A stretch of DNA of 64,000 bases from Ferrimonas sp. YFM. Its GTDB lineage: Bacteria > Pseudomonadota > Gammaproteobacteria > Enterobacterales > Shewanellaceae. The stretch is from NCBI RefSeq assembly GCF_030296015.1, contig NZ_AP027368.1:3706839-3770838 (forward strand). The letters are read 5' to 3'. A program made the position numbers and the translations under genes. The first letter of the stretch is position 1; each line of letters begins with the position of its first letter. This document shows, piece by piece, positions 1 to 64,000 of the stretch. The notes beneath the pieces were generated by a model. The model was not told the origin of the DNA. It saw only the letters and a list, made by a program, of their open reading frames with translations, and made no database searches.

Positions 1-218
1 GCTTTGGTCGAGCCGGGGTGGCGGCCCTGAAACTGGAAGGGCGGCAGCGCAGCCCCTATTACACCCGTCAGGTCACCCGGCTGTGGCGCGAAGCCATCGA
101 CCGCTGGCTGGCGGATCCCGAGCATTACCGAAGCGAGCCAGGATGGCATCTGCAGCTCAAACCCCTGGCGGAAGGCGGCCTGGTGACCGCCGGCGCCTAT
201 CTGAGCAGCTGGCACTAG
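1..218 (+). CDS. ubiU: UbiU, C-terminal fragment (U32 peptidase family)
   Basis: The gene is open at the left edge; the reading frame runs from base 3 and gives FGRAGVAALKLEGRQRSP, the conserved end of U32-family proteins. UbiU with UbiV forms a 4Fe-4S heterodimer needed for oxygen-independent hydroxylation in ubiquinone synthesis (family knowledge). Assignment rests mainly on the adjacent ubiV, which starts 8 nt after the stop, the usual ubiUV arrangement. The N-terminal part with the iron-sulfur cysteines lies outside the window. Confidence 0.85.
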   Translation, partial: FGRAGVAALKLEGRQRSPYYTRQVTRLWREAIDRWLADPEHYRSEPGWHLQLKPLAEGGLVTAGAYLSSWH

Positions 219-226
219 GAGGCCCT

Positions 227-1102
227 ATGAAACTGTCACTGACCCTCAACTGCTGGCCCCTGACCCGTCAGCAACAAAACCAGCAGCTGGATACCCTGAC
301 CCAGGCGCCGGTGGCGCGCATCGTCCTCGGGGAAACCGTCTGCGAAAAACGGGATCGCCCCTCCCTGCGCACCCTGCTTGAGGTGGCCGAGGTTGCCCAG
401 TCCAGAGGCATTCAGGTGGTGCTGGCCAGCCTGAACCTGGTCAATGGTCCGCGGGAGCTCAAGCTGGTGGAACAGGTGTGTGGCCAGCACTCCCTGATGG
501 TGGAAGCCAATGACCTGACCGCCGCCTCCCTGCTCAAAGACCTGGATCAGCCGTTCTGGGCCGGGGCCAACCTCAACATCTACAACAAAGAGAGCCTGGC
601 GTGGATCGCCAGGCTGGGGGCCATGGGCTACCAGCCCCCCATCGACATGAGCGAAGAGAACATGGCACTGCTGCTGGAAGCGGGCAATGAGCTGGGGCTG
701 GAGGGGGAGATCCTCGGCTTCGGCTGGCCACAACTGGCGGTCTCCGCCCGCTGCGCCACTGCCCGAATTCATGGCCGCAATAAGGAGCACTGTGACAAGG
801 TGTGCCAGCACCACCCGGTGCCCATGGCCAGCACCCTGGAACAGGAGCCTCTGCTGCTGCTCAACGGACCACAGAATCACGGCGTCAAACCGGTAGACAG
901 GCTGGACAGCCTGGCACACTGGCAACAGGCGGGCGCCAGCTGGCTGAGGATCATCCCCGGCCCCTGGGCGCAGGGAGAGTGGTTACAGAGCCTGGAGGCG
1001 CTCAGCCATCCAGGGGGGGCGTCTCGTCTGCGTCGCGAAATACCAATACCAGGGCATAAAACAGCCACAGGGTTACGCACAACAGCAGCAGCCAGCCTGT
1101 AA
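227..1102 (+). CDS. ubiV: UbiV, O2-independent ubiquinone hydroxylation protein (U32 family)
   Basis: A 291-residue protein, about the length of E. coli UbiV (292). Four cysteines expected to hold a 4Fe-4S cluster are visible: one in ETVCEKR near residue 39, and three in the SARC...EHCDKVC segment near residues 180-198. The ATG at 227 follows AGGAGG (217-222) with a short gap. It is coupled to ubiU and acts in the cytoplasm in anaerobic ubiquinone synthesis. The last ~33 codons overlap the end of the convergent DUF998 gene by 101 bp, so the low-complexity tail is probably not conserved. Confidence 0.88.
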   Translation: MKLSLTLNCWPLTRQQQNQQLDTLTQAPVARIVLGETVCEKRDRPSLRTLLEVAEVAQSRGIQVVLASLNLVNGPRELKLVEQVCGQHSLMVEANDLTAASLLKDLDQPFWAGANLNIYNKESLAWIARLGAMGYQPPIDMSEENMALLLEAGNELGLEGEILGFGWPQLAVSARCATARIHGRNKEHCDKVCQHHPVPMASTLEQEPLLLLNGPQNHGVKPVDRLDSLAHWQQAGASWLRIIPGPWAQGEWLQSLEALSHPGGASRLRREIPIPGHKTATGLRTTAAASL

Positions 1103-1688
1103 GGGCTGGCCACCATATCGTAGGACGCACTTCGCCAAACAGGCCGTAGGGGTAGCGATCCTGCAACACCATCAGGGCATCCTGACGCAACAACAGGGTG
1201 GTGGCCAGAGACGCCGCCGCCACCGCGGGAATCACCCCCCAGCGCGGCGGCTTGTCCATCAAGATGGAACGGCAGTACACCAGGGCACAGAGGATGGTCA
1301 TCACATAGAAGGCCATCATCGCCTTGGAGTGCAAATTACCCACGTTCACCGGAAACAGCCCGCAGCCGGACAGACACAGACTCAACAGCACCCCACACAC
1401 CAGCAACGGCGAGCGGAATTTCCTGTTAATCAGCCAGTTAGAAAAGATAAACGACAGGCTCAGCGCCAAGCCGCCAAAGAACAACCCGCCATTGACCATC
1501 ACCGCCATCGGCGAAGTCTCACCATAACGGCCCAGTTCAGACAGGCTGTGATTGAGAAAACTGAAGTGCTCACCCGCTTCGCCACGAAACGCCAGGGCCG
1601 CCACCAGAGAGGGCAACACCAGCAGAGCCAGGGCGGCGATGCCGATGCGATTGGTGAGACGAACCAAAGGACGATGCTGATATTTCAT
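1002..1688 (-). CDS. DUF998-family integral membrane protein
   Basis: A 228-residue protein with about six hydrophobic segments. The N-terminal half has LNHSLSELGRYGETSP followed by FFGGLALSLSF, a pattern I associate with DUF998 proteins, whose function is unknown. It is convergent with ubiV and overlaps its 3' end. The start at 1688 precedes a basic N-terminus (MKYQHRPLVRLTNR) and a first membrane helix. No operon partner: proA ends 60 nt upstream on the same strand, with a large palindrome between. Confidence 0.7.
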   Translation of the reverse strand: MKYQHRPLVRLTNRIGIAALALLVLPSLVAALAFRGEAGEHFSFLNHSLSELGRYGETSPMAVMVNGGLFFGGLALSLSFIFSNWLINRKFRSPLLVCGVLLSLCLSGCGLFPVNVGNLHSKAMMAFYVMTILCALVYCRSILMDKPPRWGVIPAVAAASLATTLLLRQDALMVLQDRYPYGLFGEVRPTIWWPALTGWLLLLCVTLWLFYALVLVFRDADETPPLDG

Positions 1689-1708
1689 GGGTTTTTCCGC
1701 ATAGATAA

Positions 1709-1736
1709 CCGGGCTAGTGTAGCTACACTAACCCGG
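1709..1736. repeat. 28-bp near-perfect palindrome between proA and the DUF998 gene
   Basis: The core TAGTGTAGCTACACTA (1715-1730) is a perfect 16-bp dyad, extended by CCGGG on the left and CCCGG on the right with one mismatched pair. As RNA it would fold into a hairpin with an AGCT loop, but no T-run follows on either strand, so it is not a standard intrinsic terminator. It could be an operator for the DUF998 gene, which starts 21 nt away, or a 3'-end structure of proBA mRNA. Confidence 0.55.
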
Positions 1737-1747
1737 CATTTAAAGAG

Positions 1748-2995
1748 TTATCCGCGGATGTGGTAATCCCCTTCGGCCAACCACTTATAGGTGGTCAGGG
1801 CTTCCAGCCCCATGGGACCGCGGGCATGCAGCTTCTGGGTGCTTACCGCCACCTCGGCCCCCAGGCCAAACTGGCTGCCGTCGGTAAAGCGGGTGCTGGC
1901 ATTGACGTACACCGCCGCCGAATTGATGCTGGCCGCAAAGTAGTTGGCGTTGGTCATATCCTGGGTGAGGATCGACTCGGAGTGGTCACTGGAGTGGCTG
2001 CGGATGTGCTCAATGGCCTCATCCACATCGGCCACCACCTTGATGCCCAGAGTCAGAGACAGCCACTCGCGGTCGAAATCGCCCTCGCCGGCGGCGTCAA
2101 TGTCGATGTGTGAGCGGCTGGACTCGCAGCCTTTGAGGGTCACCCCCTGAGGGGCCAGCCTGGATTTCACCTTGGGCAACAGCTCGGCGGCCACGGCCTG
2201 ATGCACCAGCAGGGTGTCCAGGGCATTGCACACCGTCGGGCGCTGCACCTTGGCATTTTCAATCACGTCCAGGGCACGCATCAGGTCGGCGCTGCTGTCC
2301 ACAAACAGGTGGCAGATGCCGATGCCGCCGGTGATCACCGGGATGGTGGCTTGCTCCTTACACAGCTGATGCAGGCCAGCCCCACCACGGGGGATGATCA
2401 TGTCCACGTGGGTGTCCAGCTTCAGCAGCTGAGCCACCAGGGCCCGGTCCGGATCCGCAATTAGGCCGATGGCCGCTTTGGGCAGGCCGTGGGCCTTCAG
2501 CGCCCGGTGCAGTACCGCCACCAGGGCCAGGTTGGAGCGCAGGGTCTCCTTGCCCCCACGCAGGATGGCGGCATTGCCGGTCTTAAGGGCCAGTACCGCC
2601 ACGTCGATGGTGACATTGGGGCGCGCCTCGTAGATCACCCCCAGCACCCCCAGAGGGATGCGGCGGCGGCTCAGGCGCAAGCCATTTTCCAGCAACTTGG
2701 AGTCGATATCCTCCCCGACCGGATCCGGCAGGCCCATCACGGTACGAATGTCGTCGCAGATGGCGGTCAGCCGCTCCGGGGTCAGCAGCAGACGGTCGAG
2801 CATGGCACCACTGATGCCGTTGGCTTCGGCCTCCTTCACATCCTCGGCGTTGGCCTCAAGGATGGTGGCCTGATGCGCCTGCAACTGCTCGATGATGGTC
2901 TGCAGCAGGGCATCTTTCTGGGCCCGGCCCAAACTCAGCAGGGCAAAGCTGGCACGACGGGCGTCACGGCCCATCTGTTGTAAGTCTGTCGTCAT
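1748..2995 (-). CDS. proA: Glutamate-5-semialdehyde dehydrogenase (gamma-glutamyl phosphate reductase)
   Basis: Reduces gamma-glutamyl phosphate to glutamate semialdehyde with NADPH, the second step of proline synthesis. The 415-residue product has full family length, with the catalytic cysteine in [14 protein letters not shown] and the [23 protein letters not shown] segment of the aldehyde-dehydrogenase fold. The start overlaps the end of proB by 4 nt (ATGA), so the two are translationally coupled as in most proBA operons. Confidence 0.96.
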
Positions 2996-4119
2996 AGAAT
3001 CACCAAGTCGTTTCGATGCACCGCCACGGTGCCGTAGCTGAATCCCAGATGCTGCTCAATCTGCTCCGAATGGCAGCCGATGATGCGCGTCAGGCTGATG
3101 TGGTCATAGCGCACTATGCCTCGACCTATGGTTCGCCCCTTAGGGTCGCAGATGGAGACCGCCGCCCCGCGCTCGAAGCGTCCGTCGATGGCGGTGATCC
3201 CCTTGGGCAGCAGGCTGGATCCCTTCTCCACCAGGGCGCGAACCGCCCCCTCGTCCACGGTCAAACAGCCGCTGGCCGCTGGCGCCGCCAACAGCCACTG
3301 CTTACGGGCATCCAAGGGCGCTTCATCGGCACAGAATCGGGTGCCGACCGACTCCCCCCGCACCAGCCGCTCGATCACCCCTTCGCTGTGTCCGGCGGCG
3401 ATGGCCACCTGGATCCCGGCCCGCTGGGCCACATCCGCCGCCTGCAGCTTGGTGGCCATGCCTCCGGTGCCCAGATTGGTGCCACTGCCACCGGCCAGCT
3501 TGCGCAGCTCATCGGTGATGCGGTTGACCTCGCTGATCAGCTGCGCATCCGGGTTGGAGCGGGGATCGGCGGTAAACAAGCCACTCTGATCGGTCAGCAG
3601 GATCAGTTTGTCGGCGTCCGCCAGCATCGCCACCAGGGCGGAGAGGTTGTCGTTGTCCCCCACCTTGATCTCGGCGGTGGCCACCGCATCATTCTCGTTC
3701 ACCACCGGGATGATGCCAAAATCCAGCAGGGCGTTGAGGGTGTCCCGGGCATTGAGGTAACGCTCCCGGTCATTGAGATCGGCCCGGGTCAGCAACATCT
3801 GGCCGACGTGCATATCGAACAGGTTGAACAGGTGCTCCCAGGTTTGCATCAGGTGGCTCTGACCCACCGCCGCCAGCATCTGTTTGCTGGCCACACTGGT
3901 GGGCAGGTCCGGCTGCCCCAGGTGTTCACGGCCGGCGGCAATGGCACCTGAGGTCACCAGAATGATTTCGCAGCCGCCGCGCTTGAGGCGGGCCATCTGC
4001 CGGACCAGCTCCACCATGTGGGCCCGGTCCAGGCTGTTTCCGCCTGAGGTCAGGACACTGGTACCCAGCTTGACCACCACGCGCTTGTAGGGAACAGAGA
4101 GAGAAGACATCGGAATCAC
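2992..4119 (-). CDS. proB: Glutamate 5-kinase
   Basis: Phosphorylates glutamate at the gamma carboxyl, the committed and feedback-inhibited step of proline synthesis. The 375-residue product has an amino-acid-kinase domain ([14 protein letters not shown] at the start, [25 protein letters not shown] in the middle) and a C-terminal PUA domain from about residue 275. The outer start is GTG at 4119; an ATG at 4110 ([10 protein letters not shown]) is equally plausible. AGGAGGG lies 15 nt upstream of the GTG, which is too far to decide. First gene of proBA. Confidence 0.95.
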
Positions 4120-4173
4120 TGATAAAAATTCATCCCTCCTTTATAACCCAGGCCAGATCAAAGCTCATCTTAA

Positions 4174-4206
4174 AAACGAGAAAAGGCGCCCCCAAAGGGG
4201 ACGCCC
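4174..4206 (-). terminator. Rho-independent terminator of the purine permease gene
   Basis: Read on the minus strand, GGGCGTCCCC and GGGGGCGCC form a GC-rich stem, followed by TTTTCTCGTTTTT. It lies about 33 nt after the permease stop and before proB. Confidence 0.85.
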
Positions 4207-4238
4207 ATCACGATACGTTGCTTTTTTATACAGGCTTT

Positions 4239-5528
4239 TTATAGCACGGCGTATTTGACGACAAAGGCCAGTGCCAGCACCAGTACTGCCGGGTTCAGCT
4301 CTTTCACCCGGCCGGTCATCAGCTTCAGGGCCGCGTAGCTGATAAAGCCAACGGCGATGCCGTGAGAGATGGAGTAGCTGAGCAGCATCACCAGGGTGGT
4401 CAGAACCACAGGCGCCGCTTCGGTCAGATCTTCCCAGTCCACGCCCACCAGGCCGGACATCATCAGGATCGCCACATACAGCAGGGCGCCGGTGGTGGCG
4501 TAAGCTGGCACCATGCCCGCCAGAGGGGAGAACAGCAGACAGGCAACGAACATCAGGCCCACCACCACGGCGGTCAGGCCGGTACGGCCACCGGAGGCCA
4601 CACCCGCGGTGCTCTCAACGTAACTGGTGGTGGTGGAGGTCCCCAGCATGGCACCGGCGATGGTGGCGGTGGAGTCAGCAAACAGCGCCTTGGGCAGCCG
4701 GGGCAGACGGCCGCGGTCGTCCAGCAGGTTGCCGCGCTGAGCCACGGCAATCAGGGTACCTGAGGTGTCGAACAGATCCACAAACAGGAAGGCAAACACC
4801 ACGGAGACCATGCCCACATCCAGGGCACCGGCCAGATCCATCTGCATCAGGGTCGGAGTGATGGAGGGTGGCGCGGACATGATGCCGGTGAACTCCTGCT
4901 TGCCGGTCAGAACCGCCACGGCACTGACCACCAGGATGCTGATCAGCACCGCCGCCTTGTTGCGGAAGTGCACCAGGGTGATCACCAGCAGGAAGCTGAA
5001 CATCGCCATGATGCTCTCGAATTTGGTCACATCGCCCAGAGACACCAAGGTAGCCGGGTTATCGACGATGATGCCGGCACCTTGCAGGCCGATAAAGGCA
5101 AGAAACAGACCGATACCGGCAGCGATGCCCAGACGCAGAGACATGGGAATGGCGTTGACGATCCACTCACGCACCTTGAACAGGGAGAGCAGCAGGAAGC
5201 AGATACCGGAGAGGAACACCGCTCCCAGGGCGGTCTGCCAGGAGTAGCCCATCTGGCCCACCACCACGAAGGTGAAGAAGGCGTTCAGGCCCATACCGGG
5301 TGCCAGAGCGATGGGGTAGTTGGCGACAAAGCCCATGATAAAGCAACCGATGGCGGCTGCCAGACAGGTGGCGACGAACACAGCCCCTGAGTCCATGCCA
5401 GCCATTTCCAGCATGGAGGGGTTCACGAAGATAATATAAGCCATAGCCAGGAAGGTCGTCAGGCCAGCGATCACCTCTTGGCGCACACTGGTCCCATGAG
5501 CCTTCAGCTTGAAGAGCTTTTCCATCAT
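4239..5528 (-). CDS. NCS2-family purine permease (AzgA/GhxP type)
   Basis: A 429-residue protein with about 12-14 membrane segments. It begins MMEKLFKLKAHGTSVRQEVIAGLTTFLAMAYIIFVNP and has ALAPGMGLNAFFTFVVV, both typical of the adenine/guanine/hypoxanthine branch of NCS2 proton symporters. STTTSYVESTAGVASGGRTGLTAVV is the second conserved NCS2 block. The ATG at 5528 has AGGA six bases upstream. It is transcribed alone, with its own terminator. The exact purine cannot be told from sequence. Confidence 0.9.
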   Translation of the reverse strand: MMEKLFKLKAHGTSVRQEVIAGLTTFLAMAYIIFVNPSMLEMAGMDSGAVFVATCLAAAIGCFIMGFVANYPIALAPGMGLNAFFTFVVVGQMGYSWQTALGAVFLSGICFLLLSLFKVREWIVNAIPMSLRLGIAAGIGLFLAFIGLQGAGIIVDNPATLVSLGDVTKFESIMAMFSFLLVITLVHFRNKAAVLISILVVSAVAVLTGKQEFTGIMSAPPSITPTLMQMDLAGALDVGMVSVVFAFLFVDLFDTSGTLIAVAQRGNLLDDRGRLPRLPKALFADSTATIAGAMLGTSTTTSYVESTAGVASGGRTGLTAVVVGLMFVACLLFSPLAGMVPAYATTGALLYVAILMMSGLVGVDWEDLTEAAPVVLTTLVMLLSYSISHGIAVGFISYAALKLMTGRVKELNPAVLVLALAFVVKYAVL

Positions 5529-5745
5529 AGGATGTCCTAATTTTTAATTTTTTAATATTTTGGGGTACAGAGTTTCTGCCTGGGGCAGATGCGGCGCAAT
5601 TATGCGGATTTCCCCCCCCCTCAGCAAGGGAAGGGAGTAAAAGGAGCATGAAACTGTTGCGAAAATGCTCAGGAATGTGATCCCGGTGAGCAGATCTGAC
5701 TGTCACTCAAGGTGGCGAAAATCGATGGGATATGCAGAGAAAAGG
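5529..5745. other. Intergenic region upstream of the purine permease
   Basis: Holds the permease 5' region, AT-rich just upstream of the start (5540-5570). I saw no purine riboswitch core and no PurR-like ACGCAAACG dyad. No open frame here looks like a gene. Confidence 0.5.
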
Positions 5746-5778
5746 GATAAAAAAACGCCGGCAACAAGGTTACCGGCG
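5746..5778 (-). terminator. Strong intrinsic terminator of the three-peptide operon
   Basis: On the minus strand CGCCGGTAAC, loop CTT and GTTGCCGGCG form a 10-bp stem (one T-G wobble), followed by seven T. It lies about 100 nt after the last peptide stop and is oriented to end that transcript. It has no T-run on the plus strand. Confidence 0.9.
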
Positions 5779-5874
5779 CAAAGGATGACAAATGTTCGGC
5801 CTTACTCCGCCGGCCAAAGGGGCCGACGACACAGATGGGGTCCAATAACTGATGAAATTACACGAGGTTGATGC

Positions 5875-5964
5875 TTAGCGAGCGTAGTAGATCGCGGTCG
5901 CATTCCAGCTGGCGCTAGCCCAGCTGCCAATCAGATTCACAGAGTAATCGAATGGGGCGTTCAT
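5875..5964 (-). CDS. Small peptide A of a three-member paralogous array (29 aa)
   Basis: Translation is MNAPFDYSVNLIGSWASASW then NATAIYYAR. It shares 14 of 29 positions with both sister ORFs: M1, N2, F5, Y7, V9, L11, G13, W15, W20, N21, A22, Y26, Y27 and A28. The ATG has AGGAG eight bases upstream, the same spacing as in the sister genes. The aromatic/aliphatic residues alternate (5, 7, 9, 11, 13, 15), then a four-residue gap separates the two Trp; an amphipathic beta-hairpin is a fair inference. No signal peptide, Cys, or recognisable leader. Function unknown. Confidence 0.8.
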   Translation of the reverse strand: MNAPFDYSVNLIGSWASASWNATAIYYAR

Positions 5965-6094
5965 AAGGCATTCTCCTAAATTCGTTGCAAACACAAATAA
6001 TGTGCAGTTCCTTGGCACAACGACTCAGTTCCTTGGAGAGTATGCTGCCTCAGCGCTTTGAGGCATGGGCGGCTCCGCCGCCAGAGTGGATTGC
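5965..6094 (-). promoter_or_regulatory. Structured leader of peptide gene A: twin AAGGA-loop hairpins
   Basis: Read toward the gene: a GGCGG/CCGCC hairpin (6082-6068), a TGCCTCA/TGAGGCA stem (6065-6046), then two small hairpins with 9-nt loops, CTC-CAAGGAACT-GAG (6038-6024) and TGTGC-CAAGGAACT-GCACA (6019-6001), then GTGTTTGCAAC and the ribosome site. The AAGGA loops fit the ANGGA-in-loop pattern of CsrA/RsmA sites. The same order of parts precedes the other two peptide genes. Confidence 0.7.
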
Positions 6095-6184
6095 TTAACC
6101 GGCGTAGTAGAGCGCAGATGCGTTCCAGTCGGTAGCAGACCAGGTGCCGTACAGGCGGACTTGGTATTCAAACTGGGTATTCAT
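6095..6184 (-). CDS. Small peptide B of a three-member paralogous array (29 aa)
   Basis: Translation is MNTQFEYQVRLYGTWSATDW then NASALYYAG. It has the same length and the same 14 invariant residues as peptide A; differences sit at the even positions of the first half and in the four residues between the Trp pair (SATD versus ASAS and SQGQ). AGGAG lies eight bases before the ATG. The start is 220 bp from that of peptide A and 219 bp from that of peptide C, so the array has a period of about 220 bp. Confidence 0.8.
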   Translation of the reverse strand: MNTQFEYQVRLYGTWSATDWNASALYYAG

Positions 6185-6307
6185 AGGGTGTTCTCCTAAA
6201 GTTGCTAACACTGATTGTCAATTAGTGGTGCGGTTCCCTGGCACAGCACTCGGTTCCTTGGAGACGCTTTGCCTCATCGAGGCAGGTGGCGGGCGTGCCG
6301 CCGAACG
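6185..6307 (-). promoter_or_regulatory. Structured leader of peptide gene B: twin GGA-loop hairpins
   Basis: Same order as the other leaders: GGCGG/CCGCC hairpin (6302-6288), GCCTC/GAGGC stem (6283-6271), then CTC-CAAGGAACC-GAG (6263-6249) and GTGC-CAGGGAACC-GCAC (6244-6228), then GTGTTAGCAAC and the ribosome site. One loop has AGGGA instead of AAGGA, still within the ANGGA rule, while the closing stem is kept. Confidence 0.7.
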
Positions 6308-6403
6308 TTACTTCTTGCCAGCGTAGTAGATGCTGGTGGCGTTCCACTGGCCTTGGGACCAGGAGCCGTACAGGGTAACGTCATAACCGAATGGGTAGTT
6401 CAT
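6308..6403 (-). CDS. Small peptide C of a three-member paralogous array (31 aa)
   Basis: Translation is MNYPFGYDVTLYGSWSQGQW then NATSIYYAGKK. This is the promoter-proximal member and the only one with a C-terminal KK. CGGAG lies eight bases before the ATG. The longer in-frame reading from 6490 crosses the leader hairpins and is not conserved in the sister units, so the ATG at 6403 is the start. Function unknown; conserved coding despite different synonymous codons supports a real peptide rather than a repeat RNA alone. Confidence 0.8.
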   Translation of the reverse strand: MNYPFGYDVTLYGSWSQGQWNATSIYYAGKK

Positions 6404-6559
6404 AATCTTTTCTCCGATAAAGTTGCTAACACCTAGTACAAGTGGTGCGGTTCCTTGGCACAGCGGTCTCGATTCCTTGGAGAAACTCACGTCTCAACCT
6501 TTGAGACGATGAAGACCAACTCGGTCCTTACTAGGGGGAGTTGCCTCCCGACAGTTGCT
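6404..6559 (-). promoter_or_regulatory. Structured 5' leader of the peptide operon
   Basis: In order from the promoter: GGGAG-GCAA-CTCCC (6549-6536, a GNRA-type tetraloop), GACC-GAGTT-GGTC (6526-6514), GTCTCAA-AGG-TTGAGAC (6507-6491), then the twin hairpins TCTC-CAAGGAATC-GAGA (6483-6467) and GTGC-CAAGGAACC-GCAC (6461-6445), then GTGTTAGCAAC and the ribosome site of gene C. Confidence 0.7.
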
Positions 6560-6587
6560 ATAATACCGATATGTAATTTTATTACAA
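6560..6587 (-). promoter_or_regulatory. Predicted sigma-70 promoter of the peptide operon, with an internal dyad
   Basis: On the minus strand TTGTAA (6587-6582) and TATTAT (6565-6560) are 16 nt apart. The spacer contains most of TGTAAT-TTT-ATTACA (6572-6586 on plus), a perfect dyad that could be an operator. The half TTTATTACA recurs at 6631-6639. Confidence 0.55.
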
Positions 6588-6806
6588 GCTTTATCGTGAT
6601 CTTTTTTGAAAAAAAGCCGATTTCTGAAAGTTTATTACATGATAACCAATTGATATGGCCTGCAGGAGCGAGACCCAGATCTCACCTTTGCTGAAATTTC
6701 CAACATCACGCACAGGCAGCCGCAAACACCCCTGCGCAGATCACGTTTTTTCTAAGGAAAAAGCTCAACATCCTACCTGCTCAGTCAAGGAAACGGTCAG
6801 TCCAGA
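6588..6806. other. Intergenic region between the lysR gene and the peptide promoter
   Basis: AT-rich on the promoter side, with the palindrome CTTTTTTGAAAAAAAG (6601-6616) and a second copy of TTTATTACA (6631-6639). No gene and no clear terminator for the lysR gene was seen. Confidence 0.5.
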
Positions 6807-7667
6807 TCAGGTCTGACGCACCTGACTCATCAGCAACTCCTCAATACGACTCACCAACTCCCCCTGCAAACCGGGTCGATGCACCAGGTTGACAGACAAC
6901 CATCTGGCGCCAACATCGGCAAAAGGCGCCGTTGCCTCCCACTGCACATCGGAACGGGGGACCAGAGCATAGGCAAAACCGCCATCCACTGCTGACAACA
7001 GATTGTTCATGTCCGGCGTTGAGAGCACCTGTCGATGGTCTATCTTTAACTCCCTGAGATCGGCCAGCGCCCAATCGCGAACAATGCAGTCGTCGCTGAA
7101 CAGCGCCACCGGAGCCGGACCTGTCTCCACGGATACACGTCCTGACCAGACAAACTCCTCGCGCCACAGCTCAGTGCCCTGAGCGGCAGAGGCACATCCG
7201 GAGACGATGGCCATATCCAGCTCGCCCAGCGCCAGCATCGACTGCAACTCCCGGCTTCTTCGACAGAAGACGCTGAGCTGAAGCTTTGGGAAGTGCTGAG
7301 CCAGGGCCACCACGACTCTCTGCAGCAGAGCCGGCAAATAGTCACTGGGGATGCCCATTCTCAGCGCCCCGGTTAACTGAGGCTGACCTATGGCAGAGAG
7401 GGTGGCGGCATTGAGATCCACCAACCGCTGAGCGTACTCCTTCAATGTCTCACCCGCCGGCGTCAGCTGGATTCCCTGATTGGTGCGGGTCATCAATCTG
7501 GTGCCCAGATGCGCTTCCAGCTTTTTCAGCTGCATACTCACCGCCCCCTGAGAACGGCACACCCTGGCCGCCGCCGGCTTAAGCCCGCCACTGTGTACCA
7601 CCGTCAAGAAGGTCTTCAGCTGCTCCATGTCCAGCAGCGCCCTGGCATTCGGTTGCGATACGTCCAT
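6807..7667 (-). CDS. LysR-family transcriptional regulator
   Basis: A 286-residue regulator. The winged helix-turn-helix is at about residues 14-72 (MEQLKTFLTVVHSGGLKPAAARVCRSQGAVSMQLKKLEAHLG), followed by a substrate-binding domain (LTGALRMGIPSDYLPALLQRV). AGGAGAG lies three bases before the ATG at 7667, supporting this start over the inner Met14. It is divergent from the MDR oxidoreductase gene, the usual layout of a LysR regulator and its target. The peptide operon lies downstream on the same strand but has its own promoter. Confidence 0.88.
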   Translation of the reverse strand: MDVSQPNARALLDMEQLKTFLTVVHSGGLKPAAARVCRSQGAVSMQLKKLEAHLGTRLMTRTNQGIQLTPAGETLKEYAQRLVDLNAATLSAIGQPQLTGALRMGIPSDYLPALLQRVVVALAQHFPKLQLSVFCRRSRELQSMLALGELDMAIVSGCASAAQGTELWREEFVWSGRVSVETGPAPVALFSDDCIVRDWALADLRELKIDHRQVLSTPDMNNLLSAVDGGFAYALVPRSDVQWEATAPFADVGARWLSVNLVHRPGLQGELVSRIEELLMSQVRQT

Positions 7668-7690
7668 CTTCTCTCCTGATTACCACATCA

Positions 7691-7705
7691 TTTAGAAAAG
7701 CTAAA
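7691..7705. promoter_or_regulatory. Candidate LysR operator in the divergent intergenic region
   Basis: TTTAG-AAAAG-CTAAA is a 15-bp interrupted dyad between the lysR start and the MDR gene, with a related half (GTCTAAA) near 7730. LysR proteins bind short interrupted dyads of this kind (T-N11-A type); assignment is by position. Confidence 0.45.
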
Positions 7706-7790
7706 CAATGATACAGAACAATTCGTTTGTCTAAATCATAGCAGGCCACCTAGGCTTAATCTCAACGATTGCTTACCCAGGCCTGGTTTT

Positions 7791-8882
7791 ATGACTGACT
7801 CCCCCCTTCCCTGCACCATGAGCGGTGTGCTGCTCACTGGCCACGGTGGCCTGGACAGGCTGCAATATCGACGGGACCTGCCCGTTCCCAGGCCCGGCCC
7901 CGGGGAGGTGCTGATCCGCATCGGGGCCGCAGGCATCAACAACACCGACATCAATACCCGCATCGCCTGGTACTCCAAGGAGGTCTCCCAGGCCACCAGC
8001 GCCGGGGGAGACATTGGCTTCGAAGGCCTCTCCGGCGCCGATGGCACCTGGTCCGGCACGCCTTTGCAGTTTCCACGGATTCAGGGCGCCGATGGCTGTG
8101 GTGAGATTCTCGCGGTCGGCGAGCGGGTCGACCCCAAGCGAGTCGGCGAGCGGGTGCTGGTGCGCCCCATGCAGGATCCTCTGACGGCTGATGGCAGCCA
8201 CCTGATCACCTGGGGCTCGGAGTGCGATGGCGCCTTTGCCGAGTACGCCCTGTGCCGTGCGTCAGAAGCCTATAAAATAGACAGCCCCCTGAGCGACGCC
8301 GAGCTGGCCTCCTTCCCTTGTGCCTATTCCACGGCGGAGAACATGCTGCACCGGGCCAGGGTCCGGGCCGGGGAGCGGGTGCTGATCACCGGCGCATCCG
8401 GTGGTGTCGGCTGCGCCGCCATGCAGCTGGCGGTGCGCCGCGGCGCCGAGGTGTGGGCCGTCACCTCCGCCCACAAGGGGCCCGCCCTGCTCAAGCTGGG
8501 CGCGGCTGGGATCATCTGCAGAGAGCAGCCCCTGGCCGAACAGCTCGAAGGAAACAGCCTGGATGTGGTGGTGGATCTGGTGGCCGGCCCGGAGTTCGCG
8601 ACTCTGCTTGAGGGGCTGAAACCCGGAGGACGCTATGCGGTTGCCGGCGCCATTGCCGGTCCCCTGGTAGAGTTGGACGTGCGCACCCTGTATCTCAAAG
8701 ACCTGACCCTGCTCGGCTGCACCGCACAGCCCAGGGAGGTGTTCGAAAATCTGCTGCGCTATATAGAGGCGGGGGAACTGCTTCCCCAGGTCGCCAACAC
8801 CTACCCCCTGTCCGAAATCCATCAGGCTCAGGAAGCGTTCCTTAGCAAACAACATGTGGGCAAGCTGGTGCTGATCCCCTGA
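7791..8882 (+). CDS. Zinc-independent MDR-family alcohol dehydrogenase / quinone oxidoreductase-like protein
   Basis: A 363-residue medium-chain dehydrogenase. The GroES-like N-terminal domain has GEVLIRIGAAGINNTDINTR and GADGCGEILAVGERV; the Rossmann domain has ERVLITGASGGVGCAAMQLAVRRGAEVWAV near residues 195-225. The usual structural zinc cysteines are missing, which points to the quinone-oxidoreductase branch. The ATG at 7791 or the internal ATG at 7818 could start translation. Likely controlled by the divergent LysR; substrate unknown. Confidence 0.85.
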   Translation: MTDSPLPCTMSGVLLTGHGGLDRLQYRRDLPVPRPGPGEVLIRIGAAGINNTDINTRIAWYSKEVSQATSAGGDIGFEGLSGADGTWSGTPLQFPRIQGADGCGEILAVGERVDPKRVGERVLVRPMQDPLTADGSHLITWGSECDGAFAEYALCRASEAYKIDSPLSDAELASFPCAYSTAENMLHRARVRAGERVLITGASGGVGCAAMQLAVRRGAEVWAVTSAHKGPALLKLGAAGIICREQPLAEQLEGNSLDVVVDLVAGPEFATLLEGLKPGGRYAVAGAIAGPLVELDVRTLYLKDLTLLGCTAQPREVFENLLRYIEAGELLPQVANTYPLSEIHQAQEAFLSKQHVGKLVLIP

Positions 8883-8939
8883 TCCCATGCCGAAGGCCCA
8901 GGAGACAGGGAGGCCCGCAGGCCTCCGACTCTTTGGGGA

Positions 8940-10460
8940 TTACAGCTCCTCCATCATCGCCAGCAGGGTGGCCACAGGACGGGCTGTGGGCTTGCCATAG
9001 AGCGGGTCCCGCTTCTCCACCGCCGCGGCGGCGATGTCCAGATGCAGGTAGGGGATGGGCTGGTCACTGGCCAGCTGGTGCTTATCCAGCCCGGAAGCCT
9101 TGAGCAGGAACGCCTGGGGAAACTGATGACCGCGGCTGATGTTCACCGAGGCGCCGTTGTTGGAGGAGAGCAGGTCCTCTGACTCACTGCGGCCCGCCAC
9201 CTGGGCGAAATCCTCACGACGCAGGGTGGAGATCTCCACCGGCTCGCCCCAGCGCTCACCAATCTGCTGCATCAGCTGCCCCTGCTGACCCCGCCGGGCA
9301 ACGCTGTTCTCCACCACCCCGGTGTAGGGGCCGTAAGCGCGCACTACGTGCCCGGTCAGTGTGGCGATGGAGAACACCCTGGGCGACACCGCCTCCTGAG
9401 CGTCCTGACGCAGGTGTGACAACAGGTCCGCCAGCACCAACCGTCCCTCGGCATCGGTGTTGCCGATGCGCACCCGGGCCCCGGCGTGGGAGGTGATGAT
9501 CTCATCGGGCACGAAGGCGTCGCTGCCCAAGGCGTTGCGCACCAGACCCAGCTCGGCGATGATGCGAATGCCTTTGGGTCTGAGCATGGCCACCGTCTTC
9601 ATAAAGCCCGCCGTTGCCGCCGCACCGCCCTTGTCCCGGCTCATGCCGGCCATGGCGCCGCCCACCTTAAGATCGGCTCCGCCGGTATCGAAGGTCACCC
9701 CCTTGCCGGCGATCAGCCAGGTCTGGTGCACCTCGCCTTCCGGGTTGTACTCCACCCGAACCACCCGGGCGGCATGACGGGCCACGGCGAAGCTGGTGCG
9801 GGAGACGGCACTGAGCAGAGGGTACTCTCTCATCAGCTGCTCCTGGTCATCGACCACCGTCAGCTCCACCGGCTCCTCGGCAAACAGACTGACACAGTAA
9901 TCGGCAAAGGCCGGAGGCGCCATCTGCTCGGGATCGCCACCGCACAGATCCCGGGCGGCCACCCGGCCCGCTTCCAACGCATTGAGGCGGGCCACATCCT
10001 GGCCATTCATCAGGCCAATGCGCACCTGGGGCTGATCCTCCACATCCGGGTTCAGGTACAGCCCCTGGCCACAGCCCAGGGCGGCCACCTCAGGGGCATT
10101 CAGGTAACGGGGATCGCCGCCAGGCAGGTCCAGCAGCAGCAGGATGGCTCGGGCACCGGAGCGAAACGCCATCTTGGCGCCCTCTTCCGCCGCCTCATAG
10201 ATCCGGCGAACATCCTCATAGTCATCGCTGATGTCGCCGGTGGGCGCCAGAATCAACCGTCCCCCCGCCAATCCCGGCGCCAGCAGCAGGGTGGGTTCCT
10301 TGCCGATGCGCTGATCCACCGACGCCGCATGAGCCACCAGCTGACTCAGCTCAGGGTTGGCGTCCAGGGTAAAATCCTGGCTGACCACCAGCACCGCATC
10401 CCAGCCACCTTCGCCAAACTGGGCGTCCTCGGCTGGAGTAAAAAATTCCACTTGTGCCAT
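8940..10460 (-). CDS. Leucyl aminopeptidase family protein (peptidase M17)
   Basis: A 506-residue cytosolic metalloaminopeptidase. The metal and catalytic motifs are intact: GKGVTFDTGGADLKVGG with the metal-binding Lys and Asp, then NTDAEGRLVLADLL, the M17 signature. N-terminal residues 1-170 form the variable M17 regulatory domain. Removes N-terminal amino acids from peptides. Convergent with the MDR gene and divergent from pepD, another peptidase, so this is a small peptide-degradation locus. PepA versus PepB identity is not decided. Confidence 0.92.
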   Translation of the reverse strand: MAQVEFFTPAEDAQFGEGGWDAVLVVSQDFTLDANPELSQLVAHAASVDQRIGKEPTLLLAPGLAGGRLILAPTGDISDDYEDVRRIYEAAEEGAKMAFRSGARAILLLLDLPGGDPRYLNAPEVAALGCGQGLYLNPDVEDQPQVRIGLMNGQDVARLNALEAGRVAARDLCGGDPEQMAPPAFADYCVSLFAEEPVELTVVDDQEQLMREYPLLSAVSRTSFAVARHAARVVRVEYNPEGEVHQTWLIAGKGVTFDTGGADLKVGGAMAGMSRDKGGAAATAGFMKTVAMLRPKGIRIIAELGLVRNALGSDAFVPDEIITSHAGARVRIGNTDAEGRLVLADLLSHLRQDAQEAVSPRVFSIATLTGHVVRAYGPYTGVVENSVARRGQQGQLMQQIGERWGEPVEISTLRREDFAQVAGRSESEDLLSSNNGASVNISRGHQFPQAFLLKASGLDKHQLASDQPIPYLHLDIAAAAVEKRDPLYGKPTARPVATLLAMMEEL

Positions 10461-10579
10461 GATGTTCTCTTCCTTTTACACGGGGAAATCCTTGTCCGGC
10501 CACTATAGCACGTTGCCTTAATCAGGCTGTGGTAGACTGACCGCACATTAATATAAGGCGAATACAGGAGTACCCGCTC

Positions 10580-12037
10580 GTGCAGCCAATCAGCTCCCTC
10601 AGCCCACAGCCCCTGTGGCGCTGGTTTGAAACCATCTGCTCTATCCCCCATCCCTCCAAGCAGGAGATTGCCCTGCGAGACCACATCCAGGCCTGGGCCC
10701 AGTCACGGGACCTGGAGACTCTGCTGGATCAGGTGGGCAACCTGATTATCCGCAAGCCCGCCACCGCCGGCTTCGAGAAGCGCAAAGGGGTGATCCTCCA
10801 GGCTCATCTGGATATGGTGCCTCAGAAGAACTCCGACACCGACCATGACTTTGGCTCCGATCCCATCCGCGCCTACATCGACGGCGACTGGGTCACCGCC
10901 GAGGGCACCACCCTGGGTGCCGACAACGGCATCGGCATGGCTTCCGCCCTGGCGGTGGTGGAAGCGGACGATCTGGAGCATGGCCCCATCGAGGTGCTGC
11001 TGACCATCGACGAAGAAGCGGGCATGACCGGTGCCTTCGGCCTGGAAGCGGGCGTGCTCAGCGGCGACATCCTGATCAACACCGACTCCGAGGAGGAGGG
11101 TGAGGTGTACATGGGCTGCGCCGGCGGCGTGGATGCGGCCCTGACCCTGGCGGTGGCCCGTGACGCCCTGCCAAAGGGGATGGCAACGGTTGAGATCGCC
11201 CTGACCGGCCTCAAAGGGGGCCACTCCGGCTGTGACATCCACCTTGGCCGGGGCAACGCCAACAAGCTGCTGGCCCGTTTCCTGTTTGGCCATGGCGAGG
11301 AGCTGGGGCTGCGCCTGTCCGAGCTGCGAGGCGGCTCTCTGCGCAACGCCATCCCGCGGGAGGCCTGGATGACCGTCAGCCTGCCCCAGGCCAACCTGGC
11401 CCAGCTGGAGCAGCGCATCGGCGACTACCGTGCCATTCTGGAAAACGAGCTGGCCGCCGTGGAACCCGGCCTGTCCCTGACCCTGAACAGCGCCCAGGCG
11501 CCAGCCCAGGTGTTCGCCGCCGCCGATCAGCAGAAGCTGGTGGCCCTGATGCACAGCGCCCCCAACGGGGTGATCCGCATGAGCGATGAGTTCGATGGCG
11601 TGGTCGAGACCTCCCTGAACATGGGTGTGGTCACCACGGACGCCGACAAGGTGGAGGTGCTCTGCCTGATCCGCTCCACCATCGACAGCGGCCGGGAGAT
11701 GGTGGAAAACATGCTGAGCGCCCTGGCTCAACTCTCCGGCGCCGAACTGGGCCTCTCCGGCGCCTATCCTGGCTGGAAACCCGACGCCGCCTCCCCCGTC
11801 ATGCAGGTGGTGCGCGAAACCTACCAGCAGAAGTTTGGTGCCCTGCCCAACATCATGGTGATCCACGCCGGTCTGGAGTGCGGCCTGTTCAAAAAGCCCT
11901 ACCCCAAGCTGGACATGGTCTCCATCGGCCCCACCATCCGCTTCCCCCACTCTCCCGATGAGAAGGTGGAGATCGCCACCGTGGAGAAGTACTGGCAACT
12001 GCTGACCGAAGTGCTCAAAGCGGTCCCCAACCGCTAA
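10580..12037 (+). CDS. pepD: Aminoacyl-histidine dipeptidase (cytosol nonspecific dipeptidase)
   Basis: A 485-residue M20-family dipeptidase, the length of E. coli PepD. Metal ligands and catalytic acids are in LQAHLDMVPQKN, LGADNGIGMA, TIDEEAGMTGAFGLE and INTDSEEEGEVYMGCAGG; the GLKGGHSGCDIHLGRGNANK block is also conserved. Start is GTG at 10580 with CAGGAG nine bases upstream. Hydrolyses a broad range of dipeptides in the cytosol. Monocistronic with its own terminator. Confidence 0.95.
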   Translation: MQPISSLSPQPLWRWFETICSIPHPSKQEIALRDHIQAWAQSRDLETLLDQVGNLIIRKPATAGFEKRKGVILQAHLDMVPQKNSDTDHDFGSDPIRAYIDGDWVTAEGTTLGADNGIGMASALAVVEADDLEHGPIEVLLTIDEEAGMTGAFGLEAGVLSGDILINTDSEEEGEVYMGCAGGVDAALTLAVARDALPKGMATVEIALTGLKGGHSGCDIHLGRGNANKLLARFLFGHGEELGLRLSELRGGSLRNAIPREAWMTVSLPQANLAQLEQRIGDYRAILENELAAVEPGLSLTLNSAQAPAQVFAAADQQKLVALMHSAPNGVIRMSDEFDGVVETSLNMGVVTTDADKVEVLCLIRSTIDSGREMVENMLSALAQLSGAELGLSGAYPGWKPDAASPVMQVVRETYQQKFGALPNIMVIHAGLECGLFKKPYPKLDMVSIGPTIRFPHSPDEKVEIATVEKYWQLLTEVLKAVPNR

Positions 12038-12062
12038 GCGCCGCCGGGTCTCCCAAAAGAGA

Positions 12063-12087
12063 AGCCGTCCCGAAGGACGGCTTTTTT
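12063..12087 (+). terminator. Rho-independent terminator of pepD
   Basis: AGCCGTCC, loop CGAA and GGACGGCT, followed by six T, 26 nt after the pepD stop. Confidence 0.9.
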
Positions 12088-12113
12088 ATGCCCATTTCGT
12101 TATTTGCTGCCCG

Positions 12114-12521
12114 CTAAATCAGCTTCTGCTGTTTCACCAGGGGCTTATTCAGCTCCAACACCACCAGCTCCACCTGGTCATCCGGATTGGTTCGGCAACT
12201 GGCTTTCAGCGCCTCGTGACGTTCCACCTGGCACGCCTTGACGATGGCCGAACCCTTGTCCTTGCCGAATCGGCGCATCAGATAGCTCATGGCGTTCTCC
12301 TCTGCGTAGCTGAGCAGGGCGGTCACCTTCTTCTGATCCCCTTTGTCGTCGTAGTAGTTTACGGTGCGACAAAAGGTCTTATCCCCGATATAGAGGCTGA
12401 AGTAATCTGCATCGCGCAGGGGTTTGTGTTGGTAGAAGCCATAGCCCAGGCCATAGCAGACGCCGGCAACCAGGGTCATCAGACCCGCAGCCAGGCACAG
12501 TTGTTTGGCAAAGGTTCTCAT
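12114..12521 (-). CDS. Hypothetical membrane-anchored protein, 135 aa
   Basis: Not recognised. The chosen start (MRTFAKQLCLAAGLMTLVAG) has AGGAGG six bases upstream and opens with one membrane segment (about residues 8-30); an upstream extension to 12719 is open but reads as non-coding. The remaining ~100 residues would lie in the periplasm, with three cysteines (FCRTVNYYDD, VKACQVE, KASCRTN) and mixed charge. No operon partner. Confidence 0.65.
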   Translation of the reverse strand: MRTFAKQLCLAAGLMTLVAGVCYGLGYGFYQHKPLRDADYFSLYIGDKTFCRTVNYYDDKGDQKKVTALLSYAEENAMSYLMRRFGKDKGSAIVKACQVERHEALKASCRTNPDDQVELVVLELNKPLVKQQKLI

Positions 12522-12777
12522 CCTTAACCTCCTTCCTTGCGCCGGCGGATTGCTGGTCACCGGCTGACGGCAGAGGCTGAGTGGCCAGATGGCCGATAGG
12601 GGGTCAGGCTCTGCACCAAGCCAGGATGGCAGTGTCTGGGGGTAGAAAGAGTGGACACACCTGGCTAACCGCTTCACCAACGTCTCTGGGTTTTTAGCGG
12701 ACGTTTTTCGGAAGCTCACCTCCAGATTAATTCGTTGCTTTATTAATCGTTTTGACAGGGATCAAACAAGCTTCCGG

Positions 12778-13833
12778 TCACAAAGGCAGGGGCAATTGAC
12801 GAAGGGCTTTGTTCTCCGCCAGCTCCACGGAGATCCCCACCAACCGGACCTGGCGTCCGTTGCCCCGGCGAAAGGCGATGCCCATCAGGGCGCGGAACAG
12901 CGCCGGGTCCAGTTGCTGACTCTGCTGGGTAACCGTGGTCAGCTCGAAATCGGCAAACTTCAATTTAACCGTCTGCCCTTTGATGCCGCGCTTGCTGGCA
13001 CTCAGGCGCCGCTCCAGCTCCGGCAACAGGGTGTCGAGCTGCTGTTCACAAGCGGCCAGGTCCGGCAGATCCCGGGCAAAGGTGGTTTCCACCCCCACGG
13101 ACTTGCGGATGCGGCTGGGCTCCACCGGGCGATCGTCTATGCCGCGACACCGGCGCCACAGCACCGGTCCGAACTTGCCCATCATCGACTCCAGCTCCAC
13201 CTCCGACAGGCTGAGGACATCCTCTCCCTTAAGCAGGCCACGACGGGCAAGGCGCTCGGCGGTCTTGGGCCCCACCCCGGGGATCTTCTTCAGAGGCAGG
13301 CGGGCGGCAAACTCGGCGGTACGCTCCGGCGGGATCACCATCTGGCCATTGGGTTTGTTTTCATCTGAGGCCACCTTGGCCAAAAACTTGTTGGGGGCGA
13401 TGCCGGCGGAGGCGGTCAATCCGGTGGCCTCGAAGATCTCTCCCCGTATCGCCTGGGCCATCCGGGTGGCACTGCCCTGGCAGTGGGGCTTGCCGGTCAC
13501 ATCCAGGAAGGCTTCATCGAGGGAGAGGGGCTCCACCAGTTCGGTGTACTTGCGAAAGATGGCGTGGATCTGCTGAGACACCGACTTGTACACAGACATG
13601 CGATGGGGCACCAGCACCAGATCCGGGCACAGCTGCTGCGCCCTGTGGGTGGGCATGGCGGAGCGCACCCCAAAGGCTCGGGCGGCATAGTTGCAGGTGG
13701 CGATCACCCCACGGCCGGACGCCCGCCCGCCAACGGCGATAGGCTTGTCCCGCAACTGGGGGTTGTCCCGCATCTCCACCGCGGCAAAGAAGCAGTCCAT
13801 ATCGATATGAATGATCTTGCGCTGCACCCGCAC
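12778..13833 (-). CDS. dinB: DNA polymerase IV (Y-family translesion polymerase)
   Basis: A 351-residue protein with all Y-family landmarks: HIDMDCFFAAVE and LSLDEAFLDVT with the catalytic acids, GIAPNKFLAKVASDENKPNGQ, and KKIPGVGPKTAERL (helix-hairpin-helix). The little-finger domain follows from about residue 235. The start is GTG at 13833 or GTG at 13827; neither has a good ribosome site. A LexA box sits immediately upstream, so it is part of the SOS regulon. Confidence 0.95.
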   Translation of the reverse strand: MRVQRKIIHIDMDCFFAAVEMRDNPQLRDKPIAVGGRASGRGVIATCNYAARAFGVRSAMPTHRAQQLCPDLVLVPHRMSVYKSVSQQIHAIFRKYTELVEPLSLDEAFLDVTGKPHCQGSATRMAQAIRGEIFEATGLTASAGIAPNKFLAKVASDENKPNGQMVIPPERTAEFAARLPLKKIPGVGPKTAERLARRGLLKGEDVLSLSEVELESMMGKFGPVLWRRCRGIDDRPVEPSRIRKSVGVETTFARDLPDLAACEQQLDTLLPELERRLSASKRGIKGQTVKLKFADFELTTVTQQSQQLDPALFRALMGIAFRRGNGRQVRLVGISVELAENKALRQLPLPL

Positions 13834-13840
13834 ACCAATA

Positions 13841-13856
13841 CTGTATATATAGACAG
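13841..13856. promoter_or_regulatory. LexA (SOS) box of dinB
   Basis: CTGTATATATAGACAG matches the gammaproteobacterial LexA consensus CTGT-N8-ACAG exactly. It ends only 8 bp upstream of the assigned dinB start. Confidence 0.85.
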
Positions 13857-13894
13857 TTAAATCATATCACCCCAGGGCCAAAAGCCCAAAGATC

Positions 13895-13918
13895 AAAAAA
13901 GGCGCCAACCGGCGCCTT
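13895..13918 (-). terminator. Rho-independent terminator of the chemoreceptor gene
   Basis: On the minus strand AAGGCGCC, loop GGTT and GGCGCCTT, followed by T-run, 23 nt after the stop of the chemoreceptor gene. Confidence 0.88.
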
Positions 13919-13940
13919 GTCCCATGGTGTGAGCTCCGGA

Positions 13941-15944
13941 CTAGACCTGGTAACGATTCAGCCCCTGAGCCAACTGGCTGCCGCCTTCCACCAGCTCCTC
14001 CAGGCTGCGCTCCAGCTGGTCGCCCCGGGAGACCGCATCGTCGGAGAGGCTGTTCACCCGGGTCACCCTGGCGGCAATCTCCTCGGCCACTCCGGCCTGC
14101 TGGGCGATGGCCTGGGTCATCTCCTGCACCTGCTGCTGAATCCCGGCCACCGCCTGGCCGGCCTGATCCAGGGTATCGACAATCTGATCGCTGCGCTGCT
14201 GACTCTGTTGCAACTGCTCACAGCTTTGGGTCATCGCCTGCTCCGCTTCGATGCTGGCCTGCTGCAGCCCGGCGATGATGGTCTGGATGTTGGCGGTGGA
14301 GTCCTGGGTCTTGGAAGCCAGGGAGCGCACCTCATCCGCCACCACGGCAAAGCCCCGTCCCTGCTCCCCGGCCCGGGCCGCCTCAATGGCCGCATTGAGC
14401 GCCAGCAGGTTGGTCTGCTCGGCGATGGTGCGAATCACGTTGAGCACCTCACCAATCTGATCGGCGTTCTGCCGCAACCGGGACACCAGTTCACTGGACT
14501 CCTGCATCTGGCCTGCCAACTGGGCCAGGGACTCCTTACCCTCTCCCATGGCCAAGCCGGCCTGTCCCATCTGTTGATGCACCAGGTCGGCGTGAGACGC
14601 CACCTGTTCCGCCTGGCTGGCCATCTCGGCGCTGGTCTGTGCCATCTGACTGGTGGCCGTAGACGCCTGCTCCACCTCCCCTTTCTGGGCGGACATGGAG
14701 CTCAGGGTTTCCCCCCAGATCTCGGAGGCCAGGGCGCTGCTGTGGGACACCGACTCCGTCAGCCCCTTGCTCTGGTTCACCAGCTGGTGAACCCGGTCCG
14801 CAAACTGATTGAATGCCCGCCCCAGCTGCCCCAGCTCATCCTGACGCTTCAGATTGATTCGCTGACTGAGGTCCCCATCCCCCTGGGCGATCGCCTCCAT
14901 GGCGGCCACCAGCCGGCGGATCTGCGACTTAAACGGCAACAGCAGCAACCACACCACCGCCGAGATCAACAGGGTCAGTAACACCGACACGGTTCCGGTC
15001 GCCCAGGCCTCTTCGGCCACCCGGGCGCCCACCACGTCCGTCGGCAGCAGCAACCCCAGTTTCCAGTGCACCTGGGGAAACTCGCTGTCCACCGGCTGCC
15101 ACACCACCAACTGATCCTGGCCCTGTAGGCTCACTTCACCCTGTCCCTCGGCCTGGGCCAGTATCTCCCTGGCCAGGGTGGCAAAACCTTGCGTGGCACC
15201 GAACTGGTTGTCCACCTCACTCAACAGGGAACCGGGCGGGAATGCGTCGGAAAACAGTGGGAAGAACACCAGCTTGCCATCGCCGGTCACCAGGAACGCC
15301 TGCCCCTGCTCCTGGTAGGTCACCTGGGAGAGCAGGGTCTCGCCGATGGTGGAGATGAGGATGTCCATGCCGCCGATGCCCAGAAACCGGCCATTGGCGT
15401 CGTACACCGTCTGCTTCACCGTGGCCGATACCGAACCATCGTTGGCGTCCACCGCCGGCTCGGTGACGTAGAGACGATTCTTGGCCAATGCCTCGCCCCA
15501 CCAAGGGCGTTTGCTGGTGTAGTAGTTGGGATCGTCTGAATAGCGCCCATTGAGATCGAAATACTCGTGGGTGGCGTCACTGCCGAAAAACAGACTCTTG
15601 ATGGTGCCGTCTTTATCGGAGAAATGGCGAAAGTAGCGAGTCACCTGCGGGTAGTCGGCGAAGCCACTCAGGTCACCGCCCCGGTCATCGTACTCGGCAA
15701 AGAAGCGCTGCACCTGGGGACTGGCAAACACCGAGTGGACGATGGCCCCCTTGGCCTCGAAAAAGGCAGCTATTTTGCCGGCCTTATCGGACACCAGTTG
15801 GCTGACCTCATGGCTCACCTGCAGCCGGGTGGCCTGACGGGTTTGGTTGACCTGATAGATGGTCATCAGTGTAAGAATCAGAAAAAGGGCGCCGCCGATG
15901 GAGCCCACCAGCTGACGGGTTAAAGAGGCTCTGAACCAATCCAT
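13941..15944 (-). CDS. Methyl-accepting chemotaxis protein with a periplasmic Cache domain
   Basis: A 667-residue chemoreceptor. First membrane helix at about residues 10-28, a periplasmic double-Cache-type sensor ([43 protein letters not shown]) to about residue 315, a second helix ([20 protein letters not shown]), a HAMP domain, and the cytoplasmic signalling domain with the tip [23 protein letters not shown]. The Cache segment resembles amino-acid/organic-acid sensors, but the ligand is not predictable. A sigma-28-like -10 element lies upstream. Confidence 0.93.
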
Positions 15945-15984
15945 GATGTTCCCTGAAATTATTGTTTTTCCCTAGGTATTTTGC

Positions 15985-15992
15985 TTATCGGC
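15985..15992 (-). promoter_or_regulatory. Sigma-28 (FliA)-type -10 element upstream of the chemoreceptor gene
   Basis: The minus strand reads GCCGATAA, the exact FliA -10 consensus, about 40 nt upstream of the start. The matching -35 (TAAA) is poor, so this is suggestive only. Chemoreceptor genes are common FliA targets. Confidence 0.45.
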
Positions 15993-16307
15993 CAAAATTA
16001 CCCAAACTGAAGATGATACAAGCTCTCATGGAGGGCACCAGATCTGAGCCGGCAAACGCTCAGTTTCACTGGCTGGGACCCCACCAGCAGCAGCAATCGC
16101 CACAACCCGGCGCAAAGTCCACCCAATCAAACCTGATTCAGCATACTGACAGGAAAAAACAGGCAGCGAAATATATAAAAGTATCGTTATAACTTTCTGT
16201 AAATAAACAAAATTTATAAAAGGCGTCGGTGAGAATAAAACGTCCTATGGCGGCTTTTGTCCGCTTGAGGGGAAACACCAGGGTTATCGGCAGGCAGGGG
16301 AGGATAC
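15993..16307. other. Intergenic region between chemoreceptor gene and nqrM
   Basis: An AT-rich stretch at 16160-16245, otherwise unremarkable. Short open frames here lack ribosome sites and composition of genes; I see no gene or RNA. Confidence 0.5.
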
Positions 16308-16333
16308 AAAAACGGGCTCCCCACAGGGAGCCC
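16308..16333 (-). terminator. Rho-independent terminator of the nqr operon
   Basis: On the minus strand GGGCTCCC, loop TGTG and GGGAGCCC, then GTTTTTG. It lies 24 nt past the nqrM stop and ends the long nqrABCDEF-apbE-nqrM transcript. Confidence 0.88.
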
Positions 16334-16357
16334 GCTGAGAATTGCAGGAAGCAGCGG

Positions 16358-16582
16358 TCAGAGAATTCGCTGCTGCTCCATCAGTTTCTGGCGACGGGCC
16401 TCGTCGGCCATCTTCTTCTTACGGCGATCGCAGGGCTCAGGGCAGTCACAGGCCTTGTCGACGCCGACGGACCCCAGGCCACCACAGGAGCCGCTGATGG
16501 TTTTGCGCTTGATGATATAGCCGATGGCCATCAGCCCCACCAGGGACACCATCAGGAAAAAGGTGGCGATAAAGGTGTTCAT
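16358..16582 (-). CDS. nqrM: NqrM, Na+-NQR maturation protein
   Basis: A 74-residue protein with one N-terminal membrane helix (FIATFFLMVSLVGLMAIGYII) and a Cys-rich tail: SGSCGGLGSVGVDKACDCPEPCDRR. NqrM proteins of this form are needed to deliver iron to the NqrD/E centre during assembly (family knowledge). The start overlaps the apbE stop (TCATGA), so the two are coupled. Confidence 0.92.
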   Translation of the reverse strand: MNTFIATFFLMVSLVGLMAIGYIIKRKTISGSCGGLGSVGVDKACDCPEPCDRRKKKMADEARRQKLMEQQRIL

Positions 16583-17616
16583 GACTGCGTCTCCTTGCTC
16601 TCCAGGTACTGCTCGAAGGCTGGGCTGTAGTGCACCTTGAACTGGCCCTCGCTGCGCTCAATCAGCATCACCGCCAGATCACGCTGCTGCGCCAGGGCCA
16701 GGCCCTTGTCCACACCCATCACCATCATCGCCGTGGCCAGGCCGTCGGCGGTCATACAAGTATCGGTGATCACCGTCGCCGACACCACATGGTGGTTCAC
16801 CGGTCGGCCGGTGGCCGGATCGATGATGTGAGAGAACTGCTCACCGTCCTCCTCGAAGAAGTTCCGGTAATCCCCGGAGGTGGCCACCGCCTTGTTACCG
16901 GGTTCAATCACGTTGAACACGTCACGTCCCATGGGATCAGGCTGCTCGATGGCCACGCGCCAGGGCTGGTCTCCGGGTTTCACCCCCTTGACTCTGAGCT
17001 CGCCCCCCACCTCCACAAGGTAGTTGTGGATACCGCGGGCCTCCAGCACCTCGGCGACCACATCCACACCATAGCCTTTGGCGATGGCGGAGAGATCCAC
17101 CTTGAGTTCGGACTCGGACTTGAACAGCCAACGCCCCTTCACCGAGAGCTTGTCGTCACCGATCACCCCCTTGATGCGGGCGATCTCCGCCTCGTCGGGG
17201 GCGTGCTCGATGCGACCGTCCGGACCAAAGCCCCAGAGGTTGACCAGGGGGCCCACGGTCACATCCAGGGCACCGTCGGTCATCTCGGTCAGCCGCTTGG
17301 CTTCCAGCAGCACGGTGGCAAACTCGGCACTGATCTCCATCCCGCCAACCCGGGCCATACGGTTGAAGCGACTCACTTCCGAATTGCGTTTCCAGGTGGA
17401 CATGGAGCGATTCACCTGGCCCAGTCGCAGGTCGATCTCCCCCTGCAGCAGCAGCGGGTCATGATGGTCAGGGCCGTCCACCCAACTGACGTGGTAGGTG
17501 GTACCCATGGTGTGACCGGACACCGACTCCACCTGGGGAGCCTGGGTGCAGCCAGAGAGAACAATGGCCAGCCCGATGAGGGCCAGCCATAGGTTTTTAG
17601 GGGCTCGATACAGCAT
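16579..17616 (-). CDS. apbE: FAD:protein FMN transferase (lipoprotein)
   Basis: Attaches FMN covalently to Thr in NqrB and NqrC. The start at 17616 gives MLYRAPKNLWLALIGLAIVLSGC, a lipoprotein signal with lipobox LSGC; the open frame extends 19 codons upstream into nqrF but that part is not expected. Motifs: HTMGTTYHVSW, AIAKGYGVDVVAEVLEARG, VEVGGELRVKG, IIDPATGRPV and TADGLATAMMVMG. It starts 13 nt after nqrF, in the usual position of the nqr operon. Confidence 0.94.
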   Translation of the reverse strand: MLYRAPKNLWLALIGLAIVLSGCTQAPQVESVSGHTMGTTYHVSWVDGPDHHDPLLLQGEIDLRLGQVNRSMSTWKRNSEVSRFNRMARVGGMEISAEFATVLLEAKRLTEMTDGALDVTVGPLVNLWGFGPDGRIEHAPDEAEIARIKGVIGDDKLSVKGRWLFKSESELKVDLSAIAKGYGVDVVAEVLEARGIHNYLVEVGGELRVKGVKPGDQPWRVAIEQPDPMGRDVFNVIEPGNKAVATSGDYRNFFEEDGEQFSHIIDPATGRPVNHHVVSATVITDTCMTADGLATAMMVMGVDKGLALAQQRDLAVMLIERSEGQFKVHYSPAFEQYLESKETQS

Positions 17617-17629
17617 GAAGCCTCTCAGG

Positions 17630-18859
17630 TTAGCCGCCGAAGTCATCCAGCAGGATGTTTTCGTCTTCCACACCCAGATCTTTGAGCATGTTGATCACCG
17701 CCGCGTTCATCACCGGTGGTCCACACATGTAGAACTCGCAATCTTCAGGTGCTTCGTGGTTCTTCAGATAGTTTTCCAGCAGCACGTTGTGAATGAACCC
17801 GGTGTAACCTTCCCAGTTGTCCTCAGGCTGAGGATCGGACAGGGCCACATGCCACTCGAAGTTGTCATTCTCCGCCGCCAGGCCGTCGAAGTCCTCCACA
17901 TAGAACATCTCGCGCTTGGAGCGGGCACCGTACCAGAAGCTGATCTTACGATCCGAGCTCAGACGCTTCAACTGGTCGAAGATGTGAGAGCGCATGGGGG
18001 CCATACCGGCACCACCACCGATGAACACCATCTCGTTCTTGGTCTCCTTGGCAAAGAACTCGCCGAAGGGGCCGGAGATGGTCACCTTGTCGCCAGCCTT
18101 GAGGCTCCAGATGTAGGAGGACATCTTGCCTGGAGGCAGGGTCAGGTTGTTTGGCGGAGGCGTGGCGATACGCACGTTCAGCATGATGATGCCCTCCTCC
18201 TCCGGATAGTTGGCCATGGAGTAGGCACGGATGGTTTCCTCATCCACCTTGGACTCCAGCTTGAAGAAGCCGAAGCGCTCCCAGTCGGCACGGTACTCGT
18301 CCGGAATGTCGAAATCCGCGTACTTCACGTGGTGGGCAGGGGCTTCGATCTGAATGTAACCACCGGCACGGAAAGGCACTACCTCGCCGGCAGGCACCTT
18401 CAGTTTCAGCTCCTTAATGAAGGTGGCCTGGTTATCGTTGGAGATAACCTCGCACTCCCACTTCTTGATGCCGAACACCTCTTCAGGGAGTTCGATATCC
18501 ATGTCGCTCTTCACCGCCACCTGGCAGGCCAGACGACAGCCCTCTTTGGCCTCACGCTTGGAGATGTGATCCAGTTCGGTAGGCAGAATTTCGCCGCCCC
18601 CCTCATGTACCTTCACCCGGCACTGGCCGCAGGAACCGCCGCCGCCACAGGCGGAAGAGATAAAGATGCCGTTGCCGGCCAGGGCGCCCAGCAGTTTGTC
18701 GCCGGCACCGGTGGAGATGCTCTTGTCGGCATCATCATTAATTTTAATCGTCACGTCACCGCTGGAGACCAGCTTGGATTTGGCGAACAGAATCACCAGC
18801 ACCAACACCAGTACAATCGCGGTAAACATGGTTACGCCGAGTACAATTTCCATCGACAC
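17630..18859 (-). CDS. nqrF: Na+-translocating NADH:quinone reductase subunit F
   Basis: The NADH entry subunit, 409 residues. One N-terminal membrane helix, a ferredoxin domain with the 2Fe-2S ligands in [15 protein letters not shown] and GCRLACQ, then FAD- and NAD-binding domains ([13 protein letters not shown] for [21 protein letters not shown] and [16 protein letters not shown] for NADH). The C-terminus LLDDFGG is typical of the family. Confidence 0.97.
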
Positions 18860-18887
18860 GTCCTTTTACTTCAACTCTCGGCGCCGC

Positions 18888-19496
18888 TTACAGCGACACT
18901 CCGGAAAATGACATAAAGCCCAGGGCCATCAGGCCAGCGGTCACAAAGGTGATACCCAGACCACGCAATCCATCGGGCACGTCGGAGTACTTCATCTTCT
19001 CGCGGATACCCGCCAGCAGCACCAGGGCCATGGCCCAGCCCACACCGGCACCCAGGCCGAAGACCACGGATTCAATGTGGCCATAGTCACGGTTGGCCAT
19101 GAAGGACACGGCACCGAAGATGGCACAGTTCACCGTAATCAGGGGCAGGAAGATCCCCAGGGCGTTGTACAGAGGCGGGAAGAACTTATCCAGGATCATC
19201 TCCAGGATCTGTACCAGCGCCGCAATCACGCCAATGAAGGTGATGAAGTTAAGGAAGCTCAGGTCGGAGTCGGGCATGCCGACCCAGGAGAGCGCTCCCG
19301 GCTTGAGAACGAATTGGAAGATGAGCTGGTTAAGGGGCACTGCCAGAGTCAGTACCACGATAACGGCCACACCCAGACCCATGGCGGTCTTCACCTTCTT
19401 GGACACCGCCAGGAAGGTACACATCCCCAGGAAGAAGGAGAGCGCCATGTTTTCGATGAAGATAGCCCGCACCAGCAGGCTGATGTAATGTTCCAT
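18888..19496 (-). CDS. nqrE: Na+-NQR subunit E
   Basis: A 202-residue membrane protein with six helices, of the NqrDE/RnfAE family. It begins [34 protein letters not shown], with the conserved Cys in the first third; a second Cys is in VNCAIFGAV. With NqrD these cysteines hold the intramembrane iron-sulfur centre. Confidence 0.97.
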
Positions 19497-19505
19497 AACC
19501 CTTCC

Positions 19506-20135
19506 TTACTCCTTAGGTTCCACCTGCTCCGGACGGGCGGTCCGGATGCCCCAGATAATAAAGCCAATCAAGAAGAAGGCACTTGGGGGCAGCAGCAGCA
19601 GGCCGTTTGGAACGTACCAGCCACCGTCGGTCACCTTGGTCAGGATCTCCACACCGAACAGGGTGCCGGAGCCAAACAGTTCACGCACAAAGCCGATGGC
19701 CAGCAGCACGGCGGAGTAACCCAGACCGTTGCCGATGCCGTCGAGGAAGCTGGGGACCGGTGGGCTCTTCATGGCGAAGGCTTCGGCGCGGCCCATCACG
19801 ATACAGTTGGTGATGATCAGGCCAACGAATACCGTCAACTGCTTGGCCACGTCGTAGGCATAGGCCTTGAGCACCTGGTCCACCACAATCACCAGGGAGG
19901 CGATAACGGTCATCTGCACGATGATCCGCACGCTGTTGGGGATGTGGTTGCGCATCAGGGAGATGAACAGGTTAGAGAAGGCACACACCGTGGTCAGGGC
20001 GATGGACATCACCAGGGCGGTCTCCATCTTGGAGGTGATCGCCAGGGCCGAACAGATGCCCAGAACGTTCAGGGCAATGGGGTTATTGGCAATTACCGGA
20101 CCGAGGACAATGTCCTTCATGGTTTTCTCAGCCAT
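19506..20135 (-). CDS. nqrD: Na+-NQR subunit D
   Basis: A 209-residue six-helix membrane protein homologous to NqrE. Conserved cysteines are in [12 protein letters not shown] and [14 protein letters not shown]. Its first base overlaps the last base of nqrC, and nqrE follows 9 nt later. Confidence 0.97.
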
Positions 20136-20911
20136 TACAGGATTCCTCCTTTACGGGCGTTGGCGATAAAGGGACCAAAGCCCTCTTCACCCAGCCAGAA
20201 GTCCAGGGTGTACTGAACACCGTTGGCAGTCAGGGTCGCACCGGAGAGTGCGTCCACATCATGTTGCTTGTCAGTGGGCATCTTGGTGACGCGGATCTTC
20301 TGATTACCCTGGTCATCAAACAGCTTCTTGCCCACCCACAGCGCCTTCCACTTGGGGTTTTGAACCTCACCACCCAGTCCGGGGGTTTCACCGCTGTCGG
20401 AGAAGTCGTAGTAGACCATCGCCTTGACGGTGTTCATGTCCGGCTCCAGGGCCAGGAAAGCGTACATGGTGGACCACAGACCGTAGCCGTGTACCGGCAG
20501 GATCACACTGTCCAGCTCGCCATTGTCGTTCTTCACCAGATACACCAGCGCCTGGTTGGCGCGGCGCTTGATGGACGCCACATCGTTCTTGGGCACCACC
20601 GAGGTGGCGGTGTCACGGGCGGCCTTACGCTGGTCGTAGGAGGACGCATCGATGCTGTCGTCGAACTGACCGGTGGCCAGATCCACCACCTTGGCTTCGA
20701 TGTACTGGTTGTACACCGAGGCCACGTCGCCGTTGACCTTGTCCGCCAGGCTGGCGGCTTCCAGGATGTACTTCTGAGTATCCTGGGCCTTGTTTTTTTC
20801 CTGCAGGGGCTTGAGCGCCACCGCAGCGGTGGAAACCACCAGGGAACAGACCAGACACAGGCCGATGACGACGCCCAGAGTCTTGCCAAAACTGTCGTTG
20901 CTCTTAGCCAT
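20135..20911 (-). CDS. nqrC: Na+-NQR subunit C
   Basis: The 258-residue periplasmic flavoprotein subunit: an N-terminal helix ([21 protein letters not shown]) and a periplasmic FMN-binding domain with [13 protein letters not shown], whose Thr carries the covalent FMN. I chose ATG 20911 ([13 protein letters not shown]), which overlaps the nqrB end by 8 nt; the longer reading to 20983 lies within nqrB. Confidence 0.97.
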
Positions 20912-22130
20912 TGCGTGCCAGCCTCCGCTTGATGTTGGATTGAACCACGAAGTGGTCGAACAAAGGTGCCCACAGGTTGGCAAACAGAATTGCCAGCATC
21001 ATCCCTTCAGGGAAGGCGGGGTTCACCACGCGGATCAGCACCACCATCACACCGATGAGGATGCCGTAGGCCCATTTGCCACGCTCGGTAAAGGAGGCGG
21101 AAACCGGGTCGGTCGCCATAAAGAACATGCCGAATGCGAAGCCACCCAGCACCAGGTGCCAGGTCCAGGGCATGTTCATGATGGGGTTGGTGTCGCTGCC
21201 GACCATGTTCAGCAGAGACGCCATGGCGATCATGCCCACCATGGTGCCGGCAACGATGCGCCAGGAGGCGATGCGGGCATAGATGATGATCAGGCCGCCA
21301 ATGGCCAGGGCCAGGGTGGAGGTTTCACCCATGGAGCCGCCGATAAAGCCGTAGAAGGAGTCCCACCAGGCCTGGTCGCTGAAGGCATCGAACCAGCCGT
21401 AATCGGCAAAGCTCTTGGCGCCGGAGGCCGCCTGGCTCAGGTAGGTGGCACCTGTGTAACCGTCAACCGCACGCCAGATGGAGTCACCGGACATGTTCAG
21501 CGGATAGGCGAAGAACAGGAAGGCACGACCCGCCAGGGCAGGGTTGATGAAGTTACGGCCTGTGCCGCCAAACAGCTCCTTGGCCACCACCACACCGAAG
21601 GTGATACCCAGGGCCACCTGCCACAGGGGAATGGTCGCCGGCAGGGTCAGGGCGAACAGCACCGAGGTCACGAAGAAGCCTTCGTTGATCTCATGCTTAC
21701 GCACGCTGGCAAACACCACTTCCCAGAAACCACCCACGGCGAAGGTCACGCCATAGACAGGCAGGAAGAAGCAGGCGCCGTAGAGCATCAGGCCGCCGAT
21801 GCCGGTAGACGAGGTCAGCTCACCACCGAGCAGTTGGAACAGACCCACCTGCCACATGTCCGGCAGGGCAAAGCCTTCGGCCATGGCCAGCTGAGCCTGC
21901 AGGCCCACGTTGTACATGCCAAAGAACATGGCCGGGAAGGTACAGGCCCAGACGGTGATCATGATCCGCTTCAGATCGATGTTGTCACGGACATGGGTGC
22001 CACCCTTGGTGGTCTTACCCGGGGTGTAGAGAATGGTGGCCACCGCTTCATACAGGGCGTACCACTTCTCGTACTTGCCGCCTTTTTCAAACTGCGGCTC
22101 GATTTGTTCAATAAAGTTCTTCAGACCCAT
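20904..22130 (-). CDS. nqrB: Na+-NQR subunit B
   Basis: A 408-residue subunit with about ten membrane helices and the main Na+ path. The covalent-FMN motif is [14 protein letters not shown] around residues 215-228; a second cofactor, riboflavin, is bound in this subunit (family knowledge). The start overlaps the nqrA stop by one base. Confidence 0.97.
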
Positions 22131-23470
22131 CAGCCTTCCCTCTCGATGATCTCAAGACAACGACGCAGCTCTACTCCGTAGTCGTACTTGCCGGGGCACA
22201 CGAAGGTGCACAGCGCCAGATCCTCTTCATCCAGTTCCAGCGCACCCAGTTGCTGGGCGTTGTCTGTGTCATTGGAGATCAGGTCGCGCAGCAGGATGGT
22301 GGGCAGAATATCCAGAGGCATCACCCGCTCATAGTTGCCCAGGGGCACCATGGCACGGTCGGAACCGCCGGTGGAGGTGGTCATGTTGAACAGCTTGCCA
22401 GGGCTCAAGTGAGCCAGGAAGGCGCGGGTCAGGGAGAACTGGTTGGCGCCAGGCTTGAGCCAGCCAAACAGCTCCTTGTTGTCACCCTCTTCCAGCACAC
22501 TCACCTGGTTGTGGAAACGACCCAGGAAGCCGTGGGCACCGCTGGCGGTATGACCGCTGAGCACAGAACCGGAGATGATGCGGTTGTGCTGCTCGGTCAG
22601 CTCACCGTCGGTCAGCTGAGCCAGATTGGCACCCAGGGTGGTGCGAATCAGCCGAGGCTTGGCCACACGGGGGCCGGCCAGAGAGATCACCCGGCTGCTG
22701 TCCAGTTCACCAGTGGTGAACAGTTTGCCGATGGCGATGATGTCCTGGTAGCCAATGTGCCAAACAGTGCGTGACATGCTCGCAGGCAGCAGGTGATGAA
22801 TGTGGGTCCCCGCCAGGCCTGCTGGGTGAGGGCCCTTGAACCGGCTCACCTGCAGGTGATCGGATTCAGGCACTTCCAGTCGGGCTTCGCCGGTATTCAG
22901 GTACACCTTGCCGTCGGTCAGCTTGGCAACGACGCCCAGGCCGTGACAGAACGCCTCGTAGGCCTGCTCAATGACCATCATGGGGTCGGCAGCCAGAGGG
23001 TTGGTGTCGATGGCGGTGACGAAAATGCCGGCGGGCTGGCTGTTCAGCTCAGGCGCCTTGCTGAAGGGGCGTGTGCGGAAGGCGGTCCACAGGCCGCTGT
23101 TCACCAGGTTATCCTGAACCCGGTCACGGCTGATGTTGGCCAGTTCGTCGGTGGAGTAAGAGGCGAAGCGAACGCTGTCATCGCCCTCAATGTCGATCAC
23201 CACGGATTGCAGTACCCGTTTGGCACCACGGTTGATGGCACTGACGGTACCGCTGGCAGGTGCGGTGTACTTTACTCCAGGGTTTTTCTTGTCCTCGAAC
23301 AGTACCTGGCCTCGCTTGACGCGTTCCCCCTCCTTGATCTGCATGGTGGGGCGCATACCGTGGTACTCTTCACCCAGGAGCGCAACCTGAGAGACCTGGG
23401 GGCCTTCACCGATTGTCTGCTCCGGTCTCCCTTCGAGAGGAAGATCCAATCCTTTCTTTATTGTAATCAT
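22130..23470 (-). CDS. nqrA: Na+-NQR subunit A
   Basis: A 446-residue cytoplasmic-side subunit, the same length as Vibrio cholerae NqrA. I chose ATG 23470 ([18 protein letters not shown]), the conserved NqrA N-terminus; the open frame runs 23 codons further upstream without homology. First gene of nqrABCDEF-apbE-nqrM, which couples NADH oxidation to Na+ export. Confidence 0.97.
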
Positions 23471-23925
23471 ACTCATTTGCACTGCTGTCTGGGACTTCGC
23501 CCTCAAACCCCGATTTCCAGAGCCTGAGAGACCATTCATGTTGACGTCGATAGCAATTCACCAGCCAGACATGAACCGCCGCATAAAAATGACTATTAGT
23601 GAGATCCATGTCACGCTGTCTCGGGGCGAATCATACCCCAAACACATCGTTACTGCTACGAAAATAACCATAGAATGGATCGATTGCTGCAATTAATGGC
23701 TTTCTATTAACAAAAATTGCTTAAACAGGCGGAAAGCAGGTGAAATCTCTTACTAACCATGTTCACCTCTCACATATTCCTCATGATTTCCAGCCCCCTT
23801 ATTCCAAAATTGTCAGTGATATCTCTGGCGGTTATTTGTACGGGAAAGTCCCCCACTTGAGTTGACGCCCCGGTATCCTGTAGAGTCGGGCCACCTTCCT
23901 TACATCCATCACATAGGGATAACAG
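23471..23925. other. Divergent intergenic region between nqrA and the POT transporter gene
   Basis: It must hold the nqr promoter and the transporter promoter. AT-rich around 23640-23760. I could not fix either promoter with confidence: an imperfect TTGAGT/TAGAGT pair at about 23858-23887 may serve the transporter. No gene seen. Confidence 0.4.
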
Positions 23926-25464
23926 GTGCAACAGCTGGACAAATATAAAGAGAACGACCTGAGAGAGGTCAAACAACTAGGGCTGTGGGCCTCCATCGCC
24001 GGGCTGGGATACATTTTCTGGCTGGTGGGCGGAATGGAGATCATCGAGCGTTTGGCCTATTACGGGGTAAAGGCCACCGCTGGCATCTATGCCAGCGATC
24101 CCGCATCCAAAGGCGGTCTGGGGATCACCATGACCGACTACGGCATCATCATGTTCGTCTTCGCCCTGACCCAGACCACGGTGCCCATTGTCACCGGTGG
24201 CCTGTCTGATCGTCTCGGGTATAAGGAGACCATCGCCCTCTCCACGGTGATCAAGATTGTCGCCTACCTGATCATGGCGTTCTTCCCCAGCTTCCTGGGC
24301 TTCACCCTGGGCGCCATGACCCTGGCCTTTGGCACCGGCATCTTCAAGCCGGGCATTCAGGGCACCATGGTGAAAGCGGTGCCCCGTGAGTCCACCACCA
24401 TGGCCTGGGGCATCTTCTACCAGCTGGTGAACATCGGCGGTTTCCTCGGCCCTCTGGTGGCCGTACAGCTGCGTCAGCTGTCCTGGGACCATCTGTTTTT
24501 CGCCTGTGCCGCCATTATCTCGCTGAACTTCCTGTTTCTGCTGATGTACACCGAGCCGGACAAACAGGAGCGTCTGGAGCGCAAGGCCGCGGTGAAGGCG
24601 GGTCAAATCAAACAACAGGCGCTGTGGAAGGACTCCCTCAACGAGATTCGCAAGCCTCTGGTGTTCGGCTACATGTTCGCCTTCTCCGGCTTCTGGTTCA
24701 TGTTCAACGCCATGTTTGACGTGCTGCCGGTACACATCAAAGAATGGGTGGACACCTCCACCATCGTCACCGACATCTTCGGTGCCGGCGGCACCCAGAA
24801 CCCCTTCCTGATCGGTCTGATGGGCCTGAACCACGAAGGCACCAAGGTGATGCCCGACTTCATGATGAGCATCAACTCCATCATGATCGCCACCTGCTGC
24901 TTCCTGGTGGCCGCAGGCACCGCCCGCTTCCGCATCATGAGCTCCATGCTGGCCGGCGCCCTGTTCTGCACCGGCGCCATGCTGCTGGTGGGCTTCACTC
25001 CGGGCGCCTGGTTCATGATCGTTTCCATCGTGGTGTTCAGCCTGGGTGAGATGCTGCTCAGCCCCAAGAAGGGCGAGTTCATGGGCAACATCGCCCCCGC
25101 TGACAAGAAAGCCATGTACCTGGGCTTTGTGATGCTGCCCCAGGGGATCGGCTGGACCCTGGAGGGCTTCATCGCCCCCTGGCTGTACGACATGTTCGCC
25201 TCCAAGGAGCGCATCTCCCGGGATTACCTGGCGGAACTGGGCATGGCCAAAGACACCGTTGCCGGCATCCCCCAGGGCGAGGCGTTTGACCGTCTGGTGG
25301 CCTTTGCCAACAGCACGCCGGAGCTGATGACCCAGACCCTGTATCAGGCCAACAACATCGGCATGGCCTGGTACATCATCGCCACCGTGGGCGCCATCTC
25401 CGCCGTCGGCATCTACATCTACGCCAAGATGGTGTTCCGCATTCAGAAAGCGGCTACCGCCTAA
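23926..25464 (+). CDS. POT-family (PTR2) proton-coupled peptide transporter
   Basis: A 512-residue major-facilitator protein with about 12-14 helices. The ExxER proton motif is in GGMEIIERLAYYG, and the PTR2 signature is in GIFYQLVNIGGFLGPLVA. GLSDRLGYKETIALS is the MFS loop 2-3 motif. Start is GTG 23926. Imports di- and tripeptides; substrate range is not predictable. Stands alone, with a bidirectional terminator shared with luxS. Confidence 0.85.
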   Translation: MQQLDKYKENDLREVKQLGLWASIAGLGYIFWLVGGMEIIERLAYYGVKATAGIYASDPASKGGLGITMTDYGIIMFVFALTQTTVPIVTGGLSDRLGYKETIALSTVIKIVAYLIMAFFPSFLGFTLGAMTLAFGTGIFKPGIQGTMVKAVPRESTTMAWGIFYQLVNIGGFLGPLVAVQLRQLSWDHLFFACAAIISLNFLFLLMYTEPDKQERLERKAAVKAGQIKQQALWKDSLNEIRKPLVFGYMFAFSGFWFMFNAMFDVLPVHIKEWVDTSTIVTDIFGAGGTQNPFLIGLMGLNHEGTKVMPDFMMSINSIMIATCCFLVAAGTARFRIMSSMLAGALFCTGAMLLVGFTPGAWFMIVSIVVFSLGEMLLSPKKGEFMGNIAPADKKAMYLGFVMLPQGIGWTLEGFIAPWLYDMFASKERISRDYLAELGMAKDTVAGIPQGEAFDRLVAFANSTPELMTQTLYQANNIGMAWYIIATVGAISAVGIYIYAKMVFRIQKAATA

Positions 25465-25482
25465 GGTTTACGCCAAACACGA

Positions 25483-25510
25483 AAAAGGGGAGCCATTCGG
25501 CTCCCCTTTT
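25483..25510. terminator. Bidirectional terminator between the POT gene and luxS
   Basis: AAAAGGGGAGCC, loop ATTC, GGCTCCCCTTTT. The A-run before and T-run after the stem let it work on both strands. Confidence 0.9.
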
Positions 25511-25526
25511 GTTGTTCTGCAGCGCC

Positions 25527-26036
25527 CTACAGCTTGGCCAGTTGCTCATCGCTCAGGGTCAGGGTGTCATTCTTATTGACCCCGATCCCCCGCTTGAGGA
25601 TGTCCTCGGCAATCGCCTTCGCCTGCTCCAGAGAGTGCATCTCATAGGTGCCGCACTGGTACTCATTGAGCTCAGGGATCTGCTCCTGACTCTCCACCGC
25701 CAGCACATCCTTCATGCTCGCTTCCCAGGCTTCCCCCACCTGCTGCTCCGTTGGCGTGCCTATCAGGCTCATGTAGAAGCCGGTGCGACAGCCCATGGGC
25801 GAGATGTCGATGATCTCCTGCTCACCCTGGTTGAGGTGATCCCGCATGAAACCGGCGAACAGGTGCTCCAGGGTGTGGATGCCCCGCTCGGAGAGGATCT
25901 CCACATTGGGCACGCAGAATCTCAGGTCAAACACCGTGATGGTGTCCCCCTTGGGGGTGGCCATGGTTTTGGCCACCCGAACCGCTGGCGCCTCCATTCG
26001 GGTATGGTCAACGGTAAAGCTATCGAGCAGTGGCAT
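25527..26036 (-). CDS. luxS: S-ribosylhomocysteine lyase (autoinducer-2 synthesis)
   Basis: Cleaves S-ribosylhomocysteine to homocysteine and DPD, the AI-2 precursor. The 169-residue product has the iron site in DHTRM (His11) and [10 protein letters not shown] (His54/His58 with Glu57), and the catalytic Cys in GCRTGFY. ATG 26036 gives [14 protein letters not shown], the family N-terminus, with AAGGAA eight bases upstream; the TTG six bases further upstream is not needed. Confidence 0.97.
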
Positions 26037-26095
26037 GGGCAAGCTTCCTTCTATACGTCTATACGGCTAAACCATACTCCCAGTTTCCGCCGAGA

Positions 26096-27190
26096 TCAAT
26101 CCCGATGCAGGGAGCCCCTGGAGTTATCGTAGGCCTCTTCACTGACTTTGTGATAACGGCGCACCCCTTTGTAGAACTCCATGTAACTGTCATACACCCG
26201 CTTCATCTGAGGATCGGTGGCCGCCTGCTCGTCGATCACCTCCTGGGCGGTGGCCCGCATCGCCTCCATCACCTCATCGGGAAAGGCCCGCAGTTCGATG
26301 TTGTGGTCCATCACCAGAGCATCCAGGGCTTCGATGTTGCGCATGGTGTACTCGTCGAGCATGTCCTGATTGACCCCTTCGGCGGCATTGACCACGATGG
26401 CCTGCAGATCCGATGGCAAGGCGTCAAACGCCTTCTGATTGATCAGAAACTCCAGGATGGTGCCCGGCTCCTGCCAACCTGGGTAGTAATAGTAGGACGC
26501 GGCTTTGTGCAGCCCCACCGCCAGATCGTTATAGGGGCCAATCCACTCGGTGGCATCGATGGCCCCGGTTTGCAATGCGGTAAAGAGTTCGCGCCCCGGC
26601 AGGGTCACCGGCACCCCTCCCAGACGGGAGAGCACCTCTCCCCCCAGCCCAGGCAGACGCATCTTCAGCCCTTTGAGATCTTCCAGGGAGTTGATCTCCT
26701 TGTTGAACCAGCCCCCCATCTGTACCCCGGTGTTACCGCCACGCAGGGGTTTGACGCCGAATGGGGCATACAGCTCGGTCCACAGGGTCATGCCCCCGCC
26801 ATACTGCAGCCAGCTATTGACCTCCTGGGCGTTCATACCAAAGGGAATCGAGGTGAAAAACTGCGCCGCGGGCACCTTGCCCTTCCAGTAGAAGGAGGCA
26901 CTGTGTCCCATTTCGGCACTGCCCTGGGACACCGCATCAAACACCTCGAAAGCGGGCACCAGGTCACCGGCACCATAGACGATGATGGTCAGTCGCCCGC
27001 CGGACATCTGGTTGACCCGCTCGGCGAAGCGCTCCGGAGCCATACCCAGGCCGGGAAAGTTCTTGGGCCAGGAGGTGACCAGCTTCCACTGATAGAGTTG
27101 TTGCGGGGGCTGAGCCTGAACCTGCTCAGCCTGTCTTTGATAACAGCCAGCCAAAATCAGGAGCGCGGCAGCAAAGGCGATTAAACGCAT
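26096..27190 (-). CDS. TRAP transporter substrate-binding lipoprotein (DctP/TAXI class, orphan)
   Basis: A 364-residue lipoprotein (LILAGC lipobox at residues 12-17) with a DctP-type fold: FPGLGMAPERFAERVNQMSGGRLTIIVYGAGDLVPAFEVFDAVSQGSAEMGHS, and the conserved binding Arg region around GLKMRLPGLGGEVLSRLGGVPVTLPGRELFTALQTGAIDATEWIG. That last stretch is the signature of this family. No dctQ or dctM gene is near, so it either works with a membrane unit encoded elsewhere or has another role. Confidence 0.9.
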   Translation of the reverse strand: MRLIAFAAALLILAGCYQRQAEQVQAQPPQQLYQWKLVTSWPKNFPGLGMAPERFAERVNQMSGGRLTIIVYGAGDLVPAFEVFDAVSQGSAEMGHSASFYWKGKVPAAQFFTSIPFGMNAQEVNSWLQYGGGMTLWTELYAPFGVKPLRGGNTGVQMGGWFNKEINSLEDLKGLKMRLPGLGGEVLSRLGGVPVTLPGRELFTALQTGAIDATEWIGPYNDLAVGLHKAASYYYYPGWQEPGTILEFLINQKAFDALPSDLQAIVVNAAEGVNQDMLDEYTMRNIEALDALVMDHNIELRAFPDEVMEAMRATAQEVIDEQAATDPQMKRVYDSYMEFYKGVRRYHKVSEEAYDNSRGSLHRD

Positions 27191-27572
27191 AGTTTTCCTC
27201 CCTCATAACAGCAAGAATTGCCGTTAACACAGGTGTTTATATTAATTATTAACCATTTATGCGAGACGGCAACTCGTAGGCTGTGCGCAATCACTGCTAG
27301 GGGGCAAGCTGTTCAAGGCCGATGGTGGCGATACCACTCGGAGGCAGGAAGAGGCGTGGGCCTCTCCCGAACCGATCTGAGCAATTTCGCCGCCAGCACT
27401 ACTAAGGGTAAACCACAGAGTCCGACCCCACAGTCCATTTCATCCAATTGGGGAGACAATCACCCGGTCGGCGCTCCGTTCGCCAGGGCCTGAAGTTCAT
27501 CAATAAATTTGATAGCAGATTCAAGTACAAAAAGCGACCATCTGCTCAGATTTGGCGGGGAAATGGGCAAAG
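27191..27572. other. Intergenic region between the TRAP protein gene and bolA
   Basis: Contains the AT-rich promoter side of the TRAP gene (27220-27260) and a short GAGGC-GTGG-GCCTC stem near 27350. No convincing gene; short plus-strand frames have no coding character I trust. Confidence 0.45.
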
Positions 27573-27596
27573 AAAAACGCCGCCTGATGGCGGCGT
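27573..27596 (-). terminator. Rho-independent terminator of bolA
   Basis: On the minus strand ACGCCGCC, loop ATCA and GGCGGCGT, then TTTTC, directly after the bolA stop. Confidence 0.88.
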
Positions 27597-27601
27597 CCGG
27601 A

Positions 27602-27913
27602 TTATCCGTTCAGAGAGCCTGTGCACCCCGGTGTCTTCGGCGCCTGTGTGCGCTCCTGCCACTCCTGAGGCGTATAGGTATGCAGGGCCAGGGCATGGAG
27701 ACCGGCATCAAACTCTGCCTGCAGCAACTCGTTGATGCTGCGGTGGCGGGCCAGCAGCCGCTTGCCCTGAAACTGGTCGCTGACCACCACCAGTTTAAAA
27801 TGGGTTTCGGCATCCTTGGGGGTGCGGTGCATGTGGCTCTCGTTGATCACCTCAAGATGGGTGGGGGCCAAAGCCTGGCTCACCTTGGCTTCGATGGCCT
27901 GATGAATCGACAT
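27602..27913 (-). CDS. bolA: BolA-family protein
   Basis: A 103-residue protein, the size of E. coli BolA (105). Conserved: LEVINESHMHRTPKDAETHFKLVVVSDQFQGKRLLARHRSINELL, including the His and the FxGxxLxxRHR block. BolA proteins partner with monothiol glutaredoxins in iron-sulfur trafficking and affect cell shape and transcription. A terminator follows at once. Confidence 0.93.
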   Translation of the reverse strand: MSIHQAIEAKVSQALAPTHLEVINESHMHRTPKDAETHFKLVVVSDQFQGKRLLARHRSINELLQAEFDAGLHALALHTYTPQEWQERTQAPKTPGCTGSLNG

Positions 27914-27967
27914 CGCTGAACTCCTTGCTGTGTTGAGGCTCCCTTATACCCCCGGGACAGGGGGAAC

Positions 27968-28588
27968 TCAACCCCTGGACCAGTAGCCCGGAGTAATGCG
28001 GCGGAAAGTCAGACTGATGCGTTCCGCCTCGATGCCGGCACGAGGAGGCAACTGATGTTTGCAGCGACGCTGCGCCTCCGGCAACAGTTGCAGCAGGCTG
28101 CCATGGGGCATGACAAACTCCTGGGTCTGACCTTCGCCACAGCGCAGCTGAAGGGGACGGGCCTGACCCAGGGACAGGATCGCCACCTGGGGCTCGGCGC
28201 CCATTTCAGGTTCATTGTCGCTGTGCCAGCCCATCTTGTCCTGGCCACTGCGATACCGGTTGGCCAGCACAGTGTTGTAGCGAATGCCGCAGTGCTGGGA
28301 CACCGACAGCATCAGCGCATCCAGCCAGGGGGGAAGGGGATCGGGATCCAACAGGGTACCGGAATAGCGATACTGGCAACCTGGCTCACCCAGCCAGCAC
28401 TGCTGCCTGGGGATCAGGTGCTCTTTACCGAACACCCGCACCTTGGGCTGCTGCCAGTTCAGTTCGAGGCAACGTTCCAACAATTGGTCAGAGCGCTCCA
28501 CCGGGAGAAACCGGCTCCAGTAGCGGGCCAACTCCCTGTCCCCCTTGTGGAGCCGCTGGGGAATCAGGTACTCATCCAGGGTCATCAT
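27968..28588 (-). CDS. AlkB-family 2-oxoglutarate/Fe(II) dioxygenase (DNA repair)
   Basis: A 206-residue protein with the iron ligands in GWHSDNEPEMG (HxD) and a downstream His, and the 2-oxoglutarate Arg in AERISLTFRRI. YNTVLANRYRSGQDKMGWHSD resembles the AlkB subgroup closest to eukaryotic ALKBH2/3. It removes alkyl groups from DNA bases by oxidation. The ATG shares bases with the stop of the upstream glycerate-kinase-like gene (TGATG), so they are co-translated. Confidence 0.9.
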   Translation of the reverse strand: MMTLDEYLIPQRLHKGDRELARYWSRFLPVERSDQLLERCLELNWQQPKVRVFGKEHLIPRQQCWLGEPGCQYRYSGTLLDPDPLPPWLDALMLSVSQHCGIRYNTVLANRYRSGQDKMGWHSDNEPEMGAEPQVAILSLGQARPLQLRCGEGQTQEFVMPHGSLLQLLPEAQRRCKHQLPPRAGIEAERISLTFRRITPGYWSRG

Positions 28589-29475
28589 CAGTGCGCCAGG
28601 GCGACTCGACTCGCCCCCTGGTTGGCCACGCAGGTCCGGGCACGCTGCAACTCGGACTCCATCACCATGCTCAGTGGACGCAGGGGCGCTTTGAGCAGGC
28701 CACGGAGCATCGCCCCCTGTCCGCCAGCGGCGCCGGTGCCGGGCTGCTCTTTGACCTCCACTCCCAACTGATGACGAATCAGGTCGGCGAAGTGAGACAG
28801 GTGGGCATCCAGTTGCAACATGGTCTCTTCACAGGCACCACGCTGAAAGCCATAGAGCCGGGACGCGCCACGAGGACCGCAGAGGGGATTGTGGTTCAGA
28901 CAGGCCACCTCGATGGAGACCCCATCGAGACGGGAATCCAGTGCCGAGATGTCGATGGTGGCCAGGCCGGCCAGGCTTGCGCCGCCGCGGCCCGCCTCTT
29001 CACCGAAGATGTTGCCCATGCGGGCACCGAGGGCCTGAGCCAGGCCCAGGCCGCCGTCATTGGCAGCACTGGCCCCCAGGCCGATGATGATTCGGGAAAC
29101 GCCGGCATCCAGGGCAGCGAGAATCAGCTCACCGGTGCCGAAGCTGGAGGTGTCCATGGGATTGCGCTGATCACTGCCCAGTAACTTAAGGCCATTGGCC
29201 TGATCGCTGTCGATAACCGCAGTGGTGCCGTCTCCCAAGAAGCCAAACTGGGCCTGCCGGGGCCGGCCGAGGGGATCGGTTACCGTGCAGGTTTCATAGC
29301 GGCCGCCTGTAGCATCCACAAGGGCAAGGAGCCGACCTTCTGTGGTTTCGGCCAGGGACGCGTGGCTCTGCTCGACGCACAGCGACAGGGTGGGACGTCG
29401 TTTCTCGATGGCATCCATTACCTCCTCAGTGGGGTTCACCGTTCGGTGCGAGTCTTGGGCAGTGACAACTTTCAT
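28588..29475 (-). CDS. Truncated, degenerate glycerate-kinase-like protein
   Basis: A 295-residue protein similar over its length to GarK/GlxK-type glycerate kinases (about 380 aa): DPLGRPRQAQFGFLGDGTTAVIDS, GTGELILAALDAGVSRIIIGLGASAANDGGLGLAQALGA, PGTGAAGGQGAMLRGLL. The nucleotide motif ADGGEGT is replaced by LAETTEGR and PDSFK by AQDSH, and the last ~95 residues, including the conserved ITGEGRIDSQ region, are absent; alkB begins at the stop. The frame is otherwise unbroken. Start ATG 29475 has GAGG nine bases upstream. Probably not an active kinase; its place next to cdaR suggests a sensory or regulatory relic. Confidence 0.75.
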   Translation of the reverse strand: MKVVTAQDSHRTVNPTEEVMDAIEKRRPTLSLCVEQSHASLAETTEGRLLALVDATGGRYETCTVTDPLGRPRQAQFGFLGDGTTAVIDSDQANGLKLLGSDQRNPMDTSSFGTGELILAALDAGVSRIIIGLGASAANDGGLGLAQALGARMGNIFGEEAGRGGASLAGLATIDISALDSRLDGVSIEVACLNHNPLCGPRGASRLYGFQRGACEETMLQLDAHLSHFADLIRHQLGVEVKEQPGTGAAGGQGAMLRGLLKAPLRPLSMVMESELQRARTCVANQGASRVALAH

Positions 29476-29616
29476 CGATTCGATCCTCTTCACCAGGCCG
29501 CTGGAGATCACAGAGAGACACAACCTCGGTTACACCTGGATCACAGTCGTTCAACAAACATACTATGACATAGGGGGGCCGCTGCTTCTTTGGACGGTTG
29601 ACCGAATCTGAAACGA

Positions 29617-29664
29617 AAAACTCTCGCTTTTTTTGTGCTTATGCACAAAATTGGCGAGAGTTTT
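29617..29664. promoter_or_regulatory. Nested inverted repeat: terminator-like outer stem, operator-like inner dyad
   Basis: Outer arms AAAACTCTCGC (29617-29627) and GCGAGAGTTTT (29654-29664) form a stem that, on the minus strand, is followed by T-rich sequence and could end cdaR. Inside is the perfect dyad TTTTGTGC-TTAT-GCACAAAA (29631-29650), upstream of the glycerate-kinase-like gene; position makes it a candidate CdaR site. A half site TTATGCAC recurs upstream of the cdaR start near 30845. Confidence 0.6.
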
Positions 29665-29690
29665 GTAGGGGAAATGCCTATATGGCGGGG

Positions 29691-30830
29691 CTAGCGACTC
29701 AAGAGGGCCAAATAGAGGCGAGTGCGATCCGGTAGACGATTTAGGTCTAAACCTGTCAGGCTGCTGATCTTATCCAGCCTGTATCTCAGGGTGTTGCGGT
29801 GGATGTGCAACGCACTGCAGGTGCGGCTGAGATCGCAATCCAACTCGAAGTAGCTGGTGAGGGTACGGCGAAGGACACCGTTGCCATCCCTGGCGATCAA
29901 TTGGTCCAGGGGATCGAGCAACTGCCTGCGCCGCCAGGAATCGCTCTGCAGACCACTCACCAGCACCGGCAGGACATTATCCTGATAGAACAACACCTCT
30001 CCCAGGCTGCCTGGCGCATCCAGGGTGGCCTTGGCGGTGTCATAGGAGTGGGCCAAGCCCCGCAACCCCGGAAAGTACTCGCCCAAGGCGATGCGAATGT
30101 CGAAGGCCGCCTCGCCCCGAATGCGGTTTAGCAGCTTATCCACCCGACGCCGCTCCCGCTCCACCGACCAGCCCTCGCCGGTGAGCTGCACCGGCTTGAG
30201 CACCACCACCTCGTTGTCGGTCACCGAGGAGATGGCCACCAGGTTGTTGCGCTCCGGGTACTCCAACAGCTGAACCAGACGCTTCAGGTGCTGGTGATCC
30301 GGCGTGTGCTGATCTTTGGAGAACACCTTGATGATGGCCGCAATTCTGGGCTGGGTCAGGTCCAGCTCCAGTCTGGAGGCCAGTGACAGCAGCTGTGATT
30401 CGTTAAGATCGCCACCGTGGATCAGGCTGAGCACCAGTTCATCCCGGTGACGCTTGCTCCACTGAATCTGGTCCATCAGGGCGGCCTGCTCCACCACCAT
30501 CTCGGCGGTCATCTTCACCAGCTCACCATAATTGCGCACCTGTTCGGGCTTGCCAGAGATCCCCACCACACCTATGGGAGTCCCCTGGAACAGAATCGGC
30601 AGGTTGATGCCGGGCAACACCCCTTTCAGGCTGGCCGCCATGGCGTCATCAATCTCCAGAACCCGGTTATCACCCATGGCGATGATCGACCCTTCATGCT
30701 TTTGATTCAGTCGTTTGGGGTCTCCGGAGCCAATGATCCAGCCATTTTCATCCATCACCACAACGGAGAACTGGATAATCTTCATGGAGCGCTCCACGAT
30801 CTGGCGCGCAATGGATTCGGTAAGTCTCAT
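29691..30830 (-). CDS. CdaR-family transcriptional regulator (sugar diacid regulator type)
   Basis: A 379-residue protein from ATG 30830 (MRLTESIARQIVERSMKIIQFSVVVMDENGWIIGSGDPKRL). Domains in order: sugar-diacid-recognition sensor (1-135), a degenerate GGDEF-like middle, and a PucR-type helix-turn-helix at the C-terminus (CSALHIHRNTLRYRLDKISSLTG). E. coli CdaR activates glucarate, galactarate and glycerate genes; here the neighbour is a broken glycerate kinase and no diacid pathway is seen. The open frame runs 28 codons further upstream without family match; no clear ribosome site. Confidence 0.88.
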   Translation of the reverse strand: MRLTESIARQIVERSMKIIQFSVVVMDENGWIIGSGDPKRLNQKHEGSIIAMGDNRVLEIDDAMAASLKGVLPGINLPILFQGTPIGVVGISGKPEQVRNYGELVKMTAEMVVEQAALMDQIQWSKRHRDELVLSLIHGGDLNESQLLSLASRLELDLTQPRIAAIIKVFSKDQHTPDHQHLKRLVQLLEYPERNNLVAISSVTDNEVVVLKPVQLTGEGWSVERERRRVDKLLNRIRGEAAFDIRIALGEYFPGLRGLAHSYDTAKATLDAPGSLGEVLFYQDNVLPVLVSGLQSDSWRRRQLLDPLDQLIARDGNGVLRRTLTSYFELDCDLSRTCSALHIHRNTLRYRLDKISSLTGLDLNRLPDRTRLYLALLSR

Positions 30831-30917
30831 GATTTGGCCAAGTGCATAATTCCTCGCAGCAGTGTGCCACGAGCCCCCTATGGCGGCAATGCGCCTGACC
30901 GGGATTCGAGGCATCGC

Positions 30918-32394
30918 CTAGCGAAAAACCAGAGAGTCCAGCACCCCCATCCCCGAGTGCACGCCCCCCTCCGTGACCTTGGCAGGCTTGCTGCGCACCA
31001 GGTAGCCGGCATAGCCGCCGTCACCGACGGCCGGCTGGCCATCGATGTGCACCGAAAACAGCCCGATTTCGCTCACCAGCTCTGGCACCACTTCCTCCCG
31101 GCCCTGTCGGACCAGAAGTGCCGCCCGTTCCCGTGAGGCCGGCCTCAGTCGCTTCATCAGCATCCAGGCGGGGTACTCCGACGCCTCCATGGTCGCCAGA
31201 GGCACCACCATCTGCTCCCCGAATAGGCAATGTCCGCCCCCCTTCGCCCTGATTCTTCAGCACCCAGTCATCCATTGACTGAGAGTCCAGCCAGGTCAGG
31301 GTGTGCGTCGACACAGGAAGGCTGGCCTTCAGCAGCGCCAGGACCTCGAGCGCCTCCTCCTGACTGAGGCCAAAGCGTGACAGCTGCCGGGGCGACATCT
31401 GCCCCAGCAGCAGCTGCACCCTTTTACTGGTGGCCAGCTGCTGGTCCACCGTGGCGTTGATGGCCACCCGGTGCCGCTCCATGAAGATGCGCGTCTTGGC
31501 CAGGGCCTCGCAGCAAGGTTCATGATGAAGGTCGTTGGCCACATAGTCGCGGTAGTGATAACCGGCCCTCAGGTAGACAAAGTCGATGCCGCCGACGCCG
31601 CGAAGCAGCAGGCGCCGGTTTGCGCCTGTGGACAGGGCCCCGTAGAGCTCGCGAAAGGTGCGCCGGACCGTCGTGATCCCTTGGCGAAGCAGTTCGGTCT
31701 CCAACAGCCTCTGGTCATACACATTGTCCTCATCCTCCTGCACCACCATCAACATCACCGGTCTGCCCGGCTGGCCGGACTCCTCACGGATGCGGTTTGC
31801 TGCCGCGGCAATCCCCTGCCCCAGGCGTTCCAGTGCCGGGTTCGCCACCAACTCGCCACTATGGGACGACGACCAGCGCAAGAACTGGCCCGGGTTACGC
31901 CGCTGCAGGAAGCGGTGCAGCTCATGGGTACGTTGGCCGAATGGACCCATCCCCGCTGCGATGCCGTTGCACTCCACCAGTTGAAAGCCCAGTTTGCTGT
32001 CGTCCATGAAGTCGCTGCGCATGATCAGCACAGGCAAGGGGCGATAGGGCATCACCCCGGCATGAATCCGCCGGTGCATCCGCAACAAACCACTGAAGAA
32101 GGGATCCCCCTTGGCCACCGGGGTGATGGCTTGGCGAAGAAAATCGCTGTCCTGGGCCACCCCATGGATCAGCCGACCAAGCAGTCCGGCCACCCTGACA
32201 AGCCTGGCATACTCCTCACGCTTGATGACTGAGGGAGAAAAACTGAAAGGCACCTGCCGCATCAGGTGCGCCTCCACCTTGAAACCGACGCCATGGGCAA
32301 GGCTCCAGTTGACCGCAGCCAGGACCGCATCTCGGGTTTCGCCATTTATTGCCGCCACCTCCTTCGGAGAGTGTCGAATCAGAGAGTCTTCCAT
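30918..32394 (-). pseudogene. Eukaryotic-type glutathione synthetase, interrupted by a +1 frameshift
   Basis: The N-terminal part (32394 down to about 31240) matches eukaryotic glutathione synthetases: LVECNGIAAGMGPFG, MVVQEDEDNVYDQRLLETELL and RRTFRELYG. The frame is lost after VLKNQGEGG at a run of six G (31237-31242, C on plus). Removing one G restores GGGHCLFGEQMVVPLA and the C-terminus ISELGIF-like SEIGLFSVHIDG, AGYLVRSKPAKVTEGGVHSGMGVLD, which ends at 30918. Total about 490 aa against 474 in human. Two residues usual in the ATP/substrate loop differ (QREGGGNN versus QGEGGGHC). Homopolymer error, true mutation or phase variation cannot be told apart. ATG 32394 follows GAGG; GTG 32403 is also in frame. 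Confidence 0.85.
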
Positions 32395-32406
32395 CTGCCT
32401 CACCTA

Positions 32407-32430
32407 ATATTTCCACATTAATGGAAATAT
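32407..32430. promoter_or_regulatory. Perfect interrupted palindrome upstream of the glutathione-synthetase-like gene
   Basis: ATATTTCCA, six bases, TGGAAATAT: 9-bp perfect arms, starting 13 bp upstream of the ATG and overlapping the probable promoter region. Operator for an unknown regulator. Confidence 0.6.
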
Positions 32431-32459
32431 AGAAGAGTCTGGTTCAGGGCTCAACCAAA

Positions 32460-32479
32460 ATTTCCACAAAAACCGAAAT
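32460..32479. promoter_or_regulatory. Second, imperfect copy of the TTTCC...GGAAA operator
   Basis: ATTTCC-ACAAAAAC-CGAAAT repeats the half sites of 32407-32430 with one mismatch. Centres are 51 bp apart, about five helical turns. Confidence 0.4.
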
Positions 32480-32572
32480 ATCGATTTCTCTTTGTACATT
32501 GCGCCCCAGTCCGTTTGGACCCCGCAGCATCTTCTGCCACAATAGCGCCACCCTAATTTCAGCCTCCATACC

Positions 32573-33676
32573 ATGTCCGATACCCTGAATCTGGAGACCC
32601 TCACCCTGAGACTCCGTCGCTTTCCCGATACCCAGCAAAGCGATCTCATCGCCTGGGACGCCGCCGATGAACTGTTGATGCTCAACGCCCTGCCAGATCT
32701 GAAGGGGCAACTGCTGATCATCAACGATCACTTCGGCGCCCTTGGCTGCGCAGCTGCACGGCTGGACCCCATCTGGGTCAACGACTCCTTCGTCGCCCAT
32801 CAGGCGCTGAAACAGAACCTGGATCTCAACGCCCTGCCTCAGCCTGGTCGCTGCCTGGCAGATCTGCAGCCCTTCGCGGAGAAAGTGGACCAGGTGTGGA
32901 TTAAGCTGCCACGCAACCTGAGGTATCTGGAGTATCTGCTGGACTGGTTGAACGCCCACCTGGCCGAAGGCACCCAAGTGGTGATCGCCGCGCGCCTGAA
33001 AGAGATGCCCACTACCCTGAAAGAGATCACCGAGGGCTATCTGGATGAAATTCAGCCCTCGCGCATCCGCAAGAAGGCCAGATTGCTGACGGGCAAGACC
33101 AGTGGTCGCCGCGCCCAGTCGCCTCTGCTGCTCAAGTGGCAGGCCCAGGGCACCGATTTCCAGTTGGAAAACCACCCCAACACCTTCGCCGGGCAAAAAC
33201 TGGATGTGGCGGCGCACCTGATGCTGCAGCACATCCCCACCGGTCACCGACGCATCATCGATCTGGGCTGTGGCAACGGCATCCTGTCCCTGGCCGCCGC
33301 CAAGGCCAACCCGGATGCCCAGATTCTGGCGGTGGATGAGTCCTGGCATGGGGTGACCAGCTGCCGGGCCAACCTGGCAAACAACTTGCCAGAGGCCCAG
33401 TTCCAGGTTCAGTGGAACGACTGCCTCACCGACCAGGAACCGGAGAGCGCCGACCTGGTGCTGTGTAACCCCCCCTTCCACCAGCAGCAGGCGGTCACCG
33501 ACCACATTGCCTGGCAGATGTTCAGGGACGCCAAACGCACCCTGGCCACAGGCGGACGGCTGAGGGTGATCGGCAACCGCCACCTGGGTTATCACATCAA
33601 GCTCAAGCGCCTGTTCGGCAAGGTGGAAACCGTGGCAGCCAATGCCAAATTTGTTATTCTCGATGCCATCAAATAG
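32573..33676 (+). CDS. rlmG: 23S rRNA (guanine-1835 N2)-methyltransferase
   Basis: A 367-residue protein (E. coli RlmG 378). The N-terminal half is a degenerate methyltransferase fold; the C-terminal half has the SAM motif IIDLGCGNGILSLAAAKANPDAQILAVDES and the catalytic NPPF in LVLCNPPFHQQQAVTDHIAWQMFRDAKR, typical of RlmG/RsmC. Methylates G1835 of 23S rRNA. Divergent from the glutathione-synthetase-like gene. Confidence 0.94.
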   Translation: MSDTLNLETLTLRLRRFPDTQQSDLIAWDAADELLMLNALPDLKGQLLIINDHFGALGCAAARLDPIWVNDSFVAHQALKQNLDLNALPQPGRCLADLQPFAEKVDQVWIKLPRNLRYLEYLLDWLNAHLAEGTQVVIAARLKEMPTTLKEITEGYLDEIQPSRIRKKARLLTGKTSGRRAQSPLLLKWQAQGTDFQLENHPNTFAGQKLDVAAHLMLQHIPTGHRRIIDLGCGNGILSLAAAKANPDAQILAVDESWHGVTSCRANLANNLPEAQFQVQWNDCLTDQEPESADLVLCNPPFHQQQAVTDHIAWQMFRDAKRTLATGGRLRVIGNRHLGYHIKLKRLFGKVETVAANAKFVILDAIK

Positions 33677-33701
33677 ATTCCGGCCAAGGAGAAAGGAAAC
33701 G

Positions 33702-34256
33702 ATGAGATCTCTGTTGCCCCTGCTGGGTGCCCTGCTGCTGGCAGGCTGCGCCTCTGCACCCAATACCCTGATTCTGTCACCGGCGGCTCCCATAGTGCAG
33801 CCGGGCAGCCAACAGGGCTCTGTGGCCCTGACCAGTGTCGATCACCGACCCGAACAGTTCCTGGTGGAGGTGCGTAAAGACGATGGCGCCGCCGAACTGC
33901 TCAGCCCCGCCGAGCCGCCCAGACAGCTGTTGGAGCAGGGGGTGCGGGATGGCCTGAGCAAACTGGGGTATCGCCTCGATCCGGCCGCCAGCGTCACCAT
34001 GAGCCTCTCCCTCAACAAGCTGGTGATGAAGATTGACCAGGGCACCTTCTCCCACGACGCCACCACCAATCTGGTGGCCACCGTGGTGGTCAACAACCTG
34101 GGCAATACCCTGACCAAGGAGTACCGGGTGCGCAGCAGCTTCTCCGGTCCCCTCAAGCCGGAGATGGCGCGCATCGAACGGGAGATGAATGACCGCCTCA
34201 GCCAGCTGATGAGTGACATCGTCAACGATCCCGAACTGCACGAACACCTGAACTAG
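33702..34256 (+). CDS. YajG-family lipoprotein
   Basis: A 184-residue lipoprotein: signal MRSLLPLLGALLLAGC with lipobox LAGC, then CASAPNTLILSPAAPI. AGGAGAAAGGAAACG precedes the ATG at 33702; the open frame upstream lies within rlmG. E. coli places yajG before ampG, as here with a cyclophilin gene between. Function unknown; probably an outer-membrane lipoprotein. Confidence 0.87.
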   Translation: MRSLLPLLGALLLAGCASAPNTLILSPAAPIVQPGSQQGSVALTSVDHRPEQFLVEVRKDDGAAELLSPAEPPRQLLEQGVRDGLSKLGYRLDPAASVTMSLSLNKLVMKIDQGTFSHDATTNLVATVVVNNLGNTLTKEYRVRSSFSGPLKPEMARIEREMNDRLSQLMSDIVNDPELHEHLN

Positions 34257-34264
34257 GAGCACGG

Positions 34265-34846
34265 ATGCGCATTCTCATCGCACTGATCTTCTCTGGGCTG
34301 CTCTTCCCCGCCTGGGCGGACGAGATTCAGAGTGACAACCTCTTCCCTCAGGTAAAGATGGAAACCAGCCTGGGCACCATGATTGTCGAACTGGACCGCA
34401 CCCGGGCGCCGCTGACCGTGGACAACTTCCTGCGTTACGTGGCAAGAGGTGCCTACGACAACACCAGCTTCCATCGGGTGGTGGCGGAGTTCGTGGTCCA
34501 GGGAGGCGGCTACAAAGCCAATGGCGACCCCATTGACGAAGGTGACAAGCTGTTCAACGAATCCGGCAATGGCCTGTCCAACGAGTACGGCAGCATCGCC
34601 ATGGCCAGGGAGAAAGACCCCCACACCGCCACCAACCAGTTCTTCTTCAACCTGGTGGACAACACCAGGCTGGATCCCTCCCGCCGCCGCTGGGGCTATG
34701 CGGTGTTTGGCATGGTCACCGAAGGCCTGGAGGTGCTGGATGCCATGGGCGAGGTGCCGGTGGAGTACGACCCGGACATGGGGGCAGAGAGCAAACCGGT
34801 GAAGCCGCTGCTGCTGATCAAAGCCACCCTGATGCCGGAAAGCTAA
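34265..34846 (+). CDS. Periplasmic peptidyl-prolyl cis-trans isomerase (cyclophilin, PpiA-like)
   Basis: A 193-residue cyclophilin with signal peptide MRILIALIFSGLLFPAWA. Core: VKMETSLGTMIVELDRTRAPLTVDNFLRYV, TSFHRVVAEFVVQGGG (catalytic FHRV), TNQFFFNLVDN and YAVFGMVTEGLEVLD. Accelerates proline isomerisation in secreted proteins. Starts 8 nt after the yajG-like gene. Confidence 0.93.
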   Translation: MRILIALIFSGLLFPAWADEIQSDNLFPQVKMETSLGTMIVELDRTRAPLTVDNFLRYVARGAYDNTSFHRVVAEFVVQGGGYKANGDPIDEGDKLFNESGNGLSNEYGSIAMAREKDPHTATNQFFFNLVDNTRLDPSRRRWGYAVFGMVTEGLEVLDAMGEVPVEYDPDMGAESKPVKPLLLIKATLMPES

Positions 34847-34849
34847 CTC

Positions 34850-36217
34850 TTGGTCGACCGCCTGAAACAGCGATTCGGCGCTTTCTCCGTCTACCTGCAC
34901 CGCAGGGTGCTGCTGTTGCTGGCCCTGGGCTTCTCCTCGGGCCTGCCGCTGATGCTGGTGTTTGGCTCCCTCTCCTTCTGGCTGAGGGAAGCGGGCATCG
35001 ACCGCACCACCATCGGCTTCCTCAGCTGGGTGGCCATGGCCTACAGCATCAAGTTTCTCTGGGCCCCCCTGGTGGATCGGATGCCACTGCCGCTGCTGAC
35101 CCGTGCCCTGGGGCGACGACGAGGCTGGATGCTGCTGGCTCAGGTGGGGCTGATCCTCGGCCTGGGAGGCATGGCCAGTTCCGACCCCACCACCAGCCTG
35201 ACCGCCTTGGTGGGCTTCGCCCTGATGGTGGCTTTTTTCTCCGCCACCCAGGACATCGTAGTGGACGCCTTTCGCATCGAGACCGCCCCTGAGGAGATGC
35301 AGGGAGCCCTGGCCGCCGCCTATCAGACCGGCTACCGTCTGGGGATGATGCTGGCCACCGCCGGCGCTCTGGCCATTGCCGCCTGGGCCGGGGGTGAGCA
35401 GGGGTATAACCCCATTGGCTGGCAAACCGCCTACCTGTGCATGGCGGCGGCCATGGGGGTCGGCATCATCGCCACCCTGATGGCCAAGGAGCCGCAGATC
35501 AACGGCGACCGGCTGGCCCTGGAGTCACTGCCAACCCTGGAACGGCTGCTGCACCTGCCGGCCCCCCTGCAGAAGCTGATGATGTGGGGTTACACCGCGG
35601 TAGTCTGCCCCTTCCGCGACTTCTTTGAGCGCTTTGGCAAGCAGGCCCTGCTGATTCTGCTGCTGATCGCCAGCTACCGCATCGCCGACGTGGTGATGGG
35701 CGTGATGGCCAATGTGTTCTACGTGGACATGGGCTTCAGCAAGGGGGAGATCGCCACCATCACCAAGGTGTACGGGGTGATCATGACCATGGTCGGCGCC
35801 GCCGCCGGTGGGGTGCTGATCGCCCGTTTCGGCACCATGAAGATCCTGTTTGCCGGCGCCGCCTCCGTGGCCCTGACCAACCTGCTGTTCGCCCTGCAGG
35901 CCAGCGTCGGTCACGACACCACCCTGCTCACCCTGGTGATCGCCGCCGACAGTTTCAGCGCCGGTGTCGCCACCGCCGCCTTCATCACCTACCTCTCCAG
36001 CCTGACCAATGTGGCCTTCTCCGCCACCCAGTACGCCCTGATGTCCTCGATGATGCTGCTGCTGCCCAAGTTTCTCGCCGGATTCTCCGGCGCCCTGGTG
36101 GATGCGGTGGGCTATGAAACCTTCTTCTTCATCTGCTGCCTCTCCGGGCTGCCGGTGCTGCTGCTGATTGTGCTGGCTCAGCGCTGGGCGCCCGCCAAAC
36201 AGGGCGGTAACGGATGA
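34850..36217 (+). CDS. ampG: AmpG-family muropeptide permease (MFS)
   Basis: A 455-residue protein with about 12-14 helices, matching AmpG at GFSSGLPLMLVFGSLSFWLREAGIDRTTIGFLS, KFLWAPLVDR and GRRRGWMLLAQ. Imports anhydro-muropeptides for murein recycling. The start is TTG 34850, three bases after the cyclophilin stop; an internal Met is at residue 28, too late. Co-transcribed with the two preceding genes. Confidence 0.9.
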   Translation: MVDRLKQRFGAFSVYLHRRVLLLLALGFSSGLPLMLVFGSLSFWLREAGIDRTTIGFLSWVAMAYSIKFLWAPLVDRMPLPLLTRALGRRRGWMLLAQVGLILGLGGMASSDPTTSLTALVGFALMVAFFSATQDIVVDAFRIETAPEEMQGALAAAYQTGYRLGMMLATAGALAIAAWAGGEQGYNPIGWQTAYLCMAAAMGVGIIATLMAKEPQINGDRLALESLPTLERLLHLPAPLQKLMMWGYTAVVCPFRDFFERFGKQALLILLLIASYRIADVVMGVMANVFYVDMGFSKGEIATITKVYGVIMTMVGAAAGGVLIARFGTMKILFAGAASVALTNLLFALQASVGHDTTLLTLVIAADSFSAGVATAAFITYLSSLTNVAFSATQYALMSSMMLLLPKFLAGFSGALVDAVGYETFFFICCLSGLPVLLLIVLAQRWAPAKQGGNG

Positions 36218-36346
36218 CACCCTGCGCATCTGCACACTGCCCTTTGCCAAACCACTCAATCTGAAGGTAAATTGAGCTCTTCTTGCCCCCCCCGGCACAG
36301 ACGCTGCCGGGGTTGATGGGCGCCCGTTTTCGCAAAGGGAGTCTCG

Positions 36347-37171
36347 ATGAATCTGCGATATCTCTGCCTGGCCCTAATCACTCTGATCCTCAGTGGCTGC
36401 TCCGTGATGGAGTACAACACCCGTGACAACACCGTCTCCAGCAGCCTGGTCGCCTACCTCTATCCCGACGAAAAAAGCCGCACCGAGCACAGGCCGGAGA
36501 TTCCCAGAATCAAACTGCCTGCCCGGGTTGGACTGGCCTTCGTCCCCTCGGATAACTGGCGCACTGACGAGCTCAGCGAAGCCGAACAGCTGTCGCTGCT
36601 GCGTAAGGTGAAGCAGGCCTTCAGCCAGCATGAGTATGTGGATCGCATCGAGATCATCCCCAGCACTTACCTCAAGGGCGGTAAGGGGTTCACCACGTTG
36701 GAGCAGGTCGCCCGGCTCTATGACGTCGAACTGATGGCCCTGGTCTCCTATGACCAGGTGGCCCACACCGAAGAGAACGCCGCCTCCCTGCTCTACTGGA
36801 CCATAGTTGGCATGTACGTCATCAAGGGGAATGACCACCAGATTCAAACCTTCGTGGACACCGCCGTGTTTGACGTAACAAGCCGCAAGATGCTGTTTCG
36901 GGCCCCAGGTCTGAGCAAGCTGGACAGCCGCACCACAGCCGTGGCCAAGGAGGGGGTGCTGGCAGAGCAGTCCATGGAGGGGTTCAACCTGGCGGTGACC
37001 GAGATGACCACCAACTTGGAGAGCGAACTCGGCCGGTTCGAAACCCGGGTCAAAGAGGAGAAGATCGCCAAGATTGAGACCCGCCCCGGTTTCGACGTCA
37101 GTTCCCTTGACGGCCTGCCGCTGCTGCTTGGCGCCCTGCTGCTTGGGTGGCGACGACGACAGTCAGCCTAA
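36347..37171 (+). CDS. Rhombotarget lipoprotein
   Basis: A 274-residue protein with two sorting signals: an N-terminal lipobox (LILSGC, residues 13-18) and a C-terminal tail, GLPLLLGALLLGWRRRQSA, of the type cut by rhombosortase. The body (VGLAFVPSDNWRTDELSEAEQLSLLRKVKQAF; LMALVSYDQVAHTEENAASLLYWTIVGMYVIKGND; FDVTSRKMLFRAPG) fits the rhombotarget lipoprotein family. No rhombosortase gene is in the window. Function unknown. Confidence 0.8.
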   Translation: MNLRYLCLALITLILSGCSVMEYNTRDNTVSSSLVAYLYPDEKSRTEHRPEIPRIKLPARVGLAFVPSDNWRTDELSEAEQLSLLRKVKQAFSQHEYVDRIEIIPSTYLKGGKGFTTLEQVARLYDVELMALVSYDQVAHTEENAASLLYWTIVGMYVIKGNDHQIQTFVDTAVFDVTSRKMLFRAPGLSKLDSRTTAVAKEGVLAEQSMEGFNLAVTEMTTNLESELGRFETRVKEEKIAKIETRPGFDVSSLDGLPLLLGALLLGWRRRQSA

Positions 37172-37334
37172 ACTTGTTGCATGGGTCCGGTTTCCGCTTT
37201 CATCGGCACAAGCGAACTGCCGTCCTTGCTCCGGGTGTGAAACTGAGTGCCCCCTTATGTGAGGAGCAGCACTAGACTCCACCCACACAAGCAGTAGACT
37301 CGTTTGCAAACAAAATAAAAGGACAGGAACTCTC

Positions 37335-37820
37335 ATGCGCATCAAGACACTCATCGCCACCCTGGCCCTGTGCCTGACTGCCACAGTGCAGGCACACTCC
37401 TCCGGCCACGGTGAATCCCTGGACTTCGGTACGCCAGTAGATGCCGAAAACATCACCAAAATCTCCACCCTGATGGCCAGCCCGGACAGCTACCTGGACA
37501 AGCCGGTCACCATCGAAGGCACCATCATCGCCGTGTGCGAAAAGCGTGGCTGCTGGATGAAGCTCGCCTCAGACAAGCGTTTTCAAAACCTGCGCGTCAA
37601 AGTAAAGGATGGCGATATGGTGTTCCCCCTGAGCGCCAAGGGCAGCACCGCCATCGCCACCGGCAAGTTGCAAAAGCTGGAATTCGACCTGGAGCGCACC
37701 CGCAAGATGAAAGCCCACTGGGCGGAGGAGAAGGGCGAGACATTCGATCCCGCCAGCGTCACCGAGCCCATGACCATGTACCAACTGGTCCCGACCGGTG
37801 TGAGCATCCTGGACCAGTAG
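37335..37820 (+). CDS. DUF4920-family secreted protein
   Basis: A 161-residue protein with signal peptide MRIKTLIATLALCLTATVQA. The body has VTIEGTIIAVCEKRGCWMKLAS, the conserved Cys pair block of DUF4920, on an OB-like fold, and MTMYQLVPTGVSI at the end. Ribosome site AAAGGACAGGAACTCTC before the ATG. It is one base from the next gene and clearly in an operon with it; the pair may serve metal or redox chemistry in the periplasm, which is inference. Confidence 0.8.
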   Translation: MRIKTLIATLALCLTATVQAHSSGHGESLDFGTPVDAENITKISTLMASPDSYLDKPVTIEGTIIAVCEKRGCWMKLASDKRFQNLRVKVKDGDMVFPLSAKGSTAIATGKLQKLEFDLERTRKMKAHWAEEKGETFDPASVTEPMTMYQLVPTGVSILDQ

Positions 37821-37821
37821 G

Positions 37822-38379
37822 ATGGCCATCAGCTGGTACCGCCTGAACCGCAACCTGCATCGGGACATTGGCTACTTCTGTATCGGCCTGACCATAGTGT
37901 TTGCGGTGTCCGGCATCGCGGTGAATCATAATGGCGATTGGAACCCCAACTATGTGGTGGCCAAAGACACCATAGAGGTCAGCAACGTCAGTTGGGATCA
38001 GCAGGACGATCAGCACCTGACCGATCAGGTGATGGCCCAGGTGGACACAGATCAGCCGGTGAAAGCGATCTACTGGGCTGCCCCCAATGAGTTTAAGGTG
38101 TTCCTGAAAGACGCCAGCAACCTGAGCCTGAACCTTGAGCAAAACACCATAGTGTTTGAGCACATCAAGGAGCGGGCGGTGTTCAAGGAGTTCAACCGAC
38201 TGCATCTTAATGAGGGACACAGTTCCTGGGTGATCTTCTCCGACCTCTACGCCGGCTTGCTGCTGTTCCTGGCCCTGAGCGCGCTGTTTATGGTGAAGGG
38301 CAAACACAGCCCATGGCGGCGCAAATCAATCTATCTGATTGGCGGCATTCTGGTGCCCCTGGTGTTCATCTTCCTGTAG
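37822..38379 (+). CDS. PepSY-associated transmembrane protein
   Basis: A 185-residue membrane protein. Helix 1 with LNRNLHRDIGYFCIGLTIVFAVSGIAVNHN is the PepSY_TM signature; a periplasmic PepSY-like part (45-130); then helices VIFSDLYAGLLLFLALSALFMVKG and SIYLIGGILVPLVFIFL. The LHLNEGHSSWVIFSD segment supports the family. Often found with iron or flavin reductases; here paired with the DUF4920 gene. Confidence 0.82.
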   Translation: MAISWYRLNRNLHRDIGYFCIGLTIVFAVSGIAVNHNGDWNPNYVVAKDTIEVSNVSWDQQDDQHLTDQVMAQVDTDQPVKAIYWAAPNEFKVFLKDASNLSLNLEQNTIVFEHIKERAVFKEFNRLHLNEGHSSWVIFSDLYAGLLLFLALSALFMVKGKHSPWRRKSIYLIGGILVPLVFIFL

Positions 38380-38386
38380 ATCGCCG

Positions 38387-38416
38387 AAGGTGGCCCCAGG
38401 GCCACCTTCTCTTTTC
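38387..38416 (+). terminator. Rho-independent terminator of the DUF4920/PepSY operon
   Basis: AAGGTGGCC, loop CCAG, GGCCACCTT, then CTCTTTT, 7 nt past the stop. Confidence 0.8.
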
Positions 38417-38724
38417 CACTCAGCCACCACATTCCACAACCATCACCCAAAAGACCATCCCCTACTCGAGTCAGCCCAATATCCTTATCGACACCCTGAA
38501 CAATAAAGTCAGCTGCGAAAATCAATGCCCATCGCCTTTACAATACGCCGCCCGAATAAAATCCGCACTTAATAATTTTCCACCGAAGAAATGTATGTAA
38601 AGGTCAATATTTTCATTCCTTTTGTAAAAGGATGAAAATAAATTAAAGCAGTGCAAACCTGAATTCTGTTGCCGAGTTGTTGTGCTAGCATCCAAGCTCT
38701 TATTCTCCATCCAGCTAGCCCAAA
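38417..38724. other. AT-rich intergenic region upstream of the acidic lipoprotein gene
   Basis: Distinctly AT-rich from about 38540 to 38660 against the GC-rich surroundings. No gene, hairpin or promoter that I can fix. Confidence 0.45.
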
Positions 38725-40146
38725 ATGAATATAAATAAAACCTTGTTCCCCCTGGCCTTGATTCCATTTCTTGGATTGGGACTGGCCGGTTGTGACTCCG
38801 ACGATTCCGATTCCAGTTCCAACGCCGGCCACATTCAGCTCTACAACGGCTCGGCCAACGCCCCCAGCCTGACCCTAACCCTGACTCAGGGCGACGACGA
38901 GTACAGCCATACCGGCATCGCCTACCCTGAATCCTCAGGCTATTTCAGCTATGACACCGGCAATTATGATCTGGCCCTTTCCTGGGAAGACAGTGATGAG
39001 GAAACGGTCACTCTCTATGAAGATTCCATCAAGGTCTCCAATGAGAAGTGGGAGCTGTTCACCGTCTCTGGGGATATCACCCAGGGTAAGGTGAATCACT
39101 TCCAGATTAACGAAGTGGATCTGGACAGCGATGACGACCAATTTGGTGTTCGCTTTATTAACCTGTCCGAGTCCGTGCCTGCGATGAATATATACTGGGC
39201 CGATGAGGATGAAGGGTTTGACCAGGCTGAGCTGCTGTTCCAGGTGGATGCCAATACTCAATCCGAAGAGCTCTATTTCGACAGAGATGGCTATCAGATC
39301 TTTGTCACTGCCACAGACAGCGACGAACTGCTTTACCAATCTTCCACGGTACAGTTCTACTCCACCACCCAGTACATCCTGATCTTAAGAGACGACAGCG
39401 GCAGTGCTCCCCTGTCCATGGACAGGGTGTCTACCAGCACAGGCGCGGTGGAATACCCGGACAGCCAGACCCAGGCTCAGCTTTGGCTGTACAACGGTTT
39501 GATTCAGCACGAGCTGCTGCCGGAATACACCGGCAGCATCGATGTGACCATCAACCAACCTGAGCAGGAGATCAGCGTTAACGCACTGGCACAGGGGCTG
39601 TTCAGCGAAGCACAGATCCTGGAGCCCGGCGACTACACCCTGGATTTCACCGACACCACCTCGGGCGAGCCGCTGGCCAGCAACCACCTGGTCTCTCTGA
39701 CCGAGGACCAGGACCAAACCCTGGTTGTCTATCTGCAGGAGTACGACTATGACGAGGACGACGAACAGGAGGATGAGGTCAAACTGCACACCCTCAGCCT
39801 GACCAACAGCCAGCGCAGCTCCATCTACGATCACCAGTTCAAGGTGGTCAACCTGGTGGATGACTATGGTGTGGTCACCTTCCACTTCCTGCTGCCCGGC
39901 GAAACCATTGCCGACAGCAGCTACTCGACCACCGCGTCGTTTTCCGAGTCCAGCAGCCTCATCCTGCCCAACGACAGCTACCGCATCCAGGCCGTTACCC
40001 AGAGCTATGGCACGGATCTGTTGCTGTCCACACTGGAAGTGACCCTGAACGAGGAGAGCGGTGAATACTACCTGTTGCTGGAACAAAGCGATGACAGCGA
40101 CTCTGAGTTCAGCCTGACCATGCGCCTGCAGAACCCAGGCTCTTAG
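38725..40146 (+). CDS. Acidic secreted lipoprotein with DUF4397-like repeats
   Basis: A 473-residue protein with lipobox LAGC at residues 20-23 followed by an acidic-serine spacer (DSDDSDSSSN). At least three related beta-rich segments start at HIQLYNGSANAPSLTLTL, VRFINLSESVPAMNIYWAD and FKVVNLVDDYGVVTFHFL, in the manner of DUF4397 repeats. Strongly acidic overall. Likely a surface or periplasmic protein of unknown role. Codon use is less GC-rich in the first third than in the rest. Confidence 0.7.
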   Translation: MNINKTLFPLALIPFLGLGLAGCDSDDSDSSSNAGHIQLYNGSANAPSLTLTLTQGDDEYSHTGIAYPESSGYFSYDTGNYDLALSWEDSDEETVTLYEDSIKVSNEKWELFTVSGDITQGKVNHFQINEVDLDSDDDQFGVRFINLSESVPAMNIYWADEDEGFDQAELLFQVDANTQSEELYFDRDGYQIFVTATDSDELLYQSSTVQFYSTTQYILILRDDSGSAPLSMDRVSTSTGAVEYPDSQTQAQLWLYNGLIQHELLPEYTGSIDVTINQPEQEISVNALAQGLFSEAQILEPGDYTLDFTDTTSGEPLASNHLVSLTEDQDQTLVVYLQEYDYDEDDEQEDEVKLHTLSLTNSQRSSIYDHQFKVVNLVDDYGVVTFHFLLPGETIADSSYSTTASFSESSSLILPNDSYRIQAVTQSYGTDLLLSTLEVTLNEESGEYYLLLEQSDDSDSEFSLTMRLQNPGS

Positions 40147-40161
40147 AAGAACAAAACCGGA

Positions 40162-40189
40162 AAAGGCGGCCAATGGCCGCCTTTCTGGG
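40162..40189. terminator. Bidirectional terminator between the acidic lipoprotein and efflux genes
   Basis: AAAGGCGGCC, loop AAT, GGCCGCCTTT, with a further GAAGAAC/GTTCTTC pair outside. Convergent genes on both sides. Confidence 0.85.
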
Positions 40190-40198
40190 TTCTTCGTA

Positions 40199-41257
40199 TC
40201 AAGAAAAGATGATGCTGTACAACACCCCGGCCCCGATGGCCATGGTCAGGATCACGGTGACAAAGGCGGCGATCATCTGGTTGCGGAAGATGGACTTCAG
40301 CAGAATCACTTCGGTCAGGCTGGCTCCGGCACTGCCGATGATCAGCGCCATCACCGAACCCAGGGCCATCCCCTTGGCCACCAGGGCGGAACTCAGCGGA
40401 ATCACCGCCTCGGCACGAATGTAGAGAGGAATGCCGATCACCGCCGCCACAGGTATGGCGTACCAGTTGCCCTCACCGGCGTACTGGGCAATCAGGTCCG
40501 TGGGGATGAAGCCGTAGATGAAGGCCCCCAGGGAGATCCCCAGCATCAGGTAGGGGAACACCTGCTTGAAGTCTTTCCAGGTGGCCCGCCACAGACGCAT
40601 CCATCGATTCTCCTCAACCTGCTGAGCCGGGGCACAGGCGGTGGCCGTGCCACAACCGGAGGCATCGACGCTGACCTGAGGCTCGGCGCCGGCGCAGCAG
40701 CTGACCGCAGGCTCAGGTTTGGCGTTAGGCTGACTGTCACAGCAGTTGCTGGAGGCCACCGGCTTGCTGTCACCACAGCAACTGGTGGTGGCACCGGCCA
40801 CCTCATAGGCTTCGGGCTTAACGTAACGCTCGAAACCCAGCTTCTCCAGCAGGTAACCGGCACTCACCGACACCACCATCGCCACCACGAAGTAGAAGGC
40901 CGCCACCTTGATGCCGAAAGTGATCACAAACAGGCCGATGATCACCGGGTTCAGCAGAGGACTGGAGAACAGGAACACCATCATCGGGCCGAACCCTGCC
41001 CTGGCCCTGAGCAGCCCCTTCAGGAAGGGGATGGTGGAGCAGGAGCAGAAGGGGGTAATGGCCCCTAAAAACGCCGCCACTATGTAGCCTTTACCCTTGC
41101 GGGAGCTGAGTATCGACTGGATCTTTTCCGGGGTCAGAAACTCCTGAAGCACTCCCACCAGGTAGCTGATCACCAGAAACAGGATGATCAGCTCGGTAGC
41201 GAGAAACAGGAACATGTCGGCCGCTTCGGCCAGTTTTGCGTAAAACTCGGGACTCAT
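40199..41257 (-). CDS. SO_0444-family Cu/Zn efflux permease
   Basis: A 352-residue permease (DUF318/ArsP fold). N-terminal helices with LLRARAGFGPMMVFLFSSPLLNPVIIGLF, then a cytoplasmic Cys-rich loop at about residues 145-215 (SCCGDSKP, NCCDSQP, SCCAGAE, GCGTATACAPAQ; ten Cys) and a second helix block. The Cys-rich loop is the mark of this efflux subgroup, described in Shewanella as exporting zinc and copper. Transcribed alone; a dyad sits just upstream, but the usual ArsR-type partner gene is not adjacent. Confidence 0.88.
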   Translation of the reverse strand: MSPEFYAKLAEAADMFLFLATELIILFLVISYLVGVLQEFLTPEKIQSILSSRKGKGYIVAAFLGAITPFCSCSTIPFLKGLLRARAGFGPMMVFLFSSPLLNPVIIGLFVITFGIKVAAFYFVVAMVVSVSAGYLLEKLGFERYVKPEAYEVAGATTSCCGDSKPVASSNCCDSQPNAKPEPAVSCCAGAEPQVSVDASGCGTATACAPAQQVEENRWMRLWRATWKDFKQVFPYLMLGISLGAFIYGFIPTDLIAQYAGEGNWYAIPVAAVIGIPLYIRAEAVIPLSSALVAKGMALGSVMALIIGSAGASLTEVILLKSIFRNQMIAAFVTVILTMAIGAGVLYSIIFS

Positions 41258-41268
41258 GGGAACACCTC

Positions 41269-41288
41269 ATTTCGAACTTTGTCGAAAT
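41269..41288. promoter_or_regulatory. Operator-like dyad upstream of the Cu/Zn efflux gene
   Basis: ATTTCGA-ACTTTG-TCGAAAT, perfect 7-bp arms, 11 bp from the ATG and next to the ribosome site. Suits a metal-responsive repressor such as an ArsR-type protein; no regulator gene is adjacent. Confidence 0.55.
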
Positions 41289-41463
41289 ATTAGTTTCCAC
41301 GCATATTGCCGTCAAGATTTATTTCTATTTTTTTCGAATTGTTTCCTTTGCCCTCGATCACCCCTGGCGAACCCGGTTCACTGCCGGCTTGTTGTTCTTT
41401 GAGCTGTCCGGCAGCATCCCCACTGAGTTTTCAGTAGAGTGAACCCTCATCCAAGGGAGTCCT

Positions 41464-42783
41464 ATGCGTCACTGGTTCCTCGCACTGCTGTTTCTCACCA
41501 TCGCCTGGCCCTCTCTGGTCGGCCTGACTGATCTCGAGCAGGGGCTTGCCCTGTTCCTGATGGCCGTGATGCTGTGGACCAGCCGGTTGCTGGGGGAGTT
41601 GCCGGGCATGGTGGTGATCCCCGTCCTGGCGCTGCTGCTGCAATTGATCACCCCCATCGATCTGGCCCAGGTGTTGATGTCGCCGGTCCTGGCGATCTTC
41701 ATTTTCGGCTTCAGCTTCGCCACCCTGAGCCGGGAGCAGAAGCTGGACAGACTGGCCCTGACCCTGCTCAGCAGGCTGTCCGGAGAGGATGAGCGACGCG
41801 CCTGCCGCCTGCTGTTCGCCATGACCGGCCTTATCTCCATGTGGACCAGCAATGTGGTCACCACTGCACTGATGCTGCCGCTGGCCATGAGCATCGCCCT
41901 GACCGCCACCGATCCCCACAGGGTGGGGAAAATCCAGTTCCTCAGCATCGGCATCGCCTTCAGTGCCACCCTGGGGGGCATGGCCACCCAGGTGGGCAGC
42001 TCCACCAGCCTGATCGCCAGTGAACTGGCCGGCGTGGACTTTATCGGCTGGCTGGTGACCGCCGCCCCCATCGCCCTGCTGCTGTGGCTGCTGATGGTGT
42101 GGATGCTGGAACGCCACTTTTCGCCGGACTTCAGTCAGCCCCTGACGTTGCCCCAGGCCCCTGCCATCACCCGGGCTCAGAAAGAGTCTCTGGTCATTGT
42201 GCTGCTCACCCTGATTGGCTGGGTCGGTGGCGCACTGGCCCTGAGGGGGATGAGTAAGGCCTACGCCTTGGTGCCGCTGTTCTCCGTCGCCGTGCTGATG
42301 CTGAGGGGACTGATCACCCCGGCAGGGGTGGTCAAATCGATGAAATGGCGGGTGATCACCATCTTTGTCTGCGCCATTACCCTGGGCAAGGTGTTGCACG
42401 ACAGCGGTGGCGGTAACCAGTTGGTGGAGTGGCTGTCTCCCCTGCTGTTCGATCTGCCTCTGATGCTGCAGATTGGTGTGTTCCTGCTGCTGATCTGTGT
42501 GTTTACCGAGTACATGAGCAACGTGGCCAGTGCCTCTCTGCTGGCGCCACTGATGCTGCTGCTGTTGCAGCCCCAGGGCGCCAGCCTGACCCAGATCTCC
42601 GCTCTGGTGGGCATTGGCTGCTCCCTGGCCTTTGTCCTCCCCAGTGCCACACCGGCCAACACCCTGGTGGTGGGCAGCGGCAACGTCACCCCACAAGGGC
42701 TGCGCGGATTTGGACTCAAATACAAGATCTCCGCGGCGCTGGTGCTGACCCTGGTGATCTGGGCCATGAGCTTAGTTAGATAA
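41464..42783 (+). CDS. SLC13-family anion/Na+ symporter-like permease
   Basis: A 439-residue membrane protein with about 11-12 helices. SNVVTTALMLPLAMSIA and YMSNVASASLLAPLMLLLL are the paired SNT-like substrate/sodium motifs of the DASS/SLC13 group; GGMATQVGSSTSLIASELAGVDF follows the first. Imports di- or tricarboxylates or sulfate with Na+; which one is not clear. Na+ gradient from Nqr could drive it. Confidence 0.85.
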   Translation: MRHWFLALLFLTIAWPSLVGLTDLEQGLALFLMAVMLWTSRLLGELPGMVVIPVLALLLQLITPIDLAQVLMSPVLAIFIFGFSFATLSREQKLDRLALTLLSRLSGEDERRACRLLFAMTGLISMWTSNVVTTALMLPLAMSIALTATDPHRVGKIQFLSIGIAFSATLGGMATQVGSSTSLIASELAGVDFIGWLVTAAPIALLLWLLMVWMLERHFSPDFSQPLTLPQAPAITRAQKESLVIVLLTLIGWVGGALALRGMSKAYALVPLFSVAVLMLRGLITPAGVVKSMKWRVITIFVCAITLGKVLHDSGGGNQLVEWLSPLLFDLPLMLQIGVFLLLICVFTEYMSNVASASLLAPLMLLLLQPQGASLTQISALVGIGCSLAFVLPSATPANTLVVGSGNVTPQGLRGFGLKYKISAALVLTLVIWAMSLVR

Positions 42784-43046
42784 ATAACAATAATCTCTGC
42801 CAACCTGGCCACCAAAACGCTGCATACCCGGCCTCCACACTGCCCCTCTATTTTTTTGCTCAATCCCTCGTTTCAATTTAAGACGCCTCCCACTTTCTAC
42901 CTTTTTCAAATTAAGTTGCACTTTTTCATAGTGAGCCCGCCCCTGGACACGCCGTACCATCTATTTCGCCAATGGATATCCGTTCGATGCACTACCCAAA
43001 ACAATTTGCTTATTGCCATTAACTGCTTACGTGGCAAGGAGATACA

Positions 43047-44951
43047 ATGAAACTAATACCCCCTGTCCTGATTGCGACGATAGTGTCCTGCGCCCTTTGC
43101 GGTTGCAACGACGACCATCAGCCACAGGCTCCTGAAACCGAAAACCCGCCAACAGCATCGAAACCCGACTATCTGGATGTGCAGGTGACCCCGAACGCCA
43201 TCAAAAATGGCACCATCAAACTGATGCTGGGTGAATATCAGGACGACATCAAAAGCTGGTTACTGAGTGACGATGCCAAAGATCTGGATAACGATGGCAA
43301 AGTTGGAATATTGGATGCCCACTTGGCGGGTATTCGAAATAACGAAAAACCCATCCTCTCTATTTCACTCACTGAAATGGACAAGGTACTAACGACCAAT
43401 CCCGATGGGCTGGGCGCGGGCACGGCACGACCTGATATCTTTCGTCCCGGCTACTATTCCGCCTTTGACCTGCTGAGATACTTGGCGGTGACCAGACAAG
43501 ACCTGACATTGACCAACATCGTTTCTCCTCAGGAGTCCGGATTGGGGACCTTCACCTTCGATGTCTCCTGGGACGTCAATGGCGACGGGGTACTGGCCGA
43601 GGCAGACGGAGACATGGTCAACAGTCCCGACTGGTACTTTCGCTTCAATACCGACGGCGGCCAGTTCTCCCGGGCCCGAGGCTCCATGCAGGGCTTTTCA
43701 CCCAGTGGCGAGGCCACATACGTGCGCATCGACGAGTATTGGCTTCAGGACAAGAGCTTGATAACCCTGCAACCCTTCTCCAAGGAGATGACCGCCCGAC
43801 GCCAATGGATCCAAAGGCAGGAGGTGGAGCACTTCCAGGCCAACGGCAACAAGGTTATCGTGCCTAAGGTGGTGGCCGTCGAGTATGGACGCGTGGAAAA
43901 CAACGGCGTGGTCGCCTTTGCGGAGAACATTGAGGTCACCCCCCAGGGGCACAGAAGTGACATCTTCCAGCCCGGGGTGATCACCGTCATGGACGCCATG
44001 ATCGCGGCACGAGACGCCCTGGGCGGAGTGAGCTTCTCCTACTGGGACTCCATGTCCACCGGTGCCGAGGTGGATCACTACGCCCTCTCCGGCATCGGCG
44101 AGCTGAGAAACTCCGGATTGCGCGGCTGGTTTACCCACTTCTATAACCCGTCAAAGCAGTTCCCCAATGGGGATTTCCAAAAATATGCCATCTGCGAATG
44201 GTCTGCCGACGGCAGCCCGGATGGGCAGGAGCCCGTCAGCAAAGAGGTGTGCGACCGAGACTGGGGCGGCCCCTTTGGCGGCGAGCACATCCACCTGATG
44301 CAGGATGTCTATCCACTGACCTTTGGCTACCTGGACCTCTATTGGGCCTACGGCAACATGCATGACTACTTCGGCCCGAAAGAGCGAAATGGGGAACAGG
44401 CCATCGAGTGGAATTTTGCCAGCGATGGGTCTCCAGACGTTGCCGTGGTTCGAACTCTGGCTGTTCCGGGTTCCGACTCGGGGCCGGCTCCCCTGCTGAA
44501 CGACAACCATTTTGGCTGGGGGATCGCCGACTGCACTCAGTGTCACAATGACCAAGCCAACCCCCTGGGCCACGGGGGGCATGCCTGGCCCATCAACTCA
44601 AGTGACGGCTTTGATGCGCCTCAACCCTACTACTGCGCCAGTTGCCACGGTGTCAACGGCGCCCCCGAGGCCCATGGTGAAGACGCACGCTGCTTTTTCT
44701 GCCATGGCGGTGAACGGCAACCCAAGAACCACCACGATGCCTCGACCAAGGTGCGCTACCAGGGCGAAGATAACCTGAAGGCCAACGCCTCCTATGGCCA
44801 CTTCGACCCCTTCCAGGCGGTGCCTGCCGACACCTTCGGCAATCACAAGCCTTACTCTGAGGTATGGGAGAGCAAGAACAATGATTGGTCCATGAGCAAG
44901 GTGTTCCCGGATCCATACGCCTGTCTGACCTGTCACAGGAATCCCCAATAG
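43047..44951 (+). CDS. Tetraheme c-type cytochrome lipoprotein with EF-hand-like loops
   Basis: A 634-residue lipoprotein (signal ending LCGC, Cys20). Two EF-hand/dockerin-like loops are seen: DNDGKVGILDAHL near residue 81 and DVNGDGVLAEAD near 176. The middle 200-480 is not recognised. The C-terminus has four heme sites: CTQCH (496), CASCH (530), CFFCH (549) and CLTCH (626), with extra His in HNDQANPLGHGGHAW and HH in KNHHDAS as possible axial ligands. AAGGAG precedes the ATG. Probably a periplasmic or surface electron-transfer protein; the family and partner are unknown. A LuxR-type regulator follows. Confidence 0.85.
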   Translation: MKLIPPVLIATIVSCALCGCNDDHQPQAPETENPPTASKPDYLDVQVTPNAIKNGTIKLMLGEYQDDIKSWLLSDDAKDLDNDGKVGILDAHLAGIRNNEKPILSISLTEMDKVLTTNPDGLGAGTARPDIFRPGYYSAFDLLRYLAVTRQDLTLTNIVSPQESGLGTFTFDVSWDVNGDGVLAEADGDMVNSPDWYFRFNTDGGQFSRARGSMQGFSPSGEATYVRIDEYWLQDKSLITLQPFSKEMTARRQWIQRQEVEHFQANGNKVIVPKVVAVEYGRVENNGVVAFAENIEVTPQGHRSDIFQPGVITVMDAMIAARDALGGVSFSYWDSMSTGAEVDHYALSGIGELRNSGLRGWFTHFYNPSKQFPNGDFQKYAICEWSADGSPDGQEPVSKEVCDRDWGGPFGGEHIHLMQDVYPLTFGYLDLYWAYGNMHDYFGPKERNGEQAIEWNFASDGSPDVAVVRTLAVPGSDSGPAPLLNDNHFGWGIADCTQCHNDQANPLGHGGHAWPINSSDGFDAPQPYYCASCHGVNGAPEAHGEDARCFFCHGGERQPKNHHDASTKVRYQGEDNLKANASYGHFDPFQAVPADTFGNHKPYSEVWESKNNDWSMSKVFPDPYACLTCHRNPQ

Positions 44952-44966
44952 CAACCGCGCCAGCAC

Positions 44967-44987
44967 AGGGGGCATTTACGGCCCCCT
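44967..44987 (+). other. Hairpin between the tetraheme gene and the LuxR-type gene
   Basis: AGGGGGC, loop ATTTACG, GCCCCCT, 15 nt after the cytochrome stop. There is no T-run, so it may stabilise the mRNA end or give partial termination. Confidence 0.5.
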
Positions 44988-45036
44988 GAGCGATCGCTAC
45001 CATCAATGAGAGAACTCATGCTGGAAGGTCAGAGTA

Positions 45037-45780
45037 ATGAAAAACCTGAGTCTTTCTAATCCCGATATTATTCGCGTCCTGAAGCAGTCTTTGGCCCAGT
45101 TCGGATTTAACGGATTTTGTTTCCATCTGCCGCTGGAAAACAATGACCTGCCTGACGTCGATCTGCCCAAATTAAGAGAGTATCGCCCTGAAGTGCTTAA
45201 GAGAGAGCGTTTGGTCATCGCCTCAGATCAACGGGCCATCAAGGTCAGGGAGTACTATTTCCGGTTGTTCGCCGACAAGCTGGACAGCGGACTCACCAAG
45301 AAAAAGAGAAGCGGCCCAAACCCCTGGGAAGGCCCCAATCTCAAGACCTCATCGGGACAACAGTTTCAGCAGTTCTTGCAGACCAACGACGTCGAGACCG
45401 TGGTCAACTGGCTGGTGCCACTGCCCTGTCCCTGGACAGGCATGTTTAACCTGTTCACCACCCAGAAAAAGGAGGAGATAGTGCGCCACTGTCGCCAACA
45501 TGAAGCTGAGTTGCACCGGCTTCTGAGCCTTCACGCCGGCTACATTGTTTCTGAGGCGATCAACAGATTGAATCCCATCACCAATCATGGGCTGTTCAGC
45601 AAGAAGGCCCTTCGCGTGCTGGAGCTGATTGCTCACGGGGTTTCGGTGGAGGAGATCAGTGAGACAGAAAACCTGTCTGTCCGGGGAGTCTGCTACCACA
45701 TAGACCGGATGAAAGGCGTATTGAAGTGCCACAACAGGAGTCACCTCATCTACCGGGCAACCAAACTGGGCCTAATCTGA
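45037..45780 (+). CDS. LuxR-type transcriptional regulator with an unrecognised N-terminus
   Basis: A 247-residue protein. The C-terminal 60 residues form a GerE/LuxR helix-turn-helix (FSKKALRVLELIAHGVSVEEISETENLSVRGVCYHIDRMKGVLKCHNRSHLIYRATKLGLI). The N-terminal 170 residues do not match PAS, REC or autoinducer domains that I can see. The gene lies 85 nt after the tetraheme cytochrome, same strand, so it may control that cytochrome. Confidence 0.8.
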   Translation: MKNLSLSNPDIIRVLKQSLAQFGFNGFCFHLPLENNDLPDVDLPKLREYRPEVLKRERLVIASDQRAIKVREYYFRLFADKLDSGLTKKKRSGPNPWEGPNLKTSSGQQFQQFLQTNDVETVVNWLVPLPCPWTGMFNLFTTQKKEEIVRHCRQHEAELHRLLSLHAGYIVSEAINRLNPITNHGLFSKKALRVLELIAHGVSVEEISETENLSVRGVCYHIDRMKGVLKCHNRSHLIYRATKLGLI

Positions 45781-45907
45781 GCCGTCCCAACTGACGCTCG
45801 ACAACGTCAATGTTCCTCCTCACCAAACAGCCTGTAAGCCCACGCCGGCCTACATGGACATGATTTCGCGCTCCATAATGAACCATTATCCGATTTGGAG
45901 TCCTGTC

Positions 45908-46435
45908 ATGAGAGCCATCCTGCCCCTGCTGATTGCCCTGGCGATCCCCCCAGCCCTTCAGGCAAGAGCCACCGACCTTGACCCGATTAATGATCTCAGC
46001 CCCAACTATCAGCCTCAGGCGAGATACACGCTCAGCAACAACGACGTGAAGAGCTTCATCTACCGTTGGTTTGCCGCCTTCGATCATCAGAGGGAAGCCG
46101 GCTACTTCCTCAATCGCATCGCCAACCCCATTGAGATGCACTACCCCGGAACCCCCATTCGCTCAGAGCAGGATTTTCTGAATTGGTACAAGGGGGTCAC
46201 CGACACCATCATCTGGAACAGTCATCAGATTGACCAGATTGAGGTCAGTGGCAGCCAGAAGCTTGGCTGGGAGGCCAGTTACCGGGTTCGCTGGCAAGCC
46301 AGGGAGAAAAGCGGCGCCACCCATGATGTGATGGTGGCCCAGCGGCTGTACATCATCCGCAGGGGGGATCAGCTTCAGATTGCCCGATTGCAGGCGGAGA
46401 TCCTGCCGGAGCCCGGCCATGACCAGGCGCCTTGA
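45908..46435 (+). CDS. Secreted NTF2/SnoaL-like small protein
   Basis: A 175-residue protein with signal peptide MRAILPLLIALAIPPALQARA. The body (FIYRWFAAFDHQREAGYFLNRIANPIEMHYPGTPIRSEQDFLNWYKGV; EVSGSQKLGWEASYRVRWQARE) has the shape of a SnoaL/NTF2 cone. ATG 45908 has GGAG eight bases upstream; the outer frame from 45854 would break the signal peptide. Function unknown. Confidence 0.72.
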   Translation: MRAILPLLIALAIPPALQARATDLDPINDLSPNYQPQARYTLSNNDVKSFIYRWFAAFDHQREAGYFLNRIANPIEMHYPGTPIRSEQDFLNWYKGVTDTIIWNSHQIDQIEVSGSQKLGWEASYRVRWQAREKSGATHDVMVAQRLYIIRRGDQLQIARLQAEILPEPGHDQAP

Positions 46436-46645
46436 TGCAAGCAATCCAGGCGTAGCCCCCGCAACGGCGACACTGGACTGCACACCCCCGGCAAGGCCGT
46501 CATCTGCCTGAACAGAGGGGGCGTGGCTCCGACCTTCTGTTCGGGCCAGCCCCCGTCCCATCCAACGGCAGGCCCGAGGTGCTCGCTCGCCTTCTTACGC
46601 TTCCCCCTTCCAGCTCCTGCCAAGGGCAAAAAACGCCCAAGCTCG

Positions 46646-46676
46646 TTGACCTGTCTATAGCTTCATAGTTTAGTGT
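46646..46676 (+). promoter_or_regulatory. MerR-type promoter with a 19-bp spacer
   Basis: TTGACC and TAGTGT are separated by 19 bp, the long spacer typical of MerR-activated promoters. The dyad CTAT-AGCTTC-ATAG (46655-46668) is centred in the spacer. It lies 30 bp upstream of the MerR-methyltransferase gene, so autoregulation is likely. Confidence 0.6.
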
Positions 46677-46706
46677 CAGCATCCTCACTGTTTTTGGACG
46701 CGACTC

Positions 46707-47909
46707 ATGTACCCCATCTCCCAACTGGCCAAGCGGGCCGGATTGGCCCGCTCCACCCTGCTCTACTACGAGAAGCTGGGACTGTTGACCGGCCGTCGGG
46801 GTGACAACGGTTACCGCTATTACGACGACAGGGATCTGCAGCGACTGCGGCTGATACAGCAGCTGCACGCCGGCAACCTCAGCCTGAGGGAGTGCAAGCA
46901 GATCCTGGAGTCGGGGCTGGATCGTCAACTGTTGGCTGACCGGCTTGCCCAACTGGAAGAGGAGATTCGCGCCAAAACCCAGGCGAGAAACCTGATGCAG
47001 GCCCTGCTGGGGGACAACCCCGAAGGCCTGAGGCAGTTTCACCAACAACTGGAGACCCAGGCCCCGGATGCCCACACCCAGTGGTTAAGAGCCGAAGGTC
47101 TGGATGAAACCAACGCGCTTAGGTTGCGTTGGCTCTCCAGAGACCTCTATGGTCACGAGGAGTATATGAACGATTTTCTGGAGATTTTTAATGGTCTGGA
47201 CCGGCACGGTCCCGGCACCGACCACAGCACCCTGTGGGCCTTGAGTCAGGTCAGCCCCGCTCCCAGGCGGATACTGGACATCGGCTGCGGCACCGGTGCC
47301 TCGGCAGTCTTGCTGGCGCAACACAGCCAGGCTCAGGTAATAGGCCTGGATAACCTGGAGCCCAGCCTGAATCACATGCTGACACGCGCCCGCCAGCTGG
47401 GGCTGGAACAGAGGCTCAGCGCCTGCAATGGCTCGATGACCGCCCTCCCCTTCGAACCGGGCAGCTTCGATCTGCTGTGGAGTGAAGCCAGTTGCTACAT
47501 CATCGGCTTCGAAAATGCCCTGAAGCAGTGGCGCCCTCTGCTGGAGCGCGGCGGTTACCTGGTGATCAGCGACCTGGTGTGGCTGGACGAGTTTGCCGAT
47601 GCTCAACAACTTGGCCGTGATGATCTGGAGGTTAAGGCGTTCTGGCAGGAGGGGTACCCAGACATGCAGCGCGCCTCAACGCGACTGATGCAGGTGGAGA
47701 ATTCGGGCTACCGACCGGTAGCGCACCGTGGGGTGGGAACGGCGGGATGGCAGGCCTACACCGCCCCCCTCAGGGAGCGGCTGCAAAACCTGTCTGAGAA
47801 GCTGGCCGACTCACCGGCGGTGGCCGACCTGGAGCGGGAGTTGACCATACTGGATCGCAGTGAGGGACGCTTCGACTACCAGTTGATGGTTCTCAAGCGC
47901 ACGGACTAG
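46707..47909 (+). CDS. MerR-family regulator fused to a SAM-dependent methyltransferase
   Basis: A 400-residue fusion. Residues 1-70 are a MerR winged helix (YPISQLAKRAGLARSTLLYYEKLGLLTGRRGDNGYRYYDDRDLQRLRLIQQL), 70-125 a coiled-coil dimer helix, and about 165-300 a class I methyltransferase with RILDIGCGTGASAVLLAQHSQAQVIGLDN and MTALPFEPGSFDLLWSEASCYIIG. There is no Cys-based metal site. The methyltransferase domain may serve as the effector sensor or act on a small molecule. Convergent with the LysR gene, overlapping it by 4 bp. Confidence 0.85.
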   Translation: MYPISQLAKRAGLARSTLLYYEKLGLLTGRRGDNGYRYYDDRDLQRLRLIQQLHAGNLSLRECKQILESGLDRQLLADRLAQLEEEIRAKTQARNLMQALLGDNPEGLRQFHQQLETQAPDAHTQWLRAEGLDETNALRLRWLSRDLYGHEEYMNDFLEIFNGLDRHGPGTDHSTLWALSQVSPAPRRILDIGCGTGASAVLLAQHSQAQVIGLDNLEPSLNHMLTRARQLGLEQRLSACNGSMTALPFEPGSFDLLWSEASCYIIGFENALKQWRPLLERGGYLVISDLVWLDEFADAQQLGRDDLEVKAFWQEGYPDMQRASTRLMQVENSGYRPVAHRGVGTAGWQAYTAPLRERLQNLSEKLADSPAVADLERELTILDRSEGRFDYQLMVLKRTD

Positions 47910-48790
47910 GCCCTGGGCACTTCGCAGCAGTCCAGGAAACGCTCCATCAAGGGGGTCAGATTGTCCCGCTTATAGATGGCGTAGATGTACCTGGACTCTC
48001 TGTGGCCGTCGGTGGCCACCTCCACCAGATCGCCCCGCTCCAGTTCCGCATCCACGGAGAGCAGCGGCAAAATGCTCAGCCCCAGGCCGGTGCCCACCGC
48101 CCGCTTGATCGCCCCCATGGTGTTCATCACGATCTCATCCTGAACCGTCACCCCCAGCTCCCGCAAAATGTGCAGGGACTCCACCCGGGTAGCGGACTCC
48201 TCCTCGTCCAGGATCCAGGTGGCGGCGCTCAAGTCCGCCGCCGTCGCCGGCCTGTGGGCCAGTTTATGCCCGGGCGACACCACGATACACAACCGGTCGC
48301 TGCGCCAGCGGATGTACTCCATCTCCTTGTCTGAGGGCTTTCGGCTGATAAAGGCCAGGTCCAGGGCATTGTTGTGCACCATCTCCTCGATGGCGGAGCT
48401 GGAGAGGATCTTCAGGCGGGTGTTGACGTTGGGGTACTGGGTTTTGAACAGGGGCAGCTTTTTCGACAGCACATAGTTGCCCGAGGTCTTGTTGGCGCCG
48501 ATGTTCAAAGTGCCGCCCACCCCCTGGGCCTGCTCCTTGAACAGCTGCTCCAACTGATTGACCTGGTTCAGCACCTTGTTGGCGTGGGCCAGCACCAGGT
48601 TGCCGGAATCGGTCATCACCAGTCCATGAGGGGTGCGCTCGAACAGCCGGGCCCCGAGGGAGGACTCCAGCTCCTTGAGGCTCATGCTCACTGCGGGCAC
48701 CGACAGGTGCAACTGCCTGGCTGCCTTGGAGACCTGCTGGGTCTGACTGATGGCCTGGAACACCAACAGCTGTTTCAGGGTGATTCTCAT
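47906..48790 (-). CDS. LysR-family regulator (IfcR-like by context)
   Basis: A 294-residue regulator with the HTH in MRITLKQLLVFQAISQTQQVSKAARQLHLSVPAVSMSLKELESSLGARLFERT and a substrate-binding domain from residue 90. It lies downstream of the flavocytochrome gene; in Shewanella frigidimarina a LysR gene, a flavocytochrome c gene and a porin gene form ifcRAO. Gene identity is from context, not from specific residues. Confidence 0.85.
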   Translation of the reverse strand: MRITLKQLLVFQAISQTQQVSKAARQLHLSVPAVSMSLKELESSLGARLFERTPHGLVMTDSGNLVLAHANKVLNQVNQLEQLFKEQAQGVGGTLNIGANKTSGNYVLSKKLPLFKTQYPNVNTRLKILSSSAIEEMVHNNALDLAFISRKPSDKEMEYIRWRSDRLCIVVSPGHKLAHRPATAADLSAATWILDEEESATRVESLHILRELGVTVQDEIVMNTMGAIKRAVGTGLGLSILPLLSVDAELERGDLVEVATDGHRESRYIYAIYKRDNLTPLMERFLDCCEVPRA

Positions 48791-48862
48791 AACACTCTCC
48801 CGTTGAAGCCCCAGTCTAGCGGTAAAGCCGGAGCGATGCCGAGGTACGCTTCACGCAGAAAC

Positions 48863-48896
48863 CAAAACAGCGGGACCCTAAGTCCGGGCCCCGCTG
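48863..48896 (-). terminator. Terminator of the flavocytochrome gene
   Basis: On the minus strand CAGCGGG and CCCGCTG form the stem around an inner GGAC/GTCC pair, followed by TTTTGG. It separates the flavocytochrome gene from the lysR gene. Confidence 0.65.
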
Positions 48897-48921
48897 ACGC
48901 TGCGTGAGAAGATGAGTTGAA

Positions 48922-50688
48922 TTACTGCTTGGTGGCGAACTCGGCAGCATGGGCACCGGCGCGACGACCGAAGACCACGGTGTCGGCGATGGCGTTACCA
49001 CCCAGGCGGTTGTAGCCGTGGATACCACCGGTCACTTCACCTGCCGCGTACAGACCAGGAATGGGCCAGCTTTGCAGGTTCAGCACCTGAGACTCCTTGT
49101 TGATGGCCACGCCCCCCATGGTGTGGTGGATGCCGGGCGCCACGCGAACGGCGTAGAAGGGCCCCTTGGTGATGTTCAAAGGCATCTGATCGCGACCGAA
49201 GGCGTCATCTTTACCGGACTTCTGGAAGCCGTTGTAAGCCTTTACCGTCTTGGGCAGATCCTTCATGCCGGTCACCTTGGCCAGCTCCTCGATGGTGTTG
49301 CCCTTGGAGAGCATGCCCAGGTGGTCATAACCCCGGACCATCTTCTTCTTCTCGACCAGTTGCTGGTCGAACACCAACCAGGCGTAATGGTCCTTCTGCT
49401 TGAGGATGGCGTCAGACGCACGATCGCGGGTGGTCAGTTCATTGATGAAGCGCTGACCGTCGGTATTGACCATGATGGCCCCGACACCGCGCACGGTCTC
49501 GGAGATCAGGATGCGGCTGTCCTTACCGATGGTGGGGTGAGCCTGTACCCAGTCGATGTCGGTCATGGACGCACCAATCTCCTTGGCCAGACGGATGCCG
49601 TCACCGGTGGCGGTCACATTGTTGGAACTGGTCATGTCGGCGAAGGTGGGACGATAGTAGGCGATCATCTCTTTGTTCATGCCGTAACCGCCAGTGGCCA
49701 GAACCACAGATTTGGCAGCAACCATGCGGTAACCTGAGTGCTTACCGTGGACCACCACACCGGCAATGCTCTTGTCCTGGTTCAGCACCAGCTTCTCAAC
49801 GCGGGAGTTAAGACGGGTTTCAACCCCTTCACGCTCGGCAGCCGCACGCAGGGTGTGGATGATGTGGGGCCCCACACTGGCGCCACCGGATGGACGGTGG
49901 GTACGCTCAACCCGAGCGCCACCGGAGCGCTTCAGGTCATTCATGTTGGCACCCAGAGACTCCAGCCACTTGATGCCGTCGGCGGAGTGATCCGCCATGA
50001 TCTGCACCAGCTCCTGATCGTTTTGATAGCGGCCGCCCTTCATGGCGTCCTCAACAAACCACTCAACCTTGTCTTCGATCCCCTTCTTGGCCTGCTGAGG
50101 CGTACCCACAGCATTAAAACCACCGGCTGCCAGCATGGAGTTACCACCGGTAAAGGGCGCTTTTTCAAACAAAATTACCTTGGCCCCCTCTCGCTTGGCG
50201 GAGATGGCGGCGTTGTAACCGGCGCTGCCGGCACCCACGACGATCACCTCGGTGGTCTCCACGGGACCCTTGGCGATCGCCTTCTGGATCGCCTGCTGAT
50301 CCCACTCGGCGTCCCAGGCTTTCTTGTTCTTGGCGTCGGCAAACGGCATGTTGTCATGCTCGAAGGAGTGGCACTCGTTGCAGTAGAACTTGGGCGCCTC
50401 GTGACCACGGTGACAGGAGGTACAGTTGATCTCACCCAGGTGGGAGGTGTGAGGATCAAAGTGCAGCTCACTGTTGGCCAGCTCTTCGTAGCCGCCGTGA
50501 CACTCAACGCATTGGGCGTTTTCGTGGGTTTCGCTGTCGCTTACCTTGATGGGTTTGGTGTGGCAGGTTTGACAACCGTCCATCTCCGCATGGAAATCAG
50601 CCAGGCCATTCCCCTTGGCTTGGGCGCCGGAGGAAAGCGCGAGCATCACCGCAGCAACGGATAAAAAACTCAGCTTAGGTTTCATCAT
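48922..50688 (-). CDS. Periplasmic tetraheme flavocytochrome c (fumarate reductase type, Ifc3/FccA-like)
   Basis: A 588-residue protein close in length to Shewanella FccA (596). After a signal peptide (to about residue 24) come four hemes: CQTCH, CVECH, CTSCH and CNECH. Then an FAD domain (EVIVVGAGSAGYNAAISAKREGAKVILFEK; LAAGGFNAVGTPQ), and the catalytic region with ISETVRGVGAIMV (active-site Arg), IHHTMGGVAIN (His) and YNRLGGNAIADTVVFGRRAG (Arg). So the fumarate-reducing residues seem intact. It takes electrons from the quinol pool through a CymA-type donor. An FNR-like box lies upstream. Confidence 0.93.
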   Translation of the reverse strand: MMKPKLSFLSVAAVMLALSSGAQAKGNGLADFHAEMDGCQTCHTKPIKVSDSETHENAQCVECHGGYEELANSELHFDPHTSHLGEINCTSCHRGHEAPKFYCNECHSFEHDNMPFADAKNKKAWDAEWDQQAIQKAIAKGPVETTEVIVVGAGSAGYNAAISAKREGAKVILFEKAPFTGGNSMLAAGGFNAVGTPQQAKKGIEDKVEWFVEDAMKGGRYQNDQELVQIMADHSADGIKWLESLGANMNDLKRSGGARVERTHRPSGGASVGPHIIHTLRAAAEREGVETRLNSRVEKLVLNQDKSIAGVVVHGKHSGYRMVAAKSVVLATGGYGMNKEMIAYYRPTFADMTSSNNVTATGDGIRLAKEIGASMTDIDWVQAHPTIGKDSRILISETVRGVGAIMVNTDGQRFINELTTRDRASDAILKQKDHYAWLVFDQQLVEKKKMVRGYDHLGMLSKGNTIEELAKVTGMKDLPKTVKAYNGFQKSGKDDAFGRDQMPLNITKGPFYAVRVAPGIHHTMGGVAINKESQVLNLQSWPIPGLYAAGEVTGGIHGYNRLGGNAIADTVVFGRRAGAHAAEFATKQ

Positions 50689-50748
50689 GTATTTTCCGAT
50701 TAGGTTTATTGGTGTTTTTTCAGCATATCAATCACGCCATTTCTTTTG

Positions 50749-50766
50749 ATTTGATCCGGTTCAAAT
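50749..50766. promoter_or_regulatory. FNR/EtrA-type box upstream of the flavocytochrome gene
   Basis: ATTTGA-TCCGGT-TCAAAT is a perfect dyad that contains TTGATCCGGTTCAA, one base from the FNR consensus TTGAT-N4-ATCAA. About 60 bp upstream of the start, suitable for anaerobic activation. Confidence 0.65.
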
Positions 50767-51140
50767 TTAAATATCTGCCCGTTTCAAGTTTTTTAAAACC
50801 AATTAAAAAACTCTGAACAACAATCTGTTCACCTGTGAGAATGTTCAAAAATCGAAATTACTTCACCTTTTAGACTGTGCTCAGTCCCAAGACCAAGGTG
50901 GCGCTACAGGCCTGAATCATCAACAGCCAGAGGCGCACCGACAGCCGCGCCCCACAAGGTTGGCGGGCGCTCACAAATACAGAGTCAAACAACAGGATAA
51001 GGCAGCCACCGTCCTTAGCCGGATGAGATGACGTCTCCGTCAGGAAAAAGAGATCAACAACGAACTTATTAGCTTGGCTATTAAATAAAAATAACCAACG
51101 GAATAAATAGAAATAACTCAAGATATAAAATGCTGGAGAT
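50767..51140. other. Divergent intergenic region between flavocytochrome and porin genes
   Basis: AT-rich at both ends (50765-50830 and 51060-51135) with a GC-richer middle at 50880-51010. A TATAAA at about 51124 may be the porin -10. The open frame on the minus strand across the middle is not convincing as a gene. Confidence 0.45.
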
Positions 51141-52463
51141 ATGATGATACCCAAATTAAACAAGAACTATCTTGCCATGAGTATTGCAGCCGCAATGCTG
51201 TGTGCCCCCTCCATGGCCGTCAGTGCCGATGACAGCGGTTACCAACTGAAAACCAAATCCCGACTGGTCTATTTTGATCGCGAATATGAAAACCCGACCA
51301 AGGATAGAACCCAATCCGCCTTCTCCATCACCGCCGACTGGACCACCCCCCAATATGGCGGCTGGATCGGCATCGGCCTCTCCCCCTACTTCGTCGAAGA
51401 TCTGGGCAGCGACGGCCTGGTGAAAGCCGACGTACTGACCGTCAAAGATGGTGAGATGTCAGGTTTTGCTCTGCTGGGCCAGGCCTACGTCAACCTGACC
51501 CCGGTCAATGGTCTCGCCATCAAGCTGGGTCGCCTGACCCACAAGTCCATGCTGCTCAGCAGCTCCGGCAGCCGCGCCGTACCCAACACCTACCAGGGGG
51601 TCAACGCCCTGTATAAGCCCATGAAGGGACTGTCTGTGTACGGCGCCGTCTACGACAAGTGGTCCGCCCGTAACGACGACGAGTTTGTCGGCTTTCGCAC
51701 CGACCAGACTGAGGAAGGGGCCATCGACTACATCTCGGTGATCGGCCTCAAATACAAGTTTGACGCCTTTACTGTGGAAACCGAGTACCTCAACTCCAAG
51801 GACTACCTGAGCAAGTTCGGCCTGCGCGGCAGCTACCTGACCAAGTTTGATGGCTCCAGCCTGAAGCTCTCTGCCGGTGTGTTCACCTCCAGTGACGATG
51901 GCGAGCTCTTCGTCACTGCCGCCGAAAGTGGCGATCTGGATGACGAGGATCGCGATGGTGCGGTCAAAGGTGAAACCCGCAGCGACAACGACGGCATGGG
52001 TGTGTACGCCGAGGCCGTCTGGAAGCGCAACAACCTGCAGCTGTCTGCGGCCATCTCCAAGTTCGATGACATCTGGATTGAGGACAACTTTGCCGGCGAC
52101 CATGGCCGCAACCCCTTCCCCACCCGCAGTCGTGTGGGACCGGATCTGACCAACGCCAATGAGACCGTGGCCAAGGTCTCGGTCATCTACAACTGGCAGG
52201 ATCTGGTGCCCGGACTGACCACAGAGATCGCCGCCGCCCAGGGCTGGGATGCGGAGAACTCGGTGGATCCTGCCCTTGGCACCGCCGACGAAGACTGGAA
52301 GGAGCTGGTGGTCACCTACAAGGTGCCCACGGTCAAAGGCCTCAAGTTCACCGGCGTGTGGCACGACTACAACTCCGACGAAGTGGGCAACGTGGACGGG
52401 GTGAAAGAGGATGAAACCGACATCCGCCTCTACCTGGACTACAGCTACAAATTCAACTTCTAA
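51141..52463 (+). CDS. OprD-family outer-membrane porin (IfcO-like by context)
   Basis: A 440-residue protein with a signal peptide (to about ADA near 29), alternating beta-strand pattern throughout, and a C-terminal Phe (DYSYKFNF) typical of outer-membrane barrels. GIGLSPYFVEDLGSDG, LKLGRLTHKSMLLSSSGSRAVPNTYQGVN-type blocks and the final strands fit the OprD group. GGAG is 5 nt before ATG 51144, which is a better start than 51141. Probably passes dicarboxylates to the flavocytochrome next door, by analogy. Confidence 0.83.
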   Translation: MMIPKLNKNYLAMSIAAAMLCAPSMAVSADDSGYQLKTKSRLVYFDREYENPTKDRTQSAFSITADWTTPQYGGWIGIGLSPYFVEDLGSDGLVKADVLTVKDGEMSGFALLGQAYVNLTPVNGLAIKLGRLTHKSMLLSSSGSRAVPNTYQGVNALYKPMKGLSVYGAVYDKWSARNDDEFVGFRTDQTEEGAIDYISVIGLKYKFDAFTVETEYLNSKDYLSKFGLRGSYLTKFDGSSLKLSAGVFTSSDDGELFVTAAESGDLDDEDRDGAVKGETRSDNDGMGVYAEAVWKRNNLQLSAAISKFDDIWIEDNFAGDHGRNPFPTRSRVGPDLTNANETVAKVSVIYNWQDLVPGLTTEIAAAQGWDAENSVDPALGTADEDWKELVVTYKVPTVKGLKFTGVWHDYNSDEVGNVDGVKEDETDIRLYLDYSYKFNF

Positions 52464-52474
52464 GGGCTAAGCCC

Positions 52475-52517
52475 AGCCAGCGGGCAGTCCGTTCCCGCTG
52501 GCTCAGCCTCTATTTTT
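52475..52517 (+). terminator. Terminator of the porin gene
   Basis: AGCCAGCGGG, a 9-nt loop and CCCGCTGGCT form a 10-bp perfect stem; TATTTTT follows after eight bases. Confidence 0.7.
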
Positions 52518-52610
52518 ACTCAAGCATTTCAGCTCTTTCTTCCGTCAGGCTTGTGCCCAGGAGCAACACCTGCAACACTGCGGCCAACACCCACCATCAA
52601 GTTGTAGACG

Positions 52611-53174
52611 ATGAAAAAACTGACTCTTGCCGCTGCCCTGGCTGCCAGCCTGCTGATTCCGGCTCAGGCCGCCACCGAGATCGCCGGAGTGGCGGTTAAC
52701 GACACCATTGAACTCCAGGGCAAACCCCTGACCCTGAGTGGCGCGGGGATCCGCTCCAAGTTCTTTATGGACCTCTATGTGGGCAGCCTCTACAGCAGCG
52801 AGTCTGGCCTGACTCAGCAGCTGGCTCTGGAGGGCAACCAGACCAGCGCCATCCGCCTGAACATCGTCTCCGGGCTGATCACCTCAGACAAGATGATCGA
52901 CTCCATCGAGGAGGGCTTTCAGAGCAGCGCCGGCGACGGCTATGACCAACTGAAACCCAAGATCGACGCCTTTATCGCGGTATTCAGCGATCACATCGTC
53001 GAGGGGGACCAATTTACCCTGCTGTCCCTGCCCGGCGTCGGCGTAGAAGCCTATAAGAATGGTCAGTTGCTGACCCTTATTGAGGGAGAGGCTTTCCGTC
53101 AGGCCCTGCTGGGGATCTGGCTGGGCGACGAGCCCGCCGATGACGATCTCAAGGACGCCATGCTCGGCGGCTAA
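52611..53174 (+). CDS. Chalcone-isomerase-like secreted protein
   Basis: A 187-residue protein with signal peptide MKKLTLAAALAASLLIPAQA. LSGAGIRSKFFMDLYVGSLYS and FAVFSDHIVEGDQFTLLSLPGVGVEAYKNGQLL match the bacterial chalcone-isomerase-like domain, a fatty-acid-binding-like fold with no proven reaction in bacteria. Transcribed alone. Confidence 0.85.
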   Translation: MKKLTLAAALAASLLIPAQAATEIAGVAVNDTIELQGKPLTLSGAGIRSKFFMDLYVGSLYSSESGLTQQLALEGNQTSAIRLNIVSGLITSDKMIDSIEEGFQSSAGDGYDQLKPKIDAFIAVFSDHIVEGDQFTLLSLPGVGVEAYKNGQLLTLIEGEAFRQALLGIWLGDEPADDDLKDAMLGG

Positions 53175-53188
53175 GTCGCCAACAGAGA

Positions 53189-53216
53189 AAAAAGGCGCGG
53201 TGTTCCGCGCCTTTTT
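53189..53216 (+). terminator. Terminator of the chalcone-isomerase-like gene (left copy of an inverted pair)
   Basis: AAAAAGGCGCGG, loop TGTT, CCGCGCCTTTTT. It is the exact reverse complement of most of the hairpin at 53545-53572. Confidence 0.9.
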
Positions 53217-53291
53217 CATTTATCCCTGCGCCTGAGTGGCCACCGGTGCTACACTGCCGCCCTCATGCAGCAGCCCCGGACAGAGTGCCCA

Positions 53292-53546
53292 ATGGATCAT
53301 CAACCCAACAACCCCTTGCACGGGGTGAAACTTCAGCAGATTGTGGAGACCCTCGCCCAATACTATGGCTGGCGGGAACTGGGCCGGCGCATCCCCATCA
53401 ACTGTTTCAACTCCAACCCCTCGGTGAAATCCAGCCTCAAATTCTTACGGCGAACCCCCTGGGCTAGGGAGAAGGTGGAACAGCTCTACCTGGACTCCAT
53501 CAAGGACATTGAGGAGTGGCAGCAACACTCGGGCAACCAGAATTAA
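53292..53546 (+). CDS. VF530-family protein (DUF2132)
   Basis: An 84-residue protein from ATG 53292 ([17 protein letters not shown]). The conserved block [44 protein letters not shown] identifies the family, small DNA-binding-like proteins of unknown role found in Vibrio and relatives. The upstream extension to 53265 is open but not part of the family. Inverted hairpins flank it. Confidence 0.88.
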
Positions 53547-53572
53547 AAAAGGCGCGGAACACCGCGCCTTTT
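53545..53572. terminator. Bidirectional terminator after the VF530 gene (right copy of an inverted pair)
   Basis: AAAAAAGGCGCGG, loop AACA, CCGCGCCTTTTC. It serves the VF530 gene and the convergent tetR gene. Confidence 0.88.
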
Positions 53573-53581
53573 CTTTGCTGG

Positions 53582-54193
53582 TCAGGGCCGATACCCCTTA
53601 AGGAACATGGTCACCGTCTGCTGCACATAGACCTCTCGCTGGGATTCATCCATCCTCAGCTCCAGTCCCAGATCCCCACGCATCTTATCGACGGTGTGCA
53701 ACATCAACAGCAGCTGCTGAGCGGCAATGGCCGGGTCGGGCATCGTCAGCACCCCGGCGTCATTCAATCTGGTCAGGTAGCTGGTGACCAGCTCCATCAT
53801 CCGTTTGGGTCCCGCTTCGTAATAGAGCTGTGACAGCTCTGGGTGACTCTCGGAACTGCGGACACAGGAGCAATAGACATGACGCACCTCAGGACTGAGG
53901 ATCATATCCAGGAATCGGCGGGCGAACCCCAGAAGGAACTGTTCGGGCTCGGCGTCCATCTCGAAGTTCTCTTCGGTCATCTGAGCGCTGACGCAACGGT
54001 CCTCGATGCAGTGCACAAAGAGATCGTTCTTGCTGCCGAAATGACTGTAAACCGTCTGCTTGGACACCCCGGCTTGCACTGCCACCTCGTCCATGGAGGT
54101 GTTCTCCAGCCCCTTCTGCATAAACAGCTCGGCGGCCGCCTCCAGGATCTGAGAACGTTTCTTACTTTTCCGATCGTTAGCTACAACGGCCAT
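53582..54193 (-). CDS. TetR-family repressor of the RND pump
   Basis: A 203-residue protein from ATG 54193. The HTH is at residues 10-55 (KSKKRSQILEAAAELFMQKGLENTSMDEVAVQAGVSKQTVYSHFGSKNDLF); the C-terminal part is a ligand-binding/dimer domain with CCS-rich HVYCSCVRSSESHPELSQLYYEAGPKRMMEL. Divergent from the RND operon, with two operators between them; repression of the pump and itself is the clear inference. Confidence 0.9.
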   Translation of the reverse strand: MAVVANDRKSKKRSQILEAAAELFMQKGLENTSMDEVAVQAGVSKQTVYSHFGSKNDLFVHCIEDRCVSAQMTEENFEMDAEPEQFLLGFARRFLDMILSPEVRHVYCSCVRSSESHPELSQLYYEAGPKRMMELVTSYLTRLNDAGVLTMPDPAIAAQQLLLMLHTVDKMRGDLGLELRMDESQREVYVQQTVTMFLKGYRP

Positions 54194-54232
54194 AGCGCCC
54201 CACAAAATATTTACAAAAACTTCACCAACTGG

Positions 54233-54275
54233 ACTGGACAGTCTAGTTTGATTCTACCAAACTAGACCGTCTAGT
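54233..54275. promoter_or_regulatory. Two TetR operators controlling the RND pump
   Basis: ACTGGAC-A-GTCTAGT (54233-54247) and ACTAGAC-C-GTCTAGT (54261-54275) are 15-bp dyads with 28 bp between centres. The region between them forms a larger dyad, GTCTAGTTTG-N7-CAAACTAGAC (54241-54267). They lie just upstream of the adaptor gene. Confidence 0.8.
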
Positions 54276-54295
54276 CTAATTGTAATTCGAATGTT

Positions 54296-55411
54296 ATGAC
54301 AGCGTACCAGTTTCTTGGCCCACTGTGCGGCCTGCTCCTCATCGCCACCGGCTGCAGTCAGCAGGGAAAGAGTGCGCCGGTCAAGCCTCCCCTGGAGGTT
54401 CATGCCCAGCAGGTCCAGCTGCAGCACAGCTACCCGCTGACCCACAGATTCGTGGGTAAAGTGTATCACCCCAGAACCAGTGACATCGGTTTTGAATCCC
54501 CGGGTACCGTGGCCACCATCGACGTGGAGATTGGTCAGGAGGTGGAAGCAGGCCAGGTGCTCGCCACCCTGGACACCCGCCTGCTGCGCAGCGAAGCCGA
54601 GCAGCTCGAGGCTACCCTGGCTCAGAATCGCGCCGACCTGGACCTCAATAAGGCCACCCTCAAACGCCAACTGACCCTGTCGGAACAGGGGTATCAGTCT
54701 GAGCAGCAACTGGACGAACTGCGCAGCCGCAAAGCCCAGTTGCAGGCCCGCCAGCAACAACTGAACGCCAACCTGGAGTCGGTCAATATCCGTCTGCAGA
54801 AGAGCACCCTCAAGGCGCCCTATTCAGGCACGGTCACCAGGCGCCAACTGACCAAGGGTCAGGTCACAGGCAACGGCCAGGTGGCCTTCACCCTGGTGCC
54901 CGACGGCGCCGCCGAAGCCCGGGTCGGATTGCCAGTCCGTCTGCTGGAGCGCCTGCAAACCCGACAACAATGGCAGGCCAGTGTCGACGGCCAGTCCCTG
55001 CCGGTGACCTATCTGGGGCGCAGTGCCCAGGTGGACCCGGGCACCCGCACCGTCACCCTGAGATTTGCCCTGCCCGAACAACCCACCCTGCTCAACGGTC
55101 AGTTGCTCTATCTTGAGGTGGAGGAGCGCATTGTCGCCGACACCACCCGAGTGCCTTTGACCGCGCTGACCGCCGGGGTCCGGGGCCTGTGGAACCTCTA
55201 CATCCTGGAGGATTTGGGGGATGGCAGCTTCCAGATCGCCCGCCGGGACGTTCGGGTGCTGCATGCCGATCAGGAGTACGCCTGGGTCTCCGGCGCCATC
55301 GACGACGGCGACCGCCTGGTCTCCACCGGACTGCAGCGACTGGTGGCCGGTCAGAGAGTGGTGCTGGCCACCGATGCCAGCATCACCGCCAGCCGCGGTG
55401 AAGAGCTATGA
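54296..55411 (+). CDS. RND efflux periplasmic adaptor (membrane-fusion lipoprotein)
   Basis: A 371-residue adaptor with lipobox ATGC (Cys20). Biotinyl-lipoyl-like halves are GTVATIDVEIGQEVEAGQVLATLD and STLKAPYSGTVTRRQLTKGQVTGNG, around a coiled-coil hairpin (residues 95-165). It bridges the inner-membrane pump to an outer-membrane channel; no TolC-type gene is adjacent. The ATG at 54296 has no clear ribosome site. Overlaps the pump gene by 4 nt. Confidence 0.9.
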   Translation: MTAYQFLGPLCGLLLIATGCSQQGKSAPVKPPLEVHAQQVQLQHSYPLTHRFVGKVYHPRTSDIGFESPGTVATIDVEIGQEVEAGQVLATLDTRLLRSEAEQLEATLAQNRADLDLNKATLKRQLTLSEQGYQSEQQLDELRSRKAQLQARQQQLNANLESVNIRLQKSTLKAPYSGTVTRRQLTKGQVTGNGQVAFTLVPDGAAEARVGLPVRLLERLQTRQQWQASVDGQSLPVTYLGRSAQVDPGTRTVTLRFALPEQPTLLNGQLLYLEVEERIVADTTRVPLTALTAGVRGLWNLYILEDLGDGSFQIARRDVRVLHADQEYAWVSGAIDDGDRLVSTGLQRLVAGQRVVLATDASITASRGEEL

Positions 55412-58400
55412 TTCGCGCCCTGGTTCAAAACCCCAGAGTCGCCGCCCTGCTGACGGCTTTGCTGATCGTCAGCGGCCTCAGCGCCCTGACCAACCTGCCC
55501 CGCACCGAAGACCCCAATCTGACCAATAGGGTGGCGGCGGTGATCACCCCCTACCCGGGCGCCACCGCCGAACGGGTGGAAGCCCTGGTGACCGAGCCCC
55601 TGGAAGCCAAGCTTCGGCAGCTGGATGAGATCAAGAACCTCACCTCCAACTCCAGACCGGGGATCTCCGTGGTCACCATCGAACTGCAGGATCGCATCAT
55701 GGATGCGGACCCCGTCTGGTCCCGGGCCCGGGATCTGATTGGCGATGCAGCCCCGGCCCTGCCCCAGGGAACCGGCGCCCCCACCCTGGATGACCAGCTG
55801 GCCTACGCCTTCACCCGCATCTTCTCCTTCACCTGGCAGGGAGGCAGCCAAGCGGATCCCACCGTCCTGGGACGCTATGCCGAGGAGCTGGCCAACCGCC
55901 TGAGGCTGCTGCCAGGCACCGATTTCGTCAAGGTGGTCGGCGCCCCTGAGGAGGAGATCCTGGTCTCCATCGACGACGCCGAACTCTTTGCCCTTGGCCT
56001 TTCCGTGGACGATCTGGCCCGACAGATCCGCGCCGCCGACAGCAAGACCGCTTCGGGCAGCCTCGAAGGCGAGGCGATCCGGGCCCAGCTGGAGGTCTCC
56101 GGCGAACTGGTCTCCCTCAACCGCATCCGTCAGGTCCCTCTGCGTCCCGACAACCAGTTGCAGACCCTGAGGGTGATGGATGTGGCCAACGTCAGCCGGG
56201 CGGTGCGCTGGCCCCCGGATGACTATGTGCTCAGCCAGGGCGAGCAGGGGGTGCTGGTGGCGGTGCGCATGTTGCCGGATACCCGCATCGACCGCTGGAA
56301 TGCCCAGGTGGAACAAACCCTGGAGGGGCTCAAACCGCTGATCGCCTCCAACGTATTGCTTGAGACCCAGTTCAACCAGCAGGGCTACACCGAAGTCAGG
56401 CTGTCGGAGCTCACCGGCAACCTGGGACTGGGCTTTATGCTGGTTCTGGCGGTGCTGCTGGTGACTCTGGGGTGGCGCAGCGCCCTGCTGGTGGCCTTCG
56501 CCCTGCCGGTAACCGTGCTCTTTACCCTGTTCTGTATGCAGCTTTATGGCCTGCCCATCCATCAGATGTCGGTCACCGGGCTGGTGGTGGCCCTGGGGAT
56601 CATGGTGGACAACGCCATCGTGGTGGTGGACGCCATAGGTCAGAGGCGCAGCCGGGGGATGACCCCGGTAGAAGCGGTTTCCGCCACCTTGCGCCAGTTC
56701 TGGCTGCCTCTGGCCAGCTCCACCCTGACCACGGTGCTGGCCTTTGCCCCCATCTTCCTGATGCCGGGCCCCGCCGGCGAGTTTGTCGGCGGCATCGCCC
56801 TGGCGGTGAGCTTTGCCCTGATTGGTTCCTACCTGATCTCCCTGACTTTGGTGGCTGGCCTGGGAGGCCGATTCATCAAACCCAGGGAGGGCAATCACTG
56901 GTGGCAGCAGGGGATCACCCTGCCCTGGCTGGGGGCCATATTGAGACGCACCCTGGCCATCGCCCTGGTGTGGCCGAAAACCGCCCTGCTGCTGATCTTC
57001 CTCACCCCGGCCACCGGCTTCTGGGCCGCTGGCCAGATGACCGAGCAGTTTTTCCCGGCCGCCGATCGGGACATGTTCCACATCGAGGTGTTCATGCCTC
57101 AGCAATCCAGCCTGCCGGCCACCGTCGATGGTGTGCGCCAGCTGGATGCCTGGCTCAGAGAACAGGCGGGCATAGAACAGACGGTGTGGACCTTTGGCCG
57201 CAACACCCCCTCCTTCTACTACAACCTGTTGCAGCGGCGACAGGGGGCGGCCAACTACGCACAGGGGATGATCACCGCCAGCGATTTTGAGATGGCCAAC
57301 GAATTGATCCCCACTCTGCAGCGGCAGTTGGACCAGCGTTATCCGCAGATGCAGATCCTGGTGCGCAAGCTGGAGCAGGGCCCGCCGTTCAACGCTCCCA
57401 TCGAGCTGCGGATCTATGGCCCGCAACTGGACAGGCTCACCGAACTGGGCGACCAGCTCAGGCTGATGCTGGGCAACCAGGACCACATCATTCAGACCCG
57501 CAACACCCTGGCTGCCGGTGCCGCCAGAATCAAACTGGATATCGATGAAGAGGCCAGCCTGGCCGGGGGCCTGACCCTGGCCCAGGTGGCAGGGCAACTG
57601 CGCGCCTCCATGGATGGCGTGGTGGGTGGCAGCGTGCTCGAGGGGGTGGAGAACCTGCCGGTGCGGGTACGCCTCAACGCCAATGACCGCAACCAGGCGG
57701 CAGACCTTGGCTCGGTGCAACTGGTGGGCGGTCAGCAGATCCCCACCATGCTGCCCCTGTCCGCCCTGGCGCAGTTAAGCATCGAGTCCGGCCGCGCCAC
57801 CATCCCCAGACGCAATGGCGAGCGCATCAACACCATAGAAGGCTACCTGGAAGCGGGGGTGCTGCCCTCCAAGGTGCTCAATGCCATGGCGTCTCAGTTG
57901 GCAGAGTTTGAAGCCAGCCTGCCCTCGGGCTACCGGCTGGAGATCGGCGGAGAGAGTGCCAAGCGAGATCAGGCGGTGGCCAAGCTGATGTCGTCGGTCA
58001 CCATCATCAGCGTGCTGCTGGTGAGCGTGGTGGTACTGAGCTTCAACTCCTTCCGGCTGACCACGGTGATCCTGGCCAGCGCCGCCCAGTCTGCCGGGCT
58101 GGGGCTGCTGTCGGTCTACCTGATGGGGTACCCCTTTGGCTTCAATGTGATCAATGCCTTGATGGGGTTGGCCGGCCTGGCCATCAATGCCGCCATCGTC
58201 ATCCTGGCGGAACTGGAGGAGAATCCGGAAGCGGCCGGCGGTAACATGGCCGCCATCATCGATACCGTCGTAGGGTGCGGTCGCCACATCGGCTCCACCA
58301 CCATCACCACCTTCGGCGGCTTCCTGCCGCTGATCCTGGCCGGGGGGGGCTTCTGGCCCCCGTTCGCGGTGGCCATCGCCGGAGGCACCCTGCTGACCAC

Positions 58401-58488
58401 CTTCCTCTCCTTCGTGTTCGTTCCCGCCTGCTACATAATGATTCGGGCCCCCAAGGGAGCCCGATTCTCATCCGAGGTGACCGCCTAG
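55408..58488 (+). CDS. RND-family multidrug efflux permease
   Basis: A 1026-residue inner-membrane pump with the RND layout: TM1 near residues 10-30, large periplasmic loop, helices 330-560, second loop, final helices 860-1010. Motifs: TGLVVALGIMVDNAIVVVDAIGQRR (proton-relay TM4, with the Asp) and a second half with NALMGLAGLAINAAIVILAELEE. The first half carries the RND PYPGATAERVEALVTEPLE block. Substrates unknown. Convergent with the DUF465 gene, overlapping its stop by 4 bp. Confidence 0.93.
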   Translation: MIRALVQNPRVAALLTALLIVSGLSALTNLPRTEDPNLTNRVAAVITPYPGATAERVEALVTEPLEAKLRQLDEIKNLTSNSRPGISVVTIELQDRIMDADPVWSRARDLIGDAAPALPQGTGAPTLDDQLAYAFTRIFSFTWQGGSQADPTVLGRYAEELANRLRLLPGTDFVKVVGAPEEEILVSIDDAELFALGLSVDDLARQIRAADSKTASGSLEGEAIRAQLEVSGELVSLNRIRQVPLRPDNQLQTLRVMDVANVSRAVRWPPDDYVLSQGEQGVLVAVRMLPDTRIDRWNAQVEQTLEGLKPLIASNVLLETQFNQQGYTEVRLSELTGNLGLGFMLVLAVLLVTLGWRSALLVAFALPVTVLFTLFCMQLYGLPIHQMSVTGLVVALGIMVDNAIVVVDAIGQRRSRGMTPVEAVSATLRQFWLPLASSTLTTVLAFAPIFLMPGPAGEFVGGIALAVSFALIGSYLISLTLVAGLGGRFIKPREGNHWWQQGITLPWLGAILRRTLAIALVWPKTALLLIFLTPATGFWAAGQMTEQFFPAADRDMFHIEVFMPQQSSLPATVDGVRQLDAWLREQAGIEQTVWTFGRNTPSFYYNLLQRRQGAANYAQGMITASDFEMANELIPTLQRQLDQRYPQMQILVRKLEQGPPFNAPIELRIYGPQLDRLTELGDQLRLMLGNQDHIIQTRNTLAAGAARIKLDIDEEASLAGGLTLAQVAGQLRASMDGVVGGSVLEGVENLPVRVRLNANDRNQAADLGSVQLVGGQQIPTMLPLSALAQLSIESGRATIPRRNGERINTIEGYLEAGVLPSKVLNAMASQLAEFEASLPSGYRLEIGGESAKRDQAVAKLMSSVTIISVLLVSVVVLSFNSFRLTTVILASAAQSAGLGLLSVYLMGYPFGFNVINALMGLAGLAINAAIVILAELEENPEAAGGNMAAIIDTVVGCGRHIGSTTITTFGGFLPLILAGGGFWPPFAVAIAGGTLLTTFLSFVFVPACYIMIRAPKGARFSSEVTA

Positions 58489-58730
58489 CGGTCAGAGTTG
58501 ATGATGCGGTTGTAGAGCTGATCTTTCAGCTCTACCCGCCTCATCTTCAAACGGGAAAACTCCTCATCACTGGTGGGCACGTCGTTCATCTCCAGCCCCC
58601 GTATTTGATGATCCAAACTGTGGTACTCCCTGGCCATAGTGGCAAACTCCACATCCATATGTTTCAGGCTGTGGATCTTGTCCTTGTAGTCGGGAAAATC
58701 GTCGACGAGGGCATGACTCTCTCCAAGCAT
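58485..58730 (-). CDS. YdcH-family (DUF465) small protein
   Basis: An 81-residue helical protein from ATG 58730 (MLGESHALVDDFPDYKDKIHSLK), with AGGAG eight bases upstream. HMDVEFATMAREYHSLDHQIRGLE and LKMRRVELKDQLYNRI are the family pattern. Function unknown. Confidence 0.9.
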   Translation of the reverse strand: MLGESHALVDDFPDYKDKIHSLKHMDVEFATMAREYHSLDHQIRGLEMNDVPTSDEEFSRLKMRRVELKDQLYNRIINSDR

Positions 58731-58867
58731 CGCGAGCTCCTGTGAGTTGTCAGGTGAGAGAAAGGCTGCGCAGCGCCCAGGCGGACGACAACGCAACCGG
58801 ATGGCATACCTAAAACCTAGTCCAGGATCCCCACCTTCTCCAGCGCAGCCCCCAGAGCCACTGGCTT

Positions 58868-59401
58868 TTACTTCATCCCATGTTCATCCAGGGCACGGCG
58901 CAGGCGCTCCACCTGTTCCGTGGTCAGGTCACCCTCCTTGATCATCCGTTCCAGCATCTCGGCCCTGTCCAGATGAAACCGCTTGAGCTCCATCACCCCT
59001 TCCTGCTCCAGCCTGGCCACCATACGCTCCGCTTCCTCGGCCAGACGGGCCCCCTCCTCGGCCATCTGCTCATGGATCTCCACATAGATTTCGGGATCAT
59101 GCCCCAGGTGGACCACCTGGTGATGACCATCGGACAACACCAGCTTCCAGTCACTGCCCACACCGGCCAGGGCCTTGGCCTTCTCCAGCCAGCGCTGCCT
59201 GACTTCGGCATCCAGGTCCCCAAGCAGGGTCGCCACCGCAGCCCAGTCCGGATTGTCTCTGTCCAGGGTCAGCTCCACCCGCTCGCCACTGTCGATAAAG
59301 CTCACCTCTATGGGCTCCCCCTTGTCCTGACTGGCCTTAAAGGTGGCCGCGGTTGCCGCCAGGGTCATCAGCATCGTCGCTGCTGCCAAAATCATTCTCA
59401 T
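58868..59401 (-). CDS. Secreted helical protein of unknown function, 177 aa
   Basis: ATG 59401 gives MRMILAAATMLMTLAATAA, a signal peptide, with AAGGAG seven bases upstream; the frame open to 59569 is not needed. The N-terminal third is beta-like (FKASQDKGEPIEVSFIDSGERVELTLDRD), the rest strongly charged helix (EIHEQMAEEGARLAEEAERMVARLEQEG). It faces the sensor-kinase gene, divergent, 250 bp away, so it may be a periplasmic partner of that kinase. I do not recognise the family. Confidence 0.7.
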   Translation of the reverse strand: MRMILAAATMLMTLAATAATFKASQDKGEPIEVSFIDSGERVELTLDRDNPDWAAVATLLGDLDAEVRQRWLEKAKALAGVGSDWKLVLSDGHHQVVHLGHDPEIYVEIHEQMAEEGARLAEEAERMVARLEQEGVMELKRFHLDRAEMLERMIKEGDLTTEQVERLRRALDEHGMK

Positions 59402-59651
59402 GATGGTCTCCTTGTTAAACTGAGTTGTTCCCCCCCTGCGTAGAAAGAAACGTGCCAGAGTCGCCGCCGCCGAATTCCCTGGGGTTTCCCCATGAAACCG
59501 CGAGAGTTTCTCCTCAAATCCTCCCTGGCCCTTCCCATATGGGGAGCTCCTTGGGCCGGCAGCGGGCAACGGTGGCTCGCCACTGCCCGGCGTGGTAACT
59601 TCAGCTCATCTGGCACGCTTTATGTAAGGTGATCACTCCAAGGAGGAACCG

Positions 59652-61298
59652 ATGTCCCTGAAACGTTACCTGATGATCGCCTTTGGCTCGCTGATACTGC
59701 TGTTTACCCTGCTCCAGTGGCTGCTGGTGCAGCAGCTCACCACAGATTTCCGTCGACAACTGGCCGAAGACTCCGAAGCCGTGGCCCAGGAGGTGGCGTC
59801 GGTCACCATCGAAACCCTGCTGCCTCCGGTCCCCCCCAAATCCGTGGTTCGGGTCCTACCCCCGAAAGAGGAGACCGCCCTGTCCGAGCAGGAGCGTGAG
59901 CGGATGCTGGCCATGGCCGAGCGCCACGCCGAACAGGCGCAGAGAGAGCTGGAGCGGGAGCAACAGCGACTGGTCCGCTTGCAGCAACAGCAGCAGGCCA
60001 AGCGACGCTCCCTGCAGATCCAGAAAGAGGCCCAGCAGCGGCGGATTCAAGCCTACGAGGAGAAGCTGGAGGAGCTGGAGCAGCGCATCGAGGACAAGGA
60101 GGACCAATGGCAGGCGGTGATTCAGCTCAACCTGGAGCATCAGGCCCTGCAGAAGGAGCTCAGCAGTGCCCTGGAGGCAGAAACCACACTGGAACTGATG
60201 GAGGTGCACGGCGACCTCATCGGCGAAGAGGAGATGGAGCGCATCCACGAAGCGGTGGAGCAGGCCCGGGAGCAACTCCAGCGTCAGGCCAGGGAGATTC
60301 GGGTGTTCATCCCCACGGAAGAGGATCAGCTGGTGATTGAGGGGCTGGGTTCCAGCCTGGCGGTGCCCCTCTCCAATGGTCCCCAACAGACCATGATCAC
60401 CCAGTTTGCCGAGCGGGTGGCCCTGGTACTGCTGGCCGGCGCCCTGCTGAGCCTGGTGGGGGTCTACCTGATCGCCCGCAAATTGGCCCGTCCCCTGGAA
60501 ACCCTGGATGAGGGCTGCCGGCGTCTGTCCGCCGGCGAACTGGGCCTGCAATTGAGCCACAGCGGCACCCGGGAGACCCGCCGCGCCATCGACACCTTCA
60601 ACCGAATGAGCTCCGATCTCAAGGAGAGTCAGGAGCAGCAGCGCCAGTTCCAGCAGCAACGTCACCTGGCGGAGCTGGGGGAGATCACCCGGGGCATCGC
60701 CCACGCCCTGCGCAACCCCATCCACACCATAGGCCTGCTGCTGGAAGGGATGAAACCGGAACAGCACCAGCTGCAGAGTCAAATCCGCACCAAGCTGAGT
60801 CATATGGATGACAGCCTCAGCAGCCTGCTGACCCTGGCCAGCCAGGGACTCGACCGGGAGGTGCCTGTGGCCATATCTGAGCTGATTGAGGGGATCCAGA
60901 TGGAACTCAGTCAGACCGCCGAGGGCGTAGACTTTGTCAGCGAGCTCCCCGATGACCTGTCCGTCCTGGGGGCGGAGGTGGAGCTGCGTGCCATACTCCA
61001 CACCCTGATGAACAACGCCCGGCAGGCCAGTGAACCTGGGCAGACGGTGCGTCTCTATCTGGAGAGAGAGCCACAACGGATTACCCTCTGGATCGAGGAT
61101 CAGGGCAGCGGCCTGAGCGACGCCATCCGCGATCGCCTGTTTGAACCCCACCAGACCACCAAACCTGAAGGCGCAGGCATGGGGCTTTACATCGCAAGAC
61201 GCATCGCCCGCCTCTGGTACGGCGGCGATCTGATTATTGAAGAACAGCCCAAGGGCGTCCGGGCCGGCCTGGTGCTGCCCAAGGAGAGACAAGCATGA
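59652..61298 (+). CDS. Sensor histidine kinase with a long coiled-coil sensor region
   Basis: A 548-residue kinase. TM1 at about 7-27; a periplasmic region dominated by a Gln/Glu-rich coiled coil (about 75-160); TM2 at about 258-280 (VALVLLAGALLSLVGVYLIA); HAMP (284-335); phospho-His in EITRGIAHALRNPIHTIG; N-box LMNNARQAS; G-boxes IEDQGSGL and GAGMGLYIARRIA. AGGAGG-type site precedes the ATG. Overlaps the response-regulator gene by 4 bp. Signal unknown. Confidence 0.92.
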   Translation: MSLKRYLMIAFGSLILLFTLLQWLLVQQLTTDFRRQLAEDSEAVAQEVASVTIETLLPPVPPKSVVRVLPPKEETALSEQERERMLAMAERHAEQAQRELEREQQRLVRLQQQQQAKRRSLQIQKEAQQRRIQAYEEKLEELEQRIEDKEDQWQAVIQLNLEHQALQKELSSALEAETTLELMEVHGDLIGEEEMERIHEAVEQAREQLQRQAREIRVFIPTEEDQLVIEGLGSSLAVPLSNGPQQTMITQFAERVALVLLAGALLSLVGVYLIARKLARPLETLDEGCRRLSAGELGLQLSHSGTRETRRAIDTFNRMSSDLKESQEQQRQFQQQRHLAELGEITRGIAHALRNPIHTIGLLLEGMKPEQHQLQSQIRTKLSHMDDSLSSLLTLASQGLDREVPVAISELIEGIQMELSQTAEGVDFVSELPDDLSVLGAEVELRAILHTLMNNARQASEPGQTVRLYLEREPQRITLWIEDQGSGLSDAIRDRLFEPHQTTKPEGAGMGLYIARRIARLWYGGDLIIEEQPKGVRAGLVLPKERQA

Positions 61299-62617
61299 GT
61301 CAAAATGGATTTCAGATCCTGCTGCTGGAAGATGACCCCACCCAGCGAGAACTGCTGGCAAAGATGATGACCGAGGCGGGCCACCGGGTGGACGCGGTGG
61401 CCGACGCCGACTCGGCCCTCAAACGCCTGGACAAACACCCCTGGCAGATCCTGTTCAGTGACTGGAAGCTGGCTCACGGCGACGCCAGCGAGGTGATTCG
61501 CCGCGCCCGGGCCCAGAGCCCGACCCTGGGGATCATCGTCGCCACCGCCTACGGCTCCATCGACCACGCGGTGGAAGCGATGAAGATGGGCGCCGACGAC
61601 TACCTGCCCAAGCCCTTCCAGAAGCAGACCATGCTGCTGGCCATCGACAAGGCCGCCCGCTCCCATCAGTTGAAGGAGGACAACCGGCGCCTGACCGATC
61701 GTGTGCAGCAGCAGGGCGCCCTGATCGACATGGTGGGATCCAGCCCCGCCATGCGCACCCTGTTCGATCGGGTCGAGCGGATCAGCGGCATCAATACTAC
61801 GGTGCTGATTCAAGGGGAGAGCGGGACCGGCAAGGAGCTGGTGGCCCAGCGCATCCACCGCCTCTCAGGCCGGGACGGTCCGTTCATTGCCCTCAACTGC
61901 GGCGCCATCCCCGACTCCCTGGCGGAGTCCGAGCTGTTCGGCCATGAAAAAGGCGCCTTCACCGGCGCGCACAGCGCCCGGGCCGGTAAGCTGGAGGCCG
62001 CCCAGGGGGGCACCCTGTTCCTGGATGAGATTGGCGAACTGCCACTGAATCTGCAGACCCGGCTGCTGCGGGTGCTGCAGGAGGGCAAGGTGACCCGCAT
62101 CGGCAGTCACAAGGAGATCGATCTGGATATCCGGGTGGTGGCGGCCACCAACCGAGACTTGCTGCAGGAGGTGGAAGCGGGCAACTTCCGCCAGGACCTG
62201 TATTACCGCCTCAATGTGATTCCGGTGTCCACCCCGCCACTGAAGCAGCGCAGTGAGGACATCCCCGCCCTGGCGGAACACTTCCTGCGTCACTTCAGCC
62301 AGAAATACCAGCTGACCGCCCCCAGGCTGGGGGTCGCCGAAATGAATGCCCTGCGCAGTCACGGCTGGCCGGGTAACGTCAGGGAGTTGTCCAACTGCAT
62401 GGAGCGCTTTGTGTTGCTGCAGGAGCTGGATCTCCAGCCCATTCGCTGTCAGGGCAAGATCACCCTGCCGGACGCAGGCCTGAACTGAGAGCAGGTGGAG
62501 AAGGAGTATCTTCAGGCGGCCCTGGAGCGCACCGGCGGCAACCGCACCGAGGCGGCCAAACTGCTGGGGCTGGGTTACAAGGCGTTCCTCTACCGCTCAG
62601 AGAAGCACGGGCTCTAG
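61295..62617 (+). pseudogene. Sigma-54-dependent response regulator, interrupted by an in-frame TGA before the HTH
   Basis: The first 397 codons (to the TGA at 62486-62488) encode a receiver (DD in LLEDDPTQRE, phospho-Asp in FSDWKLA, Lys in PKPF) and an AAA+ sigma-54 activation domain with GESGTGKE and the GAFTGA loop. After the TGA the same frame continues for 42 codons as a Fis-type helix-turn-helix (ALERTGGNRTEAAKLLGLGY) to TAG at 62615. A single C-to-T change (CGA to TGA) would explain it. If real, the protein activates sigma-54 without DNA binding, or the regulator is dead; sequencing error is also possible. Partner of the upstream kinase. Confidence 0.85.
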
Positions 62618-62627
62618 CCCACTGGGC

Positions 62628-62873
62628 TCACAACCCTTTGTGAGAGAAAAGCATCGCCTGGTCGGCGGCGAACCCCACCTTGATCTGGGTGTCGTCGCTA
62701 CCCCAGATGCAGGTTTGGGTGCCCAAAGAGCCGCTGCAGCTGTCCGCCCTGCCCAGCAGGGCCTCCACCTCGGCACGGGACATTCCCAGTTCCAGTTTGT
62801 CGTAATTCGCCTGATTCACCTTGCTGCACCCTGCCAGCAACAGCAGCGCCACCCACAGCAGTCCCCTCATCAC
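62628..62873 (-). CDS. Small lipoprotein of the SmpA/BamE-like fold
   Basis: An 81-residue lipoprotein with lipobox LAGC (residues 13-16) and the core KVNQANYDKLELGMSRAEVEALLGRADSCS, the pattern of DUF3862/BamE-like small lipoproteins. It has a Cys pair (DSCSGSLGTQTC). Convergent with the response-regulator gene. Role unknown. Confidence 0.8.
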   Translation of the reverse strand: MMRGLLWVALLLLAGCSKVNQANYDKLELGMSRAEVEALLGRADSCSGSLGTQTCIWGSDDTQIKVGFAADQAMLFSHKGL

Positions 62874-63024
62874 TCAGCCCCCGAACCAGTTGTTACAGAA
62901 AGTAAACCAGAAGTTACCGGGCGATTTCAATTCGAGATTTGGCTAACGAATCACCTTTTAAGCCCCACTGTTCGTGATGGAGTTCAACTATTTTAACGAG
63001 AGTTTTGTATAACCTTGCCGACTA

Positions 63025-63032
63025 GCCGATAG
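63025..63032 (+). promoter_or_regulatory. Sigma-28-like -10 element upstream of the second chemoreceptor gene
   Basis: GCCGATAG, one base from the FliA -10 GCCGATAA, 42 bp before the ATG. The -35 region is poor. Confidence 0.4.
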
Positions 63033-63073
63033 AGCTTAAACAAACCTAATAAAAACTCTTTACAGGGGAACGC

Positions 63074-64000
63074 ATGGACTTCCGCAACTGGACCCTAGGC
63101 CGCCAGATAGGCGTATCCGCCCTGCTTCTTAGCATCCTCACCTACTCCATCACCGGCTTCTTCGGTTACCGTGTAGCCGCCGACAGCCTCACCGAAACCC
63201 TGCAGGAGTCCGAGTCGGTCATGGCCGACACCCTGGCAGACACCCTCGACCTGCAGTACCAACTGCTGATTAAGCAGGTGCGTACCAACGCCGAACTGTT
63301 CAACAAGATGTTCTCCACCGACTTCTCCCTGCTGGAGAAGCGGATCAACATCGCCGGTGCCAACGCCCCGGGCCTGAAGAACGGCCGCCGCCTGCTCAAC
63401 AGCGCCGTGGCCCAGGTGGACAGATTCGCCAACATGACCGGCGGCACCGCCACGGTATTTGTGAAGGATGGGGATGACTTCACCCGCATCTCCTCCTCCC
63501 TGCGTAAAGAGAACGGTGACCGGGCTACCGGCACCCAGCTGGGCCAGGGTCACCCCGCCTACCCCATCATCATGGCGGGCCAGACCTATGAGGGCTATGC
63601 CAACCTGTTCGGCAAGCGCTACATCACCAGCTACCGCCCCATCAAGGACAAGCAGAACCGGGTGATCGGCATCCTCTACATTGGCCAGGATGTTAGCGAG
63701 ATGATGCAGGAGATGGGCAAGGCCCTGGCCAACATCCAGCTCGGTGAAACCGGCTACGTCTCCCTGCTGCGCTATGAAGACGGCGTGTTCCTCTATCACC
63801 CGCAGCTGACCGGCAGCAAGGCCAGCAGCTTCAGCGACGACGATGGCCAGGCCATCTACCAGAGCGCCCTGTCCGACCGGGTCAAGCACCAGTTCGAATT
63901 CATGCTAGATGGCAAGCTGTGGGTTGCCATGACCCAGCCCGTGCCCGCCGCAGGCTGGATGGTGGCCCTGCAAGTGCCTGAAGAGGAGCTGAGCCACGCC
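63074..64000 (+). CDS. Chemoreceptor-type protein with a Cache sensor (5' part, cut by window edge)
   Basis: The frame runs open from ATG 63074 to the right edge (309 codons), with GGGGAA upstream. Residues 1-35 hold a membrane helix (IGVSALLLSILTYSITGFFGYRV); about 45-290 is a periplasmic Cache-type sensor (TATVFVKDGDDFTRISSSLRKENGDRATGTQLGQGHPAY; YITSYRPIKDKQNRVIGILYIGQD). It looks like methyl-accepting chemotaxis proteins of Shewanella, but the cytoplasmic part is outside the window, so a kinase or cyclase output cannot be excluded. Confidence 0.8.
   Translation, partial: MDFRNWTLGRQIGVSALLLSILTYSITGFFGYRVAADSLTETLQESESVMADTLADTLDLQYQLLIKQVRTNAELFNKMFSTDFSLLEKRINIAGANAPGLKNGRRLLNSAVAQVDRFANMTGGTATVFVKDGDDFTRISSSLRKENGDRATGTQLGQGHPAYPIIMAGQTYEGYANLFGKRYITSYRPIKDKQNRVIGILYIGQDVSEMMQEMGKALANIQLGETGYVSLLRYEDGVFLYHPQLTGSKASSFSDDDGQAIYQSALSDRVKHQFEFMLDGKLWVAMTQPVPAAGWMVALQVPEEELSHA

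Follow-up and report, generated by a model that had tools for sequence, protein, structure and literature searches.

What three very short, closely related open reading frames (ORFs) encode, and how their expression might be controlled, is the question raised by positions 5746-6587 of the 64,000-nucleotide stretch of the Ferrimonas sp. YFM genome analysed here (the window). The ORFs lie on the minus strand and encode peptides of 31, 29 and 29 amino acids with 14 residues invariant in all three; translation and alignment exactly reproduced the ORFs and the invariant residues listed in the first-pass annotation. They form a single transcription unit with a promoter-like site (6587-6560) and a terminator-like site (5779-5755) at its ends, and the GGAG of the Shine-Dalgarno sequence (SD) is separated from the ATG by 8 nt in each unit (Table 1). 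Promoter, terminator and matched spacing had been described as framing the set, and all were located. Consensus scans by themselves found one promoter against 1.1 expected from shuffled sequence and one terminator against 1.6, neither above chance, and support for the two calls therefore comes from their conservation in other genomes. The intergenic parts are repeated as well (three units, 237 aligned columns, mean column identity of 75%), with the best-conserved stretch outside the ORFs lying around TCTCCAAGGAAYYGAG and TGTGCCARGGAAYYGCAC, and every ORF is preceded by a separate copy of a two-hairpin RNA leader. No fourth copy was found when the same genome was searched at the protein level.

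Table 1. Features of the three-unit array, in window coordinates
Feature	Position	Strand	Remark
HexR-type palindrome TTGTAATAAAATTACA	6572..6587	-	overlaps -35 hexamer TTGTAA (6587-6582); relatives have similar boxes upstream of the first ORF
-10 hexamer TATTAT	6560..6565	-	spacer of 16 nt
5' end element	6536..6549	-	Shewanella hairpin at the equivalent place covaries
Unit 1 hairpin A, CUC-CAAGGAAUC-GAG	6468..6482	-	
Unit 1 hairpin B, GUGC-CAAGGAACC-GCAC	6445..6461	-	
Unit 1 Shine-Dalgarno GGAG	6412..6415	-	8 nt before ATG
Microprotein 1, 31 aa	6308..6403	-	
Unit 2 hairpin A, CUC-CAAGGAACC-GAG	6249..6263	-	
Unit 2 hairpin B, GUGC-CAGGGAACC-GCAC	6228..6244	-	
Unit 2 Shine-Dalgarno GGAG	6193..6196	-	8 nt before ATG
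Microprotein 2, 29 aa	6095..6184	-	
Unit 3 hairpin A, CUC-CAAGGAACU-GAG	6024..6038	-	
Unit 3 hairpin B, GUGC-CAAGGAACU-GCAC	6002..6018	-	
Unit 3 Shine-Dalgarno GGAG	5973..5976	-	8 nt before ATG
Microprotein 3, 29 aa	5875..5964	-	
Intrinsic terminator	5755..5779	-	terminator-like hairpins and T runs after the ORF in relatives

All 14 Ferrimonas genomes carry the locus. A profile of the three window peptides found matches in 12 of them, including that of strain YFM, F. futtsuensis and F. sediminicola; a wider peptide profile added a thirteenth (G011), and the fourteenth (G010) was reached through a covariance model of the leader by a locus (L123, E 0.48) that contains the promoter box, three ANGGA hairpins and the ORF. 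The triple array occurs in only five of the 14 genomes. Two adjacent complete units, both preceded by a promoter box of their own, are present in G002; the two loci of G011 lie apart, G010 has a single copy, and protein searches found one divergent copy in each of the six others. With E values up to 1, the leader model (R1) had matches in 86 of the 152 family genomes, and it missed three of the 14 Ferrimonas genomes (G001, G003 and G013). R1 was built on an RNAalifold structure, and its E values therefore reflect mostly sequence; for the Ferrimonas leaders RNAalifold gave a structure other than the two-hairpin one, with one double-changed pair. An ORF of 29-34 codons with the look of the family was found in 53 of the 54 R1 loci that were read, 52 being of a Shewanella type (e.g. 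MSYTGNGKIYWQNTWFADVTVLRGGIFAMKF) and L123 of the Ferrimonas type; no ORF was obtained for L124. The search of related Ferrimonas and Shewanella genomes that the first-pass annotation had proposed recovered peptide relatives in which the frame is kept, as well as the leader-model loci.

The genus that bears the Shewanella-type loci, labelled g2, is taken here to be Shewanella. Among 394 genomes of the order, a profile of the Shewanella-type peptide matched 26 of the 29 listed g2 genomes (best E 2.7e-15 or lower) and none of the four Ferrimonas genomes among the matches listed; elsewhere in the sample it matched 13 genomes at E values of 0.004-0.047, judged by E value alone. The Ferrimonas peptide profile likewise gave no credible Shewanella match. 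A second leader model (R2), made from Shewanella-type leaders with no Ferrimonas sequence, matched 26 of the same 29 listed g2 genomes and all four listed Ferrimonas genomes, the window locus being the sole match in its own genome (E 2.6e-5), and gave four matches elsewhere in the sample at E values of 0.06-0.1. Profile-profile alignment places the two peptide branches in register (NTW...GG[MI]FAMK), and this alignment is weak (E 0.0048, probability 7%). Since the peptide profiles miss each other and the alignment between them is weak, the kinship of the branches rests first on place, promoter and leader. In either genus, the majority of the loci checked have genes for an M17 peptidase and an NCS2 permease beside the unit; the peptidase was identified by Pfam in the window and in L009 and the permease by Pfam in the window, and some loci were too short to contain the neighbours. 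Four weak profile matches outside Ferrimonas and Shewanella (L059-L062, E 0.004-0.008) and weak matches within the family or order (L043-L046, L050, L052, L055, L057 and L023) were read, and none has promoter, leader and matching ORF together; L042, also a weak profile match, is a true member. Viral sequences scanned with the window peptide profile and plasmids searched with one Shewanella-type peptide yielded nothing. At this sensitivity, and within the 394-genome sample of the order, the family looks restricted to the Shewanellaceae. In the 3' part of the window transcript (5755-5874) and in Shewanella-type 3' regions (e.g. L088 after position 1690), CAUCAACCUU-like and pyrimidine/CCCC stretches precede the terminator and are possible base-pairing seeds.

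In relatives from other species the frame is intact and synonymous sites are the more variable ones, which indicates that the ORFs are not chance occurrences. Comparison of copies and orthologues, as the first-pass annotation had suggested, gave pS of 0.39, pN of 0.15 and dN/dS of 0.30 for the Shewanella set (232 pairs, L123 being among the records) and 0.38, 0.16 and 0.34 for the Ferrimonas set (59 pairs). These values are pooled over equal-length pairs that differ by less than 35% and are not independent, and because the pairs share history dN/dS is read as a trend and not as a formal test. With a pooled dN/dS of about 0.3, the microproteins lean to purifying selection, in keeping with the original view of the ORFs as translated small proteins. 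The third codon position is the most variable in three of four length classes; the fourth (11 sequences) is flat, with values of 0.458, 0.403 and 0.449 at the three positions and no third-position excess. The first-pass annotation had allowed that the RNA hairpins might be conserved and the peptide not. Within genera both are kept, so that this does not hold there, while between genera the leader RNA is better conserved than the peptide.

A small beta-hairpin had been proposed as the fold. AlphaFold2 does predict a two-strand hairpin for the window peptides (strands 8-16 and 19-27), and with a mean pLDDT of 67 the prediction is suggestive at most. Neither peptide branch has a family match in Pfam or NCBIfam. 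PHROGs gave no credible match (best E 0.13), nor did the PDB, where the best hit of the Ferrimonas profile was to an adhesin (E 0.025) and the Shewanella-type profile had none. Searches of the open-access literature, with peptide fragments among the queries, found no paper on these microproteins. The family of about 30 residues in Shewanella and its relatives thus appears to be undescribed, as had been supposed from the sequence pattern. Of the roles considered at the outset, that of a regulatory peptide survives. None of the present observations points to a membrane-active peptide. A precursor modified by dedicated enzymes is disfavoured, as no modification or export gene is present among the four neighbours identified, which encode the NCS2 permease, a LysR-type protein, an alcohol dehydrogenase (ADH) and the M17 peptidase.

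The promoter provides a first indication of what such a peptide might respond to. The HexR-type box found there, the CsrA-type ANGGA hairpins of the leader and the Shewanella loci had all escaped the first-pass annotation. The -35 hexamer forms part of a HexR-type site, and the TGTAATNAAATTACA-type operator at the microprotein promoter agrees with the HexR motif given as TGTAATTAAATTACA in the available text of PMC11906056. Searching the 4.66-Mb genome for the exact palindrome TGTAATNNNATTACA gave three places, and a reversed control pattern gave none. Besides the microprotein promoter, these places are upstream of a gene (L063) whose best NCBIfam model is the bifunctional acetaldehyde-CoA/alcohol dehydrogenase AdhE, the gene extending partly beyond the edge of the locus, and upstream of gpmM (L065), which encodes a phosphoglycerate mutase by NCBIfam and Pfam. 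One gene of the genome exceeds the RpiR-HTH cut-off; it is situated between zwf/pgl and pykA, and its score of 521 bits against the NCBIfam HexR model (cut-off 296) identifies it as hexR. A loose pattern found the box in 50 of the 53 inspected loci, and the remaining three are one base off the box of the window. These three (L089, L104 and L121) are absent from the counts over 50 leaders given below, in which the Ferrimonas locus L123 is included. Because the box overlaps the -35 hexamer, HexR is predicted to repress the promoter. The operator motif, the hexR gene and the identical boxes at adhE and gpmM liken the locus to the HexR regulon as described in PMC3223726 and PMC11906056, from which it differs in encoding a small ORF, a kind of target not mentioned in the available text of those papers.

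The leader between promoter and ORF points to a second regulator. Each ORF in the window is preceded by sequences able to form CUC-CANGGAAYY-GAG and GUGC-CANGGAAYY-GCAC. When hairpins were counted as stems of at least 3 pairs closing a loop of 5-9 nt that contains ANGGA or AGGA, the window transcript had six ANGGA hairpins against a mean of 1.03 in 500 shuffles (maximum 4). Taken singly, leaders 1-3 have two hairpins each, a number equalled by 20, 6 and 4 of 500 shuffles. Fifty other leaders (49 of the Shewanella type and L123) have a mean of 2.5 hairpins against 0.23 when shuffled. In an alignment of 27 distinct Shewanella-type leaders, loops H2, H3 and H4 each read A-N-G-G-A in 27 of 27, with N being A, G, C or T, and loop H1 contains AGGA in 25 of 27, with variable flanks. 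This alignment (A7) holds 27 of the 31 unique main-type leaders, the near-duplicates L082, L086, L091 and L143 being omitted, and is also without 13 records of an alternative type or from Ferrimonas and without L118 and L120. In Ferrimonas leaders, N in 47 occurrences of CANGGAA is A in 32, G in 10, C in 4 and T in 1. A conserved core with variable N and flanks is the pattern of CsrA/RsmE sites, for which the available text of PMC7652899 gives a consensus with an ANGGAN loop.

In the proposed leader structure 96.8% of cells are paired, versus 27-47% when it is slid. The inner stems are nearly invariant, with double changes at two pairs only; the hairpin at the 5' end covaries more clearly, one of its pairs being AU in 21, GC in 15 and GU in 11 of 49. 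In four of six leaders the minimum-energy fold lacks hairpin A, the CUCC arm of which is paired with the SD. Masking of the SD GGAG by the CUCC arm of H2 was considered as a candidate switch: all 71 of 71 units can form the 4 bp, and the flanks show no covariation (permutation p 0.72, G009 units excluded). It is possible that such a switch exists and that CsrA could open it. The SD sequences themselves (UCGGAG, UUAGGAG and UUUGGAG) contain no ANGGA site, unlike many CsrA-repressed leaders, and a CsrA-type site overlapping the SD, usual for repression, was not found in the leaders examined. This disfavours the simplest form of CsrA repression and leaves bridging, activation, control of stability or sequestration of CsrA. 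Like the CsrA-controlled leaders of glgC and ymdA as described in the available text of PMC7652899, the leader presents GGA in short hairpin loops, several per leader, upstream of the ribosome-binding site. It differs from them in that its SD has no CsrA-type site, its loops span about 9 nt (6 being described there as usual), a microprotein is encoded downstream, and duplication in the window has included the leader along with each ORF.

Sequestration deserves attention as an explanation of the whole locus. The RNA could be the main product, a HexR-controlled multi-hairpin mRNA that titrates CsrA much as CsrB does and couples this to KDPG, with the ORFs secondary or serving to stabilise the RNA. 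By the hairpin test used above, the CsrB RNA of the same genome scores eight, against six for the window transcript; both hairpins are retained in every triplicated unit, the RNA outlasts the peptide between genera, the SD offers no ANGGA site, and an mRNA of Campylobacter has been tied to control of CsrA activity (available text of PMC4894983). Against this, 13 of the 50 leaders retain a single strict ANGGA hairpin, selection on the peptide tends to be purifying, and the Rfam CsrB model has no match at the locus, so that a primary role in titration is judged rather unlikely. Rfam gave no family match to the leader in the window at gathering scores or at seven further loci, and RF00018 is absent at the locus. 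CsrB and CsrC (RF00018) share with it the arrays of GGA hairpins and the connection to carbon-related control; the present locus has fewer sites, a conserved ORF after the hairpins, a HexR-type box instead of a UvrY box and no Rfam match. The CsrB RNA of strain YFM (86 bits, G000:C1:3695428-3695726, L095) is some 17 kb away from the peptide locus. In G009, G005, G002, G001, G011 and G013 the best csrB match is on the same contig as the peptide locus at a distance of 17-36 kb, four of these six matches being below the Rfam cut-off, and in G010 the two are on different contigs; over eight genomes RF00018 exceeded the cut-off in three. A search for csrB through its UvrY box found two places with one mismatch against one for the reversed control, and there was no csrB-like array at the place examined. 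At L066 (1201-1560), TAGCATGGGTGTCCATGTAAG is repeated beside a putative transposase gene.

What is observed, then, is a conserved HexR-type operator, ANGGA motifs in hairpin-capable sequence, a small ORF, a mostly conserved place and repeated duplication of the whole unit. Central carbon metabolism in Shewanella is subject to both HexR and Csr. The reading preferred here, with a probability of just under 0.6, is that the locus specifies a HexR-controlled microprotein mRNA whose translation or stability is further controlled by CsrA and which probably tunes carbon metabolism, the window representing the Ferrimonas branch of a Shewanellaceae family of 29-34 residue microproteins. KDPG, an intermediate of the Entner-Doudoroff pathway, would release HexR from the operator and allow the mRNA to be made. 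CsrA would most likely bind the ANGGA-loop leader and control translation or stability of the small ORF, and the product would then be present only under conditions that satisfy both sugar catabolism and the Csr system. The last step is the weakest: by analogy with VcdP, the probable target of the microprotein is an enzyme or transporter of central carbon metabolism. In the five Ferrimonas genomes with the triple array, dosage would be higher, and a leader is retained with every copy. More tentatively, the transcript might be dual-functional throughout the Shewanellaceae, being made in response to KDPG through HexR, titrating or reading out CsrA, and encoding a microprotein of beta-hairpin fold that would reset an enzyme of central carbon metabolism, with whole units duplicated several times. 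For Shewanella, which serves as a model of respiratory electron transfer, the preferred reading would add an apparently undescribed gene family and offer a precise, testable link between KDPG sensing and CsrA, and the target of the microprotein can be sought in tractable strains.

The analogy is with VcdRP of Vibrio cholerae, in which, according to the available text of PMC8672173, a 29-aa peptide (VcdP) encoded by an mRNA under CRP control raises citrate synthase activity. Both are short mRNAs with a 29-aa ORF, a promoter under a carbon regulator and their own terminator, and the tuning of central carbon metabolism shown for VcdP is the role proposed, by likeness, for the microprotein. The likeness is one of description; the box is of the HexR type here and VcdRP is under CRP, and an ANGGA hairpin leader is not mentioned in that text. 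The same features could be taken further, to an RNA of the VcdRP or SgrST kind in which the peptide acts on an enzyme while part of the transcript, such as the 3' region, base-pairs with mRNAs for sugar uptake. The CAUCAACCUU-like and pyrimidine/CCCC stretches do recur in the Shewanella-type 3' regions (every third alignment row viewed), but they are variable and less pronounced in the window, and the described regulator of VcdRP is CRP and not HexR (PMC8672173), which together make this reading improbable. A dual-function mRNA is also part of the Campylobacter CsrA network, as far as the available text of PMC4894983 describes it, and the locus is not filed as a member of either system.

The NCS2 permease gene, which is the first gene after the unit in the window and is close to it in most loci checked, raises the alternative that the ORFs are leader peptides of an attenuation system for the permease. 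In the window, however, a terminator and more than 200 nt separate the unit from the permease gene, the ORFs contain no run of one kind of codon, and in G002 a complete unit is followed by a second one. Promoter, leader and ORF are also retained in copies that lie away from the permease gene: L042 adjoins a putative septation-type protein gene and a trpA-like frame, and L120, with two tandem ORFs and a second unit, has neither the peptidase nor the permease gene within the 2.9 kb of its locus. Attenuation is thus highly improbable. Between the M17 peptidase gene and the leader, the window contains a LysR gene and a divergent ADH gene (6807-8882); the F. futtsuensis locus L034, in which the peptidase gene is nearer, gave no match to LysR, which suggests an insertion or a loss. 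Upstream of the dispersed G011 copy, L042 has two frames with a long identical stretch (219-470 and 773-1018, reverse-complemented), a local DNA repeat that may have helped to spread this copy.
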